In this document: piece by piece, positions 1 to 64,000 of the stretch
Layout of the letters: every line of letters starts with the position of its first letter
Position numbering within the stretch: the stretch's first letter is position 1
Origin: Salinicola halimionae
Lineage (GTDB): Bacteria > Pseudomonadota > Gammaproteobacteria > Pseudomonadales > Halomonadaceae
Direction of reading: 5' to 3'
DNA: 64,000 bases
Assembly: GCF_003206065.1 (NCBI RefSeq)
Contig: NZ_PZJQ01000005.1
Span: 712,761 to 776,760, forward strand
Translations under genes and position numbers: made by a program
The notes under the pieces: model-generated
What the model was told of the DNA's origin: nothing
Seen by the model: the letters and a program-made list of their open reading frames with translations, nothing else
Databases searched by the model: none

Positions 1-681
1 CCCGCCCTCGATGCCATTTCCAACGTCCTCAGCCGGACCAGTGACTTCGATCCGGCGACCAGCGACGCCGTGTTTCGAGTCGGCTTCACCGACGATATCG
101 AGTTTGCCTTGCTGCCGGCGCTGCTCAAGCGGCTGCGTACCGAAGCGCCGGGTATCGTGCTGGTCGTCCGGCGCGCCGACTTCCACTTGATGCCGCAACT
201 GCTCAACACCGGTGAAGTCACCGTGGCCGCCGGCTATGCGCGGGAGTTGCCGGCCAATGCGAAGCAGAAGATTCTGCGTCACAGTCGCGGCAAGGTGTTG
301 CGGGCGGATAGTCGCCCCGGGGCGTTGACGCTGGACGAATACTGCAAGCGGCCGCATGCCTTGGTATCGTTCGACGGCAATCTCGACGGCTACGTCGATG
401 AACTGCTGGCCGAGCAAGGGCGCAAGCGGCGGATCGTGCTTGCCGTGCCCCAGTTCAACAGCCTGGCCTCGCTGCTACGGGACACCGACATGGTCGCCAC
501 GGTGCCGGACTACGCCGCAGACGTTCTGGCTTCCCAGGGCGGGTTGCGGGTAGACGAGATGCCGCTGGAGCGGGCGCCGTCGCCGCTGAGCATGGTGTGG
601 CAGAGCGTCTATGACAACGACCCCGCCGAACGTTGGCTGCGCTCGCGAATCCAGATGATGTTTTCCGATAGCGAGGAGTGA
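1..681 (+). CDS. LysR-family transcriptional regulator, 3' part
   Basis: The reading frame is already open at base 1, so the N-terminal winged-helix DNA-binding domain lies outside the window and 226 codons remain. The translation begins in the linker (SDFDPATSDAVFRVGFTDD), which is typical of the junction between the LysR helix-turn-helix and its periplasmic-binding-like effector domain. The rest, ending FSDSEE, matches that effector domain in length and pattern. The effector is unknown. It sits upstream of, and co-directional with, an ABC exporter, but about 200 bases and a Fur-like box separate them, so control of the exporter is not implied. A GTG at 70 is internal and not the start. Confidence 0.85.
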   Translation, partial: PALDAISNVLSRTSDFDPATSDAVFRVGFTDDIEFALLPALLKRLRTEAPGIVLVVRRADFHLMPQLLNTGEVTVAAGYARELPANAKQKILRHSRGKVLRADSRPGALTLDEYCKRPHALVSFDGNLDGYVDELLAEQGRKRRIVLAVPQFNSLASLLRDTDMVATVPDYAADVLASQGGLRVDEMPLERAPSPLSMVWQSVYDNDPAERWLRSRIQMMFSDSEE

Positions 682-750
682 TCGCCTGACGGGGTCGAGA
701 CAGGACACTCAGACAGAGCACGAACGTCGACGCGGCTTGACTTCGTCAGT

Positions 751-769
751 GAAGATCAGAATCATTCGC
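751..769. promoter_or_regulatory. Candidate Fur box upstream of the ABC exporter
   Basis: The 19 bases read GAAGATCAGAATCATTCGC and match the Fur consensus GATAATGATAATCATTATC at 13 of 19 positions, with an intact AATCATT core. The site lies 120-170 bases upstream of the exporter, so iron-dependent repression is a reasonable inference. Confidence 0.5.
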
Positions 770-888
770 GCCTGCGGTCTGCCGTCGACCACTCGGCGCC
801 GCCTCTCTCGCTCGATGCCTGACAAGCGCTTCCGACCTCGCTTCCGCCGCGAAATTCAGCGTGAGGAGAGTCGTTTTCGCTGCCACGA

Positions 889-2592
889 GTGAGCTCAATC
901 GCTGGCTACGGAATCCGAATGGAACTACTGAGCGTCGTCTTTCGCCATTATCGCTGGCCGTTCATCGGCGTCATGCTGCTCAGCCTGCTGAGTGCGGCGC
1001 TGGGGATCGGCGTCATCGCCTTCATCAACCACTACCTGATCGTGACTGAAACGGGCGGCGGTGAAATCAGTGCCATGACCGCGCTGGTGCCGTTTATCGC
1101 TCTGGTGGCGTTGTTGCTGGCAGTCACGCTCGGTTCCCAACTGGCGCTGACCACGTTGGGCCACCACTTCGTCTACCAGCTGCGCGGTCGGTTGATCAAA
1201 CGCATTCTCGACACCGATATCGAACGTCTCGAGCAACTCGGTAGCGCGCATCTGCTGTCGTGTCTCTCCAGCGATATACGCAATGTGACCATCGCCTTCG
1301 TGCGTCTGCCGGAACTCGTTCAGGGGGTCGTGATCACGTTGGCTTCCGTGGCATATCTATTCTGGCTCTCGCCGCCGCTGCTGATGGTGACGGCGATCTG
1401 GATCGCCGTCACCATGCTGATCGGCTGGTGGCTGGTATCCAAGGTCTATCACCACATTCGAATTACCCGTGCCACCGATAGCCGGCTCTACCAGGATTAC
1501 GAGACGATTCTCCACGGACGCAAGGAGCTGGCGCTCAATCGGGATCGCGCCCGGCACCTGCTGGAAGAGGTCTACGACGCCGACGCGCGAACCTATCGTG
1601 ATCACATCATTCGCGCTGATACCTATCATCTGAGCGCGGGCAACTGGACCAACATCATGATGTTGGGGGCCATCGGCGTGGTGTTCTTTCTGGCCAACGG
1701 TCTGGGCTGGTCGAATACGGCGGTGGCGGCGACGTTTTCGCTGACGCTGCTGTTTCTGCGTTCACCTCTGATCCAGGCCGTCGGCGCGACGCCCACGCTG
1801 ATCACCGCCCAGGTCTCGTTCGACAAGCTGAGGGAGCTGTCGCTAGCCGAATATCAGGCCGATTTCGATCTGGTCGAGACTCATAGTGAATGGCAGACGC
1901 TCGAGATGCGCGACATTACCTATCGCTACCCGGCCAAGGCCGGGCGCGAAGGATTTCCCGTCGGGCCGCTCAATCTGCGTCTGGAGCGCGGCGAGCAGGT
2001 CTACCTGATCGGCGGAAATGGCAGCGGGAAGTCGACGCTGGCCAAATTGCTGACCGGGCTCTACCGACCGCACTCGGGAGAGATACGCATCGACGACGAA
2101 ATCATCGGCGAAGCGGACTGGCACCGTTACCGGCAGCGCTTTTCAGCGGTCTATACCGACTTTCATCAGTTCGATCGGTTGATGGGCCCGCGCGGCGGTG
2201 ATGCCGACCCCGCGCTGCTGGACAACTGGCTACAGACGCTGGAACTGGCCAGAAAGCTGCAGCTCGACGAAGGCAAGGTGCTCGATACCGAACTCTCCCA
2301 GGGCCAGCGCAAACGTCTGGCGCTACTGATGGCGCTGGTCGAACAGCGCCAGATTCTGCTGCTGGACGAGTGGGCCGCGGATCAGGATCCGCAGTTCCGC
2401 CGTGCCTTCTATCGTGAACTGATGCCACGCTTTAGAGAGCTAGGTATTACGGTCTTCGCGATCAGCCATGACGATCACTATTTCACTCATGCCGATCGGT
2501 TGCTGGAGATGCGTGACGGTCATCTACGCGAGCTGACCGGCGACGAGCGCGAGCTGGCGAGTCGGGATGCGGTGGCGCGAATCGATGCCTGA
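889..2592 (+). CDS. PvdE/SyrD-type cyclic-peptide/siderophore ABC exporter
   Basis: This is a fused membrane/ATPase half-transporter of about 560 residues. The first ~300 residues hold the transmembrane domain, with hydrophobic segments near 20-45, 60-85, 140-180 and 260-290. The ATPase domain has Walker [10 protein letters not shown] (about 375), signature LSQGQRKR (about 469) and Walker B ILLLDEW (about 489). The short ATPase and the DEWAADQDP stretch fit the cyclic peptide exporter family (PvdE, SyrD). These move siderophores or peptides across the inner membrane. The GTG at 889 is the longest start; an ATG at 919 (MELLSVVF) is equally plausible and neither has a strong ribosome site. No peptide synthetase lies nearby, so the substrate may be the hydroxamate siderophore made at 13.9-19.4 kb. 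Confidence 0.85.
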
Positions 2593-2636
2593 GTGCCGCG
2601 CGAGCCGTCTAGCTAACCATAGGGTTGTCCCTAGGA

Positions 2637-4031
2637 CTATCCGTCGAGCGCGATCTCTTCATCGTCGAAGGTGATCTTCTCGATATCGACCAGCGTCGCC
2701 TCGATCCCGTTACCCTCCACCTGCACCTTGCCATCCCGGCGCTCGATGACGTAATCGTCGCGAGCGCCGTCGAAATGCGCCTCGTCCTCACCGGCGCCAC
2801 CGTCCAGCCAGTTGTCGCCCCAGCCGAACCCCGGATCGAGCACATCGTCGCCGTCACCGCCGTGGAGTTCATCGTTGCCTTGGGCGCCATCGAGCGTCAC
2901 GCCATCATCGTCGCCACGAACGATGTCATCGCGGCGTGAACCGACTACGTCGCCGAAGGTCACCTCGTTGGTCGACATGTCGGTCGGGGCACCAAAGGAT
3001 TCCCCTGCGTTGACCCATAGCGTGGTCGAGATCTCGTCGTTGTCCGGATCGCGGTCTGAATGATCGACGTGAACGCGGTTGTCGTGATCGCTACCGCCGT
3101 GGAAATTGATATCGCGGTCGGTGCGGGTGACCTCGATATCGTTACCGACGGAAGAATGCCAGGAGGCGAAAAGCACGCCGTGACGCATGCCGCTGTCGTT
3201 CAGGTCATCGAAATCTCCGTCGTAGCTCTCTCGCAGTTCGAACGCATAACCGTTGCCGCCGCTGCCCTTGTTGAAGCTACCGTTCGCGGTCAGCGAGTCG
3301 GCATCGATGTCCAGCGATCGGGAGAACTCGAAGGCGGTCGAGGGGCCGTCGATGATCGCGACGTCGTCGAGCTCGCCGTCCGTGGTGTCGGCGAACTCGA
3401 TCGCGTGATAACGGGAAAGTGAATCGAGTTGGTTGTCGAACTCGCTGCCATCCGGCTCGCCGAGCTGGAAGCCCACCGAAAAGCCCCGCAACGAGACATC
3501 GTCGGCAGTGTCGACGTGGGTCACTTCTGCCCGGTGATGGTCGAAGTCGAAATGCACGCCACGATCGAGGGTGACGTAGTCGCCATCAACGGCAGTGACC
3601 TTGGCCATGCTGGTACGCAGTGGTGAATCGAGCTCGCGCCAGTCATGGTCATCGATCTCGTCGAGATATTCGGTGTCGTTGTCCTGAGCGATGCGAATCG
3701 TATCGCCAGCCTTCAGATCGTCGGCATCATCAAGCTTGAGCACGGTCTCGCCCGCGTCGACGTCGGATTCAATCTTGCCGATGCTTTTCTTGGTGCCACC
3801 AGTAACCAGGATCGCGTTGTCGTCGTCCTCTTCAAATGCGTCACCAGTGAATGTCAGCCGAGTATTGGCGCTACCTTCGCCTACCAGAGACACGTCGGAA
3901 CGGGCGATGGTCAGGGCGTGATCGAAGCGATATTCGCCCGACCCGAGTTTGACCGTTTCATCGCGGTTAGCTTCTTCGTTGATGATCCGCTCGAGTTCAT
4001 CGGCGGTGATGCTGGAGTCGACACGAATCAT
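2637..4031 (-). CDS. Acidic parallel beta-helix protein with RTX-type C-terminus
   Basis: This 464-residue protein is extremely rich in Asp and Glu. Residues ~1-350 look like a right-handed beta-helix of the pectate-lyase/epimerase kind: an early stretch VKLGSGEYRFDHALTI followed by short repeated strands with conserved Asn/Asp turns. Residues ~375-430 contain glycine/aspartate nonapeptides (GNDELHGGDGDDVLDPG), the calcium-binding RTX motif, and the C-terminal ~40 residues are a typical uncleaved type I secretion tail. No Sec signal is visible. It is most likely an exported polysaccharide-active or surface protein; no catalytic residues can be assigned. No type I secretion genes are adjacent. 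An ATG start at 4031 is preceded by a plausible GGGAAGAG. Confidence 0.7.
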   Translation of the reverse strand: MIRVDSSITADELERIINEEANRDETVKLGSGEYRFDHALTIARSDVSLVGEGSANTRLTFTGDAFEEDDDNAILVTGGTKKSIGKIESDVDAGETVLKLDDADDLKAGDTIRIAQDNDTEYLDEIDDHDWRELDSPLRTSMAKVTAVDGDYVTLDRGVHFDFDHHRAEVTHVDTADDVSLRGFSVGFQLGEPDGSEFDNQLDSLSRYHAIEFADTTDGELDDVAIIDGPSTAFEFSRSLDIDADSLTANGSFNKGSGGNGYAFELRESYDGDFDDLNDSGMRHGVLFASWHSSVGNDIEVTRTDRDINFHGGSDHDNRVHVDHSDRDPDNDEISTTLWVNAGESFGAPTDMSTNEVTFGDVVGSRRDDIVRGDDDGVTLDGAQGNDELHGGDGDDVLDPGFGWGDNWLDGGAGEDEAHFDGARDDYVIERRDGKVQVEGNGIEATLVDIEKITFDDEEIALDG

Positions 4032-4193
4032 GGACTCTTCCCTGGTGGGCGACAGCGTGGAACGGCGCCGCGATTTTAAAACGCGACGATCCTACTCAGC
4101 TTGTCGCCGGGGCGGGGAAACGGACTGTGGCGATTTGGTATCCGTCTGCAACGCTTGGCGCGGAGTGGTCGCTAGAGGCTTACCGACGTGCAC
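4032..4193. other. Intergenic gap between the RTX gene and the DNA-repair pair
   Basis: The 162 bases hold the upstream region of the RTX gene and the end of the repair operon. I see no clear operator or terminator here. Confidence 0.4.
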
Positions 4194-5150
4194 TTAGCTC
4201 TTTGCCACGCCCTGCGCTTGATCACGCGCGCCGTCCTGCGCTTCCCTGCGGGGCGGCAGCGCCTTGCCTCGACGCTGCCCCACGCTCGACTCCTGCGCCA
4301 GGCGTTGTCCGCCGTGACGCGCCTTGGCTTCCATGGCCGGGATCAGATCGCCTTCGCTGAGGTGACGCCAGAAGCGCTGCGGCATGTGCTGGGTCATCAC
4401 CTTGTGATTGAGCCGGGCCGGATTGAAGGTGCTGACGAAATAGGTGCGCCAGAGTGCGTGATCGTCGTCGACTCTGGTGTGGCTAGCAGAGGTCCGAGCG
4501 GCTGCCGTCCGCGCCTCGCTGGCCCAGGTCGCTGGGCAGGGATCGCGATAATCGAGCACCGAGCCATTCCAGCTCGCGCCACCCTGTGGTGTCGCGATGA
4601 TCCAGCGCGAGCCGCCCATGCGATCGGCGAAGTGCTCCGCGCCCAGGTCGAGCACGTCATGCGCGGGCTCGAACCAGGCGATATAACGCTCTCCCAGCGC
4701 GTCATCACGTCGATGAAATCGCAGAAAGGCATGCATGTGATGCGCTTCACGCTTCACCGCATGCCAGCGTTGATGCAGAACGCGACCGTCCGCGTCGGCG
4801 GCATGCGCCGCCGCGGCATCGCCTCGCGCCAAGCGCCACAGGACCTGATACAGCAGCGGCCAGCGCGGCTGATCGTAATCCTGGGTGCGATAGCGCGCGG
4901 CATTCCGCAGCAGCGTCAACTGGTCGCGACCGATCCGGATCGGTGTCGAAGATGGCTTCCGAGAGGAGGGCGGGTTTTCCAATGCTCTCGGCGACGAGAA
5001 CAGGTCGTCATGACTGTCGTTGCCATCGTGCCAAGTGACGCTGGCCGGCGGAGTGCCGGCCTGAAGCAGCCGGCGAGCCTGCTCGCGCCATTCGTCGAAA
5101 TCGTTGGCCCAGGCAACGCATGGCGCCGAGGATATCGGGGCGCTGCGCAT
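4194..5150 (-). CDS. TIGR03915-type DNA metabolism protein (DUF4130)
   Basis: This 318-residue protein has the hallmarks of the family always paired with a TIGR03916 radical-SAM protein: the motif HAFLRFHRR mid-protein, YFVSTFNPARLN and the tail QHMPQRFWRHL. The extreme C-terminus (after residue ~290) is low-complexity and basic. The family is thought to act in DNA repair or modification because some members are fused to a uracil-DNA glycosylase domain; no such domain is present here. AAGGAG lies eight bases before the ATG. It is second in a two-gene operon, 42 bases after the radical-SAM gene, and so should share its LexA box. Confidence 0.8.
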   Translation of the reverse strand: MRSAPISSAPCVAWANDFDEWREQARRLLQAGTPPASVTWHDGNDSHDDLFSSPRALENPPSSRKPSSTPIRIGRDQLTLLRNAARYRTQDYDQPRWPLLYQVLWRLARGDAAAAHAADADGRVLHQRWHAVKREAHHMHAFLRFHRRDDALGERYIAWFEPAHDVLDLGAEHFADRMGGSRWIIATPQGGASWNGSVLDYRDPCPATWASEARTAAARTSASHTRVDDDHALWRTYFVSTFNPARLNHKVMTQHMPQRFWRHLSEGDLIPAMEAKARHGGQRLAQESSVGQRRGKALPPRREAQDGARDQAQGVAKS

Positions 5151-5192
5151 GGTGAGATCTCCTTCGTGCTGTCTCCAATATTCTATTCGGCG

Positions 5193-6452
5193 CTACCACA
5201 GCGCCATCTGGGCAGGCTGGGGTGCGGTCAGGCTCTGACGCAGACGGGTGCTGTCCTGACAGGCATCGGTGGGGCGGTAGTCCTGCGTGATGACGAACGG
5301 ACGCAAGGTGTCTAGTCGGCAGCGCAGTGCGACCAGATCCAGATAGCGAATGCGCCGTAGTCGTCGCAGATCGACCAGCCGCTGCACGCTGCGCAGGCCG
5401 ATGCCCGGCACGCGAGCGATCATTGCCGGTTCGGCGCGATTGAGATCGACCGGAAAATCATCGCGATGAGCCAATGCCCAGGCCAGCTTGGGGTCGATCT
5501 CCAGATCCAGATTCCCCGGCGCGTTCAGCAGCTCCTCGGCTTGAAAACCGTAACTGCGGATGAGGAAGTCGGCCTGATACAGCCGATGTTCCCGCAGCAG
5601 CGGTGGCGCCGCCTGAGGTAGCCCGGCCGGACGCTCGGGAATCGGGCTGAACGCGGAGTAATAGACGCGCTTGAGGCGAAAATCCCGATAGAGGCGCTGG
5701 GCGGACTTCAGAATCGTACGGTCATCGGTGGCGTCCGCGCCGACGATCATCTGCGTGCTCTGGCCGCCGGGTGCATAGCGTGGAGCCTGACGCTTGGAGT
5801 TGCCGCTGCGTACCGATTGGCGGGCATCCTGTCGGGCATCGTCGTTGGCGGCGTCGATTCCCTGGCGCATATGGCCCATGGCGGCATGGATGGTGCCGAG
5901 CTCTTTCTCCGGCGCCAGCGTCTTCAGGCTGGTCAGCGTCGGCAGTTCGATGTTCGCACTTAGCCGGTCGGCGTAACGCCCGGCTTCTTCAAGCAGTTTG
6001 GGGTCCGCCTCCGGGATCGCCTTGAGATGAATGTAGCCGCGGAATTGATGCGTCTCCCGGAGTAACTTGGCCACCTGAATCATCTGCTCCATGGTGTAGT
6101 CGCTGGAGCGAATGATGCCGGAGCTCAGGAACAATCCGCTGATGGTATTGCGGCGGTAGAACGATAGCGTCAGGCGGACGACTTCCTCCGGTGTGAAACG
6201 CGCGCGGGGCACGTTGCTCGAGCGGCGATTGACGCAGTACTGGCAGTCGAAAAGGCAGAAGTTGGTCAGCAGCACCTTGAGCAGGGAGACGCAGCGGCCG
6301 TCCGGGGTGAAGCTATGGCAGATCCCCATGCCGTTCGAGGAACCGAGACCCTCCTTGCCGCGGGACGACCGCTTGGGTGCGCCGCTGCTCGCGCAGGAAG
6401 CATCGTACTTGGCGGCATCGGCGAGGATGGAGAGCTTGTCGATCAGTTCCAT
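5193..6452 (-). CDS. Putative DNA-repair radical-SAM protein (TIGR03916 type)
   Basis: The protein has 419 residues. The radical-SAM cysteine cluster is CLFDCQYC (about residue 68-75), preceded by GICHSFTPDGRCVSLLKVL, a signature of this family. A TIM-barrel-like region follows (GLFLSSGI, RGYIHLKAIP). The C-terminus carries a helix-hairpin-helix, IARVPGIGLRSVQRLVDLRR, expected to bind DNA. The chemical reaction is not known to me. The stretch at about 205-235 (DDARQDARQSVRSGNSKRQ) is a polar insert. It leads the operon with the TIGR03915 gene and has a near-ideal LexA site 24-51 bases before its ATG, pointing to damage-induced expression. Confidence 0.88.
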   Translation of the reverse strand: MELIDKLSILADAAKYDASCASSGAPKRSSRGKEGLGSSNGMGICHSFTPDGRCVSLLKVLLTNFCLFDCQYCVNRRSSNVPRARFTPEEVVRLTLSFYRRNTISGLFLSSGIIRSSDYTMEQMIQVAKLLRETHQFRGYIHLKAIPEADPKLLEEAGRYADRLSANIELPTLTSLKTLAPEKELGTIHAAMGHMRQGIDAANDDARQDARQSVRSGNSKRQAPRYAPGGQSTQMIVGADATDDRTILKSAQRLYRDFRLKRVYYSAFSPIPERPAGLPQAAPPLLREHRLYQADFLIRSYGFQAEELLNAPGNLDLEIDPKLAWALAHRDDFPVDLNRAEPAMIARVPGIGLRSVQRLVDLRRLRRIRYLDLVALRCRLDTLRPFVITQDYRPTDACQDSTRLRQSLTAPQPAQMALW

Positions 6453-6475
6453 GCACTGAATCCCGTGAGTCGTCT

Positions 6476-6503
6476 CGAATACTGTTTTAATATACAGTAT
6501 TCG
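6476..6503. promoter_or_regulatory. LexA (SOS) box
   Basis: The site is a palindrome with two perfect 10-base arms, CGAATACTGT and ACAGTATTCG, around 8 A/T bases. It contains CTG-N10-CAG exactly as in gammaproteobacterial LexA operators. It sits just upstream of the radical-SAM gene on the minus strand, where it would overlap the promoter. Confidence 0.9.
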
Positions 6504-6575
6504 AGAATGGCGAGATCGACAAGGTGAATTAGCCGAACCTGGTAGGGATTCGATGCCGAGATCGGCAGCAGCGCC

Positions 6576-8666
6576 TCAACCCGCGTGGGCTATCTGTCCT
6601 TCGACCCATGCCCTGACTTCGGGATAGGGCCGCTTTTCGTAGAGACCGAAGCCCCCGAGTTGGCGCGCCTTGAGTGGAGTGAAGATCGGCATCGTGAGTC
6701 CGCACAGGAAGTGGGCGATGCGTTGCGCGCCGGGTGCCGTTCCGAGCTGTTCACGATGGCGTTCGATCAGCGGCCGGGCATGCCGCTCGAAATCGGTATC
6801 GGTCAGGGGCGGCAGTGCCGGCGCGGCGGGCAGGCGAGCGATGCGGCCGTGGCAGACCGAGCAATGTCCGCAGTTTCGGGCGGCTTGAACAGGCTGGCCG
6901 CAGTCTCGGGCGACTTGGACGTTCTGGCCGATGTCCGCTGGAGCGTCATCGTGTTCGAACTGCCTATCGCCAAAGTAGGCGGCTAGCCGACGTGTCAGGC
7001 AGGTCTCGGATTCGAACAGGTCGACCATGGCATGCAGCCGCTCGATCTCGGCACCCTCGCGGCTTTCGGCCTCGGCGAAGAGCTGTTTGCTCAAGGCATC
7101 GACGTCGAAATCGAGCTGGCACACCTCAAAGACATCGGTCATGCGCTTGCCTTCCAGTACCACCCAGCCCTTGTCCTGGAAGTACTCCAGGGCGGAGATG
7201 ACGCGCGAGCGCGAGGCATCGATCTCCGCGGTAACGCCGGCGTCGTAGAGCCGCTCGAAATCCACCGTGCCCCAGGTTTTGGCGATGGTGATGTTGTCCA
7301 CCAGCAGGCGCACGAAATCGGCGCGCTCGCTCTGGAATCGGGCGATCAAATTGGCCGGCTCTTCGAGATAGCGCAGCCGATATTCGGCCAGATAGGCGAA
7401 GCGCGGTGCAATGACGCCGTGCATCTCGAGCCGGACCAGCAGGGTTTTCAACGGCAGCAGACGAACGTTGCTGTCGCGGGATAGCGTGTTGAGCAATACC
7501 GGCCATTGGCGCTCCGGCCGCTGGCCGGCATCGGCAATTTCGGTCAGTACGTGGCGAATGCCGTCTCGCTCCGGGGTATCGCCGTAGACGAAGTTCTCCA
7601 GCACGCGCAGGCCGTCGCGGCCGGCCAGCGTCAGACACCGCGAAGGGTTGCCGTCGCGTCCGGCGCGGCCGATCTCCTGGCTGTAGTTCTCGATCGACTT
7701 GGGTAGATCGTAGTGAATGACGTTGCGGATGTTGCCCTTGTCGATGCCCATGCCGAAGGCAATGGTGGCAACGATGCAGGGAATGTCACCATTCATGAAA
7801 CCGCGCTGGATCTGATCCCGGGTTTCGCTGTCCAGCCCGGCATGATAAGCGCGTACCGCGAGGCCCTGATTGGCGAGCGAGCTGGCTACCGCTTCGGCGG
7901 TGTGCTGCAGCGTGACGTAGATGATGGTGGGTGCTTCCGACTTTGACCCTGATCCGGACGTCGGTTGCTGCTGGGGGGATAGCCACTTGGCCAGTGCTGG
8001 CAGCCGGCTTTCGGCCTCCATCGGATGCACCAGCAGTTCGAGGTTGCTGCGATAGAAGCCGGTGGTGATGACGTCTTCCGCCGCGATGGCGAACTTGTCT
8101 CGCATATCGGTGATCACGGCCGGGGTCGCCGTGGCAGTCAACAGCAGCGCTTGAGGAATGTCGAACTCTCGCTGGTAATCCGGCAGCTTGAGATAGTCCG
8201 GGCGGAAGTTGTGACCCCATTCGGAAATACAGTGCGCTTCGTCGATCACCAGCAGCGAGATGGCGATCTGACGCAGGAAGTGGCGAAAGCGCTCGTTCTT
8301 GAGGCGCTCCACCGAGACCATCAGGATCTTCAGCTCGCCGCTGCGGGCGCGGTCCATGATCTCGCGGGCAGTGTCGCGATCCTGGGTCGAATCGAGGCTC
8401 GCCGCCGCCACGCCGTGACGCTGGAGGAACGCCAACTGGTCCTGCATCAGAGCGAGCAGCGGTGAGACCACTAATGTGAGATTGGGCAGGTGCAATGCCG
8501 GCAGTTGATAGCAAAGCGATTTTCCGGCGCCGGTGGCGAAGATCGCCGCCGTCGATCGGCCCTCTATCACTCGCTCGATGACATCTTCCTGTGCGCCGCG
8601 AAACGCGGGAAAGCCGAATACCTCGAGCAGGGTTTCGCGGGGGCTTTTCGTGCTTTCCTGGATCAT
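6576..8666 (-). CDS. RecQ-family ATP-dependent DNA helicase
   Basis: This 696-residue superfamily-2 helicase unwinds DNA 3'-5' in recombination and repair. Motif I is ATGAGKS at residues 44-50; RecQ normally has TGGGKS, so the second Gly is Ala. Motif II is DEAH at 142-145 followed by the RecQ aromatic-rich loop (CISEWGHNFRPDY), then motif III LTATATP. Motif VI reads EIGRAGRDG. The region near 600-620 holds Cys residues (CRNCGHCSVCHGR) consistent with the RecQ zinc site. The long loop at about 235 (QQQPTSGSGSKSE) is unusual. Its ATG overlaps the stop of the upstream MFS gene by four bases (ATGA), so the two are probably translationally coupled. Confidence 0.93.
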   Translation of the reverse strand: MIQESTKSPRETLLEVFGFPAFRGAQEDVIERVIEGRSTAAIFATGAGKSLCYQLPALHLPNLTLVVSPLLALMQDQLAFLQRHGVAAASLDSTQDRDTAREIMDRARSGELKILMVSVERLKNERFRHFLRQIAISLLVIDEAHCISEWGHNFRPDYLKLPDYQREFDIPQALLLTATATPAVITDMRDKFAIAAEDVITTGFYRSNLELLVHPMEAESRLPALAKWLSPQQQPTSGSGSKSEAPTIIYVTLQHTAEAVASSLANQGLAVRAYHAGLDSETRDQIQRGFMNGDIPCIVATIAFGMGIDKGNIRNVIHYDLPKSIENYSQEIGRAGRDGNPSRCLTLAGRDGLRVLENFVYGDTPERDGIRHVLTEIADAGQRPERQWPVLLNTLSRDSNVRLLPLKTLLVRLEMHGVIAPRFAYLAEYRLRYLEEPANLIARFQSERADFVRLLVDNITIAKTWGTVDFERLYDAGVTAEIDASRSRVISALEYFQDKGWVVLEGKRMTDVFEVCQLDFDVDALSKQLFAEAESREGAEIERLHAMVDLFESETCLTRRLAAYFGDRQFEHDDAPADIGQNVQVARDCGQPVQAARNCGHCSVCHGRIARLPAAPALPPLTDTDFERHARPLIERHREQLGTAPGAQRIAHFLCGLTMPIFTPLKARQLGGFGLYEKRPYPEVRAWVEGQIAHAG

Positions 8667-10429
8667 GTTCTCTCCTGGGGCCAGGGTGCGGTCGTGTTGA
8701 ATGTGGACGAATCGGCCGAGGCGAAATCAGCCGAAGACTCGGCGGGTGGTCGGGTCTGGTTCGGCGTCAAAGCCGGCTGGGCATACCGCGACGAGCGATA
8801 GCTGACGCCGTAGCGCAGGTGCGGTGCCGTCGCACCACTGTGGAGTGCCGTGACCCGATCGATGATGGCGCGGTCGGCCAGCGTCAGCCGGTCCAGCATG
8901 CGCAGATGCTGCAGCCAGTTGGGGACGAGGAAGACCTCCTGCCACAGATCGCGATCGACGGTGTCGCGGTAGAGCGACCAGCGTTTGGCGCCGTTGCGCA
9001 GCCGCAGTTTTCGCAGCGGTCGCACGGCGCGGGCGAATTCACGCAGATGTTCGCTGTCGATAAGGTATTCGACCGTCACCATCACCGATCCGCGCGCCGG
9101 ATTGAAGTCGAAGTCGGGTCTGTCGGTGTGCGCCTCGGGCGCCTCGACCAGATCGCTGGCGTCCAGATCGGGCAATTTGGAGGGCAGCAGCAACAGCGCC
9201 GAGATGATCAGCAGGGCGCCAGCCAGCATCAATGCCATCTGCACGCCCAGCCCTTCCGCCAATTGCCCCCACAGCAGCGAGCCCAGCGTGAGGCCGCCGT
9301 AGAGCGCGGTCTGATACAGCGCCAGGGCGCGAGCCTTGACCCAGTCCGGCACCAGTATCTGGACCGAGGAGTTGTAGGAGGCCACCGCGGCGATCCAGCA
9401 GCTGCCGCCGACGATGAGCGCCGGAAACAGTACCCACAGAGTATCGAGGCCGCCGAGTGCCAGCATCACCACGCCCAGCGTCATCGCGGCGAAGCTGATC
9501 AGGCGGCTGCTGCCGACTCGCTGGCGGGCCCCGTTGACCAACGTGCTGCCGGCAATGGCGCCGATGCCCAGGCCGCCGAGCATGTAGCCGTAGAGCGAGG
9601 CGCTGCCGCTGGGATGCTGGTGGGCCAGTAACGGCAGTAGCGCCCATAACGCGCTGGCGGAGATGCCGAAGATGAACGAGCGCATCATCACCAGCCGGGT
9701 GACGCTGGAGTACTGGACAAAATGTAGCGCCGCCTTGACGCCTTCCCAGATGCGCTCCGGTGGCAGGGACTTGGGCAGCACGGCACGCTTCCAGCGCCAC
9801 AGTGCCGCGATCAGCCCGCAGAAACAGAATACGTTGAGCAGGAAGATCCACGACGGCCCCACCGCCGCCAGCAGCAACCCGCCGATGGCCGGGCCGATGG
9901 CACGGGCAGCGTTGTAATTGACGCTGTTGAGCAGTACGGCGCTCGAGACCAGGTTACGCGGCACCTGCTCGTTGACCGCGGCCTGCCAGGCCGGCGTGGT
10001 AATCGCGCCACCGATCGAGACGCACAGAATCGAGACGATCAGCAAGGTCGGCGAGAGGAGATTCAGAAACGCGATCAGAGTGACGAACACGCCGCCCAGC
10101 ACCTCGATGCCCAGGCCGAACAGCATCACCTTGCGGCGATCGTAGTTGTCGGCGATCACCCCGGTGACGATCGACATCAGCACCAACGGCAGCGCCGCCG
10201 CGACCTGGATCATCGCCACTGCCACCGCGCCGCCGTCGTTCGACGTCACCACCCAGGCCGCCGCCACCGACTGCGCCCATACGCCGAGGTTGGCGAACAG
10301 GTTAGCGATCCAGATCATCCGGAACGCGGGTATCCCCAATGGGGCGAGGGTGCTGACATCCGCCGGACGTGGCGGCGTCTGTTCGGACTCGAGGGTCAGA
10401 TCACTCTGGCGGGAAACGGGTTGCAGCAT
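8663..10429 (-). CDS. MFS transporter of the EntS/MFS_3 type with soluble C-terminal domain
   Basis: With the ATG at 10429 the protein has 588 residues; a GTG at 10486 would add 19. Residues ~20-410 form about twelve membrane segments of the MFS_3 family, which includes the enterobactin exporter EntS. The motif NYDRRKVMLFGLG matches the MFS loop 2-3 motif. The last ~130 residues (from about 430) form a soluble domain resembling a monooxygenase-like ferredoxin fold (VMVTVEYLID, WSLYRDTVD, EVFLVPNWLQHLRML), found in a subset of MFS_3 proteins. Siderophore export is plausible from neighbours but unproven. It is co-transcribed with recQ. Confidence 0.85.
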   Translation of the reverse strand: MLQPVSRQSDLTLESEQTPPRPADVSTLAPLGIPAFRMIWIANLFANLGVWAQSVAAAWVVTSNDGGAVAVAMIQVAAALPLVLMSIVTGVIADNYDRRKVMLFGLGIEVLGGVFVTLIAFLNLLSPTLLIVSILCVSIGGAITTPAWQAAVNEQVPRNLVSSAVLLNSVNYNAARAIGPAIGGLLLAAVGPSWIFLLNVFCFCGLIAALWRWKRAVLPKSLPPERIWEGVKAALHFVQYSSVTRLVMMRSFIFGISASALWALLPLLAHQHPSGSASLYGYMLGGLGIGAIAGSTLVNGARQRVGSSRLISFAAMTLGVVMLALGGLDTLWVLFPALIVGGSCWIAAVASYNSSVQILVPDWVKARALALYQTALYGGLTLGSLLWGQLAEGLGVQMALMLAGALLIISALLLLPSKLPDLDASDLVEAPEAHTDRPDFDFNPARGSVMVTVEYLIDSEHLREFARAVRPLRKLRLRNGAKRWSLYRDTVDRDLWQEVFLVPNWLQHLRMLDRLTLADRAIIDRVTALHSGATAPHLRYGVSYRSSRYAQPALTPNQTRPPAESSADFASADSSTFNTTAPWPQERT

Positions 10430-10592
10430 GACAAGCTCGCAGACAGGAGGCGAATCGGAAGGCAAAGCACGGCTGGCCGAGCGCACAAGGCCTTGCGCTA
10501 AAGGTTAGCATCCTGTCTATGGTAGCGAGCGTCCAGTGCTATCGCTTACCGGCAGGCCATATGTCGATCAGGGATAGGTGTCGGCGTCGCGG

Positions 10593-11360
10593 CTACTGCA
10601 GCACTGCGATGGGGCAGGCATCGGCGGGATGGTTCATGACTCGCATGGGGATGCCGTAGATGGCTTCCAGGTTGATATCGTTCATCATGCTGGCCGGTGC
10701 GCCCTCGGCGAGCAGCTTGCCACTGTGCAGCGCAACCAGATGATCGCAGTAGCGCGCCGCCATGTTGACGTCATGAAGCACGATGACCACGCCGAGGCCC
10801 AGCTCGCGACAGAGCTTGCGCACCAGCGCCAGCACTTCGACCTGATGGGCGATATCGAGTGCGGCCAGCGGCTCATCGAGCAGCAGATAGCGACTACCCT
10901 GAGCCAGCAACATCGCTAACCACACGCGTTGGCGCTCGCCGCCGGAGAGCGTATCGACCAGGCGGTCGGCGAAGGCTTCGGTATGGGTCAGGGCGATGGC
11001 CCGTTCGATCTGCTGGTGATCGTGACGGGTGAGGCGCCCCAGCAGGCCATGCCAGGGATAGCGGCCAAAGCCGATCAGCTCGCGGCAGGTGAGGTTTTCG
11101 GCGCTGGGAAGATGTTGCGGAAGATAGGCGACGTGACGGGCAAACTCGCGCGGTTTCCACTGTGATAGCGGCCGGCCATCGAGCTGGATGCCACCGTGGC
11201 TGACCGCCTGCTGCTGCGCGAGCAGCTTGAGCAGCGTCGACTTGCCGGAACCATTGTGTCCGATCAGACCGTAAATCTGGCCTTCACCGAAGGTGAAATC
11301 GATAGACGAGAGCAGCGTCTTGCCCGCGATCTCGAAGCTCGCCGATTGGACTTCGAACAT
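10593..11360 (-). CDS. FhuC/FecE-type iron-siderophore ABC transporter ATPase
   Basis: The 255-residue ATPase has Walker A GHNGSGKST, Q-loop region YLPQHL, signature LSGGERQRVW, Walker B YLLLDEP and the switch histidine in VLHDVNMAARYCDH. The RYCDH stretch and the ~255-residue length are typical of the ferric-hydroxamate/citrate importer ATPases. It would energise uptake of Fe-siderophore across the inner membrane. No permease or binding protein is encoded beside it, so it must work with subunits elsewhere. It is divergent from the membrane protein gene at 11510. Confidence 0.9.
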   Translation of the reverse strand: MFEVQSASFEIAGKTLLSSIDFTFGEGQIYGLIGHNGSGKSTLLKLLAQQQAVSHGGIQLDGRPLSQWKPREFARHVAYLPQHLPSAENLTCRELIGFGRYPWHGLLGRLTRHDHQQIERAIALTHTEAFADRLVDTLSGGERQRVWLAMLLAQGSRYLLLDEPLAALDIAHQVEVLALVRKLCRELGLGVVIVLHDVNMAARYCDHLVALHSGKLLAEGAPASMMNDINLEAIYGIPMRVMNHPADACPIAVLQ

Positions 11361-11509
11361 GGCTGGGGCAACCTCGCGATGAGTGATAGGTCACAGATGG
11401 AAGGCAATCCTAATTCAAATACGAACGGTTATCAAAGACATCTGTCGTCGTTTATCGCCTGGCAGCGTCCATTGACTGCCGAATATCCCTCTCCCAGGAG
11501 CGCGAACCC

Positions 11510-12757
11510 ATGAAAGTCTGGTTGTCGATATTGCTGTTTGCGCTCGTCGGTGCGGGCGTGCTCTCCGCCGTGGCCTCCCATGAACCCTTCGAGCCGCGCA
11601 TGGTTCGACTGGAAACCCAGCGCGCGCTGCCGTCGCTTGCCGATGCGTTGGCCGACGAGTCGCCGGAGATCAATGCGGTCTTTATGAGCTACGCCGACGA
11701 GCCGGCGCTCTGGACCAGTGCCTGGTTGGCGATCCGCAATCATGGCGACCTGGCCCGCGAAGCGCTGCTCGATTACGGACTCGATCCGGAATTTCAGAAG
11801 GTGCTGGTGCGATTCGGCGCGGATGCGGTATTGCCGGTGATCTATTACCGCGATCACGACATTGCCATGCTGCGCGCTCAGCACTGGCTGGGAAGTCGCT
11901 ATCGTCAGGCAAGCGAGCAGCTCGACCGGTGGTGGGGCGAGAACGATGAATCCGACGAGGCTGGCGATTCCCGGGGCGCGGCCGATCTGACCGAAAACCC
12001 GACCGAGAATCCGACTCAGGCGGAAAACGAAAAAGGCTCGGCGTCGACAGCGTTGACACCCGCCCGTCGCGGCCAAGTTGCCATCGCCATTCTCGACGCC
12101 AAGGGCCACGATTTCCTCAAGCAATTCGTCGTCGACCCCGATGGCGAGGTGCAATGGCTGCAGAGTGAGCGCGTCGTGAGCGACATCGGCGACTTCTTCA
12201 CCAGTGGCCTGCGTGATCTGGAGAGCCAGTGGCGCCGCGGCGAAGCGATCGGCGTTACGGATATTGGCTGGGCCGGTGTCGATCTGCTGGTGATGACCAG
12301 CGCGATCAAGGTGCTGCGAGCCGGCCGGGCGGTGCGTGCCGGCGCCGCGGTCGAAGGGCAGGGGGTGCGGGCCGCCGGACGTGGCGTGCTGGCCGGCGGC
12401 GGGCGTTTCGTCAACCTGTCGAGAGCGGCCAAGGTCGCGGCGATCACCGGTACGGCCTACGTGGTCGTGCGTCATCCCAGTCTCGTCAGCGCGCTGGGCG
12501 CCAACGTCGGGCGGTGGTTGGGTTGGCCGATCTGGCTGAGTCAGCTGCTGATCTGGTTCGTGGTGCTGCTGCCGCTCTTGATCGTCGTTCGTTTCGTCTA
12601 TCGCTGGTTGTTGGCGCCGCTGCTTTGGCTGTTGGTACCGTTACTGAAAGCGACCTCGAGAACGCCGCGATGGCTAACGAACGGGCAGCGGTCGCCTGGC
12701 GATGTCACTCTAGATGCGCTACCGAAAAGTTACGCGAGAACGGATCCCACGTTATGA
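11510..12757 (+). CDS. Uncharacterised membrane protein
   Basis: I do not recognise this 415-residue protein. It starts with a hydrophobic segment (residues 4-22) that could be a signal or anchor, followed by a helical domain (to ~140) and an acidic low-complexity linker (NPTENPTQAENEK). A second domain near 185-235 contains FVVDPDGEVQWLQSERV. Hydrophobic stretches at about 255-270 and a strong double one at 340-385 suggest C-terminal membrane insertion. AGGAG lies at good distance before the ATG. Its stop codon overlaps the next start (ATGA), so it is translated together with the GNAT gene. A long ORF on the opposite strand is a GC-rich shadow. Confidence 0.7.
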   Translation: MKVWLSILLFALVGAGVLSAVASHEPFEPRMVRLETQRALPSLADALADESPEINAVFMSYADEPALWTSAWLAIRNHGDLAREALLDYGLDPEFQKVLVRFGADAVLPVIYYRDHDIAMLRAQHWLGSRYRQASEQLDRWWGENDESDEAGDSRGAADLTENPTENPTQAENEKGSASTALTPARRGQVAIAILDAKGHDFLKQFVVDPDGEVQWLQSERVVSDIGDFFTSGLRDLESQWRRGEAIGVTDIGWAGVDLLVMTSAIKVLRAGRAVRAGAAVEGQGVRAAGRGVLAGGGRFVNLSRAAKVAAITGTAYVVVRHPSLVSALGANVGRWLGWPIWLSQLLIWFVVLLPLLIVVRFVYRWLLAPLLWLLVPLLKATSRTPRWLTNGQRSPGDVTLDALPKSYARTDPTL

Positions 12758-13221
12758 AAGACGCCAGTCATGATGACAACGCTTATCGGCTGATTTTCGA
12801 GCCGCCCGACATCGAGACCTATATGCGGCTGCGCCGCGAGGCTGGCATGAAACCGCGCAGTGCTGCCGGCGCTGCGGTGGGTTTACCCAAGAGCCTGTTT
12901 GCCGTGCAGGTCGTTCACCAGGGCGAGAATGCGGGCGAACACGAGAGCGAAATCGTCGGCATGGGCCGCGTCGTCGGTGACGGCGGCTGCTTCTATCAGG
13001 TGGTGGACATCGCCGTGCACCCGGTGCATCAAGGGCGGGGCCTGGGCAAGCGGATCATGGGCGAGATTCGCGCCTATATCCTGCGCGAGGCACCGGAAAA
13101 CGCCTTTGTCAGTCTGCTGGCGGATGGTGAGGCCCATCGGCTTTATGCCCAGTTTGGATTCTCCCCCACCTCGCCTCACGCCATCGGCATGGCGTGGTAT
13201 CCCCACCCGAGCAACGATTAA
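12754..13221 (+). CDS. GNAT-family N-acetyltransferase
   Basis: The protein has 155 residues, the usual size for a single-domain GNAT. The acetyl-CoA loop is the HQGRGLGKRIM motif (about residues 90-100), preceded by beta-strand VDIAVHPV, and the C-terminal part has ADGEAHRLYAQFGF, a standard GNAT ending. The ATG at 12754 overlaps the upstream stop by four bases, which decides the start over longer in-frame extensions. The substrate is unknown. Pairing with a membrane protein suggests a modification linked to that protein, but this is inference. Confidence 0.88.
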   Translation: MKDASHDDNAYRLIFEPPDIETYMRLRREAGMKPRSAAGAAVGLPKSLFAVQVVHQGENAGEHESEIVGMGRVVGDGGCFYQVVDIAVHPVHQGRGLGKRIMGEIRAYILREAPENAFVSLLADGEAHRLYAQFGFSPTSPHAIGMAWYPHPSND

Positions 13222-13736
13222 ACGTCAGGCCACGAGGCGATATCCAGGCTGTCGAGCTCAGCCTGACAACGCGTCATGGCCTGAGCGATATAGCGCCCAG
13301 CCATGCGTTCGGAAACGCCGAGCCGCTGGCCGATCTCGCGCTGGGTCAGCCCTTCCAATCGGTGCCAGATCAGCGCCTGACGAAGCCGTTCCGGCAGTTC
13401 GCCCAGCGTTCGCGTGAGTTGATGGACGCATTGCTGCTGGCAGGCATCGGTTTCCGGGCAGGCGCGCGGACAGACGAGAACCGGTTCCAGGGCATCGATG
13501 GCGATCAGATCCGGTACCTGGCGACGGCGGTGATCGATCAGCAGGTTACGGGCGATACGAAACAGGTAGGCGCGAGGATTATCGAGCATGCTTCGCGAGG
13601 GCGCATTGAACAGACGAAGATAGACCTCGTGGCACAGGTCCGCAGCTAGATCGCGAGAGTCCAATTGGCGGCTGAGAAAGCCCAGCAGCTCATGATGATG
13701 CTGACGATAGAGAGACTCGAAAGTGACTTCGCGCAT
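13218..13736 (-). CDS. FecI-like ECF sigma factor
   Basis: From the ATG at 13736 the protein has 172 residues. Region 2 is FESLYRQHHHELLGFLSRQL followed by DLCHEVYLRLF and PRAYLFRIARNLLIDHRRR, the canonical ECF core-binding and -10-reading segment. Region 4 is LPERLRQALIWHRLEGLTQREIGQRLGVSERMAGRYIAQAM, typical of FecI/FpvI-type iron-starvation sigmas. The longer ORF start at 13802 would run through the Fur box, so the downstream ATG is preferred. No FecR-type anti-sigma gene is adjacent. It probably directs transcription of the TonB receptor or siderophore genes under iron limitation. It ends convergent to the GNAT gene, overlapping by four bases. Confidence 0.9.
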   Translation of the reverse strand: MREVTFESLYRQHHHELLGFLSRQLDSRDLAADLCHEVYLRLFNAPSRSMLDNPRAYLFRIARNLLIDHRRRQVPDLIAIDALEPVLVCPRACPETDACQQQCVHQLTRTLGELPERLRQALIWHRLEGLTQREIGQRLGVSERMAGRYIAQAMTRCQAELDSLDIASWPDV

Positions 13737-13781
13737 GGTGGCGACCCGATGGCATCCCAGGAAAAGTGCCGCGATCATGGC

Positions 13782-13800
13782 AAAAATGAGAATCATTAGC
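13782..13800. promoter_or_regulatory. Fur box upstream of the FecI-like sigma gene
   Basis: The 19 bases read AAAAATGAGAATCATTAGC and match the Fur consensus at 15 of 19 positions. The site ends 46 bases before the preferred sigma start codon, the right place to block its promoter when iron is plentiful. It is the strongest Fur match I found in the window. Confidence 0.8.
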
Positions 13801-13809
13801 AATAAGTCA

Positions 13810-13836
13810 TGTTGGCAACAAGTCCTGTTGGCAACA
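13810..13836. repeat. Two tandem TGTTGGCAACA palindromes
   Basis: The 11-base palindrome TGTTGGCAACA occurs at 13810-13820 and again at 13826-13836, start to start 16 bases. The pair sits immediately upstream of the Fur box in the intergenic region. It may be an operator for a dimeric regulator or a partial duplication. Confidence 0.5.
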
Positions 13837-13844
13837 ATTCGTCG

Positions 13845-13869
13845 ACCGGGCGCCTCACGGGCGCCCGGT
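13845..13869 (-). terminator. Strong hairpin after the siderophore operon
   Basis: A perfect 10-bp stem (ACCGGGCGCC/GGCGCCCGGT) closes a 5-base loop. It lies 28 bases after the stop of the synthetase gene on the minus strand. There is no clear T-run, so it may be a transcript-stabilising hairpin or a weak terminator. Confidence 0.5.
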
Positions 13870-13896
13870 GGTGAAGTGTTGTGTGTAACGGCTAAC

Positions 13897-16437
13897 TTAG
13901 TTCGTCGTCGTCAGCGTCCCGGCCTTTACCCCGCCCTGGTTTTCACCGCCTTGGTTTTCAACGCCCTTCGTCGGCCGGTAGGCGGCGATGGGGTTGGCAA
14001 GCGAACCGGCGAACTGCAGGTTCTTGGACGGATCGGCGAGATCGATCATCTGGCGGTTGTCGCGAAGCTGCAGGCGATTGAGGCATGACAGCGTGAACTC
14101 GGGCGCGAACAGATCGAAGCGCGCGAACTTGTGGTCGAATTGCGGATGCCGCTGCTGATAATCGATCACGCAAGACGCGACCAACTGCCAGAAATCGTCC
14201 TCCTGGAGCTGGTTCGACGCCACCAGGATCTCGGCGAGGAAACGGAAGAAACAGTCGAACAGGTCGGTGAAGATCGACAGGATCTTGAGGTGTTCCGGCA
14301 CCTCCACCGCGATACGCCGGGCCGCTTCCGGCAGCGACTGGCCGTTGTCGAAGATGCCGGTCTCCTCGCCGATATCCTTGAGGATCGCGCCGACCGGCGC
14401 GTGATCCTCGAGCTGCAGGATCAGGTTCTCGCCGTGGGGCATGAACACCAGGTCATGGGCGTAGAAGCAGTGCAGCAGCGGTGTCATGTAGGCCGCTAGA
14501 TAGCGCTCGATCCAGCTGCGTGCGCCGATGCCTGAAGCGTCGATCAGTGCCGGAAGTAGAGTCTGGCCATCCGAATCGCGATGAAGCAGCGCGGCCATGG
14601 TCATCAGCCGCCGATTGGGGGCGATGCGCGTATAGGGGCTCTCCCGCCACAGGCACGCCAGCATTTTTTGGTACGGATGCTGTTTGTCCGTGGCAGCCTC
14701 GAAAGCGGCGTGGTGATAGCCCAGCGTGGCGACTTCACGCAGTACGCTGAATCCCTGCGCCTGCAGTTCCGGGTCGCTTGCGACCAAGTTCTCGACCCAG
14801 GCGTTGATGGCCGGCGTACCGCGCATGTAGTGGGGCGACAGCCCGCGCATGAAGCCCATGTTGAGGATCGACAGCGCGAACTTGACGTAGCGGCGCCGAG
14901 GCTGCGAGACATTGAACCAGGTGCGGATCGACTGCTGGGCGCGGTAATCGTCGTCTGCTTCGCCGAGCAGTATCAGACGCTGCTCGGCGACCTCGCCGGC
15001 AAAGGTGATCGCCAGTTTGTGGCGCCACTGCCACGGGTGAACCGGCATCAAGAAGTAGTCCACCGGATCGAGATCGAGCTCGCGAAGCCGAGCCTCGAAG
15101 CGCTGGCGAACCGGGGCGTCCAGCTCGTCGGCGATCAGCGTTTCGACATCGAGACCCTCGATGGCGCTGTACTCGGTGCAGTGGCGCGCGGCGGCCAGCC
15201 ACAGCGGCCGAATCGCGGCGCCGGCTTCCGGCGCGTAGCGGTGATAGTCCTCCACATCGAAGCCGATCCTGCCACTATTGGCGACGAAACAGGGATGGCC
15301 CTCGCTCATCGCCGTCTCGAGAGTCTGGAAGTCGGCCAGCGCGAGTTCGCCGGCCGGCGGCACGTCACGGCCTAATTTGTAGGCCATGCCGGCCAGCGTA
15401 CTGGCGATCTCTTCCAGGTAGGTCGGCAGATTGTCGGCGGCGATGTTCAGCCGCCCCCGGCATTCGAGCAGAAACTGCGCCATGTCCAGCGGTTGCGGCG
15501 CGCCGTCGCGGGTCTTGGCAAGCGTTTCCTTGTCGATCCACCAGTGATCCAGTGCCATTCGGCGCGCGCGGAATCGATAGCGGACGGCATCGCTATCGGT
15601 GGCGAGGCCGTAATTGGCCCAGCCATCCGCGCCGACATCGGTTTCTGCTATCGGCTGAAGCAATCGCTCATGGGCGAATTCGGCGATCGCCTTGCACAGC
15701 AGATCGCGATTTGCGCTGTGCCATCGATCGGGCCGCAGATGGGCGCTGGCTTCGGCCGTTGCCGTGTCGCGGCGCTGTGAGGCGTGCAGAGACTCGAACC
15801 GCTCGCGGGTGCAGAAGCCCAGGTGAGCGGTCTTCTCCGCCAGCCGGATCTCGCCCTCGTAGACGAATCCCGCCCGGCGGTTGAGCGGGTGGATCCTGTC
15901 GTTGGTGACGTCCGGTTCGACGACGATGCGGCGCGTCCCCGGATCGCTGAACAGGAATGCCACGATGGTATCGATCACGGCCTGACTGAAGCCGTGTATC
16001 GGCGAGGCCGCCGCCGCTTTCGGCGCGACCAGAAAGTGCATTCCGCGGTCGCCGGGCTGGACGACGTACTGCTCGCCGACCGGATCGTGGCGGGGATCGT
16101 AGCATTCGACCAGAAATGCCGGGCGGCCGTCGTGCAGGCCGATGAAGGCCTGGGCGTTTTCGCTCTGCGCCATTTCACGATAGAACGCCACGACCTGATC
16201 GCGGGTATCGCTGCTCATGCCCCAGAAACGGGCGGTCTCCCGGCTGACCCAGTCGAAGATGAGGTCAGTATCCTGGTCTAGATCGAGCGGGCGCAGGGTG
16301 AGGGTGCCGATGCCTGGCCAGTCGCGGCGAAAACGTACCTCGGGCGAATAGAGGCTGCTGGCCGGGGCCGTAGTTGTCGCGGGGGCTATCGCACTGGCTG
16401 TCGCGGCGGCGGTCAGCCGGCTCTGCGGTAGATTCAT
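13897..16437 (-). CDS. dfoC: Fused acyltransferase-NIS synthetase (DfoC-like hydroxamate siderophore synthetase)
   Basis: This 846-residue protein joins two enzymes. Residues ~35-215 form a GNAT-like domain of the IucB/AlcB kind (RPLDLDQDTDLIFDWV, FLVAPKAAAASPIHG, NRRAGFVYEGEIRL) that acylates a hydroxylated diamine. Residues ~250-820 form an IucA/IucC synthetase: HPWQWRHKL near 467, SIRTWFNVSQPRRRYVKFAL near 503 and HGENLILQLED near 667. This domain activates and condenses the acylated hydroxamates with ATP. The same fusion defines DfoC of desferrioxamine loci. AGGAG seven bases before the ATG at 16437 fixes the start; the longer open frame overlaps the upstream gene. The C-terminus has a tandem ENQGG repeat of unknown meaning. 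It is the last gene of the operon. Confidence 0.88.
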   Translation of the reverse strand: MNLPQSRLTAAATASAIAPATTTAPASSLYSPEVRFRRDWPGIGTLTLRPLDLDQDTDLIFDWVSRETARFWGMSSDTRDQVVAFYREMAQSENAQAFIGLHDGRPAFLVECYDPRHDPVGEQYVVQPGDRGMHFLVAPKAAAASPIHGFSQAVIDTIVAFLFSDPGTRRIVVEPDVTNDRIHPLNRRAGFVYEGEIRLAEKTAHLGFCTRERFESLHASQRRDTATAEASAHLRPDRWHSANRDLLCKAIAEFAHERLLQPIAETDVGADGWANYGLATDSDAVRYRFRARRMALDHWWIDKETLAKTRDGAPQPLDMAQFLLECRGRLNIAADNLPTYLEEIASTLAGMAYKLGRDVPPAGELALADFQTLETAMSEGHPCFVANSGRIGFDVEDYHRYAPEAGAAIRPLWLAAARHCTEYSAIEGLDVETLIADELDAPVRQRFEARLRELDLDPVDYFLMPVHPWQWRHKLAITFAGEVAEQRLILLGEADDDYRAQQSIRTWFNVSQPRRRYVKFALSILNMGFMRGLSPHYMRGTPAINAWVENLVASDPELQAQGFSVLREVATLGYHHAAFEAATDKQHPYQKMLACLWRESPYTRIAPNRRLMTMAALLHRDSDGQTLLPALIDASGIGARSWIERYLAAYMTPLLHCFYAHDLVFMPHGENLILQLEDHAPVGAILKDIGEETGIFDNGQSLPEAARRIAVEVPEHLKILSIFTDLFDCFFRFLAEILVASNQLQEDDFWQLVASCVIDYQQRHPQFDHKFARFDLFAPEFTLSCLNRLQLRDNRQMIDLADPSKNLQFAGSLANPIAAYRPTKGVENQGGENQGGVKAGTLTTTN

Positions 16438-16489
16438 GAGTCTCTCCTGGCGGAAGTCGGGAATGGCGAATCGGGGCGCGCGGCGGCAG

Positions 16490-17842
16490 TCATGCCATGG
16501 CGCGCCGGGGCTGGAACACGCGCTCGTCGGGGGCACCGAAGTCCTGGAAGGTGAAGCCGCGCTCCACCGGATAGACCTCGCGTCCGACAAGCTCTCGGAT
16601 GATGCAGGCGTTGCGGTAGCACGCCATGCCGAGATCCGGTGCGACCAGACCGTGGGTATGCAGCTCGGCGTTCTGGACGAAGATGTCGTCGTCGGTGCCG
16701 ATGCCGTAATAGCGGCCCACCGCATAGCGTCCGTTGCCGTCACGGCGGATCCGGTCCTCGATCGGGGCGAGGAAGGCCGGTGTCTGCGCCGCGTAGCCGG
16801 TGGCCAGGATCACGCCCTCCGTCTGGTGTTCGAAGTGCCGATCCTGCTCGGTGTGGGTGAAGGTCAGGTCGAAGCGGCGATGGGCGGCATCGAAGCGGCA
16901 GTTCTCGAGCTGGGCGCAGGTCAGCAGATGGGTATCCACTTTGCCCTGCAGGCTCTTGGTGTAGAGGCGGTCGTAGATGGTGTTGATCAGCTCGAGATTG
17001 ATGCCCTTGTAGAGCCCCTTCTGCTGGCGCATCAGCTCGTCCCGGGTCGCCTCGGGCAGGGCGTGGAAATAGTCGATGTAATCCGGCGAGGTCATTTCGA
17101 GGGTCAGCTTGCCGTACTCCAGCGGGAAGAAGCGCGGCGAGCGGGTGACCCAGCTCAGGGTATAGCCGTGGGTGTCGATCTCCTCGAGCAGGTCGAGATA
17201 GATCTCGGCGGCGCTCTGGCCGCTGCCGACGATGGTGATCGCCGACTTCGCCTGCAGCGCGGCCTTGTGATCGAGATAGCGGGAGGAGTGCACCACGCGC
17301 TCCGCCACCGGCTGGCAGCACGCCGGAATCATCGGCTCGTTGCCGGTGCCCAGTACCAGCCGGCGGGCACGATAGATGCAGTCGTTGTCCTGTAAATCGA
17401 CCCCGTTGTTGGAATGATGAGAGCGGGTATCGCGGCAGCGGATGCGATAGCACTGCTCGGCGTCGTCGTAGGAGATGCTCTGGACATCGCGATTGAAGCG
17501 CAGCGACTCGAGCTGCGTGGTGACCCACTGGCAGTACCGGTTGTACTCGCTGCGCAGCAGGAAGAAGTTCTCGCGGATGTAGAAGTTGTAGAGTCGCCCC
17601 TGGGATTTCAGATAGTTGAGAAAGCTGAAGCGGCTGGTCGGGTCGGCCAGCGTGACCAGGTCGGCCATGAACGGCGTCTGCAGGGTGGCGTCCTCGAGCA
17701 GCAGACCGGGATGCCAGTCGAAGCTGGAACGACGCTCGAGAAACAGGCCGTCGAGATCGTCGATGGGATCGGTCAGGCTGGCAAGGCCGAGATTGAACGG
17801 CCCCAGGCCGACGGCGATGAAGTCGTAGATGCGGCTCAGCAT
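16490..17842 (-). CDS. dfoA: L-lysine/diamine N-monooxygenase of siderophore synthesis
   Basis: The 450-residue flavoprotein hydroxylates the free amine of a diamine (cadaverine or putrescine) to feed hydroxamate formation. The FAD motif AVGLGPFNLGLASL is at residues ~10-24. The NADPH motif TIVGSGQSAAEIYLDLL is near 200-216, and the family C-terminal ATGY motif near 346. Overall it matches IucD/AlcA/DfoA in length and order. Its ATG lies inside the end of the decarboxylase gene (7-base overlap), so the two are translationally coupled. The synthetase gene follows after 52 bases. Confidence 0.92.
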   Translation of the reverse strand: MLSRIYDFIAVGLGPFNLGLASLTDPIDDLDGLFLERRSSFDWHPGLLLEDATLQTPFMADLVTLADPTSRFSFLNYLKSQGRLYNFYIRENFFLLRSEYNRYCQWVTTQLESLRFNRDVQSISYDDAEQCYRIRCRDTRSHHSNNGVDLQDNDCIYRARRLVLGTGNEPMIPACCQPVAERVVHSSRYLDHKAALQAKSAITIVGSGQSAAEIYLDLLEEIDTHGYTLSWVTRSPRFFPLEYGKLTLEMTSPDYIDYFHALPEATRDELMRQQKGLYKGINLELINTIYDRLYTKSLQGKVDTHLLTCAQLENCRFDAAHRRFDLTFTHTEQDRHFEHQTEGVILATGYAAQTPAFLAPIEDRIRRDGNGRYAVGRYYGIGTDDDIFVQNAELHTHGLVAPDLGMACYRNACIIRELVGREVYPVERGFTFQDFGAPDERVFQPRRAMA

Positions 17843-19404
17843 GATGGCGTGCTCCAGACGATTGGCGGACGCGACGACGAGACCAGGGCTTCACCGACCT
17901 GGACGATGTCCGAGATCAGGGCCATCAGGTCCTCGACGCGGGTCATCGGGTTGAGCAGTGTGAACTTGAGGTAGAAACGTCCGTCGACCCGAGTGCCGGC
18001 AATGACCGCCTCGCCGCGTCGCGACAGCGTCTGACGGATTTGCTGATTGAGCGCGTCGAGATCGACTTCGTTGTCGACGCCGTCAGGGCGGTAACGAAAC
18101 ACCAGCGTGCTAAGCGCCGGCGCCATCAGCACCTCGATATCGTCGATGTCGCGCATGGATCGATAAGTGGCGCGCGCCACTTCGATGACGTCGTCGAGAT
18201 AGCCGCCCAGGCGATCGGCGCCCATCGTGCGAAGGGTCATCCACAGTTTCAGCGCATCGAAGCGCCGGGTCGTCTGCAGGCTCTTGTTGACCAGATCCGG
18301 CGTGCCTTCCTCGGCCTGCTCGCGGGGGTTGAGATAGTCGGCGTGGTAGGTAACGTGTCGCAGCAGGCGGCGATCGCGAACCAGGCAGGCGCTGCAGCTC
18401 ACTGGCTGGAAGAAGGTCTTGTGGTAATCGATGCTGACCGAGTCCGCCTGCTCGATCCCGGCGAGCCAGTGCCGGTGACGGCGCGAGAGCAATAACCCGC
18501 CGCCGTAGGCCGCATCCACATGCAGCCAGATGCCGCGCTGGCGGCAGAGTTCGGCCATGGTGGGGATCGGATCGATGCTGCCGAAGTCCGTGGTGCCCGC
18601 GGTGGCGACGATCGCGAACGGGAGCAACCCTTTGTCGTCGCACTCTTTCAGCGCGACCTGAAGCGCGTCGATATCCATGCGCTTATCGGTATCGCTGGGC
18701 ACGGCGATCACGGCGTCGTAGCCCAACCCCAACAGCGCGGCCGCCTTCTGCACGCTGAAGTGGCTGACCTCGGAGGTGAGCACACGTAGCTGGCGGAAGT
18801 TCGTGGGGAGCCCGTGATGGCGATTGCCGGCGTGTCCGGGCATCGCTTCGCAGGCGCTGTCGCGGGCGATGCTCAACGCCATCAGGTTGGACTGGGTGCC
18901 GCCGCTGGTGAACACGCCGTCTGCATCCTCGCCGAGTCCGATGCGCGCCGCCGTCCAGTCGATCAGCTTCTGTTCGATCAGGGTCGCGCCGGCGCTCTGG
19001 TCCCAGGTTTCCACCGCCGTGTTGAGCGGCGTGGCGATCGCTTCGGCCAGGATCGACGGCAGCGTGATCGGGCAGTTGAGGTGCGCGACATAGCGTGGAT
19101 GGTGGAAGTACACGGCATGATCGAGATAGAGCCGCTGGATTTCCTCGAGGCTGGCGTCGAGATCGTTCAGGGGCCGGTCGAGATCGATCGCTTCGAAGGC
19201 GGGCTGCAGTTCGTGCGGGGCGATGCCACTCGAAGGGCCCTGCGCCCGGCGCAGCGTGCGCTGGACCCGCTCCACGCATTGCTGCATGCCATCACGGTAG
19301 GCATCCAGCGACTGCTCGCCGAACAGCGTCAGGGTTTCAGGCGAACCTGGTGGACGGGCCCGATGCAAGGGGATGGGCGTGGCGAATTCCATGTCATGTG
19401 GCAT
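17836..19404 (-). CDS. dfoJ: PLP-dependent diamine-forming decarboxylase (DfoJ/DesA-like)
   Basis: This 522-residue group II decarboxylase carries the PLP lysine in SIDYHKTFFQP (about K329), with VDAAYGGG and FTSGGTQSNLMAL upstream. It should decarboxylate lysine (or ornithine/2,4-diaminobutyrate) to the diamine used by the monooxygenase; which amino acid cannot be told from sequence. AGGAG sits eight bases before the ATG at 19404. A longer open frame to 19509 lacks support. It leads the three-gene biosynthetic operon. No obvious Fur box lies directly upstream, so transcription may come from the receptor gene or via the sigma factor. Confidence 0.88.
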   Translation of the reverse strand: MPHDMEFATPIPLHRARPPGSPETLTLFGEQSLDAYRDGMQQCVERVQRTLRRAQGPSSGIAPHELQPAFEAIDLDRPLNDLDASLEEIQRLYLDHAVYFHHPRYVAHLNCPITLPSILAEAIATPLNTAVETWDQSAGATLIEQKLIDWTAARIGLGEDADGVFTSGGTQSNLMALSIARDSACEAMPGHAGNRHHGLPTNFRQLRVLTSEVSHFSVQKAAALLGLGYDAVIAVPSDTDKRMDIDALQVALKECDDKGLLPFAIVATAGTTDFGSIDPIPTMAELCRQRGIWLHVDAAYGGGLLLSRRHRHWLAGIEQADSVSIDYHKTFFQPVSCSACLVRDRRLLRHVTYHADYLNPREQAEEGTPDLVNKSLQTTRRFDALKLWMTLRTMGADRLGGYLDDVIEVARATYRSMRDIDDIEVLMAPALSTLVFRYRPDGVDNEVDLDALNQQIRQTLSRRGEAVIAGTRVDGRFYLKFTLLNPMTRVEDLMALISDIVQVGEALVSSSRPPIVWSTPSC

Positions 19405-19628
19405 GACGTTTCTCCTGATTGCCTTCCTGATGCCTTTGGCAGTCCGTTGGTTTGTGACGGACCTTTTTGCAGACAAAGGCGCGGCCAATGCGACGCTGGG
19501 AGCGCGCATGTCGAAAGAGAGCGAAACGATGAGTGATGCGGTGTCGATGAGTGCCGGCCGCGTCCTGCAGCCGGCGATCGATTAGCTTTGGGGCACGCTA
19601 GAACGCGCCGTGCTAGAACGGGTTCGCG
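19405..19628. other. Gap between siderophore receptor and biosynthesis operon
   Basis: About 220 bases lie between the receptor stop and the decarboxylase start. I see no convincing Fur box or T-run terminator. Two near-copies of CTAGAACG occur at 19600-19635, next to the receptor end. Confidence 0.4.
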
Positions 19629-21788
19629 CTAGAACTGATAGGAAACGGTGGCGGTGACATTCCGCTCCGCCCCGAAATAGCAGTATTCGAGCGAGTTACA
19701 CGAGGCGACGTACTCCTTGTCGAGCAGGTTGCCTACGTTGACCCGGGCGTTGACGCCTTTTAGCCCGACCTGGCTCAGGTCGTAGCCCACGGCGGCATCC
19801 ACCAGGGTGTAGTCGGGGACTTTCTCGGTATTGGCCCGGTCGGCGTAGATATCGCCGTAGTACCGTACGCCGACGCCAACATCGAGCCCGTCGAGTGCGC
19901 CGTTGTCGAAGGCTCCGTTCTTGAAGGAATAGTGACCCCAGAGACTGGCCTGATGGCGCGGTGCATAGATGGCGTGGTTACCCTGCTCGCCGGGCACGTC
20001 GCTTTTTTCGTAGGTGATGTCGGTATAGCTGTAGCCGGCCTGCAACCGGAAGTTGTCGGTCAGGTAGGTGCGCGCCTGTAGCTCGACGCCCTGAGACTGG
20101 ATCTCGCCGACGGAGCGATAGTCGTCGGTGGGCTGCTCCTTGGTCGCGACGTTTTCCTGGTTGATCCGGAACAGCGACAAGGTGTAGAGATCGCGGCTTT
20201 CCGGCGGCTGATACTTGAGCCCGGTCTCCCACTGTTCGCCTTCCATCGGTTCCAGTAGATCGCCGTTACCGTCGACGAAGCTGGTCGGGGTGAAGGCGGT
20301 GTTGTAGCTCAAGTAGGGCGCGATCCCGTTATCGAAGCGATAGAGCACACCGGCGCGGCCGCTGAACTGGGTGTCGTCGAGGGTGCTTTCAGTATCGTTC
20401 AGATGGTCGGTGTTCTTGATATCGACCCAGTCGTAGCGGCCGCCGAGGGTGAGGCGCCAGCGATCGATCTCCATCTGATCCTGCAGATAGATGCCGGTCT
20501 GGGTGAGTTCATGGCGCTCGTCGTTGGTGACCCCAATCTCTCCGATCGGGCCGGCGCCGTAGCTGGGGTTGAAGGCGTCGATGCTGGGGAATGCGCCGGC
20601 GGTCCATTCCACATCGTTCTTGCGCTTCTGATAGTCCACGCCGACCAGCACGGTGTGATCGATGAAGCCACTCTTGAGCTTCGCTTCCACCTGGTTGTCG
20701 ACGGTCCAGGCGTCGAGGGATTCGCGGCCGCCGGAGTAATAGCGGTTCAGTTCGTTGGAGTCCGGCGACACCCAGCCGTAGCCGTAGACCTGATTCAGCT
20801 CGACGTCCGAGTTCAGGTAGCGCAGCTTCTGGCGGGCGGTAACGTTGTCGCTGAAGCGGTGCTCGAGGTCATAGCCGAACATGCGCTGCGTACGCTCGAA
20901 CTTGTCGTAGTCGTCTTCACCGTCGAAGAAATCATTGCTGATGTGGCGGCCGTTATGGCTGCTGACGGCTCCCTCATAGGGCACGCCGGAGTGGTAACCG
21001 CCTTCCGGATCCTTTTGCAGGTAGGCCATGAAGGTGACGGACGTGTCATCGGTTGCGTCCCAGGTGATCGACGGCGCGATGGCGTAGCGCTCTTCCTCGA
21101 TTGGCCCGAACTGGGTATCGCTCTTGCTGCCGATCCCGACCAGGCGATAAGCGACGCGGCTCTCGTCGTCCAGCGGCCCGGAAAAGTCGAACGCGGCGCT
21201 GCGCTGGCTGTTGGTACCGGTGCTGAAACGCAGCTCGTTGCGATCCTCGAACAGCGGCTTCTTGCTGGTCAACGCAACCAGGCCGCCGGGTGACGAGCGG
21301 CCGTAGAGCACCGACGCCGGCCCTTTGACGATTTCGACGTTATCCAGAAACCACGGGTCGATCACCATCGAGCTGTAGCCGTTGGCGTCGCCCATCACCT
21401 TGAGTCCGTCGAGATAGGTGTTGCTCAGGCTGCCGTCGGAGAAGCCCCGCATGACCAGGTAATCGTAGCGGTTCGAGGCCCCGACCTGATTGTTGTAGAC
21501 CCCGGGCGTGTACTGGGCGGCTTCGCGCAGCGTGCGCACGCCACGTTCGTCCATTTCCTCGCGATCGACATTGGAGACGGTCTGCGGGGTTTCGACGACG
21601 GGGGTCTCGGTCTTGGTGGCGGCAGACTGCCCGGTCACCGTGACCGTATCGAGGGAGGTTCCGCTGGCCGCCGTGCCGGCGGGTACCGAGGTGGATACCG
21701 TATCGTCACCCGTCTGCTGAGCCCAGACTGGAAACGACAGGCAAGCGCAGGCCAGTGCACTTACCGGGTAACGCAGAACATGATGCAT
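19629..21788 (-). CDS. TonB-dependent ferric-hydroxamate siderophore receptor
   Basis: The 719-residue outer-membrane receptor starts with a signal peptide ending near VWAQQ (residue ~25). The plug follows at ~45-190, with TLREAAQYTPGV and LVMRGFSDGSLSNTYLDGL, then VEIVKGPASVLYGRSSPGG. The beta-barrel ends in NVGNLLDKEYVASC, a YCYFGAERNV stretch and a C-terminal Phe, the FhuA/FoxA pattern with a Cys pair. There is no N-terminal signalling (STN) extension, so it is not a transducer for the FecI-like sigma. It most likely imports the Fe-loaded hydroxamate made by the neighbouring operon. A GGGGAG lies upstream of the ATG. Confidence 0.93.
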   Translation of the reverse strand: MHHVLRYPVSALACACLSFPVWAQQTGDDTVSTSVPAGTAASGTSLDTVTVTGQSAATKTETPVVETPQTVSNVDREEMDERGVRTLREAAQYTPGVYNNQVGASNRYDYLVMRGFSDGSLSNTYLDGLKVMGDANGYSSMVIDPWFLDNVEIVKGPASVLYGRSSPGGLVALTSKKPLFEDRNELRFSTGTNSQRSAAFDFSGPLDDESRVAYRLVGIGSKSDTQFGPIEEERYAIAPSITWDATDDTSVTFMAYLQKDPEGGYHSGVPYEGAVSSHNGRHISNDFFDGEDDYDKFERTQRMFGYDLEHRFSDNVTARQKLRYLNSDVELNQVYGYGWVSPDSNELNRYYSGGRESLDAWTVDNQVEAKLKSGFIDHTVLVGVDYQKRKNDVEWTAGAFPSIDAFNPSYGAGPIGEIGVTNDERHELTQTGIYLQDQMEIDRWRLTLGGRYDWVDIKNTDHLNDTESTLDDTQFSGRAGVLYRFDNGIAPYLSYNTAFTPTSFVDGNGDLLEPMEGEQWETGLKYQPPESRDLYTLSLFRINQENVATKEQPTDDYRSVGEIQSQGVELQARTYLTDNFRLQAGYSYTDITYEKSDVPGEQGNHAIYAPRHQASLWGHYSFKNGAFDNGALDGLDVGVGVRYYGDIYADRANTEKVPDYTLVDAAVGYDLSQVGLKGVNARVNVGNLLDKEYVASCNSLEYCYFGAERNVTATVSYQF

Positions 21789-21873
21789 GAATGACAGACT
21801 CCCCTTGAATGAAACTCGTTCTTATCCATGGATATTGCACAGGAGAAGACGCAGGGGAGCCGAATTTCTGAAC

Positions 21874-21892
21874 CGAAATGACAATTATTTTC
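21874..21892. promoter_or_regulatory. Candidate Fur box upstream of the siderophore receptor
   Basis: The site CGAAATGACAATTATTTTC agrees with the Fur consensus at 13 of 19 positions, including AATGA and AAT-ATT. It lies 86-104 bases upstream of the receptor start on the minus strand, within an AT-rich stretch in an otherwise GC-rich region. Confidence 0.6.
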
Positions 21893-22033
21893 AATAACTA
21901 GGCCCGGAAGCTACAACCGCGGCCGAGGGGCGGCGGTGAGTTGCCGGAGCGGAAAGTGGAGCGAGGAAAGGGGAACGGGGGAATGAAAGTGGAGAGGGAA
22001 AGCGGCGGACCATGAGCTGCCCGCCGGATTCGT

Positions 22034-22930
22034 CTACCAGGCAATGATCGCGATGATGACCAACGCGAATAGTGCCCACTTGATCGCGTAGTAGAGTGGC
22101 TTGTTGCGCTTTTTCAGCGCCTTGCCCTGACGGCGCACGGCATAGATGTATTTGAACGCTCGGTTGAGGCCGCCGGTATGGTCGTTTTCGTCGTTGGGCG
22201 AACTGGCCGCCGCCATGACCGTACGGCCAAAGAAATAGTTGAGGCTGCGCGCCCAGCCATACTTCATCGGCCGTTCGATGTCGCAGAACAGAATAATGCG
22301 ATTCTGATCCGACCCGTTCTCGGCACGATGTAGATAGGTCTCGTCGAACATCACTGCCTCGCCGTCGCGCCAGCTGTACTTCTCACCATCGACATCGATA
22401 TAGCAGCGGTCGTCGTTGGGCGTGATCAAGCCCAGGTGGTAGCGAAGCGAGCCGGCGTAAGGATCGCGATGCAACGTCAAGTGGCTGCCTGCCGGAAGCT
22501 CGGCGAACATCGCCGCCTTGACGTTGGGGATGCCGGCCAGTAGCCGGGTGGTCTGCGGGCAGAGCTGCTCGGCCGAGGCATGGCTTTCGCCGTACCACTT
22601 CAGATAGAAACGTTTCCAGCCGCGGCGGAAGAACGAATTGAAACCGGCGTCGTCGTAGCGCGACGAGGCCTTGATATGATCCTGCAGCGCCATCGCTTCA
22701 TCGCGGATCGTCTCCCAGTTGCCGGTCAGTCGTTCGAGTTCCGGATAACTCGCCAGATCGTGGTAGGGCCGGTCCTTGTCACGGCCGAACAGCGTCATCA
22801 GTGCGTTGATCGGCGCCATGAAAGTGGAATGGTCGGAGGCCTGACGCAGCGGCTTGTGGCGTACGCGACCGCGGTAGTGTGTGTAAAGCACACTAGCCAG
22901 AAAAAGCAGTATGAGAATCCATTTGATCAT
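22034..22930 (-). CDS. lpxO: Lipid A hydroxylase LpxO (Fe(II)/2-oxoglutarate dioxygenase)
   Basis: The 298-residue protein matches LpxO almost end to end. It has an N-terminal membrane anchor (residues 2-16), HYRGRVRHKPLRQASDHS, then FFRRGWKRFYLKWYG and AAMFAELPAGSHLTLHRDP. The dioxygenase core includes SLRYHLGLITPNDD, DGEKYSWRDGEAVMFDET and LHRAEN, and a C-terminal hydrophobic helix follows. It adds a 2-hydroxyl group to a lipid A acyl chain at the inner membrane. The ATG at 22930 is chosen because it begins the membrane helix; the longer frame adds a basic leader not found in the family. Confidence 0.95.
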   Translation of the reverse strand: MIKWILILLFLASVLYTHYRGRVRHKPLRQASDHSTFMAPINALMTLFGRDKDRPYHDLASYPELERLTGNWETIRDEAMALQDHIKASSRYDDAGFNSFFRRGWKRFYLKWYGESHASAEQLCPQTTRLLAGIPNVKAAMFAELPAGSHLTLHRDPYAGSLRYHLGLITPNDDRCYIDVDGEKYSWRDGEAVMFDETYLHRAENGSDQNRIILFCDIERPMKYGWARSLNYFFGRTVMAAASSPNDENDHTGGLNRAFKYIYAVRRQGKALKKRNKPLYYAIKWALFALVIIAIIAW

Positions 22931-23009
22931 TGGGGAAACGTTCCAGGGGCTAGCCAGTCGCGATCGCGGTCGATGCAATCGCATGTCGCGCAAATGATTT
23001 GCTGGCTTA

Positions 23010-23753
23010 CTATTTTCCCTGAATCATGATCAGCGTCAACAGATATTCATCGATTGTCGTAACGTGACCGGATAGACGGCTACCCGCCGGCCACTGTGAC
23101 GACAACGTCTTGAGCAGTTCGATGGTGACCGAGCCCTCGCGAGCGTCCCAGGCGATCAGTCGGGCGTTCGGAAAGTAGAAGCGCCGACGAACCAGCGGAT
23201 AGAGCGCCTTGAACAGGCTCTCCTTGAGCGAGAACACCAGCGTCACGAATTCCCCCTGTCTTTCGGCGGGTAATCGTTCGAACCAGGCCTGTTCCGATCC
23301 CACCAGAATCTGAGGGGCCAGCCGTTGTGCCCGCTCGGCGCTCATCACCACCTCGGCATCCAGCCCGACGCCGTGAAAGTCCGGGCGCCTGGCGACGACC
23401 GCTGCTGCCAGACCTCGGCTATGGGTGATCGAGCCGACGGTATCGGCTGGCCAGCCGGGAAGCTGTTCGGCGTCCTGCGCAGGTGTCGATGGCGAGCCCG
23501 TCAGCGCACCGATGGCGTGCCGAGCTGCAAGGCGCCCACCCACGAACTCCGCCCGCCGTTTGGCGGCGGCGGTTTTCAGGCGCTCGGGCGTCGGGAGATC
23601 CCAGGCATCGAGATCGGTTTCACATAAGGCGTGGGTGTCGAAGCGAAGGGCGCTAAAGCAGGCCTCGGGAAATGCGAGTTGCCAGGGCCACTCGCTCTTG
23701 GGCGAGTGGCAGCCGAATGGCAACGTTTCGAACGGCGGTCCGACTTCAGACAT
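23010..23753 (-). CDS. EntD-type 4'-phosphopantetheinyl transferase
   Basis: The 247-residue protein transfers phosphopantetheine from CoA to carrier proteins. The diagnostic motifs are GSITHSRGLAAAVVA, GVGLDAEVV (Mg binding) and FSLKESLFKALYP. An FVGGRLAARHAIGAL segment lies N-terminal. This EntD/PcpS subfamily usually serves siderophore or polyketide synthesis. No NRPS or PKS lies in the window and the hydroxamate operon does not need one, so its client is elsewhere, possibly fatty-acid ACP. The start is three bases after the stop of the upstream exported-protein gene, so they form an operon. Confidence 0.9.
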   Translation of the reverse strand: MSEVGPPFETLPFGCHSPKSEWPWQLAFPEACFSALRFDTHALCETDLDAWDLPTPERLKTAAAKRRAEFVGGRLAARHAIGALTGSPSTPAQDAEQLPGWPADTVGSITHSRGLAAAVVARRPDFHGVGLDAEVVMSAERAQRLAPQILVGSEQAWFERLPAERQGEFVTLVFSLKESLFKALYPLVRRRFYFPNARLIAWDAREGSVTIELLKTLSSQWPAGSRLSGHVTTIDEYLLTLIMIQGK

Positions 23754-23756
23754 CGA

Positions 23757-24365
23757 TCAACGATCGACCAGCACGGCGTTGAGCTCCACTGGCACCTCAT
23801 CGCCGATCTGCTGATAACCCATCAGCGACAGAATCGAACGCACGTTCTGATTCTGCATCAGCGCCTTGCCATCGAGCGATACCGGCTCGGCATTGCGCGC
23901 GCGCACCACATCCTCCGACTCGCGGGTGAAACGCACCGGCAGCTTCTCCTGACGCTGTTCGCCGTTCGAATCCGTGCGCAGGGTCAGTATCTCGACCGTC
24001 GACTGGCCCACCTTCAATGAATTGATTCGCTCCGGCGGCAGTTGCGTGACCACCGTCACCAGCGTGGTGTTGGTCAACGATGACATCCACGGAGGCAGGT
24101 CGCCCAGCCGATCGAGCACGTCCGTCTGATTGAGCCTCACGGGCAGCTTTAGCGTGCCGTCCGAGCTGATCTGGCCTTCCATGCGGCGCAGCGAGTGCTC
24201 GTGGGTAATCGACTCGCCGTCGCTGGTGATCTCCGTCACCGTCGCCGTGACTCGAGACTGATTGGGGTCGAGCTGCCACGCGGCCTGGGTCAGGCCGCAG
24301 AATGTCACCAGGCCCGCAGCCAAGCCGATGCCGGCAATCCGGCGAATGATCGTGTTCGATGACAT
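23757..24365 (-). CDS. Exported periplasmic protein, YceI-like fold suspected
   Basis: This 202-residue protein has a signal peptide (residues 1-28, cleavage near GLTQA-A). The mature part opens WQLDPNQSRVTATVTE, which recalls the beta-strand start of YceI-family lipocalin-like proteins; a central LKLPVRLNQTDV and a C-terminal VPVELNAVLV fit the same fold. The assignment is tentative. GGAGG lies six bases before the ATG. It is upstream of, and nearly contiguous with, the phosphopantetheinyl transferase gene. Confidence 0.6.
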   Translation of the reverse strand: MSSNTIIRRIAGIGLAAGLVTFCGLTQAAWQLDPNQSRVTATVTEITSDGESITHEHSLRRMEGQISSDGTLKLPVRLNQTDVLDRLGDLPPWMSSLTNTTLVTVVTQLPPERINSLKVGQSTVEILTLRTDSNGEQRQEKLPVRFTRESEDVVRARNAEPVSLDGKALMQNQNVRSILSLMGYQQIGDEVPVELNAVLVDR

Positions 24366-24449
24366 CGTGTCCTCCCTGGACGTTCATACCGTTCAACAGC
24401 GGCTGGCCTGTGCCGGCCGCTTTGGTTATCATACGGCTCCCGCGTTTCA

Positions 24450-24526
<77 letters not shown>

Positions 24527-24664
24527 TCCTCGAAGTCTCCCCATTGATAAGCAGTCCTTCGGCCAGGTAGCTGCCAGCTCGATGTTAGCCGCTCGACATG
24601 ATCCCGAACCTGTCGAACGCCTAGGTTATGACCTCAACAATGAGATGAAGGTGCATACCCGCCA

Positions 24665-25273
24665 TCAATCCGCATCCAATCGTGCCTTCAGGCCTGCGAC
24701 GGCAGTGCGTGCTACACCGAGTAACCGGGATTCGTCCATGCCTTCTCGCGCACTGGCTGAAAGCCCGGACATCGTGCTGGCCACGAAGTCGGTAACCGCC
24801 GATGCGCGCTCTGGATGGGTGCGGGCGATAAATTCGCGAAGTCGATAACGGCGCTGATTTGCCACCCGGCGTGCGTGAATGACGCTGGCGTCTCCGTCAT
24901 TGCCTCGGGCGGCTTCGAGAACAAGGCATCCCCGCTGTTCCGGATCTCGCACATAGGTTCTTGCGGCGCTCTCCAGCAATTCCGCCAGTGCATCCGCCGG
25001 CGCCCGGCCGGGTAGCAGGATCTCGTCCAGCGCGAGGGCCGATTGTGCGTAGCGCTCGATGACCTGTGCGAAAAACTCGGACTTGCTACCAAACGCCTTG
25101 TAGAAACTGGGCGGCTTCACACCGAGTGCGTCGGTCAGTGCCGCCAACCCCACAGTTTCATAACTGCCAGCATGAAATAGACGCTGGCCCGTATCCAGTG
25201 CGGTTTCCATGTCGAAGCCACGGGGACGGCCCCGGGACCTCGGCGCTGGTTCGGTATTTTCTTTAGTGTTCAC
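24665..25273 (-). CDS. bdcR: TetR-family repressor BdcR-like
   Basis: From the GTG at 25273 the protein has 202 residues. The helix-turn-helix lies in residues ~20-65 (GRPRGFDMETALDTGQRLF, LTDALGVKPPSFYKAFGSK). The C-terminal half, including VTDFVASTMSGLSASAREG, closely follows E. coli BdcR. AAGGA lies about ten bases before the GTG. Longer in-frame starts would cross the operator region and are rejected. It is divergent from bdcA and very likely represses it and itself through the inverted repeats between them. Confidence 0.85.
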   Translation of the reverse strand: MNTKENTEPAPRSRGRPRGFDMETALDTGQRLFHAGSYETVGLAALTDALGVKPPSFYKAFGSKSEFFAQVIERYAQSALALDEILLPGRAPADALAELLESAARTYVRDPEQRGCLVLEAARGNDGDASVIHARRVANQRRYRLREFIARTHPERASAVTDFVASTMSGLSASAREGMDESRLLGVARTAVAGLKARLDAD

Positions 25274-25315
25274 TATAAAAATCCTTGCGCATGCATTCCG
25301 CCTAATTTTATAGTG
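25264..25315. promoter_or_regulatory. bdcR/bdcA operator region
   Basis: An exact inverted repeat CACTATAAAA (25271-25280) and TTTTATAGTG (25306-25315) frames the divergent promoters. A second small palindrome TAGTG-TT-CACTA overlaps the left arm at 25264-25275. The arms also resemble -10 elements. These are probable BdcR binding sites. Confidence 0.65.
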
Positions 25316-25349
25316 ATTGCTATCAAATTTGCTACCCGAGGTGCTTCTC

Positions 25350-26060
25350 ATGAGTTTCGTAGACAAGCGTGTTCTGGTCGTTGGGGGAAGCCGTGGTATT
25401 GGCGCCGCCATCGTGGCTCTCTTTGCCGAGAGCGGGGCGCGGGTGAGTTTTACCTACTCGGGCTCGCAGGAAGCGGCGCAAAGCCTGGCGACAAAGACGG
25501 GGGCGACAGCGGTTCACACTGATGCGGCTGACCGCGACGCGATGATGGTGACCGTGCGTGAGACGGGACCTCTGGACATCATGATATTCAACGCCGGCGT
25601 ACTGGTAGCGGGTGACCCTCTGACGCTGGATCCGGATGCGGTCGATCACCTGATCGACGTCAATGTGCGAGCGCCGTACCACGCCTCAGTGGAGGCAGCA
25701 CGGGCCATGAAGGAGGGCGGGCGCATCATCGTGATCGGGTCGGTCAACGGCGACCGGATGCCGTTTCCGGGACTGGCGGCCTATGCGCTGAGCAAGTCGG
25801 CGCTACAGGGTATGGCACGCGGACTGGCTCGGGATTTTGGGCCGCGCGGCATCACTATCAATATCGTGCAGCCGGGGCCGACGGATACCGACATGAACCC
25901 CGCCGACGGCGAACTTGCCGAGCAGATGCACAGCGTCATGGCGATCAAGCGTCACGGCACCGCCCAGGACGTGGCCCATCTGACCGCCTATCTGGCCGGG
26001 CCGCACGCTAGCGGCATCACCGGTGCCATGCACACGATCGATGGCGGCTTCGGCGCCTGA
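25350..26060 (+). CDS. bdcA: BdcA-like short-chain dehydrogenase
   Basis: This 236-residue SDR has GGSRGIGAAIV (NADPH binding, residues 9-19), FNAG, the serine in IGSVNGDRMP and the YALSK active-site Tyr/Lys. The runs APYHASVEAARAMKEGGRI and GLARDFGPRGITINIVQPGP are nearly those of E. coli BdcA, which binds cyclic-di-GMP and promotes biofilm dispersal. GAGGTG precedes the ATG at 25350; the longer frame lacks a ribosome site. It is divergent from bdcR and starts a co-directional gene run. Confidence 0.88.
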   Translation: MSFVDKRVLVVGGSRGIGAAIVALFAESGARVSFTYSGSQEAAQSLATKTGATAVHTDAADRDAMMVTVRETGPLDIMIFNAGVLVAGDPLTLDPDAVDHLIDVNVRAPYHASVEAARAMKEGGRIIVIGSVNGDRMPFPGLAAYALSKSALQGMARGLARDFGPRGITINIVQPGPTDTDMNPADGELAEQMHSVMAIKRHGTAQDVAHLTAYLAGPHASGITGAMHTIDGGFGA

Positions 26061-26063
26061 GCC

Positions 26064-26399
26064 GTGAATGATCGGCAAGGAGTGTCTGCAAGAGAGACCG
26101 CCGTCACGGTCTATGTGAACTATCAGGGGGCAATCGGGAGCCGTTTCGACCGCACCTATTACGTTGGCCAGCATCTGCCGCTGGTGATGCAGGCTTGGCA
26201 GCAGTACGGGCTGGAGAGCGTCAGTGCCTTTTTTCCTGCCGTCGAGCAGCCGGGGACGATCGCGATCTGCGAGTGCCGCTTTCGTGACGAGGCGGCGATG
26301 CAGGCCGCCTTCGCCTCTCCGGAAGTGCCAGGAGTCATGGCGGATGTCGTGAGTTTCACCGATATCGAGCCGCAACGAGCCCGAGCCATCACTCTCTGA
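26064..26399 (+). CDS. EthD-like small protein
   Basis: The protein has up to 111 residues of the EthD / dimeric alpha-beta-barrel kind: VYVNYQG, FDRTYYVGQHLPLVMQAW and FASPEVPGVMADVVSFTD. EthD proteins assist or catalyse small redox reactions but the role here is unknown. The start is uncertain: GTG at 26064 is four bases after the bdcA stop, and a GTG at 26082 would better match the length of its paralogue at 28543. It is co-transcribed with bdcA. Confidence 0.78.
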   Translation: MNDRQGVSARETAVTVYVNYQGAIGSRFDRTYYVGQHLPLVMQAWQQYGLESVSAFFPAVEQPGTIAICECRFRDEAAMQAAFASPEVPGVMADVVSFTDIEPQRARAITL

Positions 26400-26410
26400 A
26401 GGAAACGTGT

Positions 26411-26566
26411 ATGAGCAAGCCCGAAGCAGCGCCGGTCTATGCGCCCTGGGAAAACCACCCCCGCGCGTACCGTCCGGCGCGGACATTTTGGCTGCCTGGC
26501 GACCGTGTGAGCTTGGTCGGTAATACCTATCAGTCCGATCTCATGTCGGGGATCGGGCGGCCGTAA
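26411..26566 (+). CDS. Small uncharacterised ORF (51 aa)
   Basis: An ATG with AAGGAAA at good spacing opens a 51-residue frame that begins MSKPEAAPVYAPWENHPRAY and ends MSGIGRP. It is rich in Pro and aromatic residues and has no membrane segment. It starts 11 bases after the EthD-like stop. It could be a genuine small protein or the stump of a longer gene whose 3' part was lost. Confidence 0.45.
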   Translation: MSKPEAAPVYAPWENHPRAYRPARTFWLPGDRVSLVGNTYQSDLMSGIGRP

Positions 26567-26623
26567 CTCCAGCCGCTATGAACGGACTGCACCGATTTTG
26601 CATAAGACATTGAGGAGAGTGCC

Positions 26624-27454
26624 ATGAACAAGACTTGGCTCATCACCGGTTGTTCCAGCGGTCTCGGGAAGCATGTTGCTGAGGCTGCCGCCGCGCGAGG
26701 CGATAACGTCGTCGCCACCGCCCGCAACCCGGACACGCTACGCGATCTCGCCGATCGCTTTCCTGATCATGTGCGGGCCGTTCGGCTCGATGTTACCGAG
26801 CCGGGCTCGGTGGCTGCCGCCATTGCGCTTTCGGAGCATGAATTCGGTGGGCTCGATGTGCTGGTCAACAACGCGGGGTATGGCTTCATCGGCGCGGTCG
26901 AAGAGGCGGAACCGGAAGAGTACCGACCCATGTTCGAGGTGAACGTGTTCGGTTTGATCGAGACGACACGGATGGCGCTGCCGGTTCTGCGTCGGAGAGC
27001 CGGGGCGCGCATCGTCAACCTGTCGTCGGGCGCAGGACTCTCTGGTGGCGCGGGTTCCGGTTACTACAGCGCTACCAAATTTGCGGTGGAGGGGTTCTCG
27101 GAAGCGCTGGCCAAGGAAGTCGGACCGTTGGGCGTTCAAGTGATCATCGTGGAGCCAGGTCCGTTTCGTACCGAGTTTCTGGGACGATCCATCGCGACGG
27201 CTGCGAGGGAGATCGATGTCTATGCCGAGACGGCGGGCCAGCGGCGTGCCTATCGAGATAGCAATGATGGTAAGCAGGCTGGAGACCCCGAGAAAGCCAC
27301 GGCGGTGATAATGCAGGCCGTCGATGCCAGGCATCCGCCACTCCATCTGCCGCTGGGGCCGATCGCCTACGGGATTGCCGAGCGCAAGTTCGATGCTTTC
27401 CGCGCTGATATGGAAGCCTGGCGGGAGACTGCGTTTCATACCGATTTCGACTGA
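26624..27454 (+). CDS. Short-chain dehydrogenase/reductase
   Basis: The 276-residue classical SDR has GCSSGLGKHVA (residues 9-19), NNAGYGF, the catalytic Ser in NLSSGAG and YYSATK with Tyr/Lys. PGPFRTEF is the usual turn after the active site. The extended C-terminus is typical of SDRs annotated as oxidoreductases of unknown substrate. GAGGAG lies before the ATG. It sits within the co-directional run from bdcA. Confidence 0.88.
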   Translation: MNKTWLITGCSSGLGKHVAEAAAARGDNVVATARNPDTLRDLADRFPDHVRAVRLDVTEPGSVAAAIALSEHEFGGLDVLVNNAGYGFIGAVEEAEPEEYRPMFEVNVFGLIETTRMALPVLRRRAGARIVNLSSGAGLSGGAGSGYYSATKFAVEGFSEALAKEVGPLGVQVIIVEPGPFRTEFLGRSIATAAREIDVYAETAGQRRAYRDSNDGKQAGDPEKATAVIMQAVDARHPPLHLPLGPIAYGIAERKFDAFRADMEAWRETAFHTDFD

Positions 27455-27518
27455 GCGGCTTCTTCGACATCAGTAGAGAGGCTGGTGACGAAAACCTTCA
27501 GACAACAGGAGTGGGGCA

Positions 27519-28373
27519 ATGGACATTGGTGTTATTGGATTAGGGGCGATGGGACGCGCCATGGCGAGCAATCTCGTTGCGGCCGGGCACACGGTCAAGG
27601 CCTGGAATCGTTCCGGTGGCGAGCTCGATGGCGTGACCATGGTGGCTTCACCGCAGGAGGCGTTCCAGGGGGACGCGGTGCTGACCATGCTCCCCGACGA
27701 TGCGGCGATTCGGGAGTCACTGCTGGAGGGCGGTGTCCTGGAACATGCCGCAGCAGGCACCGTGCATATCGTGGCCTCGACCATCTCGTTGGCATTTTCG
27801 CACGAGCTGGTGGCCCTGCATGCCAACGCCGGGGTGGATTACGTCGCGGCGCCGGTGCTGGGCAGGCCGGATGTTGCCGCCAAGGGTGAACTCAACATTC
27901 TGGCCGGGGGAAGAGCCACGGCGGTTGATCGGGTGCAACCGGTGTTCGAGGCCATTGGCAAAAAGGTATGGCTCATGGGCGACCGGCCACCCGCTGCCAA
28001 CGCGGCCAAGATCGCTTGCAACATGATGATCGCCATGGCGATCGAGGCGATGGCGGAAGCGGTCTCGCTGACCGAGGGCAACGGCCTGGAGCGTGAACGC
28101 TTCTTCGAGTTGATCCTGGGCACGTTGTTCGGCAGTCGCTCCTATCAGGTCTACTCGGCCAATATCGCGAATGACGACTATGAGCCGGGATTCAAGGCGA
28201 CGTTGGGCCTCAAGGACTTGCGCCTGGCTACTGAGGCCGCCGAGCAAACCGAAGGTTCGCTACCGATGCTGGCAGCGGTCTATCAAAGGATGGCCGAAAC
28301 GGTCGATGCCGGTCTCGGTGATCGCGACTGGTCGGTGATGGCGGACTATACGATCCAGTCCGCGAAGAGCTGA
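27519..28373 (+). CDS. 3-hydroxyisobutyrate-dehydrogenase-family NAD(P) oxidoreductase
   Basis: This 284-residue beta-hydroxyacid dehydrogenase has the N-terminal dinucleotide motif IGVIGLGAMGRAMASNL (residues 3-19). The second-domain substrate motif has VDYVAAPVLGRPDVAAKGEL and the catalytic Lys lies in NAAKIACNMMIAMAIEAMAEA. Such enzymes reduce or oxidise small hydroxyacids or succinic-semialdehyde-like compounds; the substrate cannot be told. CAGGAG lies seven to eight bases before the ATG. Confidence 0.9.
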   Translation: MDIGVIGLGAMGRAMASNLVAAGHTVKAWNRSGGELDGVTMVASPQEAFQGDAVLTMLPDDAAIRESLLEGGVLEHAAAGTVHIVASTISLAFSHELVALHANAGVDYVAAPVLGRPDVAAKGELNILAGGRATAVDRVQPVFEAIGKKVWLMGDRPPAANAAKIACNMMIAMAIEAMAEAVSLTEGNGLERERFFELILGTLFGSRSYQVYSANIANDDYEPGFKATLGLKDLRLATEAAEQTEGSLPMLAAVYQRMAETVDAGLGDRDWSVMADYTIQSAKS

Positions 28374-28542
28374 ATCGATATCGACACCGCTGGAGCCTGA
28401 TAGGTCGTGGCACGGGCTAAATCACTTACTGGAAAGCAGGGTAGGCGGTCTGTGGCAAAATCTGCACTGGTTCACTTTTGGCCTTCGTCATGCTCTTCGC
28501 GAGATCGCTGGACGGCTTAAAACTAAATTGGAAACGATACTC

Positions 28543-28845
28543 ATGACCAAGATGATGGTTGTTTGTGTTGGTGACGAAAATACAAGATTCGATCGTGAAT
28601 ATTACGCTACCCAGCATCTCGCGCTGGCGATGAAGTGCTGGGGACAATATGGCCTCGAGGCTGCGGAAGCGTTCTATCCCGCTGGCAACGGGGATGGCTG
28701 GCTTTCCATCGGAGTATATCGCTTTCGGGAAACCAACGATATTGATGTGGCACTGGCCTCGCCGGAAACCGAGCTAGTCATGGCTGATGTCAAGAAATTC
28801 ACGGACGCGACAGTCGTGATGAGAAGCCTTTTTACTCCGCTGTGA
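28543..28845 (+). CDS. EthD-like small protein, second copy
   Basis: The 100-residue protein is a paralogue of the one at 26064. They share FDREYYATQHLALAMKCW and QYGLEAAEAFYP, and the tail ASPETELVMADVKKFTD. The ATG at 28543 is preferred over a TTG at 28528. The surrounding DNA is AT-richer than the first copy's region. Confidence 0.78.
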   Translation: MTKMMVVCVGDENTRFDREYYATQHLALAMKCWGQYGLEAAEAFYPAGNGDGWLSIGVYRFRETNDIDVALASPETELVMADVKKFTDATVVMRSLFTPL

Positions 28846-29125
28846 CCCTTTTCCACTCGCTAGTCGAGAAAGGTGGGTTGTTGCCTTTCCGGTTTATCTC
28901 CCCCCGCTGGGTATCCAGCCATGCCCTGTTGTTCTTAGACCACCGGACCTGAGATTGAACATGGCCTTAAGTGATTTCAAATGATAAGCAGGTTTGCCCG
29001 TGAGTCTGGGCATTTCATGATTATCGCGTGGGATAAAAGTGATAGGGCGGTGCCAATAAAGCGATTTGTGTTAGACGAATAAGTTTGACTACAGCCCACT
29101 AGGGCCATGCATAGGAAGTCATGAA
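28846..29125. other. AT-rich intergenic gap
   Basis: These 280 bases between the second EthD-like gene and the next SDR are AT-richer than their surroundings. I see no gene, RNA or repeat. A promoter for the SDR is expected near 29040-29100. Confidence 0.4.
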
Positions 29126-29869
29126 ATGACCAACTCTTTGAAGAACAAGGTGGCGATCGTCACTGGTGGTTCCCGCGGTATCGGGGCCGCTATTGTTCGC
29201 CGTTTGGCTGCAGATGGTGCGACAGTGGTGCTGACTTACCATTCCTCTCCCGGCAAGGCCGAGACATTGGTCTCGGAAGTTCAGGCATGGGGCGGGAAGG
29301 CGAAGGCGATCCAAGCTGACGCAGGTAATCCGGATCAGGTCAGAGCAGCGGTCAATGACGTGTTCGAAGCCTTCGGCAAGATCGATATTCTAGTGAACAA
29401 TGCTGGCATTCTCGTTCTGGGGAATCCCGGAGAAGTAACATCCGAGGATTATCAGAGAATGCTGGCTGTCAACGTCACTGGTATGGTCGCTGCCACCGAG
29501 GAAGCGTTGAAGCATATGGGGCAAGGCGGACGTATTGTTCATATTGGTAGTAATGTCACTCAATATGTCGGGTTTGGTACTATTTCACTTTACACCCTGA
29601 CCAAGGGCGCCGTATCTGGCTACACGAGAGGGTTGGTGCGTGATCTGGGGCCGCGCGGCATCACTGTCAACACGGTCCAACCTGGCCCAGTGGAAACTGA
29701 CATGAATCCTATAGATGGCCCTGTGGCCGAGGTAATGCTTCCCCGGTTGGCTGTTGGGCGCTATGGCCAGGGTAAAGACATTGCCGGCGCAGTGGCTTAC
29801 CTGGTGAGTCACGAGGCGGACTTCGTCACGGGCGCCGAGTTGTTGGTGGATGGCGGTTTTTCCGCCTAG
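29126..29869 (+). CDS. BdcA-related short-chain dehydrogenase
   Basis: The 247-residue SDR has GGSRGIGAAIVRRLA (residues 15-29), NNAGIL, Ser in HIGSNVTQ and YTLTK (Tyr/Lys). VRDLGPRGITVNTVQPGPVE and TDMNPIDGP show it is a diverged copy of the bdcA-like gene at 25350. AGGAA precedes the ATG with a long spacer. A terminator hairpin follows the stop. Confidence 0.87.
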   Translation: MTNSLKNKVAIVTGGSRGIGAAIVRRLAADGATVVLTYHSSPGKAETLVSEVQAWGGKAKAIQADAGNPDQVRAAVNDVFEAFGKIDILVNNAGILVLGNPGEVTSEDYQRMLAVNVTGMVAATEEALKHMGQGGRIVHIGSNVTQYVGFGTISLYTLTKGAVSGYTRGLVRDLGPRGITVNTVQPGPVETDMNPIDGPVAEVMLPRLAVGRYGQGKDIAGAVAYLVSHEADFVTGAELLVDGGFSA

Positions 29870-29875
29870 TCCATG

Positions 29876-29914
29876 ATGAGAGGCTGCCTCGTGAGATTTA
29901 GCCTCTCATTTTTG
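29876..29914 (+). terminator. Rho-independent terminator after the SDR gene
   Basis: A 9-bp perfect stem ATGAGAGGC/GCCTCTCAT with a 16-base loop is followed by TTTTTGT. It lies seven bases after the SDR stop codon. Confidence 0.8.
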
Positions 29915-29960
29915 TACAAATGGCCCTGCAGCCTGGTCATTGGGCTAGTAATGATCCCTC

Positions 29961-30125
29961 CTATTGGATCTCTCCCGCACCTTGTCTGGCCGGCGAATTC
30001 CAGACGTCGAGGCTGATCGGCCAGCGACCATCGACTTTCTCCCAAGTGAATACGTTCTTGACGGATCGTACCGTTAGATGTTCGGCGGCATCTCTTGACT
30101 CACGCGTTCGATGAACAGCTTGCAT
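29961..30125 (-). pseudogene. Possible remnant of a small NTF2/SnoaL-like gene
   Basis: A 54-codon open frame reads MQAVHRTRESRDAAEHLTVR and continues into VFTWEKVDGRWPISLDVWNS. The WEKVDGRW-ISLD-W pattern looks like the last two strands of an NTF2-like fold. It has no ribosome site, is closed upstream by a stop and is far too short for the family, so a decayed fragment is more likely than an active gene. Confidence 0.3.
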
Positions 30126-30320
30126 TACTGCATGATGTTTTCAGTCATATTTTGTATGGATCATTATTTTTGTTCATGATTCAATCAGGTGTTAAAATTG
30201 TTGTTTAGGAATACTGCTAAGTTAGCATTAACGCGTCCCATGGAAAATGAACGCGTTGAATTATACTGCCATGCTGAGGCTACGCGGACGCTGGCGGAAA
30301 AGCGATTCGAATTACAACGT
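30126..30320. other. AT-rich intergenic segment
   Basis: The stretch 30126-30320 is visibly AT-rich compared with flanks. An overlapping plus-strand ORF (30189-30506) runs into RidA antisense and shows no family pattern. Nothing else is supported. Confidence 0.4.
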
Positions 30321-30713
30321 TCATCGATGTACTGCGACACATTTAATTTCTACAAGCAGGCCTGGTTTAGCAAGTTCGTGAACTCCTATACAAGTCCAGG
30401 TGCAAGTGTTCCTAGGGAACACGTTATCCTTCACTTTCCGAAACAGTGGAAGAGTTCGTTGCAAATCGATGTGGTAGGTCGTCAGATCAACGACGTCTCC
30501 AAATGAGCAACCTCCGGTTTCCAGGACAAGGCGAACATTTCTCCAAGCGGCCAGGAACTGCAGTTCCGGGTCTTCGACGACAGATAGGTCGGGCGTCCGT
30601 CCGACTTGTCCTGCGCAATACAATGTTTGGCCCACCTTCACCGCCGGTGCATAGCCCGTTTGTTCGAACAGTAATTTCATGTCATCGGGAATGACGATCT
30701 GACGATCTTCCAT
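30321..30713 (-). CDS. RidA/YjgF-family protein
   Basis: About 130 residues with the Rid fold: YAPAVKVGQTLYCAGQVGRT, AWRNVRLVLETGGCSFGDVV and the C-terminal KPGLLVEIKCVAV. Archetypal RidA has an Arg that deaminates reactive imines; here the equivalent region reads CTWTCIGVHELAKPG, so it belongs to a divergent Rid subgroup whose activity may differ. The ATG at 30713 gives the best match; a GTG at 30722 is possible. It lies 3' of the MFS gene on the same strand. Confidence 0.82.
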   Translation of the reverse strand: MEDRQIVIPDDMKLLFEQTGYAPAVKVGQTLYCAGQVGRTPDLSVVEDPELQFLAAWRNVRLVLETGGCSFGDVVDLTTYHIDLQRTLPLFRKVKDNVFPRNTCTWTCIGVHELAKPGLLVEIKCVAVHR

Positions 30714-30755
30714 AAAGGGCACACTCGAATCTAATGGCGAAAAGATGGCTTACCG

Positions 30756-32213
30756 CTATGTGCCAGATACCCGGCCATTGGCCGAAGGCGAGATGCTTGG
30801 GCGCCGGACGAGAGTGATGCTCAAACCCGACCCGACGGCGAGACACAAAGCGATGCATAGCATGGATACAGCGAAAGCGTGAGTAATGGTAGCCGGATCA
30901 GCCCGAAGGCCCAGAAGGGAATAAAAAATTCCACCAATTATCGCGACACTCAGTGCGGCGCTGACTTGCAGCGTAGACGTGGCGATGCCTGCGATCATGC
31001 CTGAAAATGCCGGTGCGACTCGGCTCGTCACCATCCGCATCAAGGTGGGCAGCGCAAGCCCCTGACCAAATCCAATCGTGAAGAGCAGGCCCGCGAGCGG
31101 CACGAATGCCAACGGCATGCCCAGCGGGGACGTGGTGACCAGCCAGACCAGGCAAAGGAAACCGACGGCTTCAAGCGCCATGCCAATGGCATTGACGTAG
31201 ACGCCAACGACGCGCCTGCCCAGTGGGGCCGCCAGCGGTCCCAGCAGAAATCCCGCCCCGAACGGCAGGAAGATCAGGCCCGCACTGAGGGCATTCAGAT
31301 GCAAGGCGCCCTGCAGAAACACCGAGAAGAGAAGGAAGAACGCGGCGATCGTGTAGAACAACAGCGCGATCAATAGTGCTCGTCCCAGGCCCGGCGCTTT
31401 TAGCGCGGGAGGATACAGCAGTGGAGCGCGCCCCGTATTGGCGAGCCTGCTTTCATAACGCCAGAAGTACCACGCCAACGGCGGCACTGCGCCGAGTGAT
31501 AGCCAGGACCACAGGGGCCACCCCGCCTCACGTCCTTCGATGAGCGGTATGATCAGCGCGCCGAGGGTAGCCATCGACAGTACTGTACCGCCGATGTCCA
31601 ATCTGCGGGCGTGCCGGAGATGCGTATCCTTGAGGAGAGGGAGCCCGAACAGCGCCACCAGAATTGCCAGCGGCAGATTGATCAGGAAGATCGCCCGCCA
31701 ACCCAGCCCTAGCAGGTCCAGCGAAATCAAGATGCCCCCGAGGGCCTGTCCGATGGTGGCGGCCAGGCCGAACACCGCGCCATAGAGGCTGAGTGCCAGC
31801 GGCTTCTCTGTTTCTGGAAAGATCACCTGAATCGAAGCCAGGGCTTGCGGTGCCATGATGGCCGCCGTTACGCCCTGCAGGATGCGCCCGATGATGAGAG
31901 CCCAGGGTGACCATGCGATACCGCATAGCGCCGAGGCGACCGCAAAGCCGATCAATCCGCAAAGGAATACTCTGCCGCGCCCAAACAGATCGCCCAGGCG
32001 GCCGCCGGTAATTAGCGTCACGGCATAAACCGCGGCATAAGCCGAAATGACCAGTTGCTGGGACGAAGGCGAGGCACCCAGGTCCTCGCGAATCGAGGGA
32101 AGTGCGACATTGACGATGAAGAAATCGAGCGGCGGCAGAAAGGTGCCGACAAGCAGGATCGCAAACACCGCCCAACGGTGCGGTGCAGGAGGAGACTTGG
32201 TATCAAGCGACAT
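30756..32213 (-). CDS. MFS drug efflux transporter (DHA2/EmrB-QacA type)
   Basis: The 485-residue protein has about 14 hydrophobic segments. The motif LDFFIVNVALPSIREDL in the first helix and the loop GRLGDLFGRGRVFLCG are characteristic of DHA2 proton-coupled multidrug exporters. It starts 47 bases after the tetR stop, and a palindromic operator lies directly before its ATG, so the TetR protein at 32261 almost certainly represses it. Confidence 0.9.
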   Translation of the reverse strand: MSLDTKSPPAPHRWAVFAILLVGTFLPPLDFFIVNVALPSIREDLGASPSSQQLVISAYAAVYAVTLITGGRLGDLFGRGRVFLCGLIGFAVASALCGIAWSPWALIIGRILQGVTAAIMAPQALASIQVIFPETEKPLALSLYGAVFGLAATIGQALGGILISLDLLGLGWRAIFLINLPLAILVALFGLPLLKDTHLRHARRLDIGGTVLSMATLGALIIPLIEGREAGWPLWSWLSLGAVPPLAWYFWRYESRLANTGRAPLLYPPALKAPGLGRALLIALLFYTIAAFFLLFSVFLQGALHLNALSAGLIFLPFGAGFLLGPLAAPLGRRVVGVYVNAIGMALEAVGFLCLVWLVTTSPLGMPLAFVPLAGLLFTIGFGQGLALPTLMRMVTSRVAPAFSGMIAGIATSTLQVSAALSVAIIGGIFYSLLGLRADPATITHAFAVSMLCIALCLAVGSGLSITLVRRPSISPSANGRVSGT

Positions 32214-32230
32214 GAGATAGCCCTTTTTTA

Positions 32231-32248
32231 AGGAACTGATTGGTTCCT
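32231..32248. promoter_or_regulatory. TetR operator, MFS gene side
   Basis: AGGAACTGATTGGTTCCT is a near-perfect 18-base palindrome. It lies 18 bases upstream of the MFS start and has a sister site at 32891. Confidence 0.8.
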
Positions 32249-32260
32249 AAATGGATAAAT

Positions 32261-32863
32261 TTAATTCCGTTCGAGCATTAGCATCGCGCTATCGACCAGC
32301 GCGACCATGTCTGCTTCGAGGCCACCGGTTTTTCCCAGCACGCGCATTCCCTGAATCTGGCAGACCAGAAAGCGTGCCATGACCTGCTCATCCCCTTCGG
32401 CGATTTCGCCGTTTGCCTGCCCACGCACGATCGCGCCGACATAGAGTTGCTGTATGCGACGAAACATCTGTGCAGCGCGTTCCGCGAGCGCGGGGTCGTG
32501 GGCCGCCATCTCGACTGCGATGGCCACAACGAGGCAGCCACGCCGGCCCGCCTCGTCCGAGGAGAGGTGGGCGTAGCGCAGCAGCGAAGCACGAATAGCC
32601 TCTTTGACCGTACCAGGCTGCGACAAGAGGTCTGCGGTGGCCCTGAGTCCCTCTGCCATATACAGGTCGAGCGCCGCGAGCAGCAGCTTTTTCTTATCGC
32701 CGAATGCCTTGTAAAGGCTGCCCCGCGACAGCCCAGTGCCTTCGATCAAATCGGGTAGGGATGTCCCTTCGTATCCATGGTCCCAGAACACGTTCATGGC
32801 GTCGCGTGCAGCAACGTCCAGGTCGAACTCTCGGGGACGTCCAAGACCAGGGTGAGCTGTCAT
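32261..32863 (-). CDS. TetR-family regulator of the adjacent efflux gene
   Basis: The 200-residue protein has a TetR helix-turn-helix at residues ~12-58 (FDLDVAARDAMNVFWDHGYE and LSRGSLYKAFGDKKKL). The C-terminal ligand domain (GCLVVAIAVEMAAHDP) resembles regulators of xenobiotic efflux. It precedes the MFS gene in the same direction, and both have the same operator upstream, so autoregulation and repression of the pump are inferred. Confidence 0.9.
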   Translation of the reverse strand: MTAHPGLGRPREFDLDVAARDAMNVFWDHGYEGTSLPDLIEGTGLSRGSLYKAFGDKKKLLLAALDLYMAEGLRATADLLSQPGTVKEAIRASLLRYAHLSSDEAGRRGCLVVAIAVEMAAHDPALAERAAQMFRRIQQLYVGAIVRGQANGEIAEGDEQVMARFLVCQIQGMRVLGKTGGLEADMVALVDSAMLMLERN

Positions 32864-32890
32864 CGATGTAGTTTCCTGTTAAGTCGAAAT

Positions 32891-32908
32891 AGGAACCGGT
32901 TGGTTTCT
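32891..32908. promoter_or_regulatory. TetR operator, tetR gene side
   Basis: AGGAACCGGTTGGTTTCT is an 18-base palindrome with two mismatches in the arms, and matches the site at 32231 in 15 of 18 positions. It lies 28 bases before the tetR ATG. Confidence 0.8.
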
Positions 32909-33131
32909 ATGTTAGCGATCGATCACGCTTGGGGCAAGCTCATAGTGTCGTGACCACGAGTAGCCTGGTGGGAGTACTCCTCTACGGGCCTTGGCATGCC
33001 TGATGGGCGTGCAGGCAACGGGTGACCGGCTCCGGAGCCTGAACTGCTATATCGGGGATCTGCTCAGGTGATCAGGGGCTCGGGCGGAAGGTGGAACGGC
33101 ACTGCGAAAATCGAGCAACGGCGTTGACTGC

Positions 33132-33149
33132 CTACCATTCGGAAGGTAG
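33132..33149. promoter_or_regulatory. CTACC/GGTAG operator, site 1
   Basis: CTACCATTCGGAAGGTAG is an imperfect palindrome that matches the site at 35151 in 16 of 18 bases. It also could form a small hairpin followed by CTTTCTT. Location: about 145 bases upstream of the first chorismate mutase gene. Confidence 0.6.
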
Positions 33150-33244
33150 GCTTTCTTGTCAATGAAGGGTGCCTTCACGATTTGATCTTCTGACCCATGA
33201 GGCTTGCATTCCAGGCGGCATCTTGGGAAGCGCTAGTCTTTGCC

Positions 33245-33283
33245 AGAAGCGCCGTTGAAATCTCTGCTAGAAGCGCCGTTGAA
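33245..33283 (+). repeat. Direct repeat just before the chorismate mutase gene
   Basis: The 15-mer AGAAGCGCCGTTGAA occurs at 33245-33259 and 33269-33283, 24 bases apart, ending 11 bases before the start codon. It may be a leader duplication or a regulator site. Confidence 0.6.
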
Positions 33284-33294
33284 GAGGGAGCGTT

Positions 33295-33621
33295 ATGAAA
33301 CAACGCGACGTTGTCGCTCAATTAGAATCGCGTCGAAAGACGATCGATAATATCGATGCAGCTTTAGTTTATATTCTCGCTGAGCGTTTTCGGTGTACCA
33401 ATGAAATCGGTATGTTGAAAGCCGAGCATGGGTTTCCCCCGGTGGATGAAGACAGGGAGAAGTCGCAACATGCTCGCCTGAGAAAACTTGCGGATGACGC
33501 CGAGCTCGATCAGGTTTTTATCGAGAGATTAATGAGGTTGATCATTGACGAGGCCGTGCAACGACATGGACAGATCGCTGCTGACCACTTAGCCAAAAAC
33601 GGTTCGCCCGCGGGCCAATAA
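33295..33621 (+). CDS. Cytosolic AroQ-type chorismate mutase
   Basis: The 108-residue all-helical protein has the AroQ pattern: LESRRKTIDNIDAALVYILAERF, then EIGMLKAEHGFPPVDEDRE and FIERLMRLIIDEAVQRH. It has no signal peptide and no fused prephenate enzyme. It should convert chorismate to prephenate, although isochorismate-pyruvate lyase (PchB) is a close relative and cannot be excluded. GGGAG precedes the ATG. It is followed after 90 bases by a second, exported chorismate mutase. Confidence 0.82.
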   Translation: MKQRDVVAQLESRRKTIDNIDAALVYILAERFRCTNEIGMLKAEHGFPPVDEDREKSQHARLRKLADDAELDQVFIERLMRLIIDEAVQRHGQIAADHLAKNGSPAGQ

Positions 33622-33711
33622 TATCTCAGTCTTCATTCAACGTCTCGAGCACGATGCCGCGCGCCGCGTCGTCTTGGGTGAGTCGTTTCTCACACTTTAC
33701 GGAGGATCATA

Positions 33712-34329
33712 ATGGGCGGTGGAAGGTGGTCTTTCATGTCTGTTTTTCATTTCATGCTACGAGCCATCATACCCGTCATATTGGTGCTTGGAGCTGCTTA
33801 CCAGGCTCGCTCCGCTGAACCTGCTCATGATGCGAAGCCGGTGATGGATCATTTGCTGAGATTGGTTGCTGAGCGTCTTGCCATCGCATCGGATGTCGCA
33901 GAGGCTAAATGGAATTCTGGTGATTCCATCGATGCGCCGGCACGGGAAGCAAAAATTTTAGATCGGGTCGTGGTCGAAGCCACACGAGCGGGTATCGATG
34001 AGTCATTTGCCCTGGAATTTTTCAGGCACCAGTTTGACGCTAGTAAAATCATTCAGCATCGACTCCATGACCGATGGGAACGAATGAAACACCCACCCTT
34101 TGACGCTCCGCCGAGCCTTGCCGAAGATATCCGCCCCAAGCTCGATCATCTGACGCCACAATTGATTGATTCGCTCCGAGATTTCAAACGCATTACCGTC
34201 GATGCGAGTATTAGGCGATATATTGAAAACCGGTCCGAGATCTTGATAAACGACGGAATAGGAGGTACGGCAAGAGGCGTCGCATTGCGTCCTTTGCTAG
34301 AAGCTTCTGTCTTGAATGAATCGTTTTGA
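33712..34329 (+). CDS. Exported AroQ-gamma chorismate mutase
   Basis: The 205-residue protein has a signal peptide (hydrophobic residues ~12-30, cleavage after ARSA). The mature part fits the secreted AroQ-gamma family: LLRLVAERLAIASDVAEAKW, DAPAREAKILDRVV, FALEFFRHQFDASKIIQ, then a helical C-terminal extension. The enzyme acts in the periplasm or outside, where its role is unclear; in some pathogens it has been linked to host interaction. GGAGG precedes the ATG at 33712; MSVFHFML at 33736 is an alternative. A tandem pair of both chorismate mutase types is unusual. Confidence 0.85.
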   Translation: MGGGRWSFMSVFHFMLRAIIPVILVLGAAYQARSAEPAHDAKPVMDHLLRLVAERLAIASDVAEAKWNSGDSIDAPAREAKILDRVVVEATRAGIDESFALEFFRHQFDASKIIQHRLHDRWERMKHPPFDAPPSLAEDIRPKLDHLTPQLIDSLRDFKRITVDASIRRYIENRSEILINDGIGGTARGVALRPLLEASVLNESF

Positions 34330-34496
34330 ATAATTCGGCTTGGATAAATCGTTGTGAATAAATAGAAGTGCAGACTGGTAGCCGGTCGAAAAAGAGCAGG
34401 TCGAAAATGGCTTTCTGTGGAGCCTCTGTTCACGTTTTCTTTTCTATCAACTCTAGCCTGGCTTCACCGGCACGGCGGGCCGATCTTGACAAATAT

Positions 34497-34512
34497 TCTA
34501 CTAGAAGGTAGA
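34497..34512. promoter_or_regulatory. CTACC/GGTAG operator, site 2 (tetR leader)
   Basis: TCTACTAGAAGGTAGA overlaps the ribosome site of the tetR gene at 34514. It carries the half-site GAAGGTAG also seen at 33142-33149 and the CTACTAG string seen at 35244-35250 and 37718-37724. Confidence 0.6.
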
Positions 34513-34513
34513 T

Positions 34514-35110
34514 ATGCCAATCATGACCAATCCCACAAGTACCGCTGACAAAATCCTTCAATGCGCGCGCTCCCTGATCATCGCTGGGGGATACAACGGC
34601 TTCAGCTATGCAGACATCGCTGAAGTCGTAGGCATTCGCAAGGCGAGCATCCACCATCATTTTCCCAGCAAGGTCGATCTGGTTCGGACGCTTCTGGAGC
34701 AATATCGTGAAGAGGCAAAGGCGGGGATCGCCGCACTGGAACGTTATAACCCTGACCCCGCGGATCAACTCCGCGCCTATACGGATTACTGGGCGACGTG
34801 TATCGCTGATCCCACGAGTGCTTTCTGTGTATGCGCCTTGCTCGCGAGCCAGATACCCGTGCTGCCGCCGGAGATCGTGGTCGAGGTCCGTGCGCATTTC
34901 CGCACGTTATCGGCGTGGCTGACCGCTGTCCTGGAGGAGGGCGCGACACAGGAGAGGTTCGTTCTTTCCGGTACCGCTCGATCCGAGGCGGAGGGATTCG
35001 TGGCTGGCGTGCACGGAGCGATGCTGTCGGCTCGGGCCTACGGCGATGACAAGGTGTTCAAGGTCGTCACCGATTCCTTGATCGAGAGGTTAATGGCGGA
35101 TCGGTCATGA
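34514..35110 (+). CDS. TetR/AcrR-family regulator of the 33-38 kb cluster
   Basis: The 198-residue protein has an N-terminal helix-turn-helix (DKILQCARSLIIAGGYNGFS, EVVGIRKASIHHHFPSK) and a C-terminal domain with VCALLASQIPVLPPEIVVEV. The ATG at 34514 has GAAGG at short spacing; an ATG at 34523 is possible. The repeated CTACC/GGTAG motif before this gene and before its neighbours suggests it controls itself, the genes at 35272-37641, the gene at 37729 and perhaps the chorismate mutases. Confidence 0.88.
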   Translation: MPIMTNPTSTADKILQCARSLIIAGGYNGFSYADIAEVVGIRKASIHHHFPSKVDLVRTLLEQYREEAKAGIAALERYNPDPADQLRAYTDYWATCIADPTSAFCVCALLASQIPVLPPEIVVEVRAHFRTLSAWLTAVLEEGATQERFVLSGTARSEAEGFVAGVHGAMLSARAYGDDKVFKVVTDSLIERLMADRS

Positions 35111-35150
35111 ACCGGTCCGGTAAGCAAAAATTGGCTCATCATCCCATTTA

Positions 35151-35168
35151 TCTACCATTCAGTAGGTA
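35151..35168. promoter_or_regulatory. CTACC/GGTAG operator, site 3
   Basis: CTACCATTCAGTAGGTAG is an imperfect palindrome almost identical to the site at 33132. It lies about 105 bases before the periplasmic protein gene. Confidence 0.65.
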
Positions 35169-35239
35169 GACAAACGGTTTGACTGCTGTTAGCCTTGTGT
35201 CGGCAGGCAGATAAATCCGCTCTTGTTAGGCTAAATTAC

Positions 35240-35257
35240 CTATCTACTAGTAGATAG
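35240..35257. promoter_or_regulatory. CTACC/GGTAG operator, site 4 (perfect palindrome)
   Basis: CTATCTACTAGTAGATAG is a perfect 18-base palindrome 14 bases before the start of the gene at 35272. Its half-site GTAGATAG differs by one base from GTAGGTAG of site 3. Confidence 0.8.
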
Positions 35258-35271
35258 CATGGAGAATCGAA

Positions 35272-35883
35272 ATGTTACGTCAATTTGTAGTGGGTTGCTT
35301 CACGGCTGCAGCCATTGGCTCAGCGGCTTTCGCTCAAAGCGCCATGGCTGAGCCAATGAACGTGCGCGGCGATGTGGTCAGTTTCAGCGATCAGACGTTG
35401 AAGGTGGATACACGTGAAGGTCAGACCGTCGACATTGCGCTTGCAGAAGGAGCAATGGTTTCGGGTGTTGCTCGCGCTGCCATTACCGATATCAAGCCCG
35501 GCGATTATGTCGGTATCGCTTCGCTTCCCATGAAGAACGGCGGCAGTGGTGCTCTCGAGGTACTGATATTCCCACCAGCTCTGAAGGGCGCAAGCGAGGG
35601 CAGTTTCGGTTGGGATCTGAAGCCCCAAAGCACCATGACCAACGCCACGGTCGCAGACGCTGTCAAAGGTGTGGATGGCCGCACCGTTACCGTCACTTAT
35701 CACGGAAAAGATAAGAAAATCAGCATCCCTGAAGGAACGCCCGTCGTTACCCTTGCACCAGCCACCAAGGCTGATCTTAAGTCGGGAGCAGTCGTTTTCG
35801 TCCCCGTCGAGAAAAGCACGGATGACAGCTTGACCGCGAAGCAGGTCGTCGTTGGCACCAATGGTGTCATCCCGCCGATGTGA
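35272..35883 (+). CDS. Periplasmic protein of the DUF5666 kind (tentative)
   Basis: The 203-residue protein has a signal peptide (residues 1-26, ending SAMA-E). The mature part is beta-rich with repeats of a small barrel: MNVRGDVVSFSDQTLKVDT, ITDIKPGDYVGIASLP, then a second unit VDGRTVTVTYHGKDKKI and DLKSGAVVFVPVEKS. That layout recalls DUF5666/OB-like modules. It is the first gene of an operon with the cytochrome b and molybdoenzyme genes and may be an accessory or substrate-binding protein for them. GGAGAATCGAA precedes the ATG. Confidence 0.65.
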   Translation: MLRQFVVGCFTAAAIGSAAFAQSAMAEPMNVRGDVVSFSDQTLKVDTREGQTVDIALAEGAMVSGVARAAITDIKPGDYVGIASLPMKNGGSGALEVLIFPPALKGASEGSFGWDLKPQSTMTNATVADAVKGVDGRTVTVTYHGKDKKISIPEGTPVVTLAPATKADLKSGAVVFVPVEKSTDDSLTAKQVVVGTNGVIPPM

Positions 35884-35998
35884 CTGCAGGCCGCCATCGT
35901 CCTGGCTGGACTCAAGATTTTGCCAGGCCGATGGCGCATTCGATCTCGCAAACGTTGCGCTGTTCCGATCGACGCCGCAAACCCACCAGGACCGACTC

Positions 35999-36871
35999 AT
36001 GAACCAGGAGACACCACCGCTCCGATCGACACCACCGCAATCGGCACCGCGGGGGACCACCGTCTTTATCCGACGCCATTCCGTGGTGACGCGCTTATCG
36101 CACTGGCTGAACGTGCTGTGCCTGAGCTTTCTGCTAATGAGCGGTCTTCAGATATTCAACGCCTACCCGCAACTCCACTGGGGTCAATACGGCATGGATT
36201 CCGATCCTGCCTTTCTCACGGTAGGAGCGGGCGAAAGCCATGGGGCGCCGCACGGCTTCGTCAGGATCGGCAGTGTCTCCGTGCCCACCACGGGTGTTCT
36301 GGGCCTGTCGAAGGTTGAGGGCGAGTGGGCACCGCAAGCGTTTCCGACTTGGCTTACGTTCCCGTCCTATCAGGACCTTGCCGCTGGCCGGAACTGGCAT
36401 TTCTTTTTCGCCTGGGTGTTCGTCATCAACGGTCTTATCTACTTGGGATACGGCGTTCTGAGCGGGCATTTTCATCGGGATTTGGCGGTGAAGCGGCATG
36501 AAATCGCACCGCGTCATTTCTGGCGGGAAATCGTCGATCATGCTCGCTTGCGCTTCCCTGCCGGGGAAGATGCCCGGCACTATAACGTGCTTCAGAAGCT
36601 GGCCTATATCGGAGTCTTTGCCGGGCTGCTTCCTCTGATGATCTTGACCGGATTGACTCTGTCCCCAGGCATTGACGCCGCGTTTCCGGTCCTCCTCGAC
36701 CTCTTCGGTGGTCGCCAGTCCGCTCGCTCGCTTCACTTCATCACCGCCTCGCTGCTGGTCGTGTTCGTGATCGTTCACGTCGCCATGGTCATCCTGTCAG
36801 GACCCTGGAACAACCTGCGTTCGATGGTCACGGGTCGCTATGCGATCCGCAAGAAGGAGTCTGATGCATGA
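35999..36871 (+). CDS. Membrane cytochrome b (b561/hydrogenase type)
   Basis: The 290-residue membrane protein has heme-type histidines in RHSVVTRLSHWLNVLCL, NWHFFFAWVFV, and LHFITASLLVVFVIVHVAMV. About four to five transmembrane helices are visible, with a large loop after helix 1 (HWGQYGMDSDP). Proteins of this type move electrons between quinones and a periplasmic oxidoreductase. CAGGA precedes the ATG at 35999; the longer frame overlaps the upstream gene. It overlaps the molybdoenzyme start by four bases. Confidence 0.87.
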   Translation: MNQETPPLRSTPPQSAPRGTTVFIRRHSVVTRLSHWLNVLCLSFLLMSGLQIFNAYPQLHWGQYGMDSDPAFLTVGAGESHGAPHGFVRIGSVSVPTTGVLGLSKVEGEWAPQAFPTWLTFPSYQDLAAGRNWHFFFAWVFVINGLIYLGYGVLSGHFHRDLAVKRHEIAPRHFWREIVDHARLRFPAGEDARHYNVLQKLAYIGVFAGLLPLMILTGLTLSPGIDAAFPVLLDLFGGRQSARSLHFITASLLVVFVIVHVAMVILSGPWNNLRSMVTGRYAIRKKESDA

Positions 36872-37641
36872 CAGGTCTTACACGCCGTCGCTTTCTGATC
36901 GGCAGCACTTTGGGGGTGAGCGCGCTCGCGCTGTCCGGCTGTGACAGGCTGGAACAGAATCCCGAAGTGGGAGGCGTGATTCGCTCCGCAGAGAAGCTGA
37001 CCATGAGAGCCCAGAGACTGCTTCTGGGCCGTGATGCACTCGCTCGCGAATTTGCCGAAACGGACATCTCGCCAGCGTTCCGCGTGAACGGAACCAGCGC
37101 CCCGGACAGCGAGGCGTATGCGCAGCTGGCCGAAGGCAACTTCGCACACTGGCGGTTGAAGATCGACGGGCTTGTCGACCGGCCGCTTGAGCTCTCGCTG
37201 GCAGATCTCAAGAAACTTCCCGCACGCACTCAGATCACTCGTCATGACTGCGTCGAAGGGTGGAGTGCCATTGCCAAATGGACCGGTGTTCCACTCGGGA
37301 GTCTCCTGGCAGCGAGCGGACTCAAGCCTACGGCGCGCTTCGCGGTCTTCCACTGCGCCGACGAGCTCGAAAAGACGCTCGATGGCAGTGGTCAATATTA
37401 TGAAAGCATCGACCTCATTGACGCTTTCCACCCGCAGACGATTCTCGCATACCGAATGAACGACCAGGATCTATCGGTGGGCCACGGCGCACCGCTGCGT
37501 CTTAGAGTCGAACGACAGCTGGGTTACAAGCAGGCCAAGTACATCATGCGCATCGCGATCGTCGACAGTTTCGCCGCCTTGTGGGGTGGCAACGGCGGCT
37601 TTTGGGAAGATCGGGGTTATGAATGGTACGCCGGAATTTGA
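36868..37641 (+). CDS. Exported molybdopterin-dependent oxidoreductase (sulfite-oxidase fold)
   Basis: The 257-residue protein starts with a Tat signal, TRRRFLIGSTLGVSALALSGC; the final Cys could make it a Tat lipoprotein. The oxidoreductase-Mo domain has the Mo-ligand Cys in ITRHDCVEGWSAIAKWTGV (about C128) and VGHGAPLRLRVERQLGYK. This is the YedY/sulfite-oxidase superfamily without a heme domain. Electrons would go to the cytochrome b encoded just upstream (ATGA overlap). The substrate is unknown. Confidence 0.88.
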   Translation: MTGLTRRRFLIGSTLGVSALALSGCDRLEQNPEVGGVIRSAEKLTMRAQRLLLGRDALAREFAETDISPAFRVNGTSAPDSEAYAQLAEGNFAHWRLKIDGLVDRPLELSLADLKKLPARTQITRHDCVEGWSAIAKWTGVPLGSLLAASGLKPTARFAVFHCADELEKTLDGSGQYYESIDLIDAFHPQTILAYRMNDQDLSVGHGAPLRLRVERQLGYKQAKYIMRIAIVDSFAALWGGNGGFWEDRGYEWYAGI

Positions 37642-37713
37642 GCGGTGCAGTCTGCCGATAACCAGTCCCCGTGGCCATGACGATAGGCGGGTGATTTTAT
37701 TTGTTTTTTAAGA

Positions 37714-37731
37714 CTACCTACTAGTCGGATG
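37714..37731. promoter_or_regulatory. CTACC/GGTAG operator, site 5
   Basis: CTACCTACTAGTCGGATG carries the left half-site CTACCTAC and the CTACTAG string of site 4. It overlaps the first possible ATG of the gene at 37729. Confidence 0.55.
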
Positions 37732-38316
37732 TCAATCATGAAGGGTTATGTGGACTTCACCGTTATCGGTCAGGAAGGTTGGCTAAAATCCTATTACTTC
37801 TTCCGTGCGGGGTTTTCGGCCATCTGGGTGGCTACTGCCTTCACCGCGGAGCGCGATGCGCCGATGCTCACGATGATCCTGCTCGTGCTGTATCCGGCCT
37901 GGGACGCGGCGGCCAACTTCATCGATGCGCAGCGCAGCGGCGGATGGGGCAGGAATCGGGTACAGTCCATCAATGTCTTCATCAGTGCTTTCACGGCACT
38001 CTCCGTGGTCGTCGCACTACAGATGAGCGATAACTCGGTGCTCGCCGTGTTCGGTGTCTGGGCGATTCTCTCGGGCCTGCTGCAACTGAGCATCGCCCTC
38101 GGGCGCTGGAAGCGTTGTGAGGCCTCGTGGGCCCTGGTGATGATCCTGAGCGGTCTTCAGTCTGCCTGGGCAGGCGCCTTTTTTCTCTGGCTGGCCCGAC
38201 TGCCAGCGCCACCCTTGATGACGACCGTGGCCTACTATGCGGCGCTGGGCGCCATCTATTTCCTGATCTCGGCAATAGGATTGTTCGTCAGCGAGCTGCG
38301 TCGCTCGGGCTTCTGA
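37729..38316 (+). CDS. DUF308-like integral membrane protein
   Basis: The protein has up to 195 residues and about six hydrophobic helices (from residue ~20). It resembles the HdeD/DUF308 group: YYFFRAGFSAIWVATAF, LYPAWDAAANFIDAQRSGGW and VFGVWAILSGLLQLSIALGRW. An ATG at 37738 is a second choice for the start. The operator over its leader ties it to the TetR-controlled cluster. Its function is unknown. Confidence 0.75.
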   Translation: MSIMKGYVDFTVIGQEGWLKSYYFFRAGFSAIWVATAFTAERDAPMLTMILLVLYPAWDAAANFIDAQRSGGWGRNRVQSINVFISAFTALSVVVALQMSDNSVLAVFGVWAILSGLLQLSIALGRWKRCEASWALVMILSGLQSAWAGAFFLWLARLPAPPLMTTVAYYAALGAIYFLISAIGLFVSELRRSGF

Positions 38317-38322
38317 TCGATC

Positions 38323-39279
38323 TCAATGCGACGAGACGTAATCCGATTTGGCGAAGGCCGGCGGTATCGCAAAGTTCTCCCGCATGCGCTTTGTTTCAGC
38401 GGCCGGCGTCAACCCGAAAAGCCGTTTGAATTCCCGATTGAACTGCGAAGGGCTCGCATAACCCACGGCATGGCAGGCGGTCTCGGCGGTCATTCCCTGA
38501 CGCACCATCAGCAAGCGCGCCTGATGCAGCCGCGTGGATTTCACGTACTGCATCGGCGAGGTGTGGGTAATGGTCTTGAAGTGGTTGTGGAACGTGGGAA
38601 CGCTCATGCCGGCTTCACCGGCGAGTTGCGCCAGATCGAGCGGCTGGGCGTAAGTCGCGTGAATACAGCGTAGCGCCTTGCCGATCTTTCCGAACTGCCC
38701 GCGCATGGCCAGCGCCGCTCGCATCGCATCGCCCTGTGCTCCGGTGAGCACGCGAAAATAGAGCTCCCTAACCAGCGCCGGGCCGAGAATCGTCGCCTCG
38801 AGCGGCTGGTTCATCGCTTCGAGAAAGCGCACCAGAGATGCCCGTAACGCCGGGTCCATGGGGCTGGACATCAAGCTCTGCGGTGCACTTGGCCGTGCTG
38901 TTACAGCATCGCGCTCGATCTCAATCATCAGTTCGGCGGCGAGCTGAAAGTCCAGGTGCATGTAGATGGCTAGCAGCGGGCGCTCCGGTGTCGCCTCGGT
39001 TTCCATCGTGAAGGGCACCGGCACCGAGACTGCCAGGTAGTGCTGCTCGTCGTACAGATACACCTGATTACCGAAAAACCCCCGTTTTCGCCCCTGACAT
39101 ACGAGTACGATGCCTGGATCGTACAGAACCGGAGTACGCGATAAGGGGCGATCTGAGCGCAGGATGCGCACGTCAGGCAGCGCGGTCAGGTTATAGCCCT
39201 CGTCCGGCGCCAGCGCCCGAAGCAATGCCACCATATGGTGCGGTTCAGCCGTCGGTGAAGTGACAATGGTCTTGTTCAT
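38323..39279 (-). CDS. AraC-family regulator with AraC_N domain
   Basis: The 318-residue regulator has an N-terminal AraC_N-type cupin (LYDPGIVLVCQGRKRGFFGN, YLAVSVPVPFTMETEATPERP). The C-terminal double helix-turn-helix includes DLAQLAGEAGMSVPTFHNHF and ETACHAVGYASPSQFNREF. This subfamily (YqhC-like) usually activates a neighbouring oxidoreductase gene in response to reactive carbonyls or similar; here the divergent SDR at 39393 is the likely target. Confidence 0.92.
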   Translation of the reverse strand: MNKTIVTSPTAEPHHMVALLRALAPDEGYNLTALPDVRILRSDRPLSRTPVLYDPGIVLVCQGRKRGFFGNQVYLYDEQHYLAVSVPVPFTMETEATPERPLLAIYMHLDFQLAAELMIEIERDAVTARPSAPQSLMSSPMDPALRASLVRFLEAMNQPLEATILGPALVRELYFRVLTGAQGDAMRAALAMRGQFGKIGKALRCIHATYAQPLDLAQLAGEAGMSVPTFHNHFKTITHTSPMQYVKSTRLHQARLLMVRQGMTAETACHAVGYASPSQFNREFKRLFGLTPAAETKRMRENFAIPPAFAKSDYVSSH

Positions 39280-39392
39280 GCCGTATCGCGTGAGATGATA
39301 AGAATAGGCAATAAAACGAGAACAATAAGCCTGAAAGGAAGGAAATAAAAGGCGTAATGTGCAGCTCTCACTGATTCATTGGAGCTATTGCC

Positions 39393-40241
39393 ATGTCGTC
39401 CAGCAAATCGTCGTCCAACAAACTCATTCTCATCACCGGCGTCAGCAGCGGCTTTGGCCGGGCGCTGGCTCAGGAAGCGCTGGCTAACGGTCATCGCGTC
39501 GTCGGCACGGTCCGCAACGAACACGCCAGGCAAGCGTTCGAGCAGCTCGACCCAGCGAACACGGTGGGCCGAGTGCTTGACGTGACCGACTTCGATGCCA
39601 TCGACGGTGTCGTGGCCGACATCGAGGCGAGCGTCGGGCCGATCGACGTTCTCGTCAACAATGCCGGCTACGGCCATGAAGGGATCATGGAAGAGTCCAC
39701 GCTGGCCGAGATGCGTCGCCAGTTCGATGTGAACGTATTCGGGGCGGTTGCCGTGACGAAGGCAGTGTTGCCCTACATGCGTGTTCGCCGAAGCGGACAT
39801 ATCCTCAACATCACCTCGATGGGCGGCTTCATCACCATGCCTGGGATTGCCTATTACTGCGGCAGCAAGTTTGCGCTGGAAGGGATTTCCGAGGTGCTCG
39901 GCAAGGAAGTGAAGCCGTTCAATATCCACGTCACCGCCGTGGCCCCCGGCTCGTTTCGCACCGACTGGGCCGGCCGTTCGATGTCCCGTACGCCGCGCTC
40001 GATTCCCGACTATGACGCGCTGTTCGATCCGATCCGGCGTGCCCGCGAGGAGAAGAGCGGCCAGCAACTCGGCGATCCGGCAAAGGCTGCCCGCGCGATG
40101 CTGGCAGTGATCGACAGCGAAATGCCGCCGGCACATCTGCTACTGGGCAGCGACGCGCTTGGACTGGTGCGTGAAAAACTGTCAGCGATGAGCGACGAGA
40201 TCCAGGCATGGGAAACGCTCACGCGTTCGACCGATGGCTGA
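39393..40241 (+). CDS. Short-chain dehydrogenase/reductase
   Basis: The 282-residue SDR has ITGVSSGFGRALA (residues 14-26), NNAGYGHEG, NITSMGG and YYCGSK with the Tyr/Lys pair, then VAPGSFRTDWAG. It is similar in kind to the SDR at 26624. GGAG lies before the ATG. It is divergent from the AraC regulator across a 113-base AT-rich gap that should hold both promoters. Confidence 0.88.
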   Translation: MSSSKSSSNKLILITGVSSGFGRALAQEALANGHRVVGTVRNEHARQAFEQLDPANTVGRVLDVTDFDAIDGVVADIEASVGPIDVLVNNAGYGHEGIMEESTLAEMRRQFDVNVFGAVAVTKAVLPYMRVRRSGHILNITSMGGFITMPGIAYYCGSKFALEGISEVLGKEVKPFNIHVTAVAPGSFRTDWAGRSMSRTPRSIPDYDALFDPIRRAREEKSGQQLGDPAKAARAMLAVIDSEMPPAHLLLGSDALGLVREKLSAMSDEIQAWETLTRSTDG

Positions 40242-40502
40242 TGGCAAAACCGGCTTACCTGCGGTGTCGTTTCTTCTGGGAGCGACACCGAAGCCTGACG
40301 CCGGTGCGATGCAGGTCCGTCTTATCGCTTATCACCGGGCTGCAGAAGCTCACCGGCTCGCGGCTTTCATTCTAGCGTTAGCGCTACTTTCAGGAGGCAG
40401 CGCCGGCGAACTCAAGCACGGCCGCTGCAGCTGCTCTCCTACCACGCCGACGTGCTCAATGGCACCGACGCGACCAGCTGCGCAACCTGGCATTTGTTTC
40501 CG
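40242..40502. other. Gap between two convergent SDR genes
   Basis: This 261-base GC-rich stretch has no gene with a ribosome site and no clear terminator. Nothing supported. Confidence 0.35.
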
Positions 40503-41210
40503 TCAACGCTCCAGAGGCAATTGGTATATCTCGGGAGAGTCGGAGAGCGACTGATGCACGCTGCGGGAAATCTCGTCGGCGAGCACCTCTCTCGCATTCG
40601 CCTCTAGCGCTGCATAGGTCGTAGCCACGACCTCGCCAGGGGCGGTCTTGGGCACATCCAAATCGCGGGTGAGATCGGTGTCGATAAAGCCGACATGTAG
40701 CGCCAATACCTGGGTGTGCTGCTCGGTGAGCGCGTGTCGTAGGCCATTTGTCAGCGACCAGGCAGCGGCCTTGCTGATACCGTAGGTGCTAAGAAATGGC
40801 GTATTGATCCAACTGGCGACCGAGAGCACGTTGATAATTCCGCCACCACCATTGGCCTTCAGCACGGGTGCAAAGGCCTGTGTGACACGCAATGGGCCGA
40901 ATAAATTCACCGCCAACTCTGCTTGCATGGCGATTTCCGCCTCAGCATCGAGAAGCGGACGCGAGTCAGCAATGCCGGCGTTGTTGACCAGTAGGGTGAC
41001 GTCATTGCAGCGCTTGGCCGCGGTCTGCACCTCGTCAGGTAAAGTCACGTCCATTTGAACCGGTATCACGCCCGGGATGGTTACTGCATCAGGGTTGCGC
41101 GCTGCGCCATAGACCTTTTTCGCGCCTAACGTCAGCGCGCATTCGGCAAAGGCCTTTCCCAGGCCGCGATTGGCGCCAGTCACGAGGACGACGGCATCTT
41201 TGAGTTTCAT
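40503..41210 (-). CDS. Short-chain dehydrogenase/reductase
   Basis: The 235-residue SDR has VTGANRGLGKAFAECAL (residues 10-26), NNAGIADSRPLLD, the Ser in LSVASWINTPF and YGISK. The tail (LSDSPEIYQLPLER) is family-typical. GGGAGA precedes the ATG. It is divergent from the TetR gene at 41306, which most likely controls it. Confidence 0.88.
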   Translation of the reverse strand: MKLKDAVVLVTGANRGLGKAFAECALTLGAKKVYGAARNPDAVTIPGVIPVQMDVTLPDEVQTAAKRCNDVTLLVNNAGIADSRPLLDAEAEIAMQAELAVNLFGPLRVTQAFAPVLKANGGGGIINVLSVASWINTPFLSTYGISKAAAWSLTNGLRHALTEQHTQVLALHVGFIDTDLTRDLDVPKTAPGEVVATTYAALEANAREVLADEISRSVHQSLSDSPEIYQLPLER

Positions 41211-41249
41211 GGCTTTCTCCCGTGAAGACTATTGGGCGTACTTCTCGAA

Positions 41250-41287
41250 TGACACCACCAATCTAGCCTGATAGATTACGAGTGTCA
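41250..41287. promoter_or_regulatory. Nested inverted repeats between SDR and tetR
   Basis: Inner arms AATCTA/TAGATT (41260-41265, 41272-41277) are perfect with six bases between. Outer arms TGACAC (41250-41255) and GTGTCA (41282-41287) are also perfect and centred on the same axis. A TetR dimer operator for the divergent pair is likely. Confidence 0.65.
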
Positions 41288-41305
41288 TCTAAAAAGAGTT
41301 GAAAG

Positions 41306-41857
41306 ATGAGTCGAGTTTCCAAGGAACGTGCTGCCCTCAATCGCGAAGCCGCTGTGGTGGCGGCTTCCGCCCTGATCCGCGAAAAAGGACTGAACGGTAT
41401 CGGCGTGCGAGAGCTGATGGCGTCGGTGGGTCTGACCCAGGGCGCTTTGTCGAAGCAATTCGGTAGCAAGGAACGACTGGCGGCCGAGGCCTGTCGTCAC
41501 GCTTTCGAGAGCGCGAGCGAAGCATTGAGCGCTGCTGCGGGCGCGAACGATGGCGATCAGCCGAGGCGTCTGACCGCGTTTTATCTCGAACCCAAGGCGG
41601 CGCATCGGAGCTGCCCTATGGCGATGCTCTCGTTGGACGCCGCGCGCTGTCCGCAGGAGAGCGCTTTTCGTCAAGCCTATGATGAGGGACTCAGCGCGAT
41701 GATCACCGACTTCACCGGCAATCCACCGTCACGGGACCGTTTGGCGCTGGTTGCTGCTTGGGTGGGTGCGGCCCTGTTGATCAACGCCACGCAGGACGAG
41801 GCGCTGATCTTGCAGATTAGGCAGGCCGTCGAGCAACTGAGCGAGACGATAGCCTAG
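41306..41857 (+). CDS. TetR-family regulator
   Basis: This 183-residue protein has an N-terminal helix-turn-helix (ASALIREKGLNGIGVRELMA, VGLTQGALSKQFGSKERL) and a C-terminal domain with SCPMAMLSLDAARC. The Cys pair in that domain could sense electrophiles, as in NemR-like repressors, but this is speculation. It is divergent from an SDR gene with nested palindromes between them. Confidence 0.88.
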   Translation: MSRVSKERAALNREAAVVAASALIREKGLNGIGVRELMASVGLTQGALSKQFGSKERLAAEACRHAFESASEALSAAAGANDGDQPRRLTAFYLEPKAAHRSCPMAMLSLDAARCPQESAFRQAYDEGLSAMITDFTGNPPSRDRLALVAAWVGAALLINATQDEALILQIRQAVEQLSETIA

Positions 41858-41923
41858 TTGGATTCCGCTGATGCAGTGGCGGGAAAGCGCTTGCGGTGGC
41901 GGGCGTCACGAAAATGGCAAGAC

Positions 41924-42739
41924 TCAACTCTCCCGCAGCATCTCTTCGAGCATGGCGGCGTTGGGATCGTCCGGCTGGCTGACGACGGCATAGTTGTAAT
42001 TGCCTTTCGACCAGTACTGCGCCATGAGCTTGCCGTCGATTCGCTTGCCCGGCTCCAGCATGTGATTGCCGGCACCCGGCGGGCGTATGTACATCATCAT
42101 CTGACGCCCGGTCTGGTCACGGTAGACCACCATCGCGGCCGGCCCTTGATCGGTGGCCAGCAGCCGCGCACCCGTCATCTCCAGGCCGGCGGCGCTAAGA
42201 TCGGGCGGCATGATCCCGTCGCTGAAATGGGCCTGAAACAATTTGACGATTCTCTCGCGACTGTTGGCGTCCGGTTCGGTGACCGCGGTATCGCTGGCGT
42301 CGACAATACCGTTCCCGTCGATAGCCGTGTTCCGGTTGAGCGAGACGTTATCGGTGAACAGGCGATAGGCCTGAACGGCGTCTGCCATCGGCTGCGCCGA
42401 GATCGAGGGCGGGGTCATCATGTCGTGCACTTTCCAACCGCCGGTCATGCCGATACCCACGGCCATGACCAGCATCGCCGCCGTCGCCAGCCAGCGTTGA
42501 CTATTGGCTCGCTGGCGACGGCGAATCGCGGCGGGATCAAGCGCCGGGTTGTCTGGCCACTGTTCGGGGTTGGCGTAACGCGCGCGCAAGCGTCTTGCAT
42601 CCACGCGCCACTTTTCGAGCTCCGCCGACTGGTCGGGATTGGCCTGGAGCCAGGATTCAATCCACTGCCGGCGCTCGGCATCCAGCTGATCATCGAGATA
42701 GGCGTGCAGGTCCTGCTCGGTGGGGTGACGTGGATTCAT
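41924..42739 (-). CDS. Membrane anti-sigma factor
   Basis: The 271-residue protein starts with an anti-sigma fold (EQDLHAYLDDQLDAERRQW) lacking the zinc-binding HxxxCxxC motif. One transmembrane helix follows at ~83-99 (WLATAAMLVMAVGIGMTGGW), then a periplasmic domain. It should hold the ECF sigma factor encoded just upstream at the membrane; the ATG overlaps the sigma stop by four bases. Confidence 0.9.
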   Translation of the reverse strand: MNPRHPTEQDLHAYLDDQLDAERRQWIESWLQANPDQSAELEKWRVDARRLRARYANPEQWPDNPALDPAAIRRRQRANSQRWLATAAMLVMAVGIGMTGGWKVHDMMTPPSISAQPMADAVQAYRLFTDNVSLNRNTAIDGNGIVDASDTAVTEPDANSRERIVKLFQAHFSDGIMPPDLSAAGLEMTGARLLATDQGPAAMVVYRDQTGRQMMMYIRPPGAGNHMLEPGKRIDGKLMAQYWSKGNYNYAVVSQPDDPNAAMLEEMLRES

Positions 42740-43257
42740 TTGAGTCTCCAGAGTGACGGTGTCGACGGTTTCTCCCGCGATGTTCCCTCGTCCAGGTCGC
42801 GCAGCGATCGGCGTGCCCGGGACAGTCGTGACATTACCGTGCCGATCGGAATGTCCAGGGTTTCGCTGACTTCGCGGTAACTCAGCCCCTCCACCGAGAC
42901 GAGCATCAGCAGCGCCCGATGTTCCGGAGAAAGTCGGTCGAACGCCTCCCAGGTGGCGTTGGCCACGACGATATCTTCCGCCGAGGCGCTGGTCTGGGGC
43001 TCGCCAGTGAACAGCTGCATGAGCCTTGCGTAGCGCCCGGCGCGACGGCGACCGTCGATGAACTGACGGTACAGGATCGAGAACAGCCAGGCGCGCAGGT
43101 CGCCATCGGGGTGGCGGCGCTGCCAGTGGCTGATGGCCTTTTCCAGCGTCGACTGCACCAGGTCATCGGCATCGCTGGGATTCTGGGTCAGCGACACGGC
43201 AAAGCGCCGCAAACGGGGCAGTACTTCACGCAGTTGATCGTCATCGGGTGGATTCAT
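42736..43257 (-). CDS. ECF sigma-70 factor
   Basis: From the ATG at 43257 the protein has 173 residues: region 2 RRFAVSLTQNPSDADDLVQS and DLRAWLFSILYRQFIDGRRR, region 4 LSPEHRALLMLVSVEGLSYR then EVSETLDIPIGTVMSRL. The open frame extends much further upstream across the next gene, but the sigma domain begins here. It is divergent from the catalase-like gene, which it likely controls, and cotranscribed with its anti-sigma. Confidence 0.92.
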   Translation of the reverse strand: MNPPDDDQLREVLPRLRRFAVSLTQNPSDADDLVQSTLEKAISHWQRRHPDGDLRAWLFSILYRQFIDGRRRAGRYARLMQLFTGEPQTSASAEDIVVANATWEAFDRLSPEHRALLMLVSVEGLSYREVSETLDIPIGTVMSRLSRARRSLRDLDEGTSREKPSTPSLWRLK

Positions 43258-43446
43258 GGATGTTCCAGCGTATCGAAGGAAGTCGCTGTAGGACGAACCG
43301 GCTGGAATTCTATTCCCTTCGGCTTCCAAAGGAACCGCCAAATTGTCGACGACGGAGTTCGATAGGCAGGAAATGATCGATCGGGAATAAATCGTCGACA
43401 GCGGCGTCCTACTCGCTCCATTCGGACAACGTTCCCCGGAGCGAAC

Positions 43447-44520
43447 ATGATCCTGAAAACCCCTCCACCGCTGAACACGATATTTCGGTTCACGGTCATC
43501 GGACTCGTTATCGCCATCCTGGCGACGGCTTTTGCCTACGTTGGCGGCTGGCTGGACCCGGGCCGGCTGACCCCAGATCGGATGATCAACACGCTGGAAG
43601 ACAACGCCGGTGTTCACGAAGGCTATCGCCGCAATCACGCCAAAGGGTACTGCGTGGTGGGCCGCTTCGAGAGCAATGGCAATGCGGTCAGCCTGTCCCG
43701 CGCCAGCGTTTTCGAGACGGGACGCGTTAGCCCGGTCATCGGCCGCCTCGCGATCCCCGGGGGAGACCCGCATGCCAATGATGGCATGCCGCCGATACGC
43801 AGTTTCGCGCTGCAGTTCCAACTGCCGAACGACGAGCAGTGGCGAACCGCTATGAACGCGATGCCGGTATTTCCGGTATCGACGCCGCAGGCATTCTGGG
43901 AACTGTTGAAAGCGTCCCAGCCGGATTCGCAGAGCGGCAAGCCGGATGCCGCGAAAATGGCGGCCTTTTTTGCCGACCATCCGGAAACCAAGCCATTCCT
44001 GGCATGGGCGAAAACAGCCCAGCGCTCCTCGAGCTTCGTCAACGTCGAGTACAACAGCCTCGATGCCTTCCGCTTCATCGATGCCGACGGGACTACCCAG
44101 TTCGTTCGCTGGGGACTGGTACCGGAAGCGCCCTTCACCTCGATGACCGAGGCGCAGAAGCGGGATCCCGATTTCCTGTCCAAGGACCTGCGTGAACGCC
44201 TGAATCAAGGGCCGCAGCGTTGGCATCTGATCGTGGCCGTGGCGAATCCGGGTGATCCGACCAACGATGCCACCCTGGTCTGGCCCGAGGATCGTCGCCA
44301 GATCGATGCCGGCGTCGTCACCATTGAGAGTGCCCAGGCTCAGGCCGATGGCCCCTGTCGCGACATCAATTACGATCCGTTGGTGCTACCCGATGGCATC
44401 GCCGGCTCCGATGATCCGCTACTGAGCGCGCGCTCTGCGGCCTATTCGGAATCCTACAACCGACGTACCCGCGAGGAGGCCGAATCGGCCACACCCTCCA
44501 CCCAGGAGCCACGATCATGA
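43447..44520 (+). CDS. Catalase-like heme peroxidase (SrpA type)
   Basis: The 357-residue protein has an N-terminal membrane anchor (residues ~13-32) and a short catalase core: HEGYRRNHAKGYCVVGRFES with the distal His, RSFALQFQLPND, FRFIDADGTTQFVRW and the C-terminal DPLLSARSAAYSESYNRR holding the probable heme-ligand Tyr. Such short catalase-family peroxidases act in the periplasm. GGAGC precedes the ATG. It overlaps the cytochrome b561 gene by four bases and is divergent from an ECF sigma/anti-sigma pair, an arrangement known for stress-induced peroxidase operons. Confidence 0.9.
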   Translation: MILKTPPPLNTIFRFTVIGLVIAILATAFAYVGGWLDPGRLTPDRMINTLEDNAGVHEGYRRNHAKGYCVVGRFESNGNAVSLSRASVFETGRVSPVIGRLAIPGGDPHANDGMPPIRSFALQFQLPNDEQWRTAMNAMPVFPVSTPQAFWELLKASQPDSQSGKPDAAKMAAFFADHPETKPFLAWAKTAQRSSSFVNVEYNSLDAFRFIDADGTTQFVRWGLVPEAPFTSMTEAQKRDPDFLSKDLRERLNQGPQRWHLIVAVANPGDPTNDATLVWPEDRRQIDAGVVTIESAQAQADGPCRDINYDPLVLPDGIAGSDDPLLSARSAAYSESYNRRTREEAESATPSTQEPRS

Positions 44521-45065
44521 ACTCACCGACCACCGGTACCTTTTCCGTTCCTGCGCGCCTGTTGCACTGGTCGATGGCCATTATGGTCATGTCGATGCTG
44601 TTCATCGGTATCGGCATGGTGGCCACGGTTTCCGAGCGTCACGTCTGGCTCCTCCAGCTCCACAAGCCACTGGGGATCGCGATTCTCGCACTGGTCATCG
44701 TGCGTCTTTTCGTGCGCTGGCGGTACGGCACGCCAGCGTTACCGTCGGATTTACCGCCGTGGCAGCGCGCCGCGGCCCATCTGTCCCATTGGATGCTGTA
44801 CGCACTGATGCTGGCGATACCACTCATCGGCTGGACCATGCTCTCGGCCGGCGGTTATCCGGTGACCCTCTTTTCCGGCGTCACGCTACCGGATCTGGTG
44901 TCGCCTTCTGCCACGCTGTATAGCGCGTTGCGGTTTGCCCATACGTGGCTGGCGCTGAGTCTTTTCGCCGTCATTCTCATTCATCTGGCGGCAGCCTTGT
45001 ACCACGGCTTGATTCGTCGGGATGGTGTACTGGCAAGCATGACGAAAGGTCAAAAGCACCCGTGA
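44517..45065 (+). CDS. Cytochrome b561
   Basis: The 182-residue membrane protein has four helices with heme-type His residues in ARLLHWSMAIMV, QLHKPLGIAI, HLSHWMLYALML and IHLAAALYHGL. It would pass quinol electrons to the catalase-like peroxidase encoded immediately upstream (ATGA overlap). Confidence 0.92.
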   Translation: MNSPTTGTFSVPARLLHWSMAIMVMSMLFIGIGMVATVSERHVWLLQLHKPLGIAILALVIVRLFVRWRYGTPALPSDLPPWQRAAAHLSHWMLYALMLAIPLIGWTMLSAGGYPVTLFSGVTLPDLVSPSATLYSALRFAHTWLALSLFAVILIHLAAALYHGLIRRDGVLASMTKGQKHP

Positions 45066-45256
45066 ACCGCATACCCTTTTCGTGAAAAGGTGAACGGGTT
45101 ACCCATGAAAAAAACGATCGGATCGGCGGCATGTCGATCCTGATCGCTTTGACGTTCCTGTATCAAGCTCATGGCAGTAAGTGATCGATTTTTCCTCGGT
45201 TCCGGGATCATCGGAAAACAATATCGCCAATGATCGAGCGCGGGATAAACGGATAA

Positions 45257-45281
45257 AAGCCGAGGTTATCAGCCTCGGCTT
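45257..45281 (-). terminator. Terminator after the small exported protein gene
   Basis: A 9-bp stem AAGCCGAGG/CCTCGGCTT with a 7-base loop. On the minus strand it runs directly into TTTTATCC, 35 bases after the stop at 45316. It may also serve plus-strand transcripts (GGGAGTTTT follows). Confidence 0.8.
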
Positions 45282-45315
45282 CGGGAGTTTTCGACCGTTT
45301 TAAAACAGTCGAATT

Positions 45316-45681
45316 TCAGGCGGGATTGTTGCTGTAGAGCCGTTTGACGACGGCCATTTGCGCAGCACTCTGTCCCTCCGCTATCAAGCTCTGCTGGTCC
45401 CTGCCCAGCGCTTTCATGGTGGTCATGCCGGTGCGGTTCTGTTCGGCGCGAAGTACATTGGCACTGGCTTCACTGTGACCCGCGCCGATATCCAAGCGCC
45501 AGACGCCGAACTGGTTGGCCGTCATCATGGCCGGCTGCAGATTCAGCGGTTGGTGCAGTCTCTGCATGGCTTCCTGCTGGGCGATACTATCGTTGGCCTG
45601 CGCCAGTACCGGCATGATGCCGGCGAGGGCCACGGCGGCAGCGATCTGGGCCAGGCGGGTCATTATCTTGGTTTTCATCAT
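45316..45681 (-). CDS. Small exported protein of unknown function
   Basis: The 121-residue protein has a signal peptide (residues 1-29, cleavage near AQA-N). The mature part is Gln/Ala/Met-rich and helical (AQQEAMQRLHQPLNLQPAMM, NVLRAEQNRTGMT). I do not recognise a family. AGGAG precedes the ATG and a terminator follows the stop, so it is a single-gene unit. Confidence 0.65.
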   Translation of the reverse strand: MMKTKIMTRLAQIAAAVALAGIMPVLAQANDSIAQQEAMQRLHQPLNLQPAMMTANQFGVWRLDIGAGHSEASANVLRAEQNRTGMTTMKALGRDQQSLIAEGQSAAQMAVVKRLYSNNPA

Positions 45682-45960
45682 CGACTCCTGTCATGGAAAT
45701 AGCTACGACCTACGGTGTCGGTCGCTGTCGACAGAGGGAGAAACCCTGTCACTGTCGGCTGCAGGTAAGACGAATGACCGTGAGACTTATTCCACTGTCG
45801 CGATGATGATGTCCGCGACAGGCTATCGCGATCAAAACCCTTCTCTGGTCATCCATGTCTCTGGAACACGTAAGATGGCAGTATTCGTCGCATCACGTCG
45901 ATTGAAGACAGGGCCGTGGCAGACAAGAATTCAGACACCCACCTGCCAGAGGATCGACCC

Positions 45961-46599
45961 ATGACGACTTTTACTGATATCGCCGTTCCGGATAGTCGAC
46001 TTGCACGCGAGATTACCGAACTTGTGCGCGATACCGAGTCGCCATTGCTGTTTCACCACTCGAGCCGGGTTTACCATTTTGCCGCGCTTGGCGGTAAGCA
46101 ACGGGATCTGCGTTTCGATCCCGAACTGCTGTATGCCGGCGCCATGTTCCACGACATGGGTTTGACGCACGCCCACAGCAGCGCCGATGAACGTTTCGAA
46201 GTCGATGGCGCCAACGCTGCTCGCCAGTTCCTGCGCGGGCACGGCATCGCCGAGGCCGATATCAACATCGTCTGGACGGCAATCGCACTGCACACGACAC
46301 CGGGTATTCCCCAGCACATGCATCCGATCATCGCCCTGGTGACGACGGGCGTCGAAATGGATGTACTGGGGATCGGTTACGATCATTTCAGTTCGGAAGA
46401 CCGCGATGCGATCATACGTGCCCATCCACGGGGGGATCGGTTCAAGGAAGCGATCATTCAAACGTTCTACGACGGCATCAAGCACAAGCCGGATACCACC
46501 TTCGGCAACGTCAAGGCCGATGTCATCTCAGACAAGGAAAAGGCCTTCGCACCCACCAACTTCTGTCACATCATTCGCTGCTCAAGCTGGCCGAATTGA
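45961..46599 (+). CDS. HD-domain hydrolase, cyanamide-hydratase-like
   Basis: The 212-residue protein shows the HD metal-binding pattern: HHSSRVYHFA, AGAMFHDMGLTHAH (HD pair) and AIALHTTPGIPQHMHPI. The later motif GIGYDHFSSEDRDAIIRAHP and tail FCHIIRCSSWP are typical of the cyanamide-hydratase/Ddi2-like HD family. AGAGGATCG lies before the ATG at 45961; an in-frame GTG at 45916 is less likely. It is convergent to the GlxA-type regulator gene. Confidence 0.85.
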   Translation: MTTFTDIAVPDSRLAREITELVRDTESPLLFHHSSRVYHFAALGGKQRDLRFDPELLYAGAMFHDMGLTHAHSSADERFEVDGANAARQFLRGHGIAEADINIVWTAIALHTTPGIPQHMHPIIALVTTGVEMDVLGIGYDHFSSEDRDAIIRAHPRGDRFKEAIIQTFYDGIKHKPDTTFGNVKADVISDKEKAFAPTNFCHIIRCSSWPN

Positions 46600-46743
46600 T
46601 CGTAGGTCTTGCTTCTATGGGCACGTCGGGTTGAACAGGCGTGCCGTCGGCGATGGGGCGCCGGTTTGATCCTGCCACGCAGGCATCCGGCGCATCGACC
46701 GGATCGTTTCCATACGCCGCGTCTTTGGGGAATGTCGGGTTTT

Positions 46744-47700
46744 TCAGATATGAAAACGCTTCCGGTACTCCGCAGGTGTTATGCCGACGTGCTTCACGAA
46801 GGCTCGGCGGAGGGTATCGACACTGGTGAATCCGACTCTGGCGGCGACCTGCTTTGGCGCCTGACCATCTTCCTCTAGAAGCAGGCGTGCTGCTCCGATG
46901 CGCGCACGCTCCAACCACGCGGCCGGCGTTACACCGACTTCGGCGGAGAACAGCCGAGCGAAATGGCGGGGGCTTTTTCCCGCGTGAGCGGCCAGTGTCT
47001 TCACCGAATGGGGCAGAGCCAGATTGGCCATAACCCACCGCTGTGTTTCCTGCAGAACCGTCCTTCCCTCAAGGCTGGATTCTCCATGCCGACTGAATTG
47101 AAGCTGCCCTCCCGGACGCTTGAAATACATGACCAGTTGAGAGGCCACGCGCCGGGCGATGTCTCGACCGAGATCTTCTTCGACAAGGGCCAGCGCGAGA
47201 TCAAGGCCTGCCGTGACGCCCGCTGATGTCCGTACCTTGCCGTCGCGAATGTAGATGGCGTCCTCCTCGACCTTGAGGTCGGGATACGCCTCGGCAAGCG
47301 CCTCGGCGCAGGCCCAGTGAGTCGTGACGCGACGCCCCTGCAGCAACCCGCTGTGAGCCAGGATGAAGGCACCCGTGCAGACGGAACCATAGCGTCGAGC
47401 GCTGCCCGCGGCGCTGCGCATCCAGTCCATGGTTGCCGGGTTGAGCTCGGCCGAGGCGGCTTGAGGGGCGCCTGCAACCAGCACTGTATCGAATCGCTCA
47501 GTAGCGTCCCTGACCGAGGCATCGGCATATAAGCGGGCACCCGAGGAACTGCGAATAGGGCCGGGCGTGGTGCCGATGATTCTGCACTGGTAAGGCGTCG
47601 CCCCCGACTCCAGGTTGGCCTGTGAAAACACATCGAGAGGGCCTGCAACGTCGAGCAGCTGCACGCCAGGCAGCGCCAGAATGGCAATGACCTTGGCCAC
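46744..47700 (-). CDS. GlxA-type regulator (DJ-1/PfpI plus AraC domains)
   Basis: The 318-residue protein has an N-terminal DJ-1/PfpI-like domain (LPGVQLLDVAGPLDVFSQAN, YGSVCTGAFILAHSGLL with its nucleophile-position Cys, residues ~1-190). The C-terminal AraC helix-turn-helix pair includes VKTLAAHAGKSPRHFARLF, VAARVGFTSVDTLRRAF and GITPAEYRKRF. The start is a GTG with GAGGAC upstream. Targets are unknown; the SDR remnant beyond its 5' end may once have been one. Confidence 0.92.
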   Translation of the reverse strand: MAKVIAILALPGVQLLDVAGPLDVFSQANLESGATPYQCRIIGTTPGPIRSSSGARLYADASVRDATERFDTVLVAGAPQAASAELNPATMDWMRSAAGSARRYGSVCTGAFILAHSGLLQGRRVTTHWACAEALAEAYPDLKVEEDAIYIRDGKVRTSAGVTAGLDLALALVEEDLGRDIARRVASQLVMYFKRPGGQLQFSRHGESSLEGRTVLQETQRWVMANLALPHSVKTLAAHAGKSPRHFARLFSAEVGVTPAAWLERARIGAARLLLEEDGQAPKQVAARVGFTSVDTLRRAFVKHVGITPAEYRKRFHI

Positions 47701-47894
47701 TGGAATTTGTCCTCTGTGTCCTGTCTGGACAGTAATGACGGCCTATTCTACCTGAGACGACAGCGTGGACCGGCAGGCGTCGTCGCTTCTTGCGAGTATC
47801 GGTCAAGCAGGCGATTCTGCGCATTGTCTGCCTACGCTTCTGGGGACGTTTTTTCGACGGGCTCGCTTTCGATGCTACCGCTGGTCGATTCCGC

Positions 47895-48314
47895 CTACGC
47901 CGCCCCGGTCAATTCACACGACACTGCCCTTAGCCGATCTTCCACGGCCTGATCCCTGGCTGCCTTGCTGCGGAAGCCGCGTTTGGGTGCGCCGCGGGTC
48001 TCGCTGAATCCGTCGGGGCCGAAGTAGTAACCGGGGCGCACATCGTCTCCGAGCGAGGCGTGAAGCGTGGGCCTGGCTCCTTCGGAGGCGGATTGGCTGA
48101 TCAGCGGCATCACCAATTTGAAGGCCTTGCCGATCAGCGCACGGCTTTTCACGCTGGCATCGAACAGGGCGGGGTACGCGAAAGCCCAGGATGCGCGGCG
48201 ACGCTGAGACCTCATCAAACGCAGAGGGAGTCGAGCTGGCAGCGTTTCATCTACCTCGGTAGGGCGAGCCTGACGCGTCGTAGGCGGTGCAGTAGCCGCA
48301 AGTGCACTCGGCAC
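47895..48314 (-). pseudogene. 3' fragment of a short-chain dehydrogenase gene
   Basis: The open frame of ~139 codons ends with VMPLISQSASEGARPTLHAS and YYFGPDGFSETRGAPKRGF, the C-terminal signature of retinol-dehydrogenase-like SDRs. The Rossmann domain, GxxxGxG and YxxxK are missing and the N-terminal ~55 codons are low-quality sequence, so the 5' two thirds have been lost. It is a truncated, presumably non-functional gene. Confidence 0.7.
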
Positions 48315-48345
48315 TCCAATCTAGGCCCGAACGAGACAAGCCGGG

Positions 48346-48897
48346 CTAGGCTTGCTGGTTCAAAAAGTCAGCAAGCCATGAAACTCTACGCTGCAGATCG
48401 TCGTCTGCTGAAGCCTGGCTATCCTCGCTGGTTCCTGCGAGATAGAGATCCATGATCCAGCCCGAGCATTGCTCGGTGGTCAGGTGCGCCTGCTGGATCT
48501 CGAGCATGGGCGCGAAAGCCTGCTGGCTCATGAATTCATCGCCCAGCATCGCGCTGAGCAGGTTGCCGGCGACTCGGTAGCAGTGGCTCTGGTCGGCGAA
48601 ATGGCTTCTGTCCTGGAAGAAAAATCCCAACGCGCACACGCTTGAATAACCGGCTTCGTCATCGCGCCAGGTCATCATCCTGGCAGTTTCGAAAGGGTTG
48701 CCAGGCTGATTGATTCGAACGAGAGCGTCACGGATGCGGGGGAACTCGCGGACTTCCGGTATCGCGTCGATCTGCTCCGGATGGTCCACGAGTCGTTGAT
48801 ACGGGTACGCCTCTCCGTTTTCACTTTCCTCTGCGCTGTACGGAATGTTGACGCTGCCGTCATCCAGACTGAGGCGCAGTTCGACTCGGTTATCCAT
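48346..48897 (-). CDS. Hypothetical cytosolic protein
   Basis: I do not recognise this 183-residue protein. It is acidic and has a beta-rich start (VELRLSLDDGSVNIPYSAEE) and a helical C-terminal half (QQAFAPMLEIQQAHLTTEQC). No signal or membrane segment is seen. GGAGAG lies five bases before the ATG at 48897, which decides the start. The gene lies beside an SDR remnant in a disturbed region. Confidence 0.6.
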   Translation of the reverse strand: MDNRVELRLSLDDGSVNIPYSAEESENGEAYPYQRLVDHPEQIDAIPEVREFPRIRDALVRINQPGNPFETARMMTWRDDEAGYSSVCALGFFFQDRSHFADQSHCYRVAGNLLSAMLGDEFMSQQAFAPMLEIQQAHLTTEQCSGWIMDLYLAGTSEDSQASADDDLQRRVSWLADFLNQQA

Positions 48898-49072
48898 ATT
48901 CTCTCCATGCATTTGGGTCGCGCCAAATTATCAGGAACTTCTGGAGGTATGCCACTAGGCATGGCGATAGCAGCCTCGGTGTACGTGAGCGTGCTAAACG
49001 CTCAAGAATCCCAAGAATCTACCGATTAACCATAAAATCTATAACGATGGTATCGGGGCGGGGGAGTGTAGA

Positions 49073-49618
49073 GTGCAAGGCATTAATATTTGGCAAATGG
49101 TTCTCGAGAACAGTGTGGCTTTGAAGATCATCGGCCCGTTGGCTCTTCTAATGATCGTAGTCAGTGTATTCAAAAGAATATCACTTCCACAAAGAAAGAA
49201 AGTGACAGCCCAAGGATTGATCGGCAAGGGCGACGCCTATATCAAGAAGGCTCGGCTGATCACCGAAACCGAACAAGTTCTTTTCACCGTACTGCTATCC
49301 AAATACAGCGACACTCATCACGTGTTCTGCCAAGTCCGCGTGGCCGACGTGATCCAACCGAATACGACTCTCTACAAGGAGCGAAGCCGCGAATGGATGG
49401 CCCTGTTTCGACAGATGTCACAATGGCACTTTGATTTCGTGATTTGCGATAAAGGGTCGATGGAAGTGGTGAGGGTTATTGAATTGGATGATGCAAGTCA
49501 TAAGCGCAAAGATCGAGCGAGACGCGACGGAATCATGAACCGGATTTGCGACGATGCGAACGTGGCACTGGAACGCGTGGATTTAAGCGCCCTGCAAGCA
49601 ATGACCAATAAAGTGTAG
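49073..49618 (+). CDS. DUF2726 protein with N-terminal membrane anchor
   Basis: The 181-residue protein has a transmembrane helix at residues ~17-34 (KIIGPLALLMIVVSVFKRI), then a DUF2726 domain: LITETEQVLFTVLLSKYSD, HHVFCQVRVADVIQP and the nuclease-like FDFVICDKGSMEVVRVIELD DASH block. The FD-x-ELDDxxH pattern resembles restriction-endonuclease-like cores. The start is a GTG after a GGGGGAG. The DNA is clearly AT-richer than its surroundings, suggesting acquisition. Confidence 0.8.
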   Translation: MQGINIWQMVLENSVALKIIGPLALLMIVVSVFKRISLPQRKKVTAQGLIGKGDAYIKKARLITETEQVLFTVLLSKYSDTHHVFCQVRVADVIQPNTTLYKERSREWMALFRQMSQWHFDFVICDKGSMEVVRVIELDDASHKRKDRARRDGIMNRICDDANVALERVDLSALQAMTNKV

Positions 49619-49731
49619 AGTCGATGTGTTGGGTCGCTCTCATAATGCCTTCCGCATTTTAATCGAAATCCTTCGCCTCCTTTGTAAAGCGAGTCGGCCG
49701 CCTACGTTTCTCCAGTTCGTTTAGCAATCAA

Positions 49732-49763
49732 CCGCTCTGGGGCGCCATTGGCACCCCAGAACG
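49732..49763 (-). terminator. Hairpin downstream of valS
   Basis: The arms CCGCTCTGGGG and CCCCAGAACGG form a strong stem with one mismatch, with inner GCC/GGC. It lies 27 bases after the valS stop. No T-run follows, so termination may need help. Confidence 0.55.
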
Positions 49764-49789
49764 GTCAGTCGTCGTATTGAGCGAGTTGC

Positions 49790-52636
<2,847 letters not shown>

Positions 52637-52710
52637 AGCGGCTATCGGGCTCGAATCGGTGACGACGACACGCGGCACGGCGACATGCTGCGTAGCGAAA
52701 AATGGCGGAG

Positions 52711-52716
52711 ATTATA
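52711..52716 (-). promoter_or_regulatory. Likely -10 element of valS
   Basis: The minus strand reads GGGTATAATCTCC, a perfect -10 hexamer 75-80 bases before the valS ATG, between it and the MITE-like element. No good -35 is obvious. Confidence 0.5.
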
Positions 52717-52782
52717 CCCTTTGGCGGCAGGCGGCGTCATGGCGGCACCGTTGCGAAAAGTTGGCGAGCGCAGCCACTTTTG

Positions 52783-52961
52783 CTAGGAAACGCTGAATAA
52801 ATCGACGAGCAGAGTAAAGCGCAAGGCGTACGGAGCACAGGAACCGGAGCCTATGGGGTATAGGTGAGGATTCCGATCGGACCGGCGCCCCGGCACCGCA
52901 CAACGAAGCGATTTGCCGGGGACGCCGAGTTCGCGCAGACATTTATGCAGTGTTTCCCTAG
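52783..52961. mobile_element. MITE-like element between valS and holC
   Basis: A 179-base non-coding segment is bounded by imperfect inverted repeats: the left end begins CTAGGAAACGCTGAATAAAT and the right end, read in reverse complement, begins CTAGGGAAACACTGCATAAA. Both ends start with CTAG, a possible target site. The interior has no ORF. The right end overlaps the holC stop codon (TAG within CTAG). It looks like a non-autonomous transposable element, but only one copy is visible in the window. Confidence 0.6.
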
Positions 52962-53383
52962 AGCTTATGTGCCTCGACGCGATAACCCCGATCCTTATAG
53001 GTCTTCCAGCAGGCGCGCTTGGTGCGCAGCACGTCCTGATGCTGGTTGATGATCTCGGCCACCCGTTCCAGCCGGGAGAACCACTCTGGGATCTCGTCGT
53101 TCAGGTTGAGCATCGCCTGCACGCCGGGTTCGGGCACGGCTTCCCAGCCGATCGTCACCGGCGGCGCCGGATCCATGGCGTCACCCGCCACCCGATGGGG
53201 GATGTAGCTATCCTCTCGGAACGTCCACAGCAGCTCGTCCAGCTCGCGCGCCATCGATTCATCCTGGGTATGGATATGCAGCTGATAGCCCTTGCGATAG
53301 ATCGTCTCCGCCAGACGGCAGGCGAAATTGAGCCGGGCTTCCAGCGTGGTATCGGGCAGGATGTAGAAATCGACTTTGGTCAT
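52958..53383 (-). CDS. holC: DNA polymerase III chi subunit
   Basis: The 141-residue protein follows HolC: VDFYILPDTTLEARLNFACR, the helix around ETIYRKGYQLHIHTQDESMA, LDELLWTFREDSYIPHR and the C-terminal RGYRVEAHKL. Chi links the clamp loader to SSB. The ATG at 53383 is preferred; upstream frame is repetitive non-coding DNA. The stop codon coincides with the end of the MITE-like element. The usual order pepA-holC-valS is broken here by an SDR and ilvE. Confidence 0.92.
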   Translation of the reverse strand: MTKVDFYILPDTTLEARLNFACRLAETIYRKGYQLHIHTQDESMARELDELLWTFREDSYIPHRVAGDAMDPAPPVTIGWEAVPEPGVQAMLNLNDEIPEWFSRLERVAEIINQHQDVLRTKRACWKTYKDRGYRVEAHKL

Positions 53384-53756
53384 GACATTCCGTTGATGAC
53401 GGGCGGCGGGCGGAAGTGTGCAGGGTACCTGATTCTGTGACTGACGACTCAATGCGAGAGCGGCGGGTAGACCATGACGACAAGCACTGAGTCGTCGCCG
53501 AGCGAGATGAGTGACAAGTGAGCCCGAGCGGTTGCGCGAGCTAGCCTCAGGCAAGGCGAATCCAGCTGAACGGCGCAGTTGAGGGGGCTTCAATGAGCAT
53601 CGCGAAGCTGGATTCAGCATCTCGTCATTGAGTCGGCGCCGAGCGAGATGAGTGGCTAGGCGCACGGCGCGTAAGGAACGAGACATAACAGGGGGTTAGG
53701 CGAGGCCCGCGCGCGCCGTGCAACAACGCCAATCGCTCGCGCAGGCCCGACCTCTC
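53384..53756. other. Repeat-containing intergenic region before holC
   Basis: The 373-base gap contains a 25-base direct repeat at 53490-53514 and 53630-53654 (one mismatch, core CCGAGCGAGATGAGTG). It also contains an inverted repeat GAATCCAGCT (53558-53567) / AGCTGGATTC (53606-53615). No gene is visible. The repeats may be REP-like. Confidence 0.55.
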
Positions 53757-54497
53757 CTAAACGCCGCCGTCGATATCGACCAAAGCCCCCGTCGTGAACC
53801 CCGCCTCGGCCAGCCACAGAATGCCGTTGGCGATCTCTTCGGGCTCGCCGATGCGGCCCATGGGAATCACCGAGCCGGCCACATCCGGCTTGTCCGGATT
53901 GCCGCCACTGGCGTGGATGGTCGTGCGGATGACGCCGGGGCGAATGGTATTGACGCGAATTCCCTCACCGGCCACTTCCTTCGCAAGCCCCTCGGTCATG
54001 GTATCGATGGCACCCTTGGAGGCGGCGTAGTCGACATACTCCCCGGGCCCACCCAGGTGAGAGGCCGCCGAGCCGATATTGACGATGGCGCCACCCTTGC
54101 CGCCATGCTTCGTCGACATGCGCTTGACCGCTTCACGTGCGCAGATGAACGGGCCGACGACGTTGATCTTCATCATGCGGTCGATGCGCTCGAAGCTCAT
54201 CTCGTCGACGCGGCTGATCTGGTCGACGATGCCGGCGTTGTTGACCAGCACATCGACGCTTCCCAGCTCGCGGTCGACGGTCTCGAACATGGCGACGATC
54301 GCCGCTTCGTCGATGACGTCGGCCTGAATCGCAATCGCGCGGCCGCCGTCGGCTTCGATCTCGGCGACCACCTTGTCGGCGGAGGCCTTGTCACTGCGAT
54401 AGTTGACCGCCACCGCGTAGCCTTTCTGGGCGGCCATGATGGCCGTGGCAGCGCCGATTCCGCGTCCGGCACCGGTAATGATCATCACGGGTTTCAT
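53757..54497 (-). CDS. Short-chain dehydrogenase/reductase (YgfF/glucose-DH-like)
   Basis: The 246-residue SDR has ITGAGRGIGAATAIMAAQKG (residues ~7-26), NNAGIVDQISRVDEM, the Ser in NIGSAASHLGGPGEY and YAASK. The GPGEYVDYAASKGAIDTMT block is typical of the YgfF/YgfX-like SDR subgroup. AAGGATG lies before the ATG at 54497; upstream frame runs into hairpins and is rejected. The substrate is unknown. Confidence 0.88.
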   Translation of the reverse strand: MKPVMIITGAGRGIGAATAIMAAQKGYAVAVNYRSDKASADKVVAEIEADGGRAIAIQADVIDEAAIVAMFETVDRELGSVDVLVNNAGIVDQISRVDEMSFERIDRMMKINVVGPFICAREAVKRMSTKHGGKGGAIVNIGSAASHLGGPGEYVDYAASKGAIDTMTEGLAKEVAGEGIRVNTIRPGVIRTTIHASGGNPDKPDVAGSVIPMGRIGEPEEIANGILWLAEAGFTTGALVDIDGGV

Positions 54498-54519
54498 TGC
54501 ATCATCCTTTCGTGAGTGG

Positions 54520-54579
54520 GTCGTCTCGAGATTTTTCGAAAGCCTCGAGACGACGCGACCGCCGGTGGGCGGTCGCGTC
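54520..54579 (-). terminator. Two overlapping hairpins after ilvE
   Basis: One hairpin has a perfect 12-bp stem GACGCGACCGCC/GGCGGTCGCGTC with GGTG loop (54552-54579). The other has an 11-bp stem GTCGTCTCGAG/CTCGAGACGAC with a 13-base loop (54520-54554). They share three bases and are mutually exclusive at the base. The pair lies 60 bases after the ilvE stop and just before the SDR start. Confidence 0.65.
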
Positions 54580-54638
54580 TGGATCGGCATGGGATCCGGT
54601 ACTCAATTGTCCTGCCCGGTCTTCAGGGTAGGACCAAA

Positions 54639-55739
54639 TCACGCCAGTCGCATCAACCAGCCACGGGTGTCTTCGCTACGGCCGTACTGGATGTCGAGCA
54701 GACGCTTGCGCAGCTTGGCGCTGACCGCTTCGCCTTCGATCGCCGGCGTCACGATGCGATCGTTTTCGGTAACCAGCTGGCCGATCTGGGTGATGACGGC
54801 CGCGGTGCCGCAGGCGAAGACTTCGACGATCTCGCCGCTGGCCACGCCATCTCGCCATTCGTCGATGCTGATCGGCCGCTCTTCCGGCGTGAGGCCGGCA
54901 TCACGGGCCAGTTCCAGAATGGAATCGCGGGTGACACCTTCCAGAATGGTACCGGTCAGCGCCGGCGTTACCAGGCGCCCGTCACGGTAGACGAAGAACA
55001 GGTTCATGCCGCCCAGCTCTTCGATCCACTTGTTCTCCGCCGCGTCGAGAAACGCGACCTGATCGCAGCCATGGCTTTCGGCTTCGGCCTGCGCCAGCAG
55101 CGATGCAGCATAGTTGCCACCGCACTTGGCGAAACCGGTACCGCCAGGTGCGGCGCGGTTGTAATGCTGGGAGAGCCAGATCGAAACCGGCTTGCCGCCG
55201 CCCTTGAAATAGGCCGCGGCCGGCGAGGCGATCAGATAGTAGTCGACCTCGGCCGCCGGTTTGACGCCCAGGGACTTGCCGTTGCCGATCATGAACGGAC
55301 GCAGGTAGAGGCTGCACTCTTCGGCTTCGTTCTGCGGCGTCGGCACCCAGTCGGCGTCTTGCTCTACCAGTGTCTTGAGCGAGCCCAGAAAAGTCTCGTC
55401 ATCGAGTTCCGGCAAGGCTAGACGACGCGCGGACGCCCGGAAGCGGGCTGCGTTCTTCTCCGGACGGAAGGTCCAGACCGAACCGTCGGCGTGACGGTAG
55501 GCCTTGATGCCTTCGAAGATTTCCTGACCGTAATGCAGGACCGGCGATGCCGGGTCGATCAGCAGCGGCCCGTAGGGGCGAATCTCGCCGCGCTGCCAGC
55601 CACCGGTCTTGGTCCAGCGCACGTGTACCATATGATCGGTGAAGTAGCGGCCGAAGCCCGGGTTGGCAAGAATCTCGTTGCGCAGAGTGGCATCGAGCGG
55701 GGTGGATGAAAGGCGGGCTTCGAAACCTGAAGTGGACAC
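54639..55739 (-). CDS. ilvE: Branched-chain amino-acid aminotransferase
   Basis: The 366-residue fold-type IV PLP enzyme transfers the amino group in Leu/Ile/Val metabolism. The PLP Lys is in FAKCGGNYAASLLAQAEA (about K205), with LHYGQEIFEGIKAYRHADG, LYLRPFMIG, WIEELGGMNLFFVY and the ACGTAAVITQIG phosphate-binding end. This is the longer BCAT2-like class. The GTG at 55739 has AGGAG at good spacing; the open frame extends 26 codons further without support. Confidence 0.95.
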   Translation of the reverse strand: MSTSGFEARLSSTPLDATLRNEILANPGFGRYFTDHMVHVRWTKTGGWQRGEIRPYGPLLIDPASPVLHYGQEIFEGIKAYRHADGSVWTFRPEKNAARFRASARRLALPELDDETFLGSLKTLVEQDADWVPTPQNEAEECSLYLRPFMIGNGKSLGVKPAAEVDYYLIASPAAAYFKGGGKPVSIWLSQHYNRAAPGGTGFAKCGGNYAASLLAQAEAESHGCDQVAFLDAAENKWIEELGGMNLFFVYRDGRLVTPALTGTILEGVTRDSILELARDAGLTPEERPISIDEWRDGVASGEIVEVFACGTAAVITQIGQLVTENDRIVTPAIEGEAVSAKLRKRLLDIQYGRSEDTRGWLMRLA

Positions 55740-55928
55740 TGCGACTTCTCCTGACAGTCCATGATGCCTGGCGACTCGGGGAGCGCCAGACGGTCGGTGA
55801 CTTCGGTTGGGAGCCACCCGTTATAGGGGCGGGCGGCAGATGTTTTAAATTAGCATGCAAAGCGTTGGCTGCGAAGAGGGCGGCCGCCGCTCTTCACGGC
55901 CGCTCTTCACGGCCGCTTTGCACTGCGA

Positions 55929-57446
55929 TCAAGCCTCCGGCGTGACCACCAGCTCGCTTTCGCGATCCAGCAGATAACGCGTCAGCAGACCTACCGGGCG
56001 ACCGCTGGCACCTTTCTGCTTGCCGCTGTCCCAGCCGGTGCCAGCGATATCGAGATGCGCCCACGGGTACTTGTCGGCGAAGCGTGAAAGGAAGCAGGCT
56101 GCGGTGATGGCGCCCGCCGGGCGTCCGCCGATATTGGCGAGATCGGCGAAGTTGGACTCCAGCTGCTGCTGATAGTCGTCCCACAGCGGCATGTGCCAGG
56201 CGCGATCCCAGGACGCTTCGCCGGCTTCGAGCAGGTCGAGGGCGAGATCGTCATCGTTGGAGAACAGCCCGCTGGCGTGATCGCCCAGCGCGATCATGCA
56301 GGCGCCGGTCAGGGTGGCGATATCGACGACGCTGGCCGGATCGAAACGCTCGGCGTAGGTCAGGGCGTCGCACAGCACCAGACGACCTTCGGCATCGGTA
56401 TTGAGAATTTCGACCGTCAGCCCCTTGAGTGTGGTGACGATATCGCCAGGTTTGATCGCGCGGCCATCCGGCATGTTCTCGGCGCTGGCGACGATCGCCA
56501 CCACATTGAGCTTCGGCTTCAGGGCGATGAGACTCTTCATGGTGCCGAAGACGCTGGCAGCGCCGCACATGTCGAACTTCATCTCGTCCATGCCGGCACC
56601 CGCCTTGAGCGAGATCCCGCCGGTATCGAAGGTGATGCCTTTGCCGACCAGCACGTGGGGCGATTCTTCGGCGTCGTCGGCGCCTTGATACTTCATCACG
56701 ATCAGCTTGGAAGGTTCGGCGCTGCCACGGCCCACCGCCAGCAGCGAGTGAGCGCCAAGCGTTTCAAGCGCCGCTTCGTCGAGAATCTCGACGTCCAGCG
56801 ATCCGGCGGATTCCGCGGCCAGCGTCTCTGCCTGATTGGCGAGATAGGTCGGGGTGCAGATATTGCCGGGCAGATTGCCCAGGGTGCGGGCCAGATTGAC
56901 GCCGTCACCCAGCGCGGCGCCGATGCGGGCACCAGCCTTGGCGTTATCCGCCTGATTTGCATCGCCCACCAGCAGTTCGATCTTGTTGAGCTGGGGCGCT
57001 TCTGGCGGAGTCGACTTGCACTGGGTGAAGCGATAGACCGCGCGCGTCGCTGACTCCAGCGTCATCTGCGCGTTCCAGGCGATATCGCGATCTTCGACTT
57101 CGGCGTCATCGAAGGCCACGGCAGCGCTATCGACCGGCAGCTTGGCCAGCGCGGTGAAGGCGGCGTCGAGCGACTTGCGCAGCGCGCCTTCGTTGAACGT
57201 TTCACGTTTGCCCAGCCCTACCAGCAACAGTCGCTCAGCGGCGAGGCCCGGCGCAAACGGAATCAGCTGTACGTTGGCAAGCTCCGGAGAGAAATCGCCG
57301 CGTTCGACGAGCTGCGCGATCAAGCGTTCGCTGGCGTCATCCAGTTTGGCAGCGGCGGACAGCAGGTCGCCATCCTGAAACAGCGGTACCACCAGGCAGG
57401 CTGTCTCGACCTTGGCCGGATTGACGGTCAGTACGGAAAATTCCAT
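55929..57446 (-). CDS. pepA: Leucyl aminopeptidase (cytosol aminopeptidase PepA)
   Basis: The 505-residue M17 peptidase has the metal-binding core VGKGITFDTGGISLKAGAGM, KFDMCGAASVFG, and the family signature NTDAEGRLVL. It cleaves N-terminal residues as a hexamer. GGAGG precedes the ATG at 57446. It is divergent from lptF, the standard gammaproteobacterial arrangement. Confidence 0.97.
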   Translation of the reverse strand: MEFSVLTVNPAKVETACLVVPLFQDGDLLSAAAKLDDASERLIAQLVERGDFSPELANVQLIPFAPGLAAERLLLVGLGKRETFNEGALRKSLDAAFTALAKLPVDSAAVAFDDAEVEDRDIAWNAQMTLESATRAVYRFTQCKSTPPEAPQLNKIELLVGDANQADNAKAGARIGAALGDGVNLARTLGNLPGNICTPTYLANQAETLAAESAGSLDVEILDEAALETLGAHSLLAVGRGSAEPSKLIVMKYQGADDAEESPHVLVGKGITFDTGGISLKAGAGMDEMKFDMCGAASVFGTMKSLIALKPKLNVVAIVASAENMPDGRAIKPGDIVTTLKGLTVEILNTDAEGRLVLCDALTYAERFDPASVVDIATLTGACMIALGDHASGLFSNDDDLALDLLEAGEASWDRAWHMPLWDDYQQQLESNFADLANIGGRPAGAITAACFLSRFADKYPWAHLDIAGTGWDSGKQKGASGRPVGLLTRYLLDRESELVVTPEA

Positions 57447-57829
57447 GTCGCCTCCAATGAACGATTGAGCTGGCTTCACGTCACATGCCTGTCGGTAACG
57501 AGACAAGCGAGTGGTGATTCAGGATAATGGCGCCGAATAGAGTCGCGCGGCAATGACGACGGCGCCTGTACTGGATTCTCGAGGACGGCCCCGACATTGA
57601 TTGTCGGATCGACTTCGAAAGTCATGTCGACGAGCCCGACACGTTGCCGCCGACGAAGGCCCGACGATGCGCTCAGTTTACGCAAAGCCGAAGCGCGTTG
57701 CACAAGGCGCTTCGACAGCGGGTATCTTCGGCCCCAGCGACGAAGCGTTCTGGTTCGCCGAGGGGATGGCCGGCGAAGCGGACCGCGGCAGGAAGCCAAA
57801 TCAGATGTGGATGTTGCCAGGAGTTTAGA
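57447..57829. other. Divergent promoter region of pepA and lptF
   Basis: About 380 bases separate the two start codons. Several overlapping short ORFs on both strands lack ribosome sites. The promoters must lie here but no hexamer pair stands out; a CAGGAG at 57817-57822 serves lptF. Confidence 0.4.
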
Positions 57830-58909
57830 TTGATCGTATTCCGCTATTTGACACGCGAAATTCTGCTGACGATGTCGGCGGTAGCCGGCGTGCTGCTGCT
57901 GGTGATCATGGGCAGTCGTTTCATCCGCTATTTCACCGATGCGGCCCAGGGCGAGTTGCCGCTCAGCGCGCTGGGCACCCTGATGCTGTTTCATATGCCC
58001 AGCTTTCTGGAGCTGGTGCTGCCGCTGTCGTTCTTTCTCGCCATCCTGCTTGCCTACGGCCAGCTCTATCTCAATAGCGAGATTACCGTGCTGGTCGCCT
58101 GCGGTGTCAGCCCCAACCGGCTGCTGAGGGTCACCTTGCTGCCGGCAGCGCTCATCGCGGTGCTGGTCGGGCTTTGCAGCCTATGGCTGACGCCAACGGG
58201 AGCCGCGCACAACGAGCGCTTGATCGACGAGCAGAAGAGCCAGCTCGATTTTTCGCTGCTCTCGCCCGGACGCTTTCAGGATTTCGGCGATAACCGCACC
58301 GCCTATACGCAGTCGCTCAGCGATGACAACTCCCGCCTGCAGGGTGTGTTCATCAGCGAACTCCAGGGCAGCGGCGATGGCTCGCAGCAGCAGGTGGTGA
58401 CGCGAGCCGAAAGCGGCTATCAAACCACCGATCCCGATACCGGCAGCCGTTATCTGGTCCTCGAAAACGGCGAGCGATACAGCGTCGACCCCGGCACCCC
58501 GATGGCGGATCAGCTGGAGTTCGGCAGTTACGGCGTGCGTCTGGCCACCGATGAAACGACCGAACTCGACCAGGACAGCGAGTTGATGACCACAGCCGCG
58601 CTGATTGCCGATGGTGACGACGGGTCCATGGCGCAACTGCAGTGGCGCATTTCGATGCCGTTGATGATCCCCATTCTGACGCTCCTGGCGTTGCCCCTGT
58701 CACGGGTGAATCCACGCCAGGGCCGTTTCGCCAAGTTGCTGCCGGCGATCTTCCTGCATGTCAGCTATCTCAGTTTGTTGCTGGCGGCGCAGGATGCGAT
58801 CGGGCGGGGTAGTCTGCCGGCAAGTATCGGCATGTGGCCCATCCATGGGGTCTATCTGGTGCTTGGCCTGTTTCTGCTGCGCCGCGACCAGAAGCAGGGG
58901 GGCCGCTAA
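57830..58909 (+). CDS. lptF: LPS export permease LptF
   Basis: The 359-residue inner-membrane protein is one permease subunit of the LptB2FG complex that extracts LPS. It has the family pattern: IVFRYLTREILLTMSAVAGV start, three N-terminal helices, a periplasmic beta-jellyroll (~125-255) and three C-terminal helices (ISMPLMIPILTLLALPLSRV). The start is a TTG eight bases after CAGGAG, which gives the correct N-terminus; an upstream extension is not family-like. The stop overlaps lptG by one base (TAATG). Confidence 0.95.
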   Translation: MIVFRYLTREILLTMSAVAGVLLLVIMGSRFIRYFTDAAQGELPLSALGTLMLFHMPSFLELVLPLSFFLAILLAYGQLYLNSEITVLVACGVSPNRLLRVTLLPAALIAVLVGLCSLWLTPTGAAHNERLIDEQKSQLDFSLLSPGRFQDFGDNRTAYTQSLSDDNSRLQGVFISELQGSGDGSQQQVVTRAESGYQTTDPDTGSRYLVLENGERYSVDPGTPMADQLEFGSYGVRLATDETTELDQDSELMTTAALIADGDDGSMAQLQWRISMPLMIPILTLLALPLSRVNPRQGRFAKLLPAIFLHVSYLSLLLAAQDAIGRGSLPASIGMWPIHGVYLVLGLFLLRRDQKQGGR

Positions 58910-59973
58910 TGCTGATCGATCGTCTTGACCGTTACATTGCCCGCAGCGTTCTGGGGGCAATGCTCGTCGTCCAGGTCATGGTGCTGGGGCTGGATCTGGT
59001 GATCTCCTACATCAATGATCTGGGCGATGTCTCCGGCAATTACACCGCTCTAGACGTGCTGATCTATCTGATCATGCGGCTGCCATGGCGATTCTATGAA
59101 TATGCCCCGGTGGCGGTACTGATCGGCGCGCTGGTAGGGCTGGGATCGATGGCGTCCAGCAACGAGCTGACGGTGATGCGTGCCGCCGGGCGCTCGTTGA
59201 GCCGGATTCTGTTGGGCGTACTCAAACCGCTGGTGCTGGTGATTCTGATCACCATGGCGATCGGAGAGTTCGTCGGGCCGGCCACCGAGCAGAAAGCCGA
59301 GGCCTGGCGTCTGGAGCAATCCGAGGGCTCGGAGGCGGTGCTGTCGCATCGTGGTGGCTGGCAGCGTGAGGGCGACGACTTCTATCGCTTTGGTACGATT
59401 CGTGCCGACGACACGCTGATCAATGTCACCTGGTATCACTTCGACGGTCAGAAGTTGATCGATGCGACTCAGGCGGCGCGAGCGGTATGGGACGGCGACA
59501 GCTGGACGCTGGAAGATGTCGAGGTCACCCATTTCGAGGATGGCGGTACACGTGCCGAAACGCTGGCGACCGAGACCTGGGAGACGGCATTGACGCCGGC
59601 GCAGCTCAATCGACTGCTGCGGCCGCTGGATAGCCAGCCCATGACCAGTCTATGGCGCTACGCCGACTATCTGCAGGCCCAGGGACAGGAGGCGACCCAG
59701 CCGCTGCTCTACTTCTGGCAGAAGAGTCTGCTGCCGGTAACCCTGGCCGGGCTCGTACTGCTCGCCGCGTCTTTCGTGTTCGGCCCCTTGCGCAGCGTCG
59801 CCGCGGGCACGCGAATCTTCTATGGCGTGATCGTCGGGTTGACCTTCAAGTATCTGCAGGACCTGCTGGCACCGGCATCGGTACTGTTCGGCTTCTCGCC
59901 CTCGCTGGCGGTGGTGGTGCCGACCGCAGCCTGTTACCTGTTGGGTTTCTGGCTGCTGCGCCGTACCGGCTGA
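58909..59973 (+). CDS. lptG: LPS export permease LptG
   Basis: The 354-residue partner of LptF begins MLIDRLDRYIARSVLGAMLV. The characteristic SMASSNELTVMRAAGRSLSR coupling region is near residue 80, with a periplasmic domain to ~260 and a final helix block (KSLLPVTLAGLVLLAASFVF, FGPLRSVAAGTRIFYGVIVG). The ATG shares a base with the lptF stop codon. Confidence 0.96.
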   Translation: MLIDRLDRYIARSVLGAMLVVQVMVLGLDLVISYINDLGDVSGNYTALDVLIYLIMRLPWRFYEYAPVAVLIGALVGLGSMASSNELTVMRAAGRSLSRILLGVLKPLVLVILITMAIGEFVGPATEQKAEAWRLEQSEGSEAVLSHRGGWQREGDDFYRFGTIRADDTLINVTWYHFDGQKLIDATQAARAVWDGDSWTLEDVEVTHFEDGGTRAETLATETWETALTPAQLNRLLRPLDSQPMTSLWRYADYLQAQGQEATQPLLYFWQKSLLPVTLAGLVLLAASFVFGPLRSVAAGTRIFYGVIVGLTFKYLQDLLAPASVLFGFSPSLAVVVPTAACYLLGFWLLRRTG

Positions 59974-60161
59974 GAATCTGTCTACGATCTGCTGCGCGTC
60001 GGCCAAACATTGTTGAAAACACTTTCGGAATGCTCATTTAACCCCATGTAAACTCGTGCGCGAGCCCGGTCCTTTCTTCAAGTGTTGTCGCCTCGTTTGG
60101 CTCTAGCTCGCTAGATCGTAAAAAAGATTCCCACAGACATCGTTAGCAGGATGGATCACAG

Positions 60162-60190
60162 GACGCCGCGACCCGAAAGGGCGCGGCGTC
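60162..60190 (+). terminator. Hairpin terminator candidate
   Basis: The stem GACGCCGCG/CGCGGCGTC plus inner CCC/GGG with a GAAA tetraloop is exceptionally stable. It is followed by TTCGTAT, not a clean T-run. It is about 190 bases after the lptG stop. Confidence 0.5.
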
Positions 60191-60296
60191 TTCGTATCTG
60201 GGGAGCACGAGTTGGACGCCATGGGTCACTCACGATCGCCGATCGACGGCAGGCCATCTTCAGGTTTCTTTAAGACACGAGCGCTTAGTATTGGCG

Positions 60297-60342
60297 AGAT
60301 GATTATGATTACGGGTTGAAATTGCCTATGCGAATCATTTAC
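60297..60342. promoter_or_regulatory. Candidate Fur-binding region upstream of bfd
   Basis: The region contains the adjacent hexamers GATTAT-GATTAC at 60301-60312 and GCGAATCATTTAC at 60330-60342. These resemble the GATAAT and AATCATT units of Fur sites. It ends 33 bases before the bfd start, and bfd is commonly Fur-repressed. Confidence 0.5.
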
Positions 60343-60374
60343 ATTTGCTATCTCGTTAACAATGAGGCCTGCCC

Positions 60375-60578
60375 GTGTACGTCTGTCTCTGTGTAGGGGT
60401 CACCGACCGCGATATCGAAAATGCCGTTTCGGACGGCGCCAGAAGCTGGCGCGAGATCCGCGAGACGACCGGCTGTGCCGGTCAGTGCGGCAAGTGTGCC
60501 TGCACGGGCAAGAGCGTCATGCGCGAGGCGATCAGTCAGGAAATGGCGATGGATATGGATCTCGCCTACGCGGTTTGA
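60375..60578 (+). CDS. bfd: Bacterioferritin-associated ferredoxin
   Basis: The 67-residue protein has the Bfd [2Fe-2S] cysteine set CLC (residues 4-6) and CAGQCGKC in the C-terminal half. It supplies electrons to bacterioferritin to release stored iron. The start is a GTG. It lies 338 bases upstream of bfr in the same direction; Fur-like elements precede it. Confidence 0.9.
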   Translation: MYVCLCVGVTDRDIENAVSDGARSWREIRETTGCAGQCGKCACTGKSVMREAISQEMAMDMDLAYAV

Positions 60579-60916
60579 GTCCGTTTCGCTCTCCCGAATT
60601 TCTCTCGACGTCAGCGGCTTCTCCTTGATTCTGCAGCGATTCACCCGTGGCCTACATGTTGTAGCCCATGTCTCGCGGACGTTGTTCGCTAGCGCGAGTC
60701 GTTATCAGCCGCGTTTCCATCTGCCAACCGCTTGCAGATGCGATCTTGTCGTAACCCACTGTAATAGTTGTAATTTCTTTTCCTTCTGGGCGATACTGCC
60801 GCTACCGGATCGACGCCGCCAATTGTGGTAGCGTGATTCACACGGGAGTGCGTGGCCTAAGCGTGCCTCCCCATCGCCAGATACTGGTTACTCGATGCAA
60901 TGAGGAGAACACGACA
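60579..60916. other. Gap between bfd and bfr
   Basis: The 338 bases have no supported gene. The stretch TTGTCG...TGTAAT near 60750-60770 could be a promoter for bfr, but it is weak. Confidence 0.35.
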
Positions 60917-61399
60917 ATGAAAGGCGACGCCAAGGTCATTTCCTATCTCAACACCGTGCTCGGCAACGAGCTGGTCGCGATCAACCAGTATTTCCTGCAC
61001 AGCAAGATGTACAAGGACTGGGGCTTCAGCGTGCTGGCCAAGTGGGAGTACGAAGAGTCCATCGAAGAGATGCAGCACGCCGACAGGCTGATCGAACGCA
61101 TCCTGTTCCTGGAAGGCATTCCCAACCTGCAGGACCTGGGCAAGCTCAACATCGGCGAGAACTGCCAGGAGATGCTGCAGAGCGATCTCAAGATCGAGCA
61201 CAAGGCCCGCGCCGACCTGCAGGAAGCGATTCCCTACTGTGAGTCCGTCCGTGACTACGTCAGCCGCGATCTGTTCATCAAGATCCTCGACGACGAAGAA
61301 GAGCACATCGACAAGCTCGAAGCGGAGCTGGGCCTGATCGACAAGGTCGGCATCCAGAACTATCTGCAGAAGCACATGTTCACGACAGAAAAAGAGTAA
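60917..61399 (+). CDS. bfr: Bacterioferritin
   Basis: The 160-residue protein forms a 24-subunit heme-containing iron-storage cage. Ferroxidase residues E18, E51, H54, E94, E127 and H130 are all present and M52 is the heme ligand. GAGGAG precedes the ATG at 60917; an upstream in-frame extension is not family-like. A terminator follows 57 bases after the stop. Confidence 0.97.
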
Positions 61400-61455
61400 T
61401 CCTCTAGATTCCATCTAGCGGTCGGCGACTGCGCAACCGCTCTTGCCGTCAATGA

Positions 61456-61477
61456 AAAGCCCCGATATCGGGGCTTT
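61456..61477 (+). terminator. Rho-independent terminator after bfr
   Basis: Perfect inverted repeat AAAGCCCCGA/TCGGGGCTTT around a central TA. The stem ends in CTTTC. It also can serve the converging purK transcript. Confidence 0.85.
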
Positions 61478-61560
61478 CAATTATCCGCGGCTACATTTTG
61501 AATTCTTGAAGTCTCGCAGTCTTGACGCCTCGAATTCGTGATCGTATTGAAGTCCCTAAC

Positions 61561-62652
61561 TTAGCCCAGATCGTTCTTGAGCAGCAGTTCGACCGCATCA
61601 ATGCGCGCCTTCAGCGTTTCGTCATCGGCGGCCAGCACGGTGATATGGCCGATCTTGCGGCCGGGGCGGGGCGCCTTGCCGTAGTCGTGCCAGCGCGTTC
61701 CGGGCAGCGCGAGCACGGCATCGCGTTCCGGGAAGGCACCAATCACGTTGAGCATCGCGCACGGTGCCAGACGCTCGGTCTCGCCCAGCGGCAGCCCGGC
61801 GATCGCCCGCACGTGATTCTCGAACTGGCTGGTCACCGCGCCCTCGATGCTCCAGTGGCCGGAGTTATGAACCCGTGGAGCGATCTCGTTGGCGAGCAGG
61901 CCGGCGGCGGTGACGAAGAATTCGAACGCCATCACCCCGACGTAGTCGAGCTCGTTCATCACCCGGCTGGCGTAATCTTCCGCCTGCGCCTGCAGCGGGT
62001 GAGACACCTGCGGCACCGAGCAGTGCAGAATGCCCTGGCGATGCTCGTTGCGCACCACCGGCCAATGGCGGATTTCTCCGTCACGGCTGCGCACGGCAAT
62101 CACCGAGATTTCGTGGTCGAAGTCGATGAAGCCTTCGAGAATCAGCGGCACGCTGCCCAGTTCCTCGAACGTGCCAGCGACGTCCTCGGGCTCGCGCAGC
62201 ACTTTCTGGCCCTTGCCGTCATAGCCCATGGTGCGCGTCTTGATCACCACCGGCAGGCCGATTTCGCTCACCGCGGTATCGATATCCGTCTGGCTGTCGA
62301 TTCTGGCGATCGGCGGCACGTCGATATCCAGCGAGCGGAACAGCGACTTCTCGACCCAGCGGTCCCGGGCCGTGGCGAGCGCCTGCGCCGGCGGATAAGC
62401 CGGGCGCTGTTGGGCCAGGCGTTCGACCGCTTCGGTCGGCACGTTCTCGAATTCGAAGGTGATCGCGTCGCAGGTCGCGGTCAGCGTGTTCAGCGCCTCC
62501 GGATCCTGCCAGTCGGCCTGCAGGTGCTGGCCGTGAGCGGCGGCACATGGCTCGCTGCCCGGATCGAGGAAGGTGAAGCGCAGGTCCAGCGGTGCGCCTG
62601 CCTGGGCGAGCATGCGGCCGAGCTGGCCGCCACCGACGATTCCGATTCGCAT
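61561..62652 (-). CDS. purK: N5-carboxyaminoimidazole ribonucleotide synthase
   Basis: The 363-residue ATP-grasp enzyme makes N5-CAIR from AIR, bicarbonate and ATP in purine synthesis. N-terminal IGIVGGGQLGRMLAQAGAPL, the ATP-grasp motifs TRTMGYDGKGQKVL and FEFFVTAAGLLANEIAPRVH are clear. The ATG at 62652 lies two bases after the purE stop; a GTG at 62658 is possible. AGGAG is just upstream. Confidence 0.96.
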   Translation of the reverse strand: MRIGIVGGGQLGRMLAQAGAPLDLRFTFLDPGSEPCAAAHGQHLQADWQDPEALNTLTATCDAITFEFENVPTEAVERLAQQRPAYPPAQALATARDRWVEKSLFRSLDIDVPPIARIDSQTDIDTAVSEIGLPVVIKTRTMGYDGKGQKVLREPEDVAGTFEELGSVPLILEGFIDFDHEISVIAVRSRDGEIRHWPVVRNEHRQGILHCSVPQVSHPLQAQAEDYASRVMNELDYVGVMAFEFFVTAAGLLANEIAPRVHNSGHWSIEGAVTSQFENHVRAIAGLPLGETERLAPCAMLNVIGAFPERDAVLALPGTRWHDYGKAPRPGRKIGHITVLAADDETLKARIDAVELLLKNDLG

Positions 62653-62654
62653 GG

Positions 62655-63155
62655 TCACTCCTGGTCTTCGGGTCGAGGATCGGGGTTGTCGAGCACCTTG
62701 CGCGTCTGTTCGGCGCGGTAGGCTTCCAGCGCGTCACGGATACGCTCGTCGTGATTGGCCAGCATGGCGGCGGCGAGCAGCGCGGCGTTGATCGCCCCGG
62801 CGCGGCCGATCGCCAGCGTCGCGGTGGGGATGCCGGCCGGCATCTGGACGATGGAAAGCAGCGAGTCGACGCCGGAAAGCGTGCTCGACTTGACCGGCAC
62901 GCCGAGCACCGGCAGTCGCGTCTTGGCGGCGCACATGCCCGGCAGATGGGCGGCGCCGCCGGCACCGGCGATGATCACTTCCAGCCCACGGTCGGCAGCG
63001 GTCTCGGCGTACTCGAACAGCAGGTCCGGCGTGCGGTGAGCGGAGACCACCTTGGTTTCATGCTCGATACCCAGCTTTTCGAGGGTCTCGACGGTATGGC
63101 AGAGAGTCGACCAGTCCGACTTAGAGCCCATGATCACGCCGACGCGTACGCTCAT
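62655..63155 (-). CDS. purE: N5-CAIR mutase PurE
   Basis: The 166-residue class I mutase converts N5-CAIR to [17 protein letters not shown] (residues 6-18), VVSAHRTPD with the catalytic His and [11 protein letters not shown] are all intact. It is first in the purEK operon. Confidence 0.97.
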
Positions 63156-63226
63156 GCTTCCTCCCGTGGGAAATGATTCGCCGACCGCTGTCCTACAGTG
63201 ACGGGCCGTCGCTTGGAAAGCGGCGC

Positions 63227-63232
63227 ATTATA
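63227..63232 (-). promoter_or_regulatory. Likely -10 element of purE
   Basis: The minus strand reads GGGTATAATGCG, a perfect -10 hexamer about 72 bases before the purE ATG. An adjacent imperfect hairpin (GCCGTCGCTT...AAGCGGCG) lies between it and the gene. Confidence 0.5.
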
Positions 63233-63288
63233 CCCGTCCTGCCGGCAATCAGACAGCCACGAGGCGCAGTGCTGATCACGCTGGCGAA

Positions 63289-63519
63289 TTAGCGAAACGC
63301 CTTCTCCAGCGCGAATCTCGCCACCGGCTCGTCGCTGACGCTGACCTGTTCGCAGAACATGGCGAGCGGGCGCACCCACAGGCCGTAGTCGCCGTAGAGC
63401 GCGCGGTAGATCACCAGCCACTCTTCGGTCTCGCTATGCTGAGCCACGTCCAGGACTTCGTAGAGCTGGCCCTTGTAGTGGCGATAGATGCCCGGCACGG
63501 GCCTGTGGTGTTCACTCAT
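63289..63519 (-). CDS. DUF1653 protein
   Basis: The 76-residue protein matches DUF1653: PGIYRHYKGQLYEVLDVAQH, WLVIYRALYGDYGLWVRPL and FALEK at the end. Such proteins are small, beta-rich and uncharacterised. Its ATG overlaps the tcdA stop by four bases, so they are coupled. Confidence 0.9.
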   Translation of the reverse strand: MSEHHRPVPGIYRHYKGQLYEVLDVAQHSETEEWLVIYRALYGDYGLWVRPLAMFCEQVSVSDEPVARFALEKAFR

Positions 63520-64000
63520 GACGGAGTCTCCAGGGTCTCGGCTGATCTCTCGGACGCCATCTTCTGCGTCGGTGTTTCCATGCCCTCGGCGGCGCGTTTG
63601 GCTCTCTCGGCCAGCCGGGTCAGCACACGACCGGCGGCGACGAAGCCGAAAGTGCCGGTGACCACGCTGACCGCACCGAAGCCGGCGGCGCAGTCGAGCC
63701 GCGTAGCCTGGCCCGGGGCCGGTTTCTGCAGACAGACTTCGCCGTCTTCACCGGGATAGACCAGCTGCTCGTCCGAATAGACGCATTCGATGCCGAAGCG
63801 GCGTTTGGGGTTGCGCGAGAAGCCGAAATCGCGACGTAGTTTCGAGCGCACCTTGGCCAGCAGCGGGTCATGTTCGGTGCGAGTGAGATCGGCCACGCGC
63901 ACGCGGGTCGGATCGCTCTGACCGCCGGCACCGCCGGTCACCGTGATCGGCAACTTGCGCCGGTTGCAGTAGTGGATCAGCGCGGCCTTGGCGCCGACAT
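63516..64000 (-). CDS. tcdA: tRNA threonylcarbamoyladenosine dehydratase (3' part)
   Basis: The frame is open to the right edge; only the C-terminal ~160 residues are seen. VGAKAALIHYCNRRKLPITV, then TGGAGGQSDPTRVRVADL and GAVSVVTGTFGFVAAGRVL match TcdA/CsdL, the E1-like enzyme that cyclises t6A in tRNA. The ATP-binding domain lies outside the window. The end (ERSAETLETPS) overlaps DUF1653. Confidence 0.93.
   Translation of the reverse strand, partial: VGAKAALIHYCNRRKLPITVTGGAGGQSDPTRVRVADLTRTEHDPLLAKVRSKLRRDFGFSRNPKRRFGIECVYSDEQLVYPGEDGEVCLQKPAPGQATRLDCAAGFGAVSVVTGTFGFVAAGRVLTRLAERAKRAAEGMETPTQKMASERSAETLETPS

Follow-up and report, generated by a model that had tools for sequence, protein, structure and literature searches.

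Results

The TetR-family regulator gene at 34514..35110 (forward strand) of the 64 kb stretch of DNA analysed here, hereafter the window, very probably represses itself and the local genes between 33295 and 38316, as judged from sequence comparisons. Five copies of a palindromic operator with the approximate consensus CTACCTACTAGWAGGTAG lie in front of these genes, and the conserved palindrome is present both in the promoter of the regulator and in the promoters of its putative targets. Because distant bacteria have this regulator and this palindrome too, the arrangement looks like a genuine gene-control circuit. The best reading of the regulon is an accessory envelope module that comprises a pair of AroQ chorismate mutases, an exported protein with a cytochrome b561 and an MsrP-like enzyme, and a six-helix membrane protein.

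Operator sites and their specificity

All five related palindromes claimed in the first-pass annotation are present in the sequence; no strand is assigned to them, and their scores below refer to a position weight matrix (PWM). O1 (CTACCATTCGGAAGGTAG, 33132..33149, 20.4 bits) lies upstream of the chorismate-mutase pair, in the spacer of a promoter read by eye as TTGACT-N17-TAGGCT (33124-33152). O2 (TATTCTACTAGAAGGTAG, 34494..34511, 18.6 bits), the weakest of the five, lies within the promoter of tetR itself. O3 (CTACCATTCAGTAGGTAG, 35152..35169, 23.3 bits) and O4 (CTATCTACTAGTAGATAG, 35240..35257, 24.0 bits) are the distal and proximal sites of the exported-protein operon, and O5 (CTACCTACTAGTCGGATG, 37714..37731, 19.9 bits) runs into the first listed ATG of the following gene. 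The starts originally given as 33132, 35240 and 37714 stand, whereas those given as 34497 and 35151 become 34494 and 35152 when the sites are placed in register. As had been reported, O1 and O3 are identical at 16 of 18 bases, and O4 is a perfect 18-base palindrome that reads identically on the two strands. O3 is situated approximately 100 bp upstream of the exported-protein gene, and a similar site is present in five related loci (L005, L006, L007, L008 and L018), in which the O3/O4 spacing is 79-94 compared with 88 in the window.

The PWM was trained on 72 tetR upstream sites from 78 relatives, six of which had no site, with Salinicola left out, and it was used to scan the window and 4 Mb of simulated order-1 Markov sequence. 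The five sites are the top five of the window (18.6-24.0 bits), the next non-overlapping site scores 4.4 bits, and the 4 Mb of simulated sequence contain no site of at least 14 bits. Three patterns were also run on the organism's own 3.99 Mb genome, and the motif did not prove to be common genome-wide, which was a circumstance named beforehand as refuting the regulon. Exact CTACC-N8-GGTAG occurs in four places, two of them in this cluster, against 14 for the reversed control; CTAYCWWYYRRWWGRTAG with up to two mismatches occurs in nine places (control, 16), and all three zero-mismatch occurrences fall in this cluster. The pattern CTACTAGWMGGWWG, designed to capture the two weaker sites, gives six strand hits with up to one mismatch compared with 28 for the control, and five of the six fall on the sites at 34494, 35240 and 37714, with one elsewhere. 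The bare 10-base pattern with two mismatches has 29 matches in the window against 12.5 expected, a number reached by no shuffle; it is less specific, and therefore the inner eight bases hold much of the signal. Across the genomes of 20 relatives, 33 sites were found with up to one mismatch against six for the reversed control, and two of the 20 had none. Among the remote operator-like sites, two (L117 and L118) are without any cluster-like gene and look like chance, and two others (L116 and L119) adjoin other TetR genes (29-34% identity).

The regulator gene

The regulator matches Pfam TetR_N (PF00440) with 43 bits (cut-off 24) and barely reaches the cut-off of TetR_C_13 (27.1 vs 27). Its promoter (34486..34514, forward strand) consists of a -35 element TTGACA (34486-34491) and a -10 element TAGATA (34509-34514), and a best-match search with spacers of 16-18 permitted gave 17 nt in 70 of 80 relatives. 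The probable translation start is 34523 (Met4), a residue kept in 80 of the 84 alignment rows of TetR relatives, and tetR is probably leaderless. O2 lies between the -35 and -10 elements, at a position conserved among the relatives. The first-pass annotation had placed this site over the ribosome site of tetR; it sits instead between the promoter elements of a gene that probably has no leader.

Candidate target genes

All candidate targets are on the forward strand. CM1 (33295..33621, 108 aa, Pfam CM_2) is an AroQ chorismate mutase of the cytosolic type that meets the equivalog cut-offs of PRK09239 (126.7, cut-off 120) and TIGR01795 (112.1, cut-off 107.55). CMp (33712..34329, 205 aa) is a gamma-class AroQ chorismate mutase with a signal-like N-terminus, as judged by eye, and it scores above the cut-off of TIGR01806 (83.7, cut-off 74.15) and below that of PRK09269 (117.4, cut-off 158). 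A leader-peptide attenuator before CM1 was considered and rejected, as the Salinicola and Pseudomonas leaders share none of their ATG-started ORFs of 4-30 codons.

The gene at 35272..35883 encodes a beta-rich exported protein of 203 aa (signal peptide by eye), which exceeds the cut-off of no Pfam or NCBIfam family and whose predicted model consists mostly of strands (pLDDT 74.8). It is followed by a cytochrome b561-type membrane subunit (35999..36871, Pfam Ni_hydr_CYTB, 89.8 bits) and an MsrP/YedY-like molybdopterin oxidoreductase (36868..37641, Pfam Oxidored_molyb, 125.1 bits), the N-terminus of which is twin-arginine and lipobox-like (signal by eye). The closest solved structure of the molybdoenzyme is 1xdq, named as a bacterial sulfite oxidase, which we take to be YedY. 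MsrPQ (YedYZ) is a periplasmic methionine sulfoxide reductase. The window resembles this system in that MsrP is the best NCBIfam match of the molybdoenzyme and a membrane cytochrome gene adjoins it; however, the score falls below the MsrP cut-off (94.4 vs 207), and the partner is of the b561 type, with no MsrQ model among its matches. The scores also fall below the sulfite dehydrogenase cut-offs (SorA 67.8 vs 600, SorT 51.9 vs 570, SoxC 61.7 vs 420).

The last gene (37729..38316) encodes an HdeD/DUF308-like membrane protein with six long helices in the AlphaFold model (pLDDT 87.8). The place in the regulon first proposed for this protein is supported, although the DUF308 label lies under the Pfam cut-off (17.6 bits, cut-off 25; a relative in L043 scores 25.9). 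At E <= 0.001, fold searches with the exported-protein and HdeD-like models retrieved nothing from the PDB, and their sequence profiles gave nothing against solved structures but one match with E 0.22.

Conservation across bacteria

The TetR subfamily is found in Pseudomonadota, Bacillota and Actinomycetota. The relatives used here are the best 80 of at least 565 confirmed ones, found by peptide patterns containing the cysteines discussed below. In 72 of the 78 non-Salinicola relatives, including nine Bacillota and six mycobacterial loci, the tetR promoter carries the operator at a comparable position. Among genes outside the PWM training set, an operator precedes 29 of 41 HdeD-like genes (12 are without), 30 of 35 genes for an alternative small membrane protein and 12 of 13 exported-protein genes. 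All six CM1 genes are likewise preceded by an operator, with three of these loci having been picked for holding one. At flanking control genes the operator occurs at 0 of 10 AraC, 0 of 8 MFS, 0 of 3 TetR2 and 1 of 18 SDR genes, and these neighbours, with one operator among 39 genes, were rejected as regulon members. No operator of at least 14 bits lies upstream of the HdeD-like gene in the two nearest Salinicola relatives (L005 and L006; -9.0 and -16.4 bits) or in Phytohalomonas (L007; 4.2 bits), and therefore the HdeD target is not fixed even in close kin. A 'DUF2306-like' label considered for the alternative membrane protein was without Pfam support in the one member tested.

Within the genus, TetR, operator, chorismate mutase and HdeD-like gene co-occur in the same 3 of 18 genomes, the organism's own included (Fisher p 0.0012 for one pair of these features). 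In 298 Pseudomonas genomes, a sample that includes five reached beforehand through TetR and whose TetR share is thus not the genus frequency, CM1 is present in 4 of 7 genomes with a TetR of at least 65% identity vs 6 of 291 others (p 2e-5); when four genomes with a TetR of approximately 50% are added, the values are 4 of 11 vs 6 of 287 (p 2e-4). An operator precedes 5 of 5 CM1 genes in TetR genomes vs 0 of 6 in TetR-less genomes. The six TetR-less genomes are partly near-alike, and several have identical best-scoring sites; therefore, the 0 of 6 stands for fewer than six independent cases. CM1 occurs without TetR in six Pseudomonas genomes and is lacking in three of the seven with the closer TetR, so it is an optional member. 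The local regulon proposed in the first-pass annotation is supported at the sequence level by the operators before the same genes elsewhere, by the co-occurrence in the genus and by the CM1 control in Pseudomonas.

Discussion

In the proposed mechanism, a TetR dimer would bind the five palindromes and repress its own promoter together with three transcription units, namely the two chorismate mutases (33295-34329), the putative operon of exported protein, cytochrome b561 and molybdoenzyme (35272-37641), and the six-helix HdeD-like protein (37729-38316). The operator occupies the spacer between the -35 and -10 elements of the tetR and chorismate-mutase promoters, where a bound dimer would obstruct RNA polymerase. 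Once an inducer had freed TetR from the operators, the proteins for membrane functions and for periplasmic repair or reduction would be made, the latter with cytochrome b supplying the molybdoenzyme. It is improbable that TetR acts as an activator rather than a repressor at some promoters. The position of O3 approximately 100 bp upstream, paired with O4 at 79-94 bp in six genomes, could suit looping or activation, but at tetR and CM1 the operator occupies the promoter spacer or the -10 region, which is a repressor position. It is even less probable that the palindromes have nothing to do with TetR and arose as chance matches, RNA hairpins or terminators. The segment 33130-33151 does score as a terminator-like hairpin; however, the region holds seven such hairpins against 5.4 expected, and the terminator reading was rejected. 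Moreover, the PWM and genome-wide specificity, the co-occurrence of operator and TetR and the conservation across phyla all argue against this explanation.

An oxidant or electrophile that reacts with thiols, here with the conserved cysteines C96, C105 and C107, would be the likeliest inducer; that TetR senses such a signal is our tentative view, at somewhat less than even confidence. Because the patterns used to find the relatives could bias the cysteine counts, these were taken from 29 homologues obtained by searches free of cysteine-containing patterns; all 29 have C96 and C105, and 26 have C107. An AhpC/TSA-type peroxiredoxin adjoins TetR in 8 of 9 Bacillota loci (one member Pfam-checked). 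The near-invariant cysteines, one of which (C105) aligns with Cys106 of E. coli NemR, and this peroxiredoxin neighbour suggest an oxidant or electrophile signal, and the nearness of the molybdoenzyme to MsrP also counts in its favour. The C105 motif is common to other TetR proteins, including the second TetR of the window, and so is not specific evidence. Chorismate mutases have, to our knowledge, no obvious role in oxidant defence.

Their recurrence as targets, together with an MFS exporter gene within or adjoining such loci in several genomes and a TetR_C_13 domain just at its cut-off, favours another possibility, which we consider real although well short of probable: the operator and regulon are unchanged, TetR is a classical repressor that binds an aromatic or xenobiotic ligand, perhaps linked to chorismate or prephenate, and the cysteines are structural. 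However, none of the eight MFS genes carries an operator, 8 of 9 Bacillota loci have the peroxiredoxin, and in the Bacillota and mycobacterial loci the same TetR is paired with a small membrane protein, though not in all, while the retrieved portions of these loci contain no chorismate mutase.

The oxidant-sensing reading invites comparison with NemR, likewise of the TetR family and an electrophile and reactive chlorine sensor in E. coli. NemR Cys106 is a reactive-chlorine sensing residue (PMC7464077). NemR Cys98 and C96 of the window protein both lie a few residues before the main cysteine, although their columns are not aligned. The two proteins share 21% identity, and Arg174 stands at the position of NemR Lys175, which means that the sulfenamide switch of NemR is not retained in its original form. 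The targets also differ: NemR controls nemA and gloA, and no nemA- or gloA-like gene is among the cluster proteins scanned. RclR is an AraC-type regulator, unlike the window TetR. The rclABC hypochlorite response is alike in design only, in that a cysteine regulator drives a periplasmic protein and a membrane protein whose role is unclear (PMC7464077). A close relative is the structural-genomics TetR in PDB entry 2g7s (residues 4-194, 276 bits, E 1.4e-81), which has all three cysteines and is presumably from Agrobacterium. In a literature search with most subscription papers outside its scope, we found no functional paper on 2g7s, no study of a circuit joining TetR, chorismate mutase, cytochrome b561 and this operator, and only an unrelated mention of the operator sequence.

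A wider and rather unlikely extension is that a cross-phylum family of thiol-switch TetR proteins (C96-x8-C105-x-C107 with CTACCTACTAGWAGGTAG) runs an accessory, perhaps mobile, module for envelope redox repair, with either of two alternative small membrane proteins as its core, and that several Gammaproteobacteria recruited a cytosolic and an exported chorismate mutase to it. If true, this reading would connect aromatic metabolism with defence against oxidants.

Being short, specific and conserved across three phyla, the operator provides a ready handle on this TetR group, for which no functional study was found in the literature even though the close relative 2g7s has been solved; it helps to predict the TetR regulon in other genomes. 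A common control would thereby be assigned to an MsrP-like molybdoenzyme and to unnamed membrane proteins, and chorismate mutases unexpectedly recur as targets of a repressor that may be of the stress type.

Results

The first-pass annotation had claimed that five related palindromes tie a chorismate mutase/molybdoenzyme cluster to a TetR gene (34514-35110). All five are present in the sequence, three of them exactly where it placed them (33132-33149, 35240-35257 and 37714-37731) and two slightly displaced, the site assigned to 34497 lying at 34494-34511 and that assigned to 35151 at 35152-35169. A symmetric position weight matrix was derived from the best operator-like 18-mer upstream of each relative's tetR gene (72 of 78 genes; six had no site), and Salinicola tetR genes were omitted so that the window sites could be tested without circularity. 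The five sites have the five highest scores in the window (24.0, 23.3, 20.4, 19.9 and 18.6 bits). The sixth score (33128, 9.3 bits) overlaps one of them, the best separate site reaches 4.4 bits, and a simulated 4 Mb first-order Markov sequence contained no site of at least 14 bits. The matrix was applied to the window, and the source genome (3.99 Mb) was scanned with three IUPAC patterns. The genome-wide search that the annotation had called for did not refute it: exact CTACC-N8-GGTAG occurs at four places, two of them in the window (control, 14). With up to two mismatches, CTAYCWWYYRRWWGRTAG occurs at nine places, the three perfect ones all in the window (control, 16), and CTACTAGWMGGWWG with up to one mismatch gives six strand hits (control, 28), five of which fall on three of the five sites.

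Among the best 80 of 565 confirmed loci in the genome collection, relatives of this TetR share 59-91% identity, the closest named ones (91%) being from Salinicola, the genus to which the window is on that ground presumed to belong; the hosts are Salinicola, Phytohalomonas, Stutzerimonas, Pseudomonas, many Rhizobiales and others, including nine Bacillota (Paenibacillus, Neobacillus, Cohnella) and six mycobacterial loci. Matches at E <= 1e-25 occur in 24 of 398 sampled genomes of the same phylum, a count that includes the source genome and one genus mate. The operator upstream of tetR (consensus CTACCTACTAGWAGGTAG) holds a near-constant position, 8-10 nt upstream of the conserved Met4 of TetR in 67 of 72 sites. 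A best-match search of 80 tetR promoters, with spacers of 16-18 nt permitted, found a 17-nt spacer in 70, TTGACA as the most frequent -35 element (38), the ATG 5-8 nt past the -10 element in 63, and a Shine-Dalgarno-like word in only five. Accordingly, the tetR mRNA is probably leaderless, with the operator occupying the spacer of the promoter. For translation in the window, 34523 is a better predicted start than the first listed ATG (34514), which overlaps the -10 element.

Target genes were surveyed in 83 loci outside the window (the 80 collection loci and the Pseudomonas loci L113-L115), an operator being called at 14 bits or more within -250 to +30 of a gene. Operators precede 29 of 41 genes for the HdeD-like membrane protein (37729-38316 in the window), 30 of 35 for a second small hydrophobic protein without a Pfam match, and 12 of 13 for the exported protein (35272-35883). 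The two membrane proteins are nearly mutually exclusive (41 and 35 loci; both in one, neither in eight). The cytosolic-type chorismate mutase CM1 (33295-33621) has an operator in 6/6 cases, which include L113-L115; because these loci were selected for holding operators, their CM1 genes are a biased sample. The predicted gamma-class mutase CMp (33712-34329) has one in 1/5, and the other four follow CM1, as in the window. No operator of their own was found for the cytochrome b561-type (35999-36871) or molybdoenzyme (36868-37641) genes in 10/10 each; in the window both follow the exported-protein gene. Flanking-gene controls gave 0/10 (AraC), 0/8 (MFS), 0/3 (TetR2) and 1/18 (SDR). The tetR genes themselves (73/81) are not independent evidence, because they are mostly training data. 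Genome-wide scans of 20 relatives for CTACCWWYYRRWWGGTAG, allowing up to one mismatch, gave 33 sites against six for the reversed control, and two of the 20 had none.

The presence/absence comparison in Pseudomonas is a better test of the CM1-operator tie than the 6/6 count. Among 298 genomes, seven carry a TetR of at least 65% identity and four more a homologue of about 50%. CM1 is found in ten, four of which also have TetR: 4/7 genomes with the closer TetR against 6/291 others (Fisher p 2e-5), or 4/11 against 6/287 when the 50% homologues are added (p 2e-4). A strict operator pattern occurs in five genomes (reversed control, 0), all five with a TetR homologue. All five CM1 genes in the four genomes with both have an operator, against none of six in TetR-less genomes, some of which are near-alike; at the latter loci no site scores above 11.7, and the one that does so is some 700 nt away from CM1. 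This contrast is, at the level of sequence, the strongest single evidence for the predicted tie between TetR, motif and chorismate mutase. Within an 18-genome genus set, TetR, operator, CM1 and the HdeD-like gene all occur in the same three genomes and are absent from the remaining 15. A fixed module is nevertheless counted against, because CM1 is missing from 3/7 Pseudomonas genomes with the closer TetR and the HdeD-like genes of two Salinicola (L005, L006) and a Phytohalomonas (L007) lack an upstream operator of at least 14 bits.

Several neighboring features were also observed. The two operators upstream of the exported-protein gene are 79-94 bp apart in the window (35152-35257), L005-L008 and L018, a conserved spacing that might allow looping. 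A second palindrome (AGGAACTGATTGGTTCCT, 32231-32248; ATAGGAACCGGTTGGTTTCT, 32889-32908) lies upstream of the MFS gene (30756-32863 region) and the neighboring TetR2 gene, and is perhaps the TetR2 operator; a GGAACCGATTGGTTCC copy precedes MFS in L005 and L006, but L009, L037, L040 and L113 gave no match to the pattern. MFS genes of 68-69% identity adjoin CM1 loci in two Pseudomonas (L040 and L113, the latter also with a 66% TetR2 relative), without an operator of the first TetR. An AraC_N regulator and SDR gene (38323-40241) recur near TetR in L007, L008, L031, L038, L045, L077 and L081. Operators also precede the gene for a FlgD-domain protein (L115:4228-4887), which has tetR on one side and the HdeD-like gene on the other, and those for two proteins without a family, 31% alike (L007:3163-3831, L009:5578-6177). 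A small protein lies at or shortly past an operator in two Pseudomonas loci (L011:7051-7644, L114:5081-5635) and has relatives near TetR in L115 (DUF6030-like, below cut-off) and L120. The operator type seems to extend beyond this subfamily, since a 34%-identity TetR homologue (L116:4296-5570) has a CTACCTATCGGAAGGTAG site beside a divergent gene that looks, by eye, glutathione-S-transferase-like. GC content is 0.53-0.55 at 33000-35999, against 0.58-0.63 at 36-44 kb, a weak hint of acquired DNA; it is likewise low at 28-31 kb (0.50-0.55).

Discussion

An oxidant or electrophile is our leading guess for the inducing signal, because of the conserved cysteines, the NemR alignment, the Bacillota peroxiredoxin, the MsrP-like enzyme and the induction of MsrPQ. 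C96, C105 and C107 are kept in 81, 81 and 80 of 81 homologues, a set collected by peptide patterns containing these residues. In a second set, gathered with loci from the Pseudomonas and phylum-sample searches at 45% identity or more (29 of 31 rows, the source genome and G004 omitted), they are kept in 29/29, 29/29 and 26/29; an operator of at least 14 bits lies within 200 nt upstream of tetR in 25/29 and somewhere in the locus in 29/29, and one of the two membrane proteins lies within about 1.5 kb of tetR in 23/29. Three remoter homologues (30-36%) keep C105 and C107 and not C96. C105 aligns with Cys106 of NemR and Arg174 with NemR Lys175; the two NemR residues are given roles in hypochlorite sensing in PMC7464077. 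A peroxiredoxin adjoins TetR in 8/9 Bacillota loci, without its own operator (one member Pfam-checked). The molybdoenzyme's nearest match is MsrP, yet below the MsrP cut-off; reactive chlorine species trigger MsrPQ expression, according to PMC9302797.

Judged by sequence comparison, the predicted TetR regulon is well conserved and of a known general kind, and no description of a regulon with this gene mix was found in the literature searched. Its least explained part is the membership of chorismate mutases, one of which has a signal-like N-terminus.
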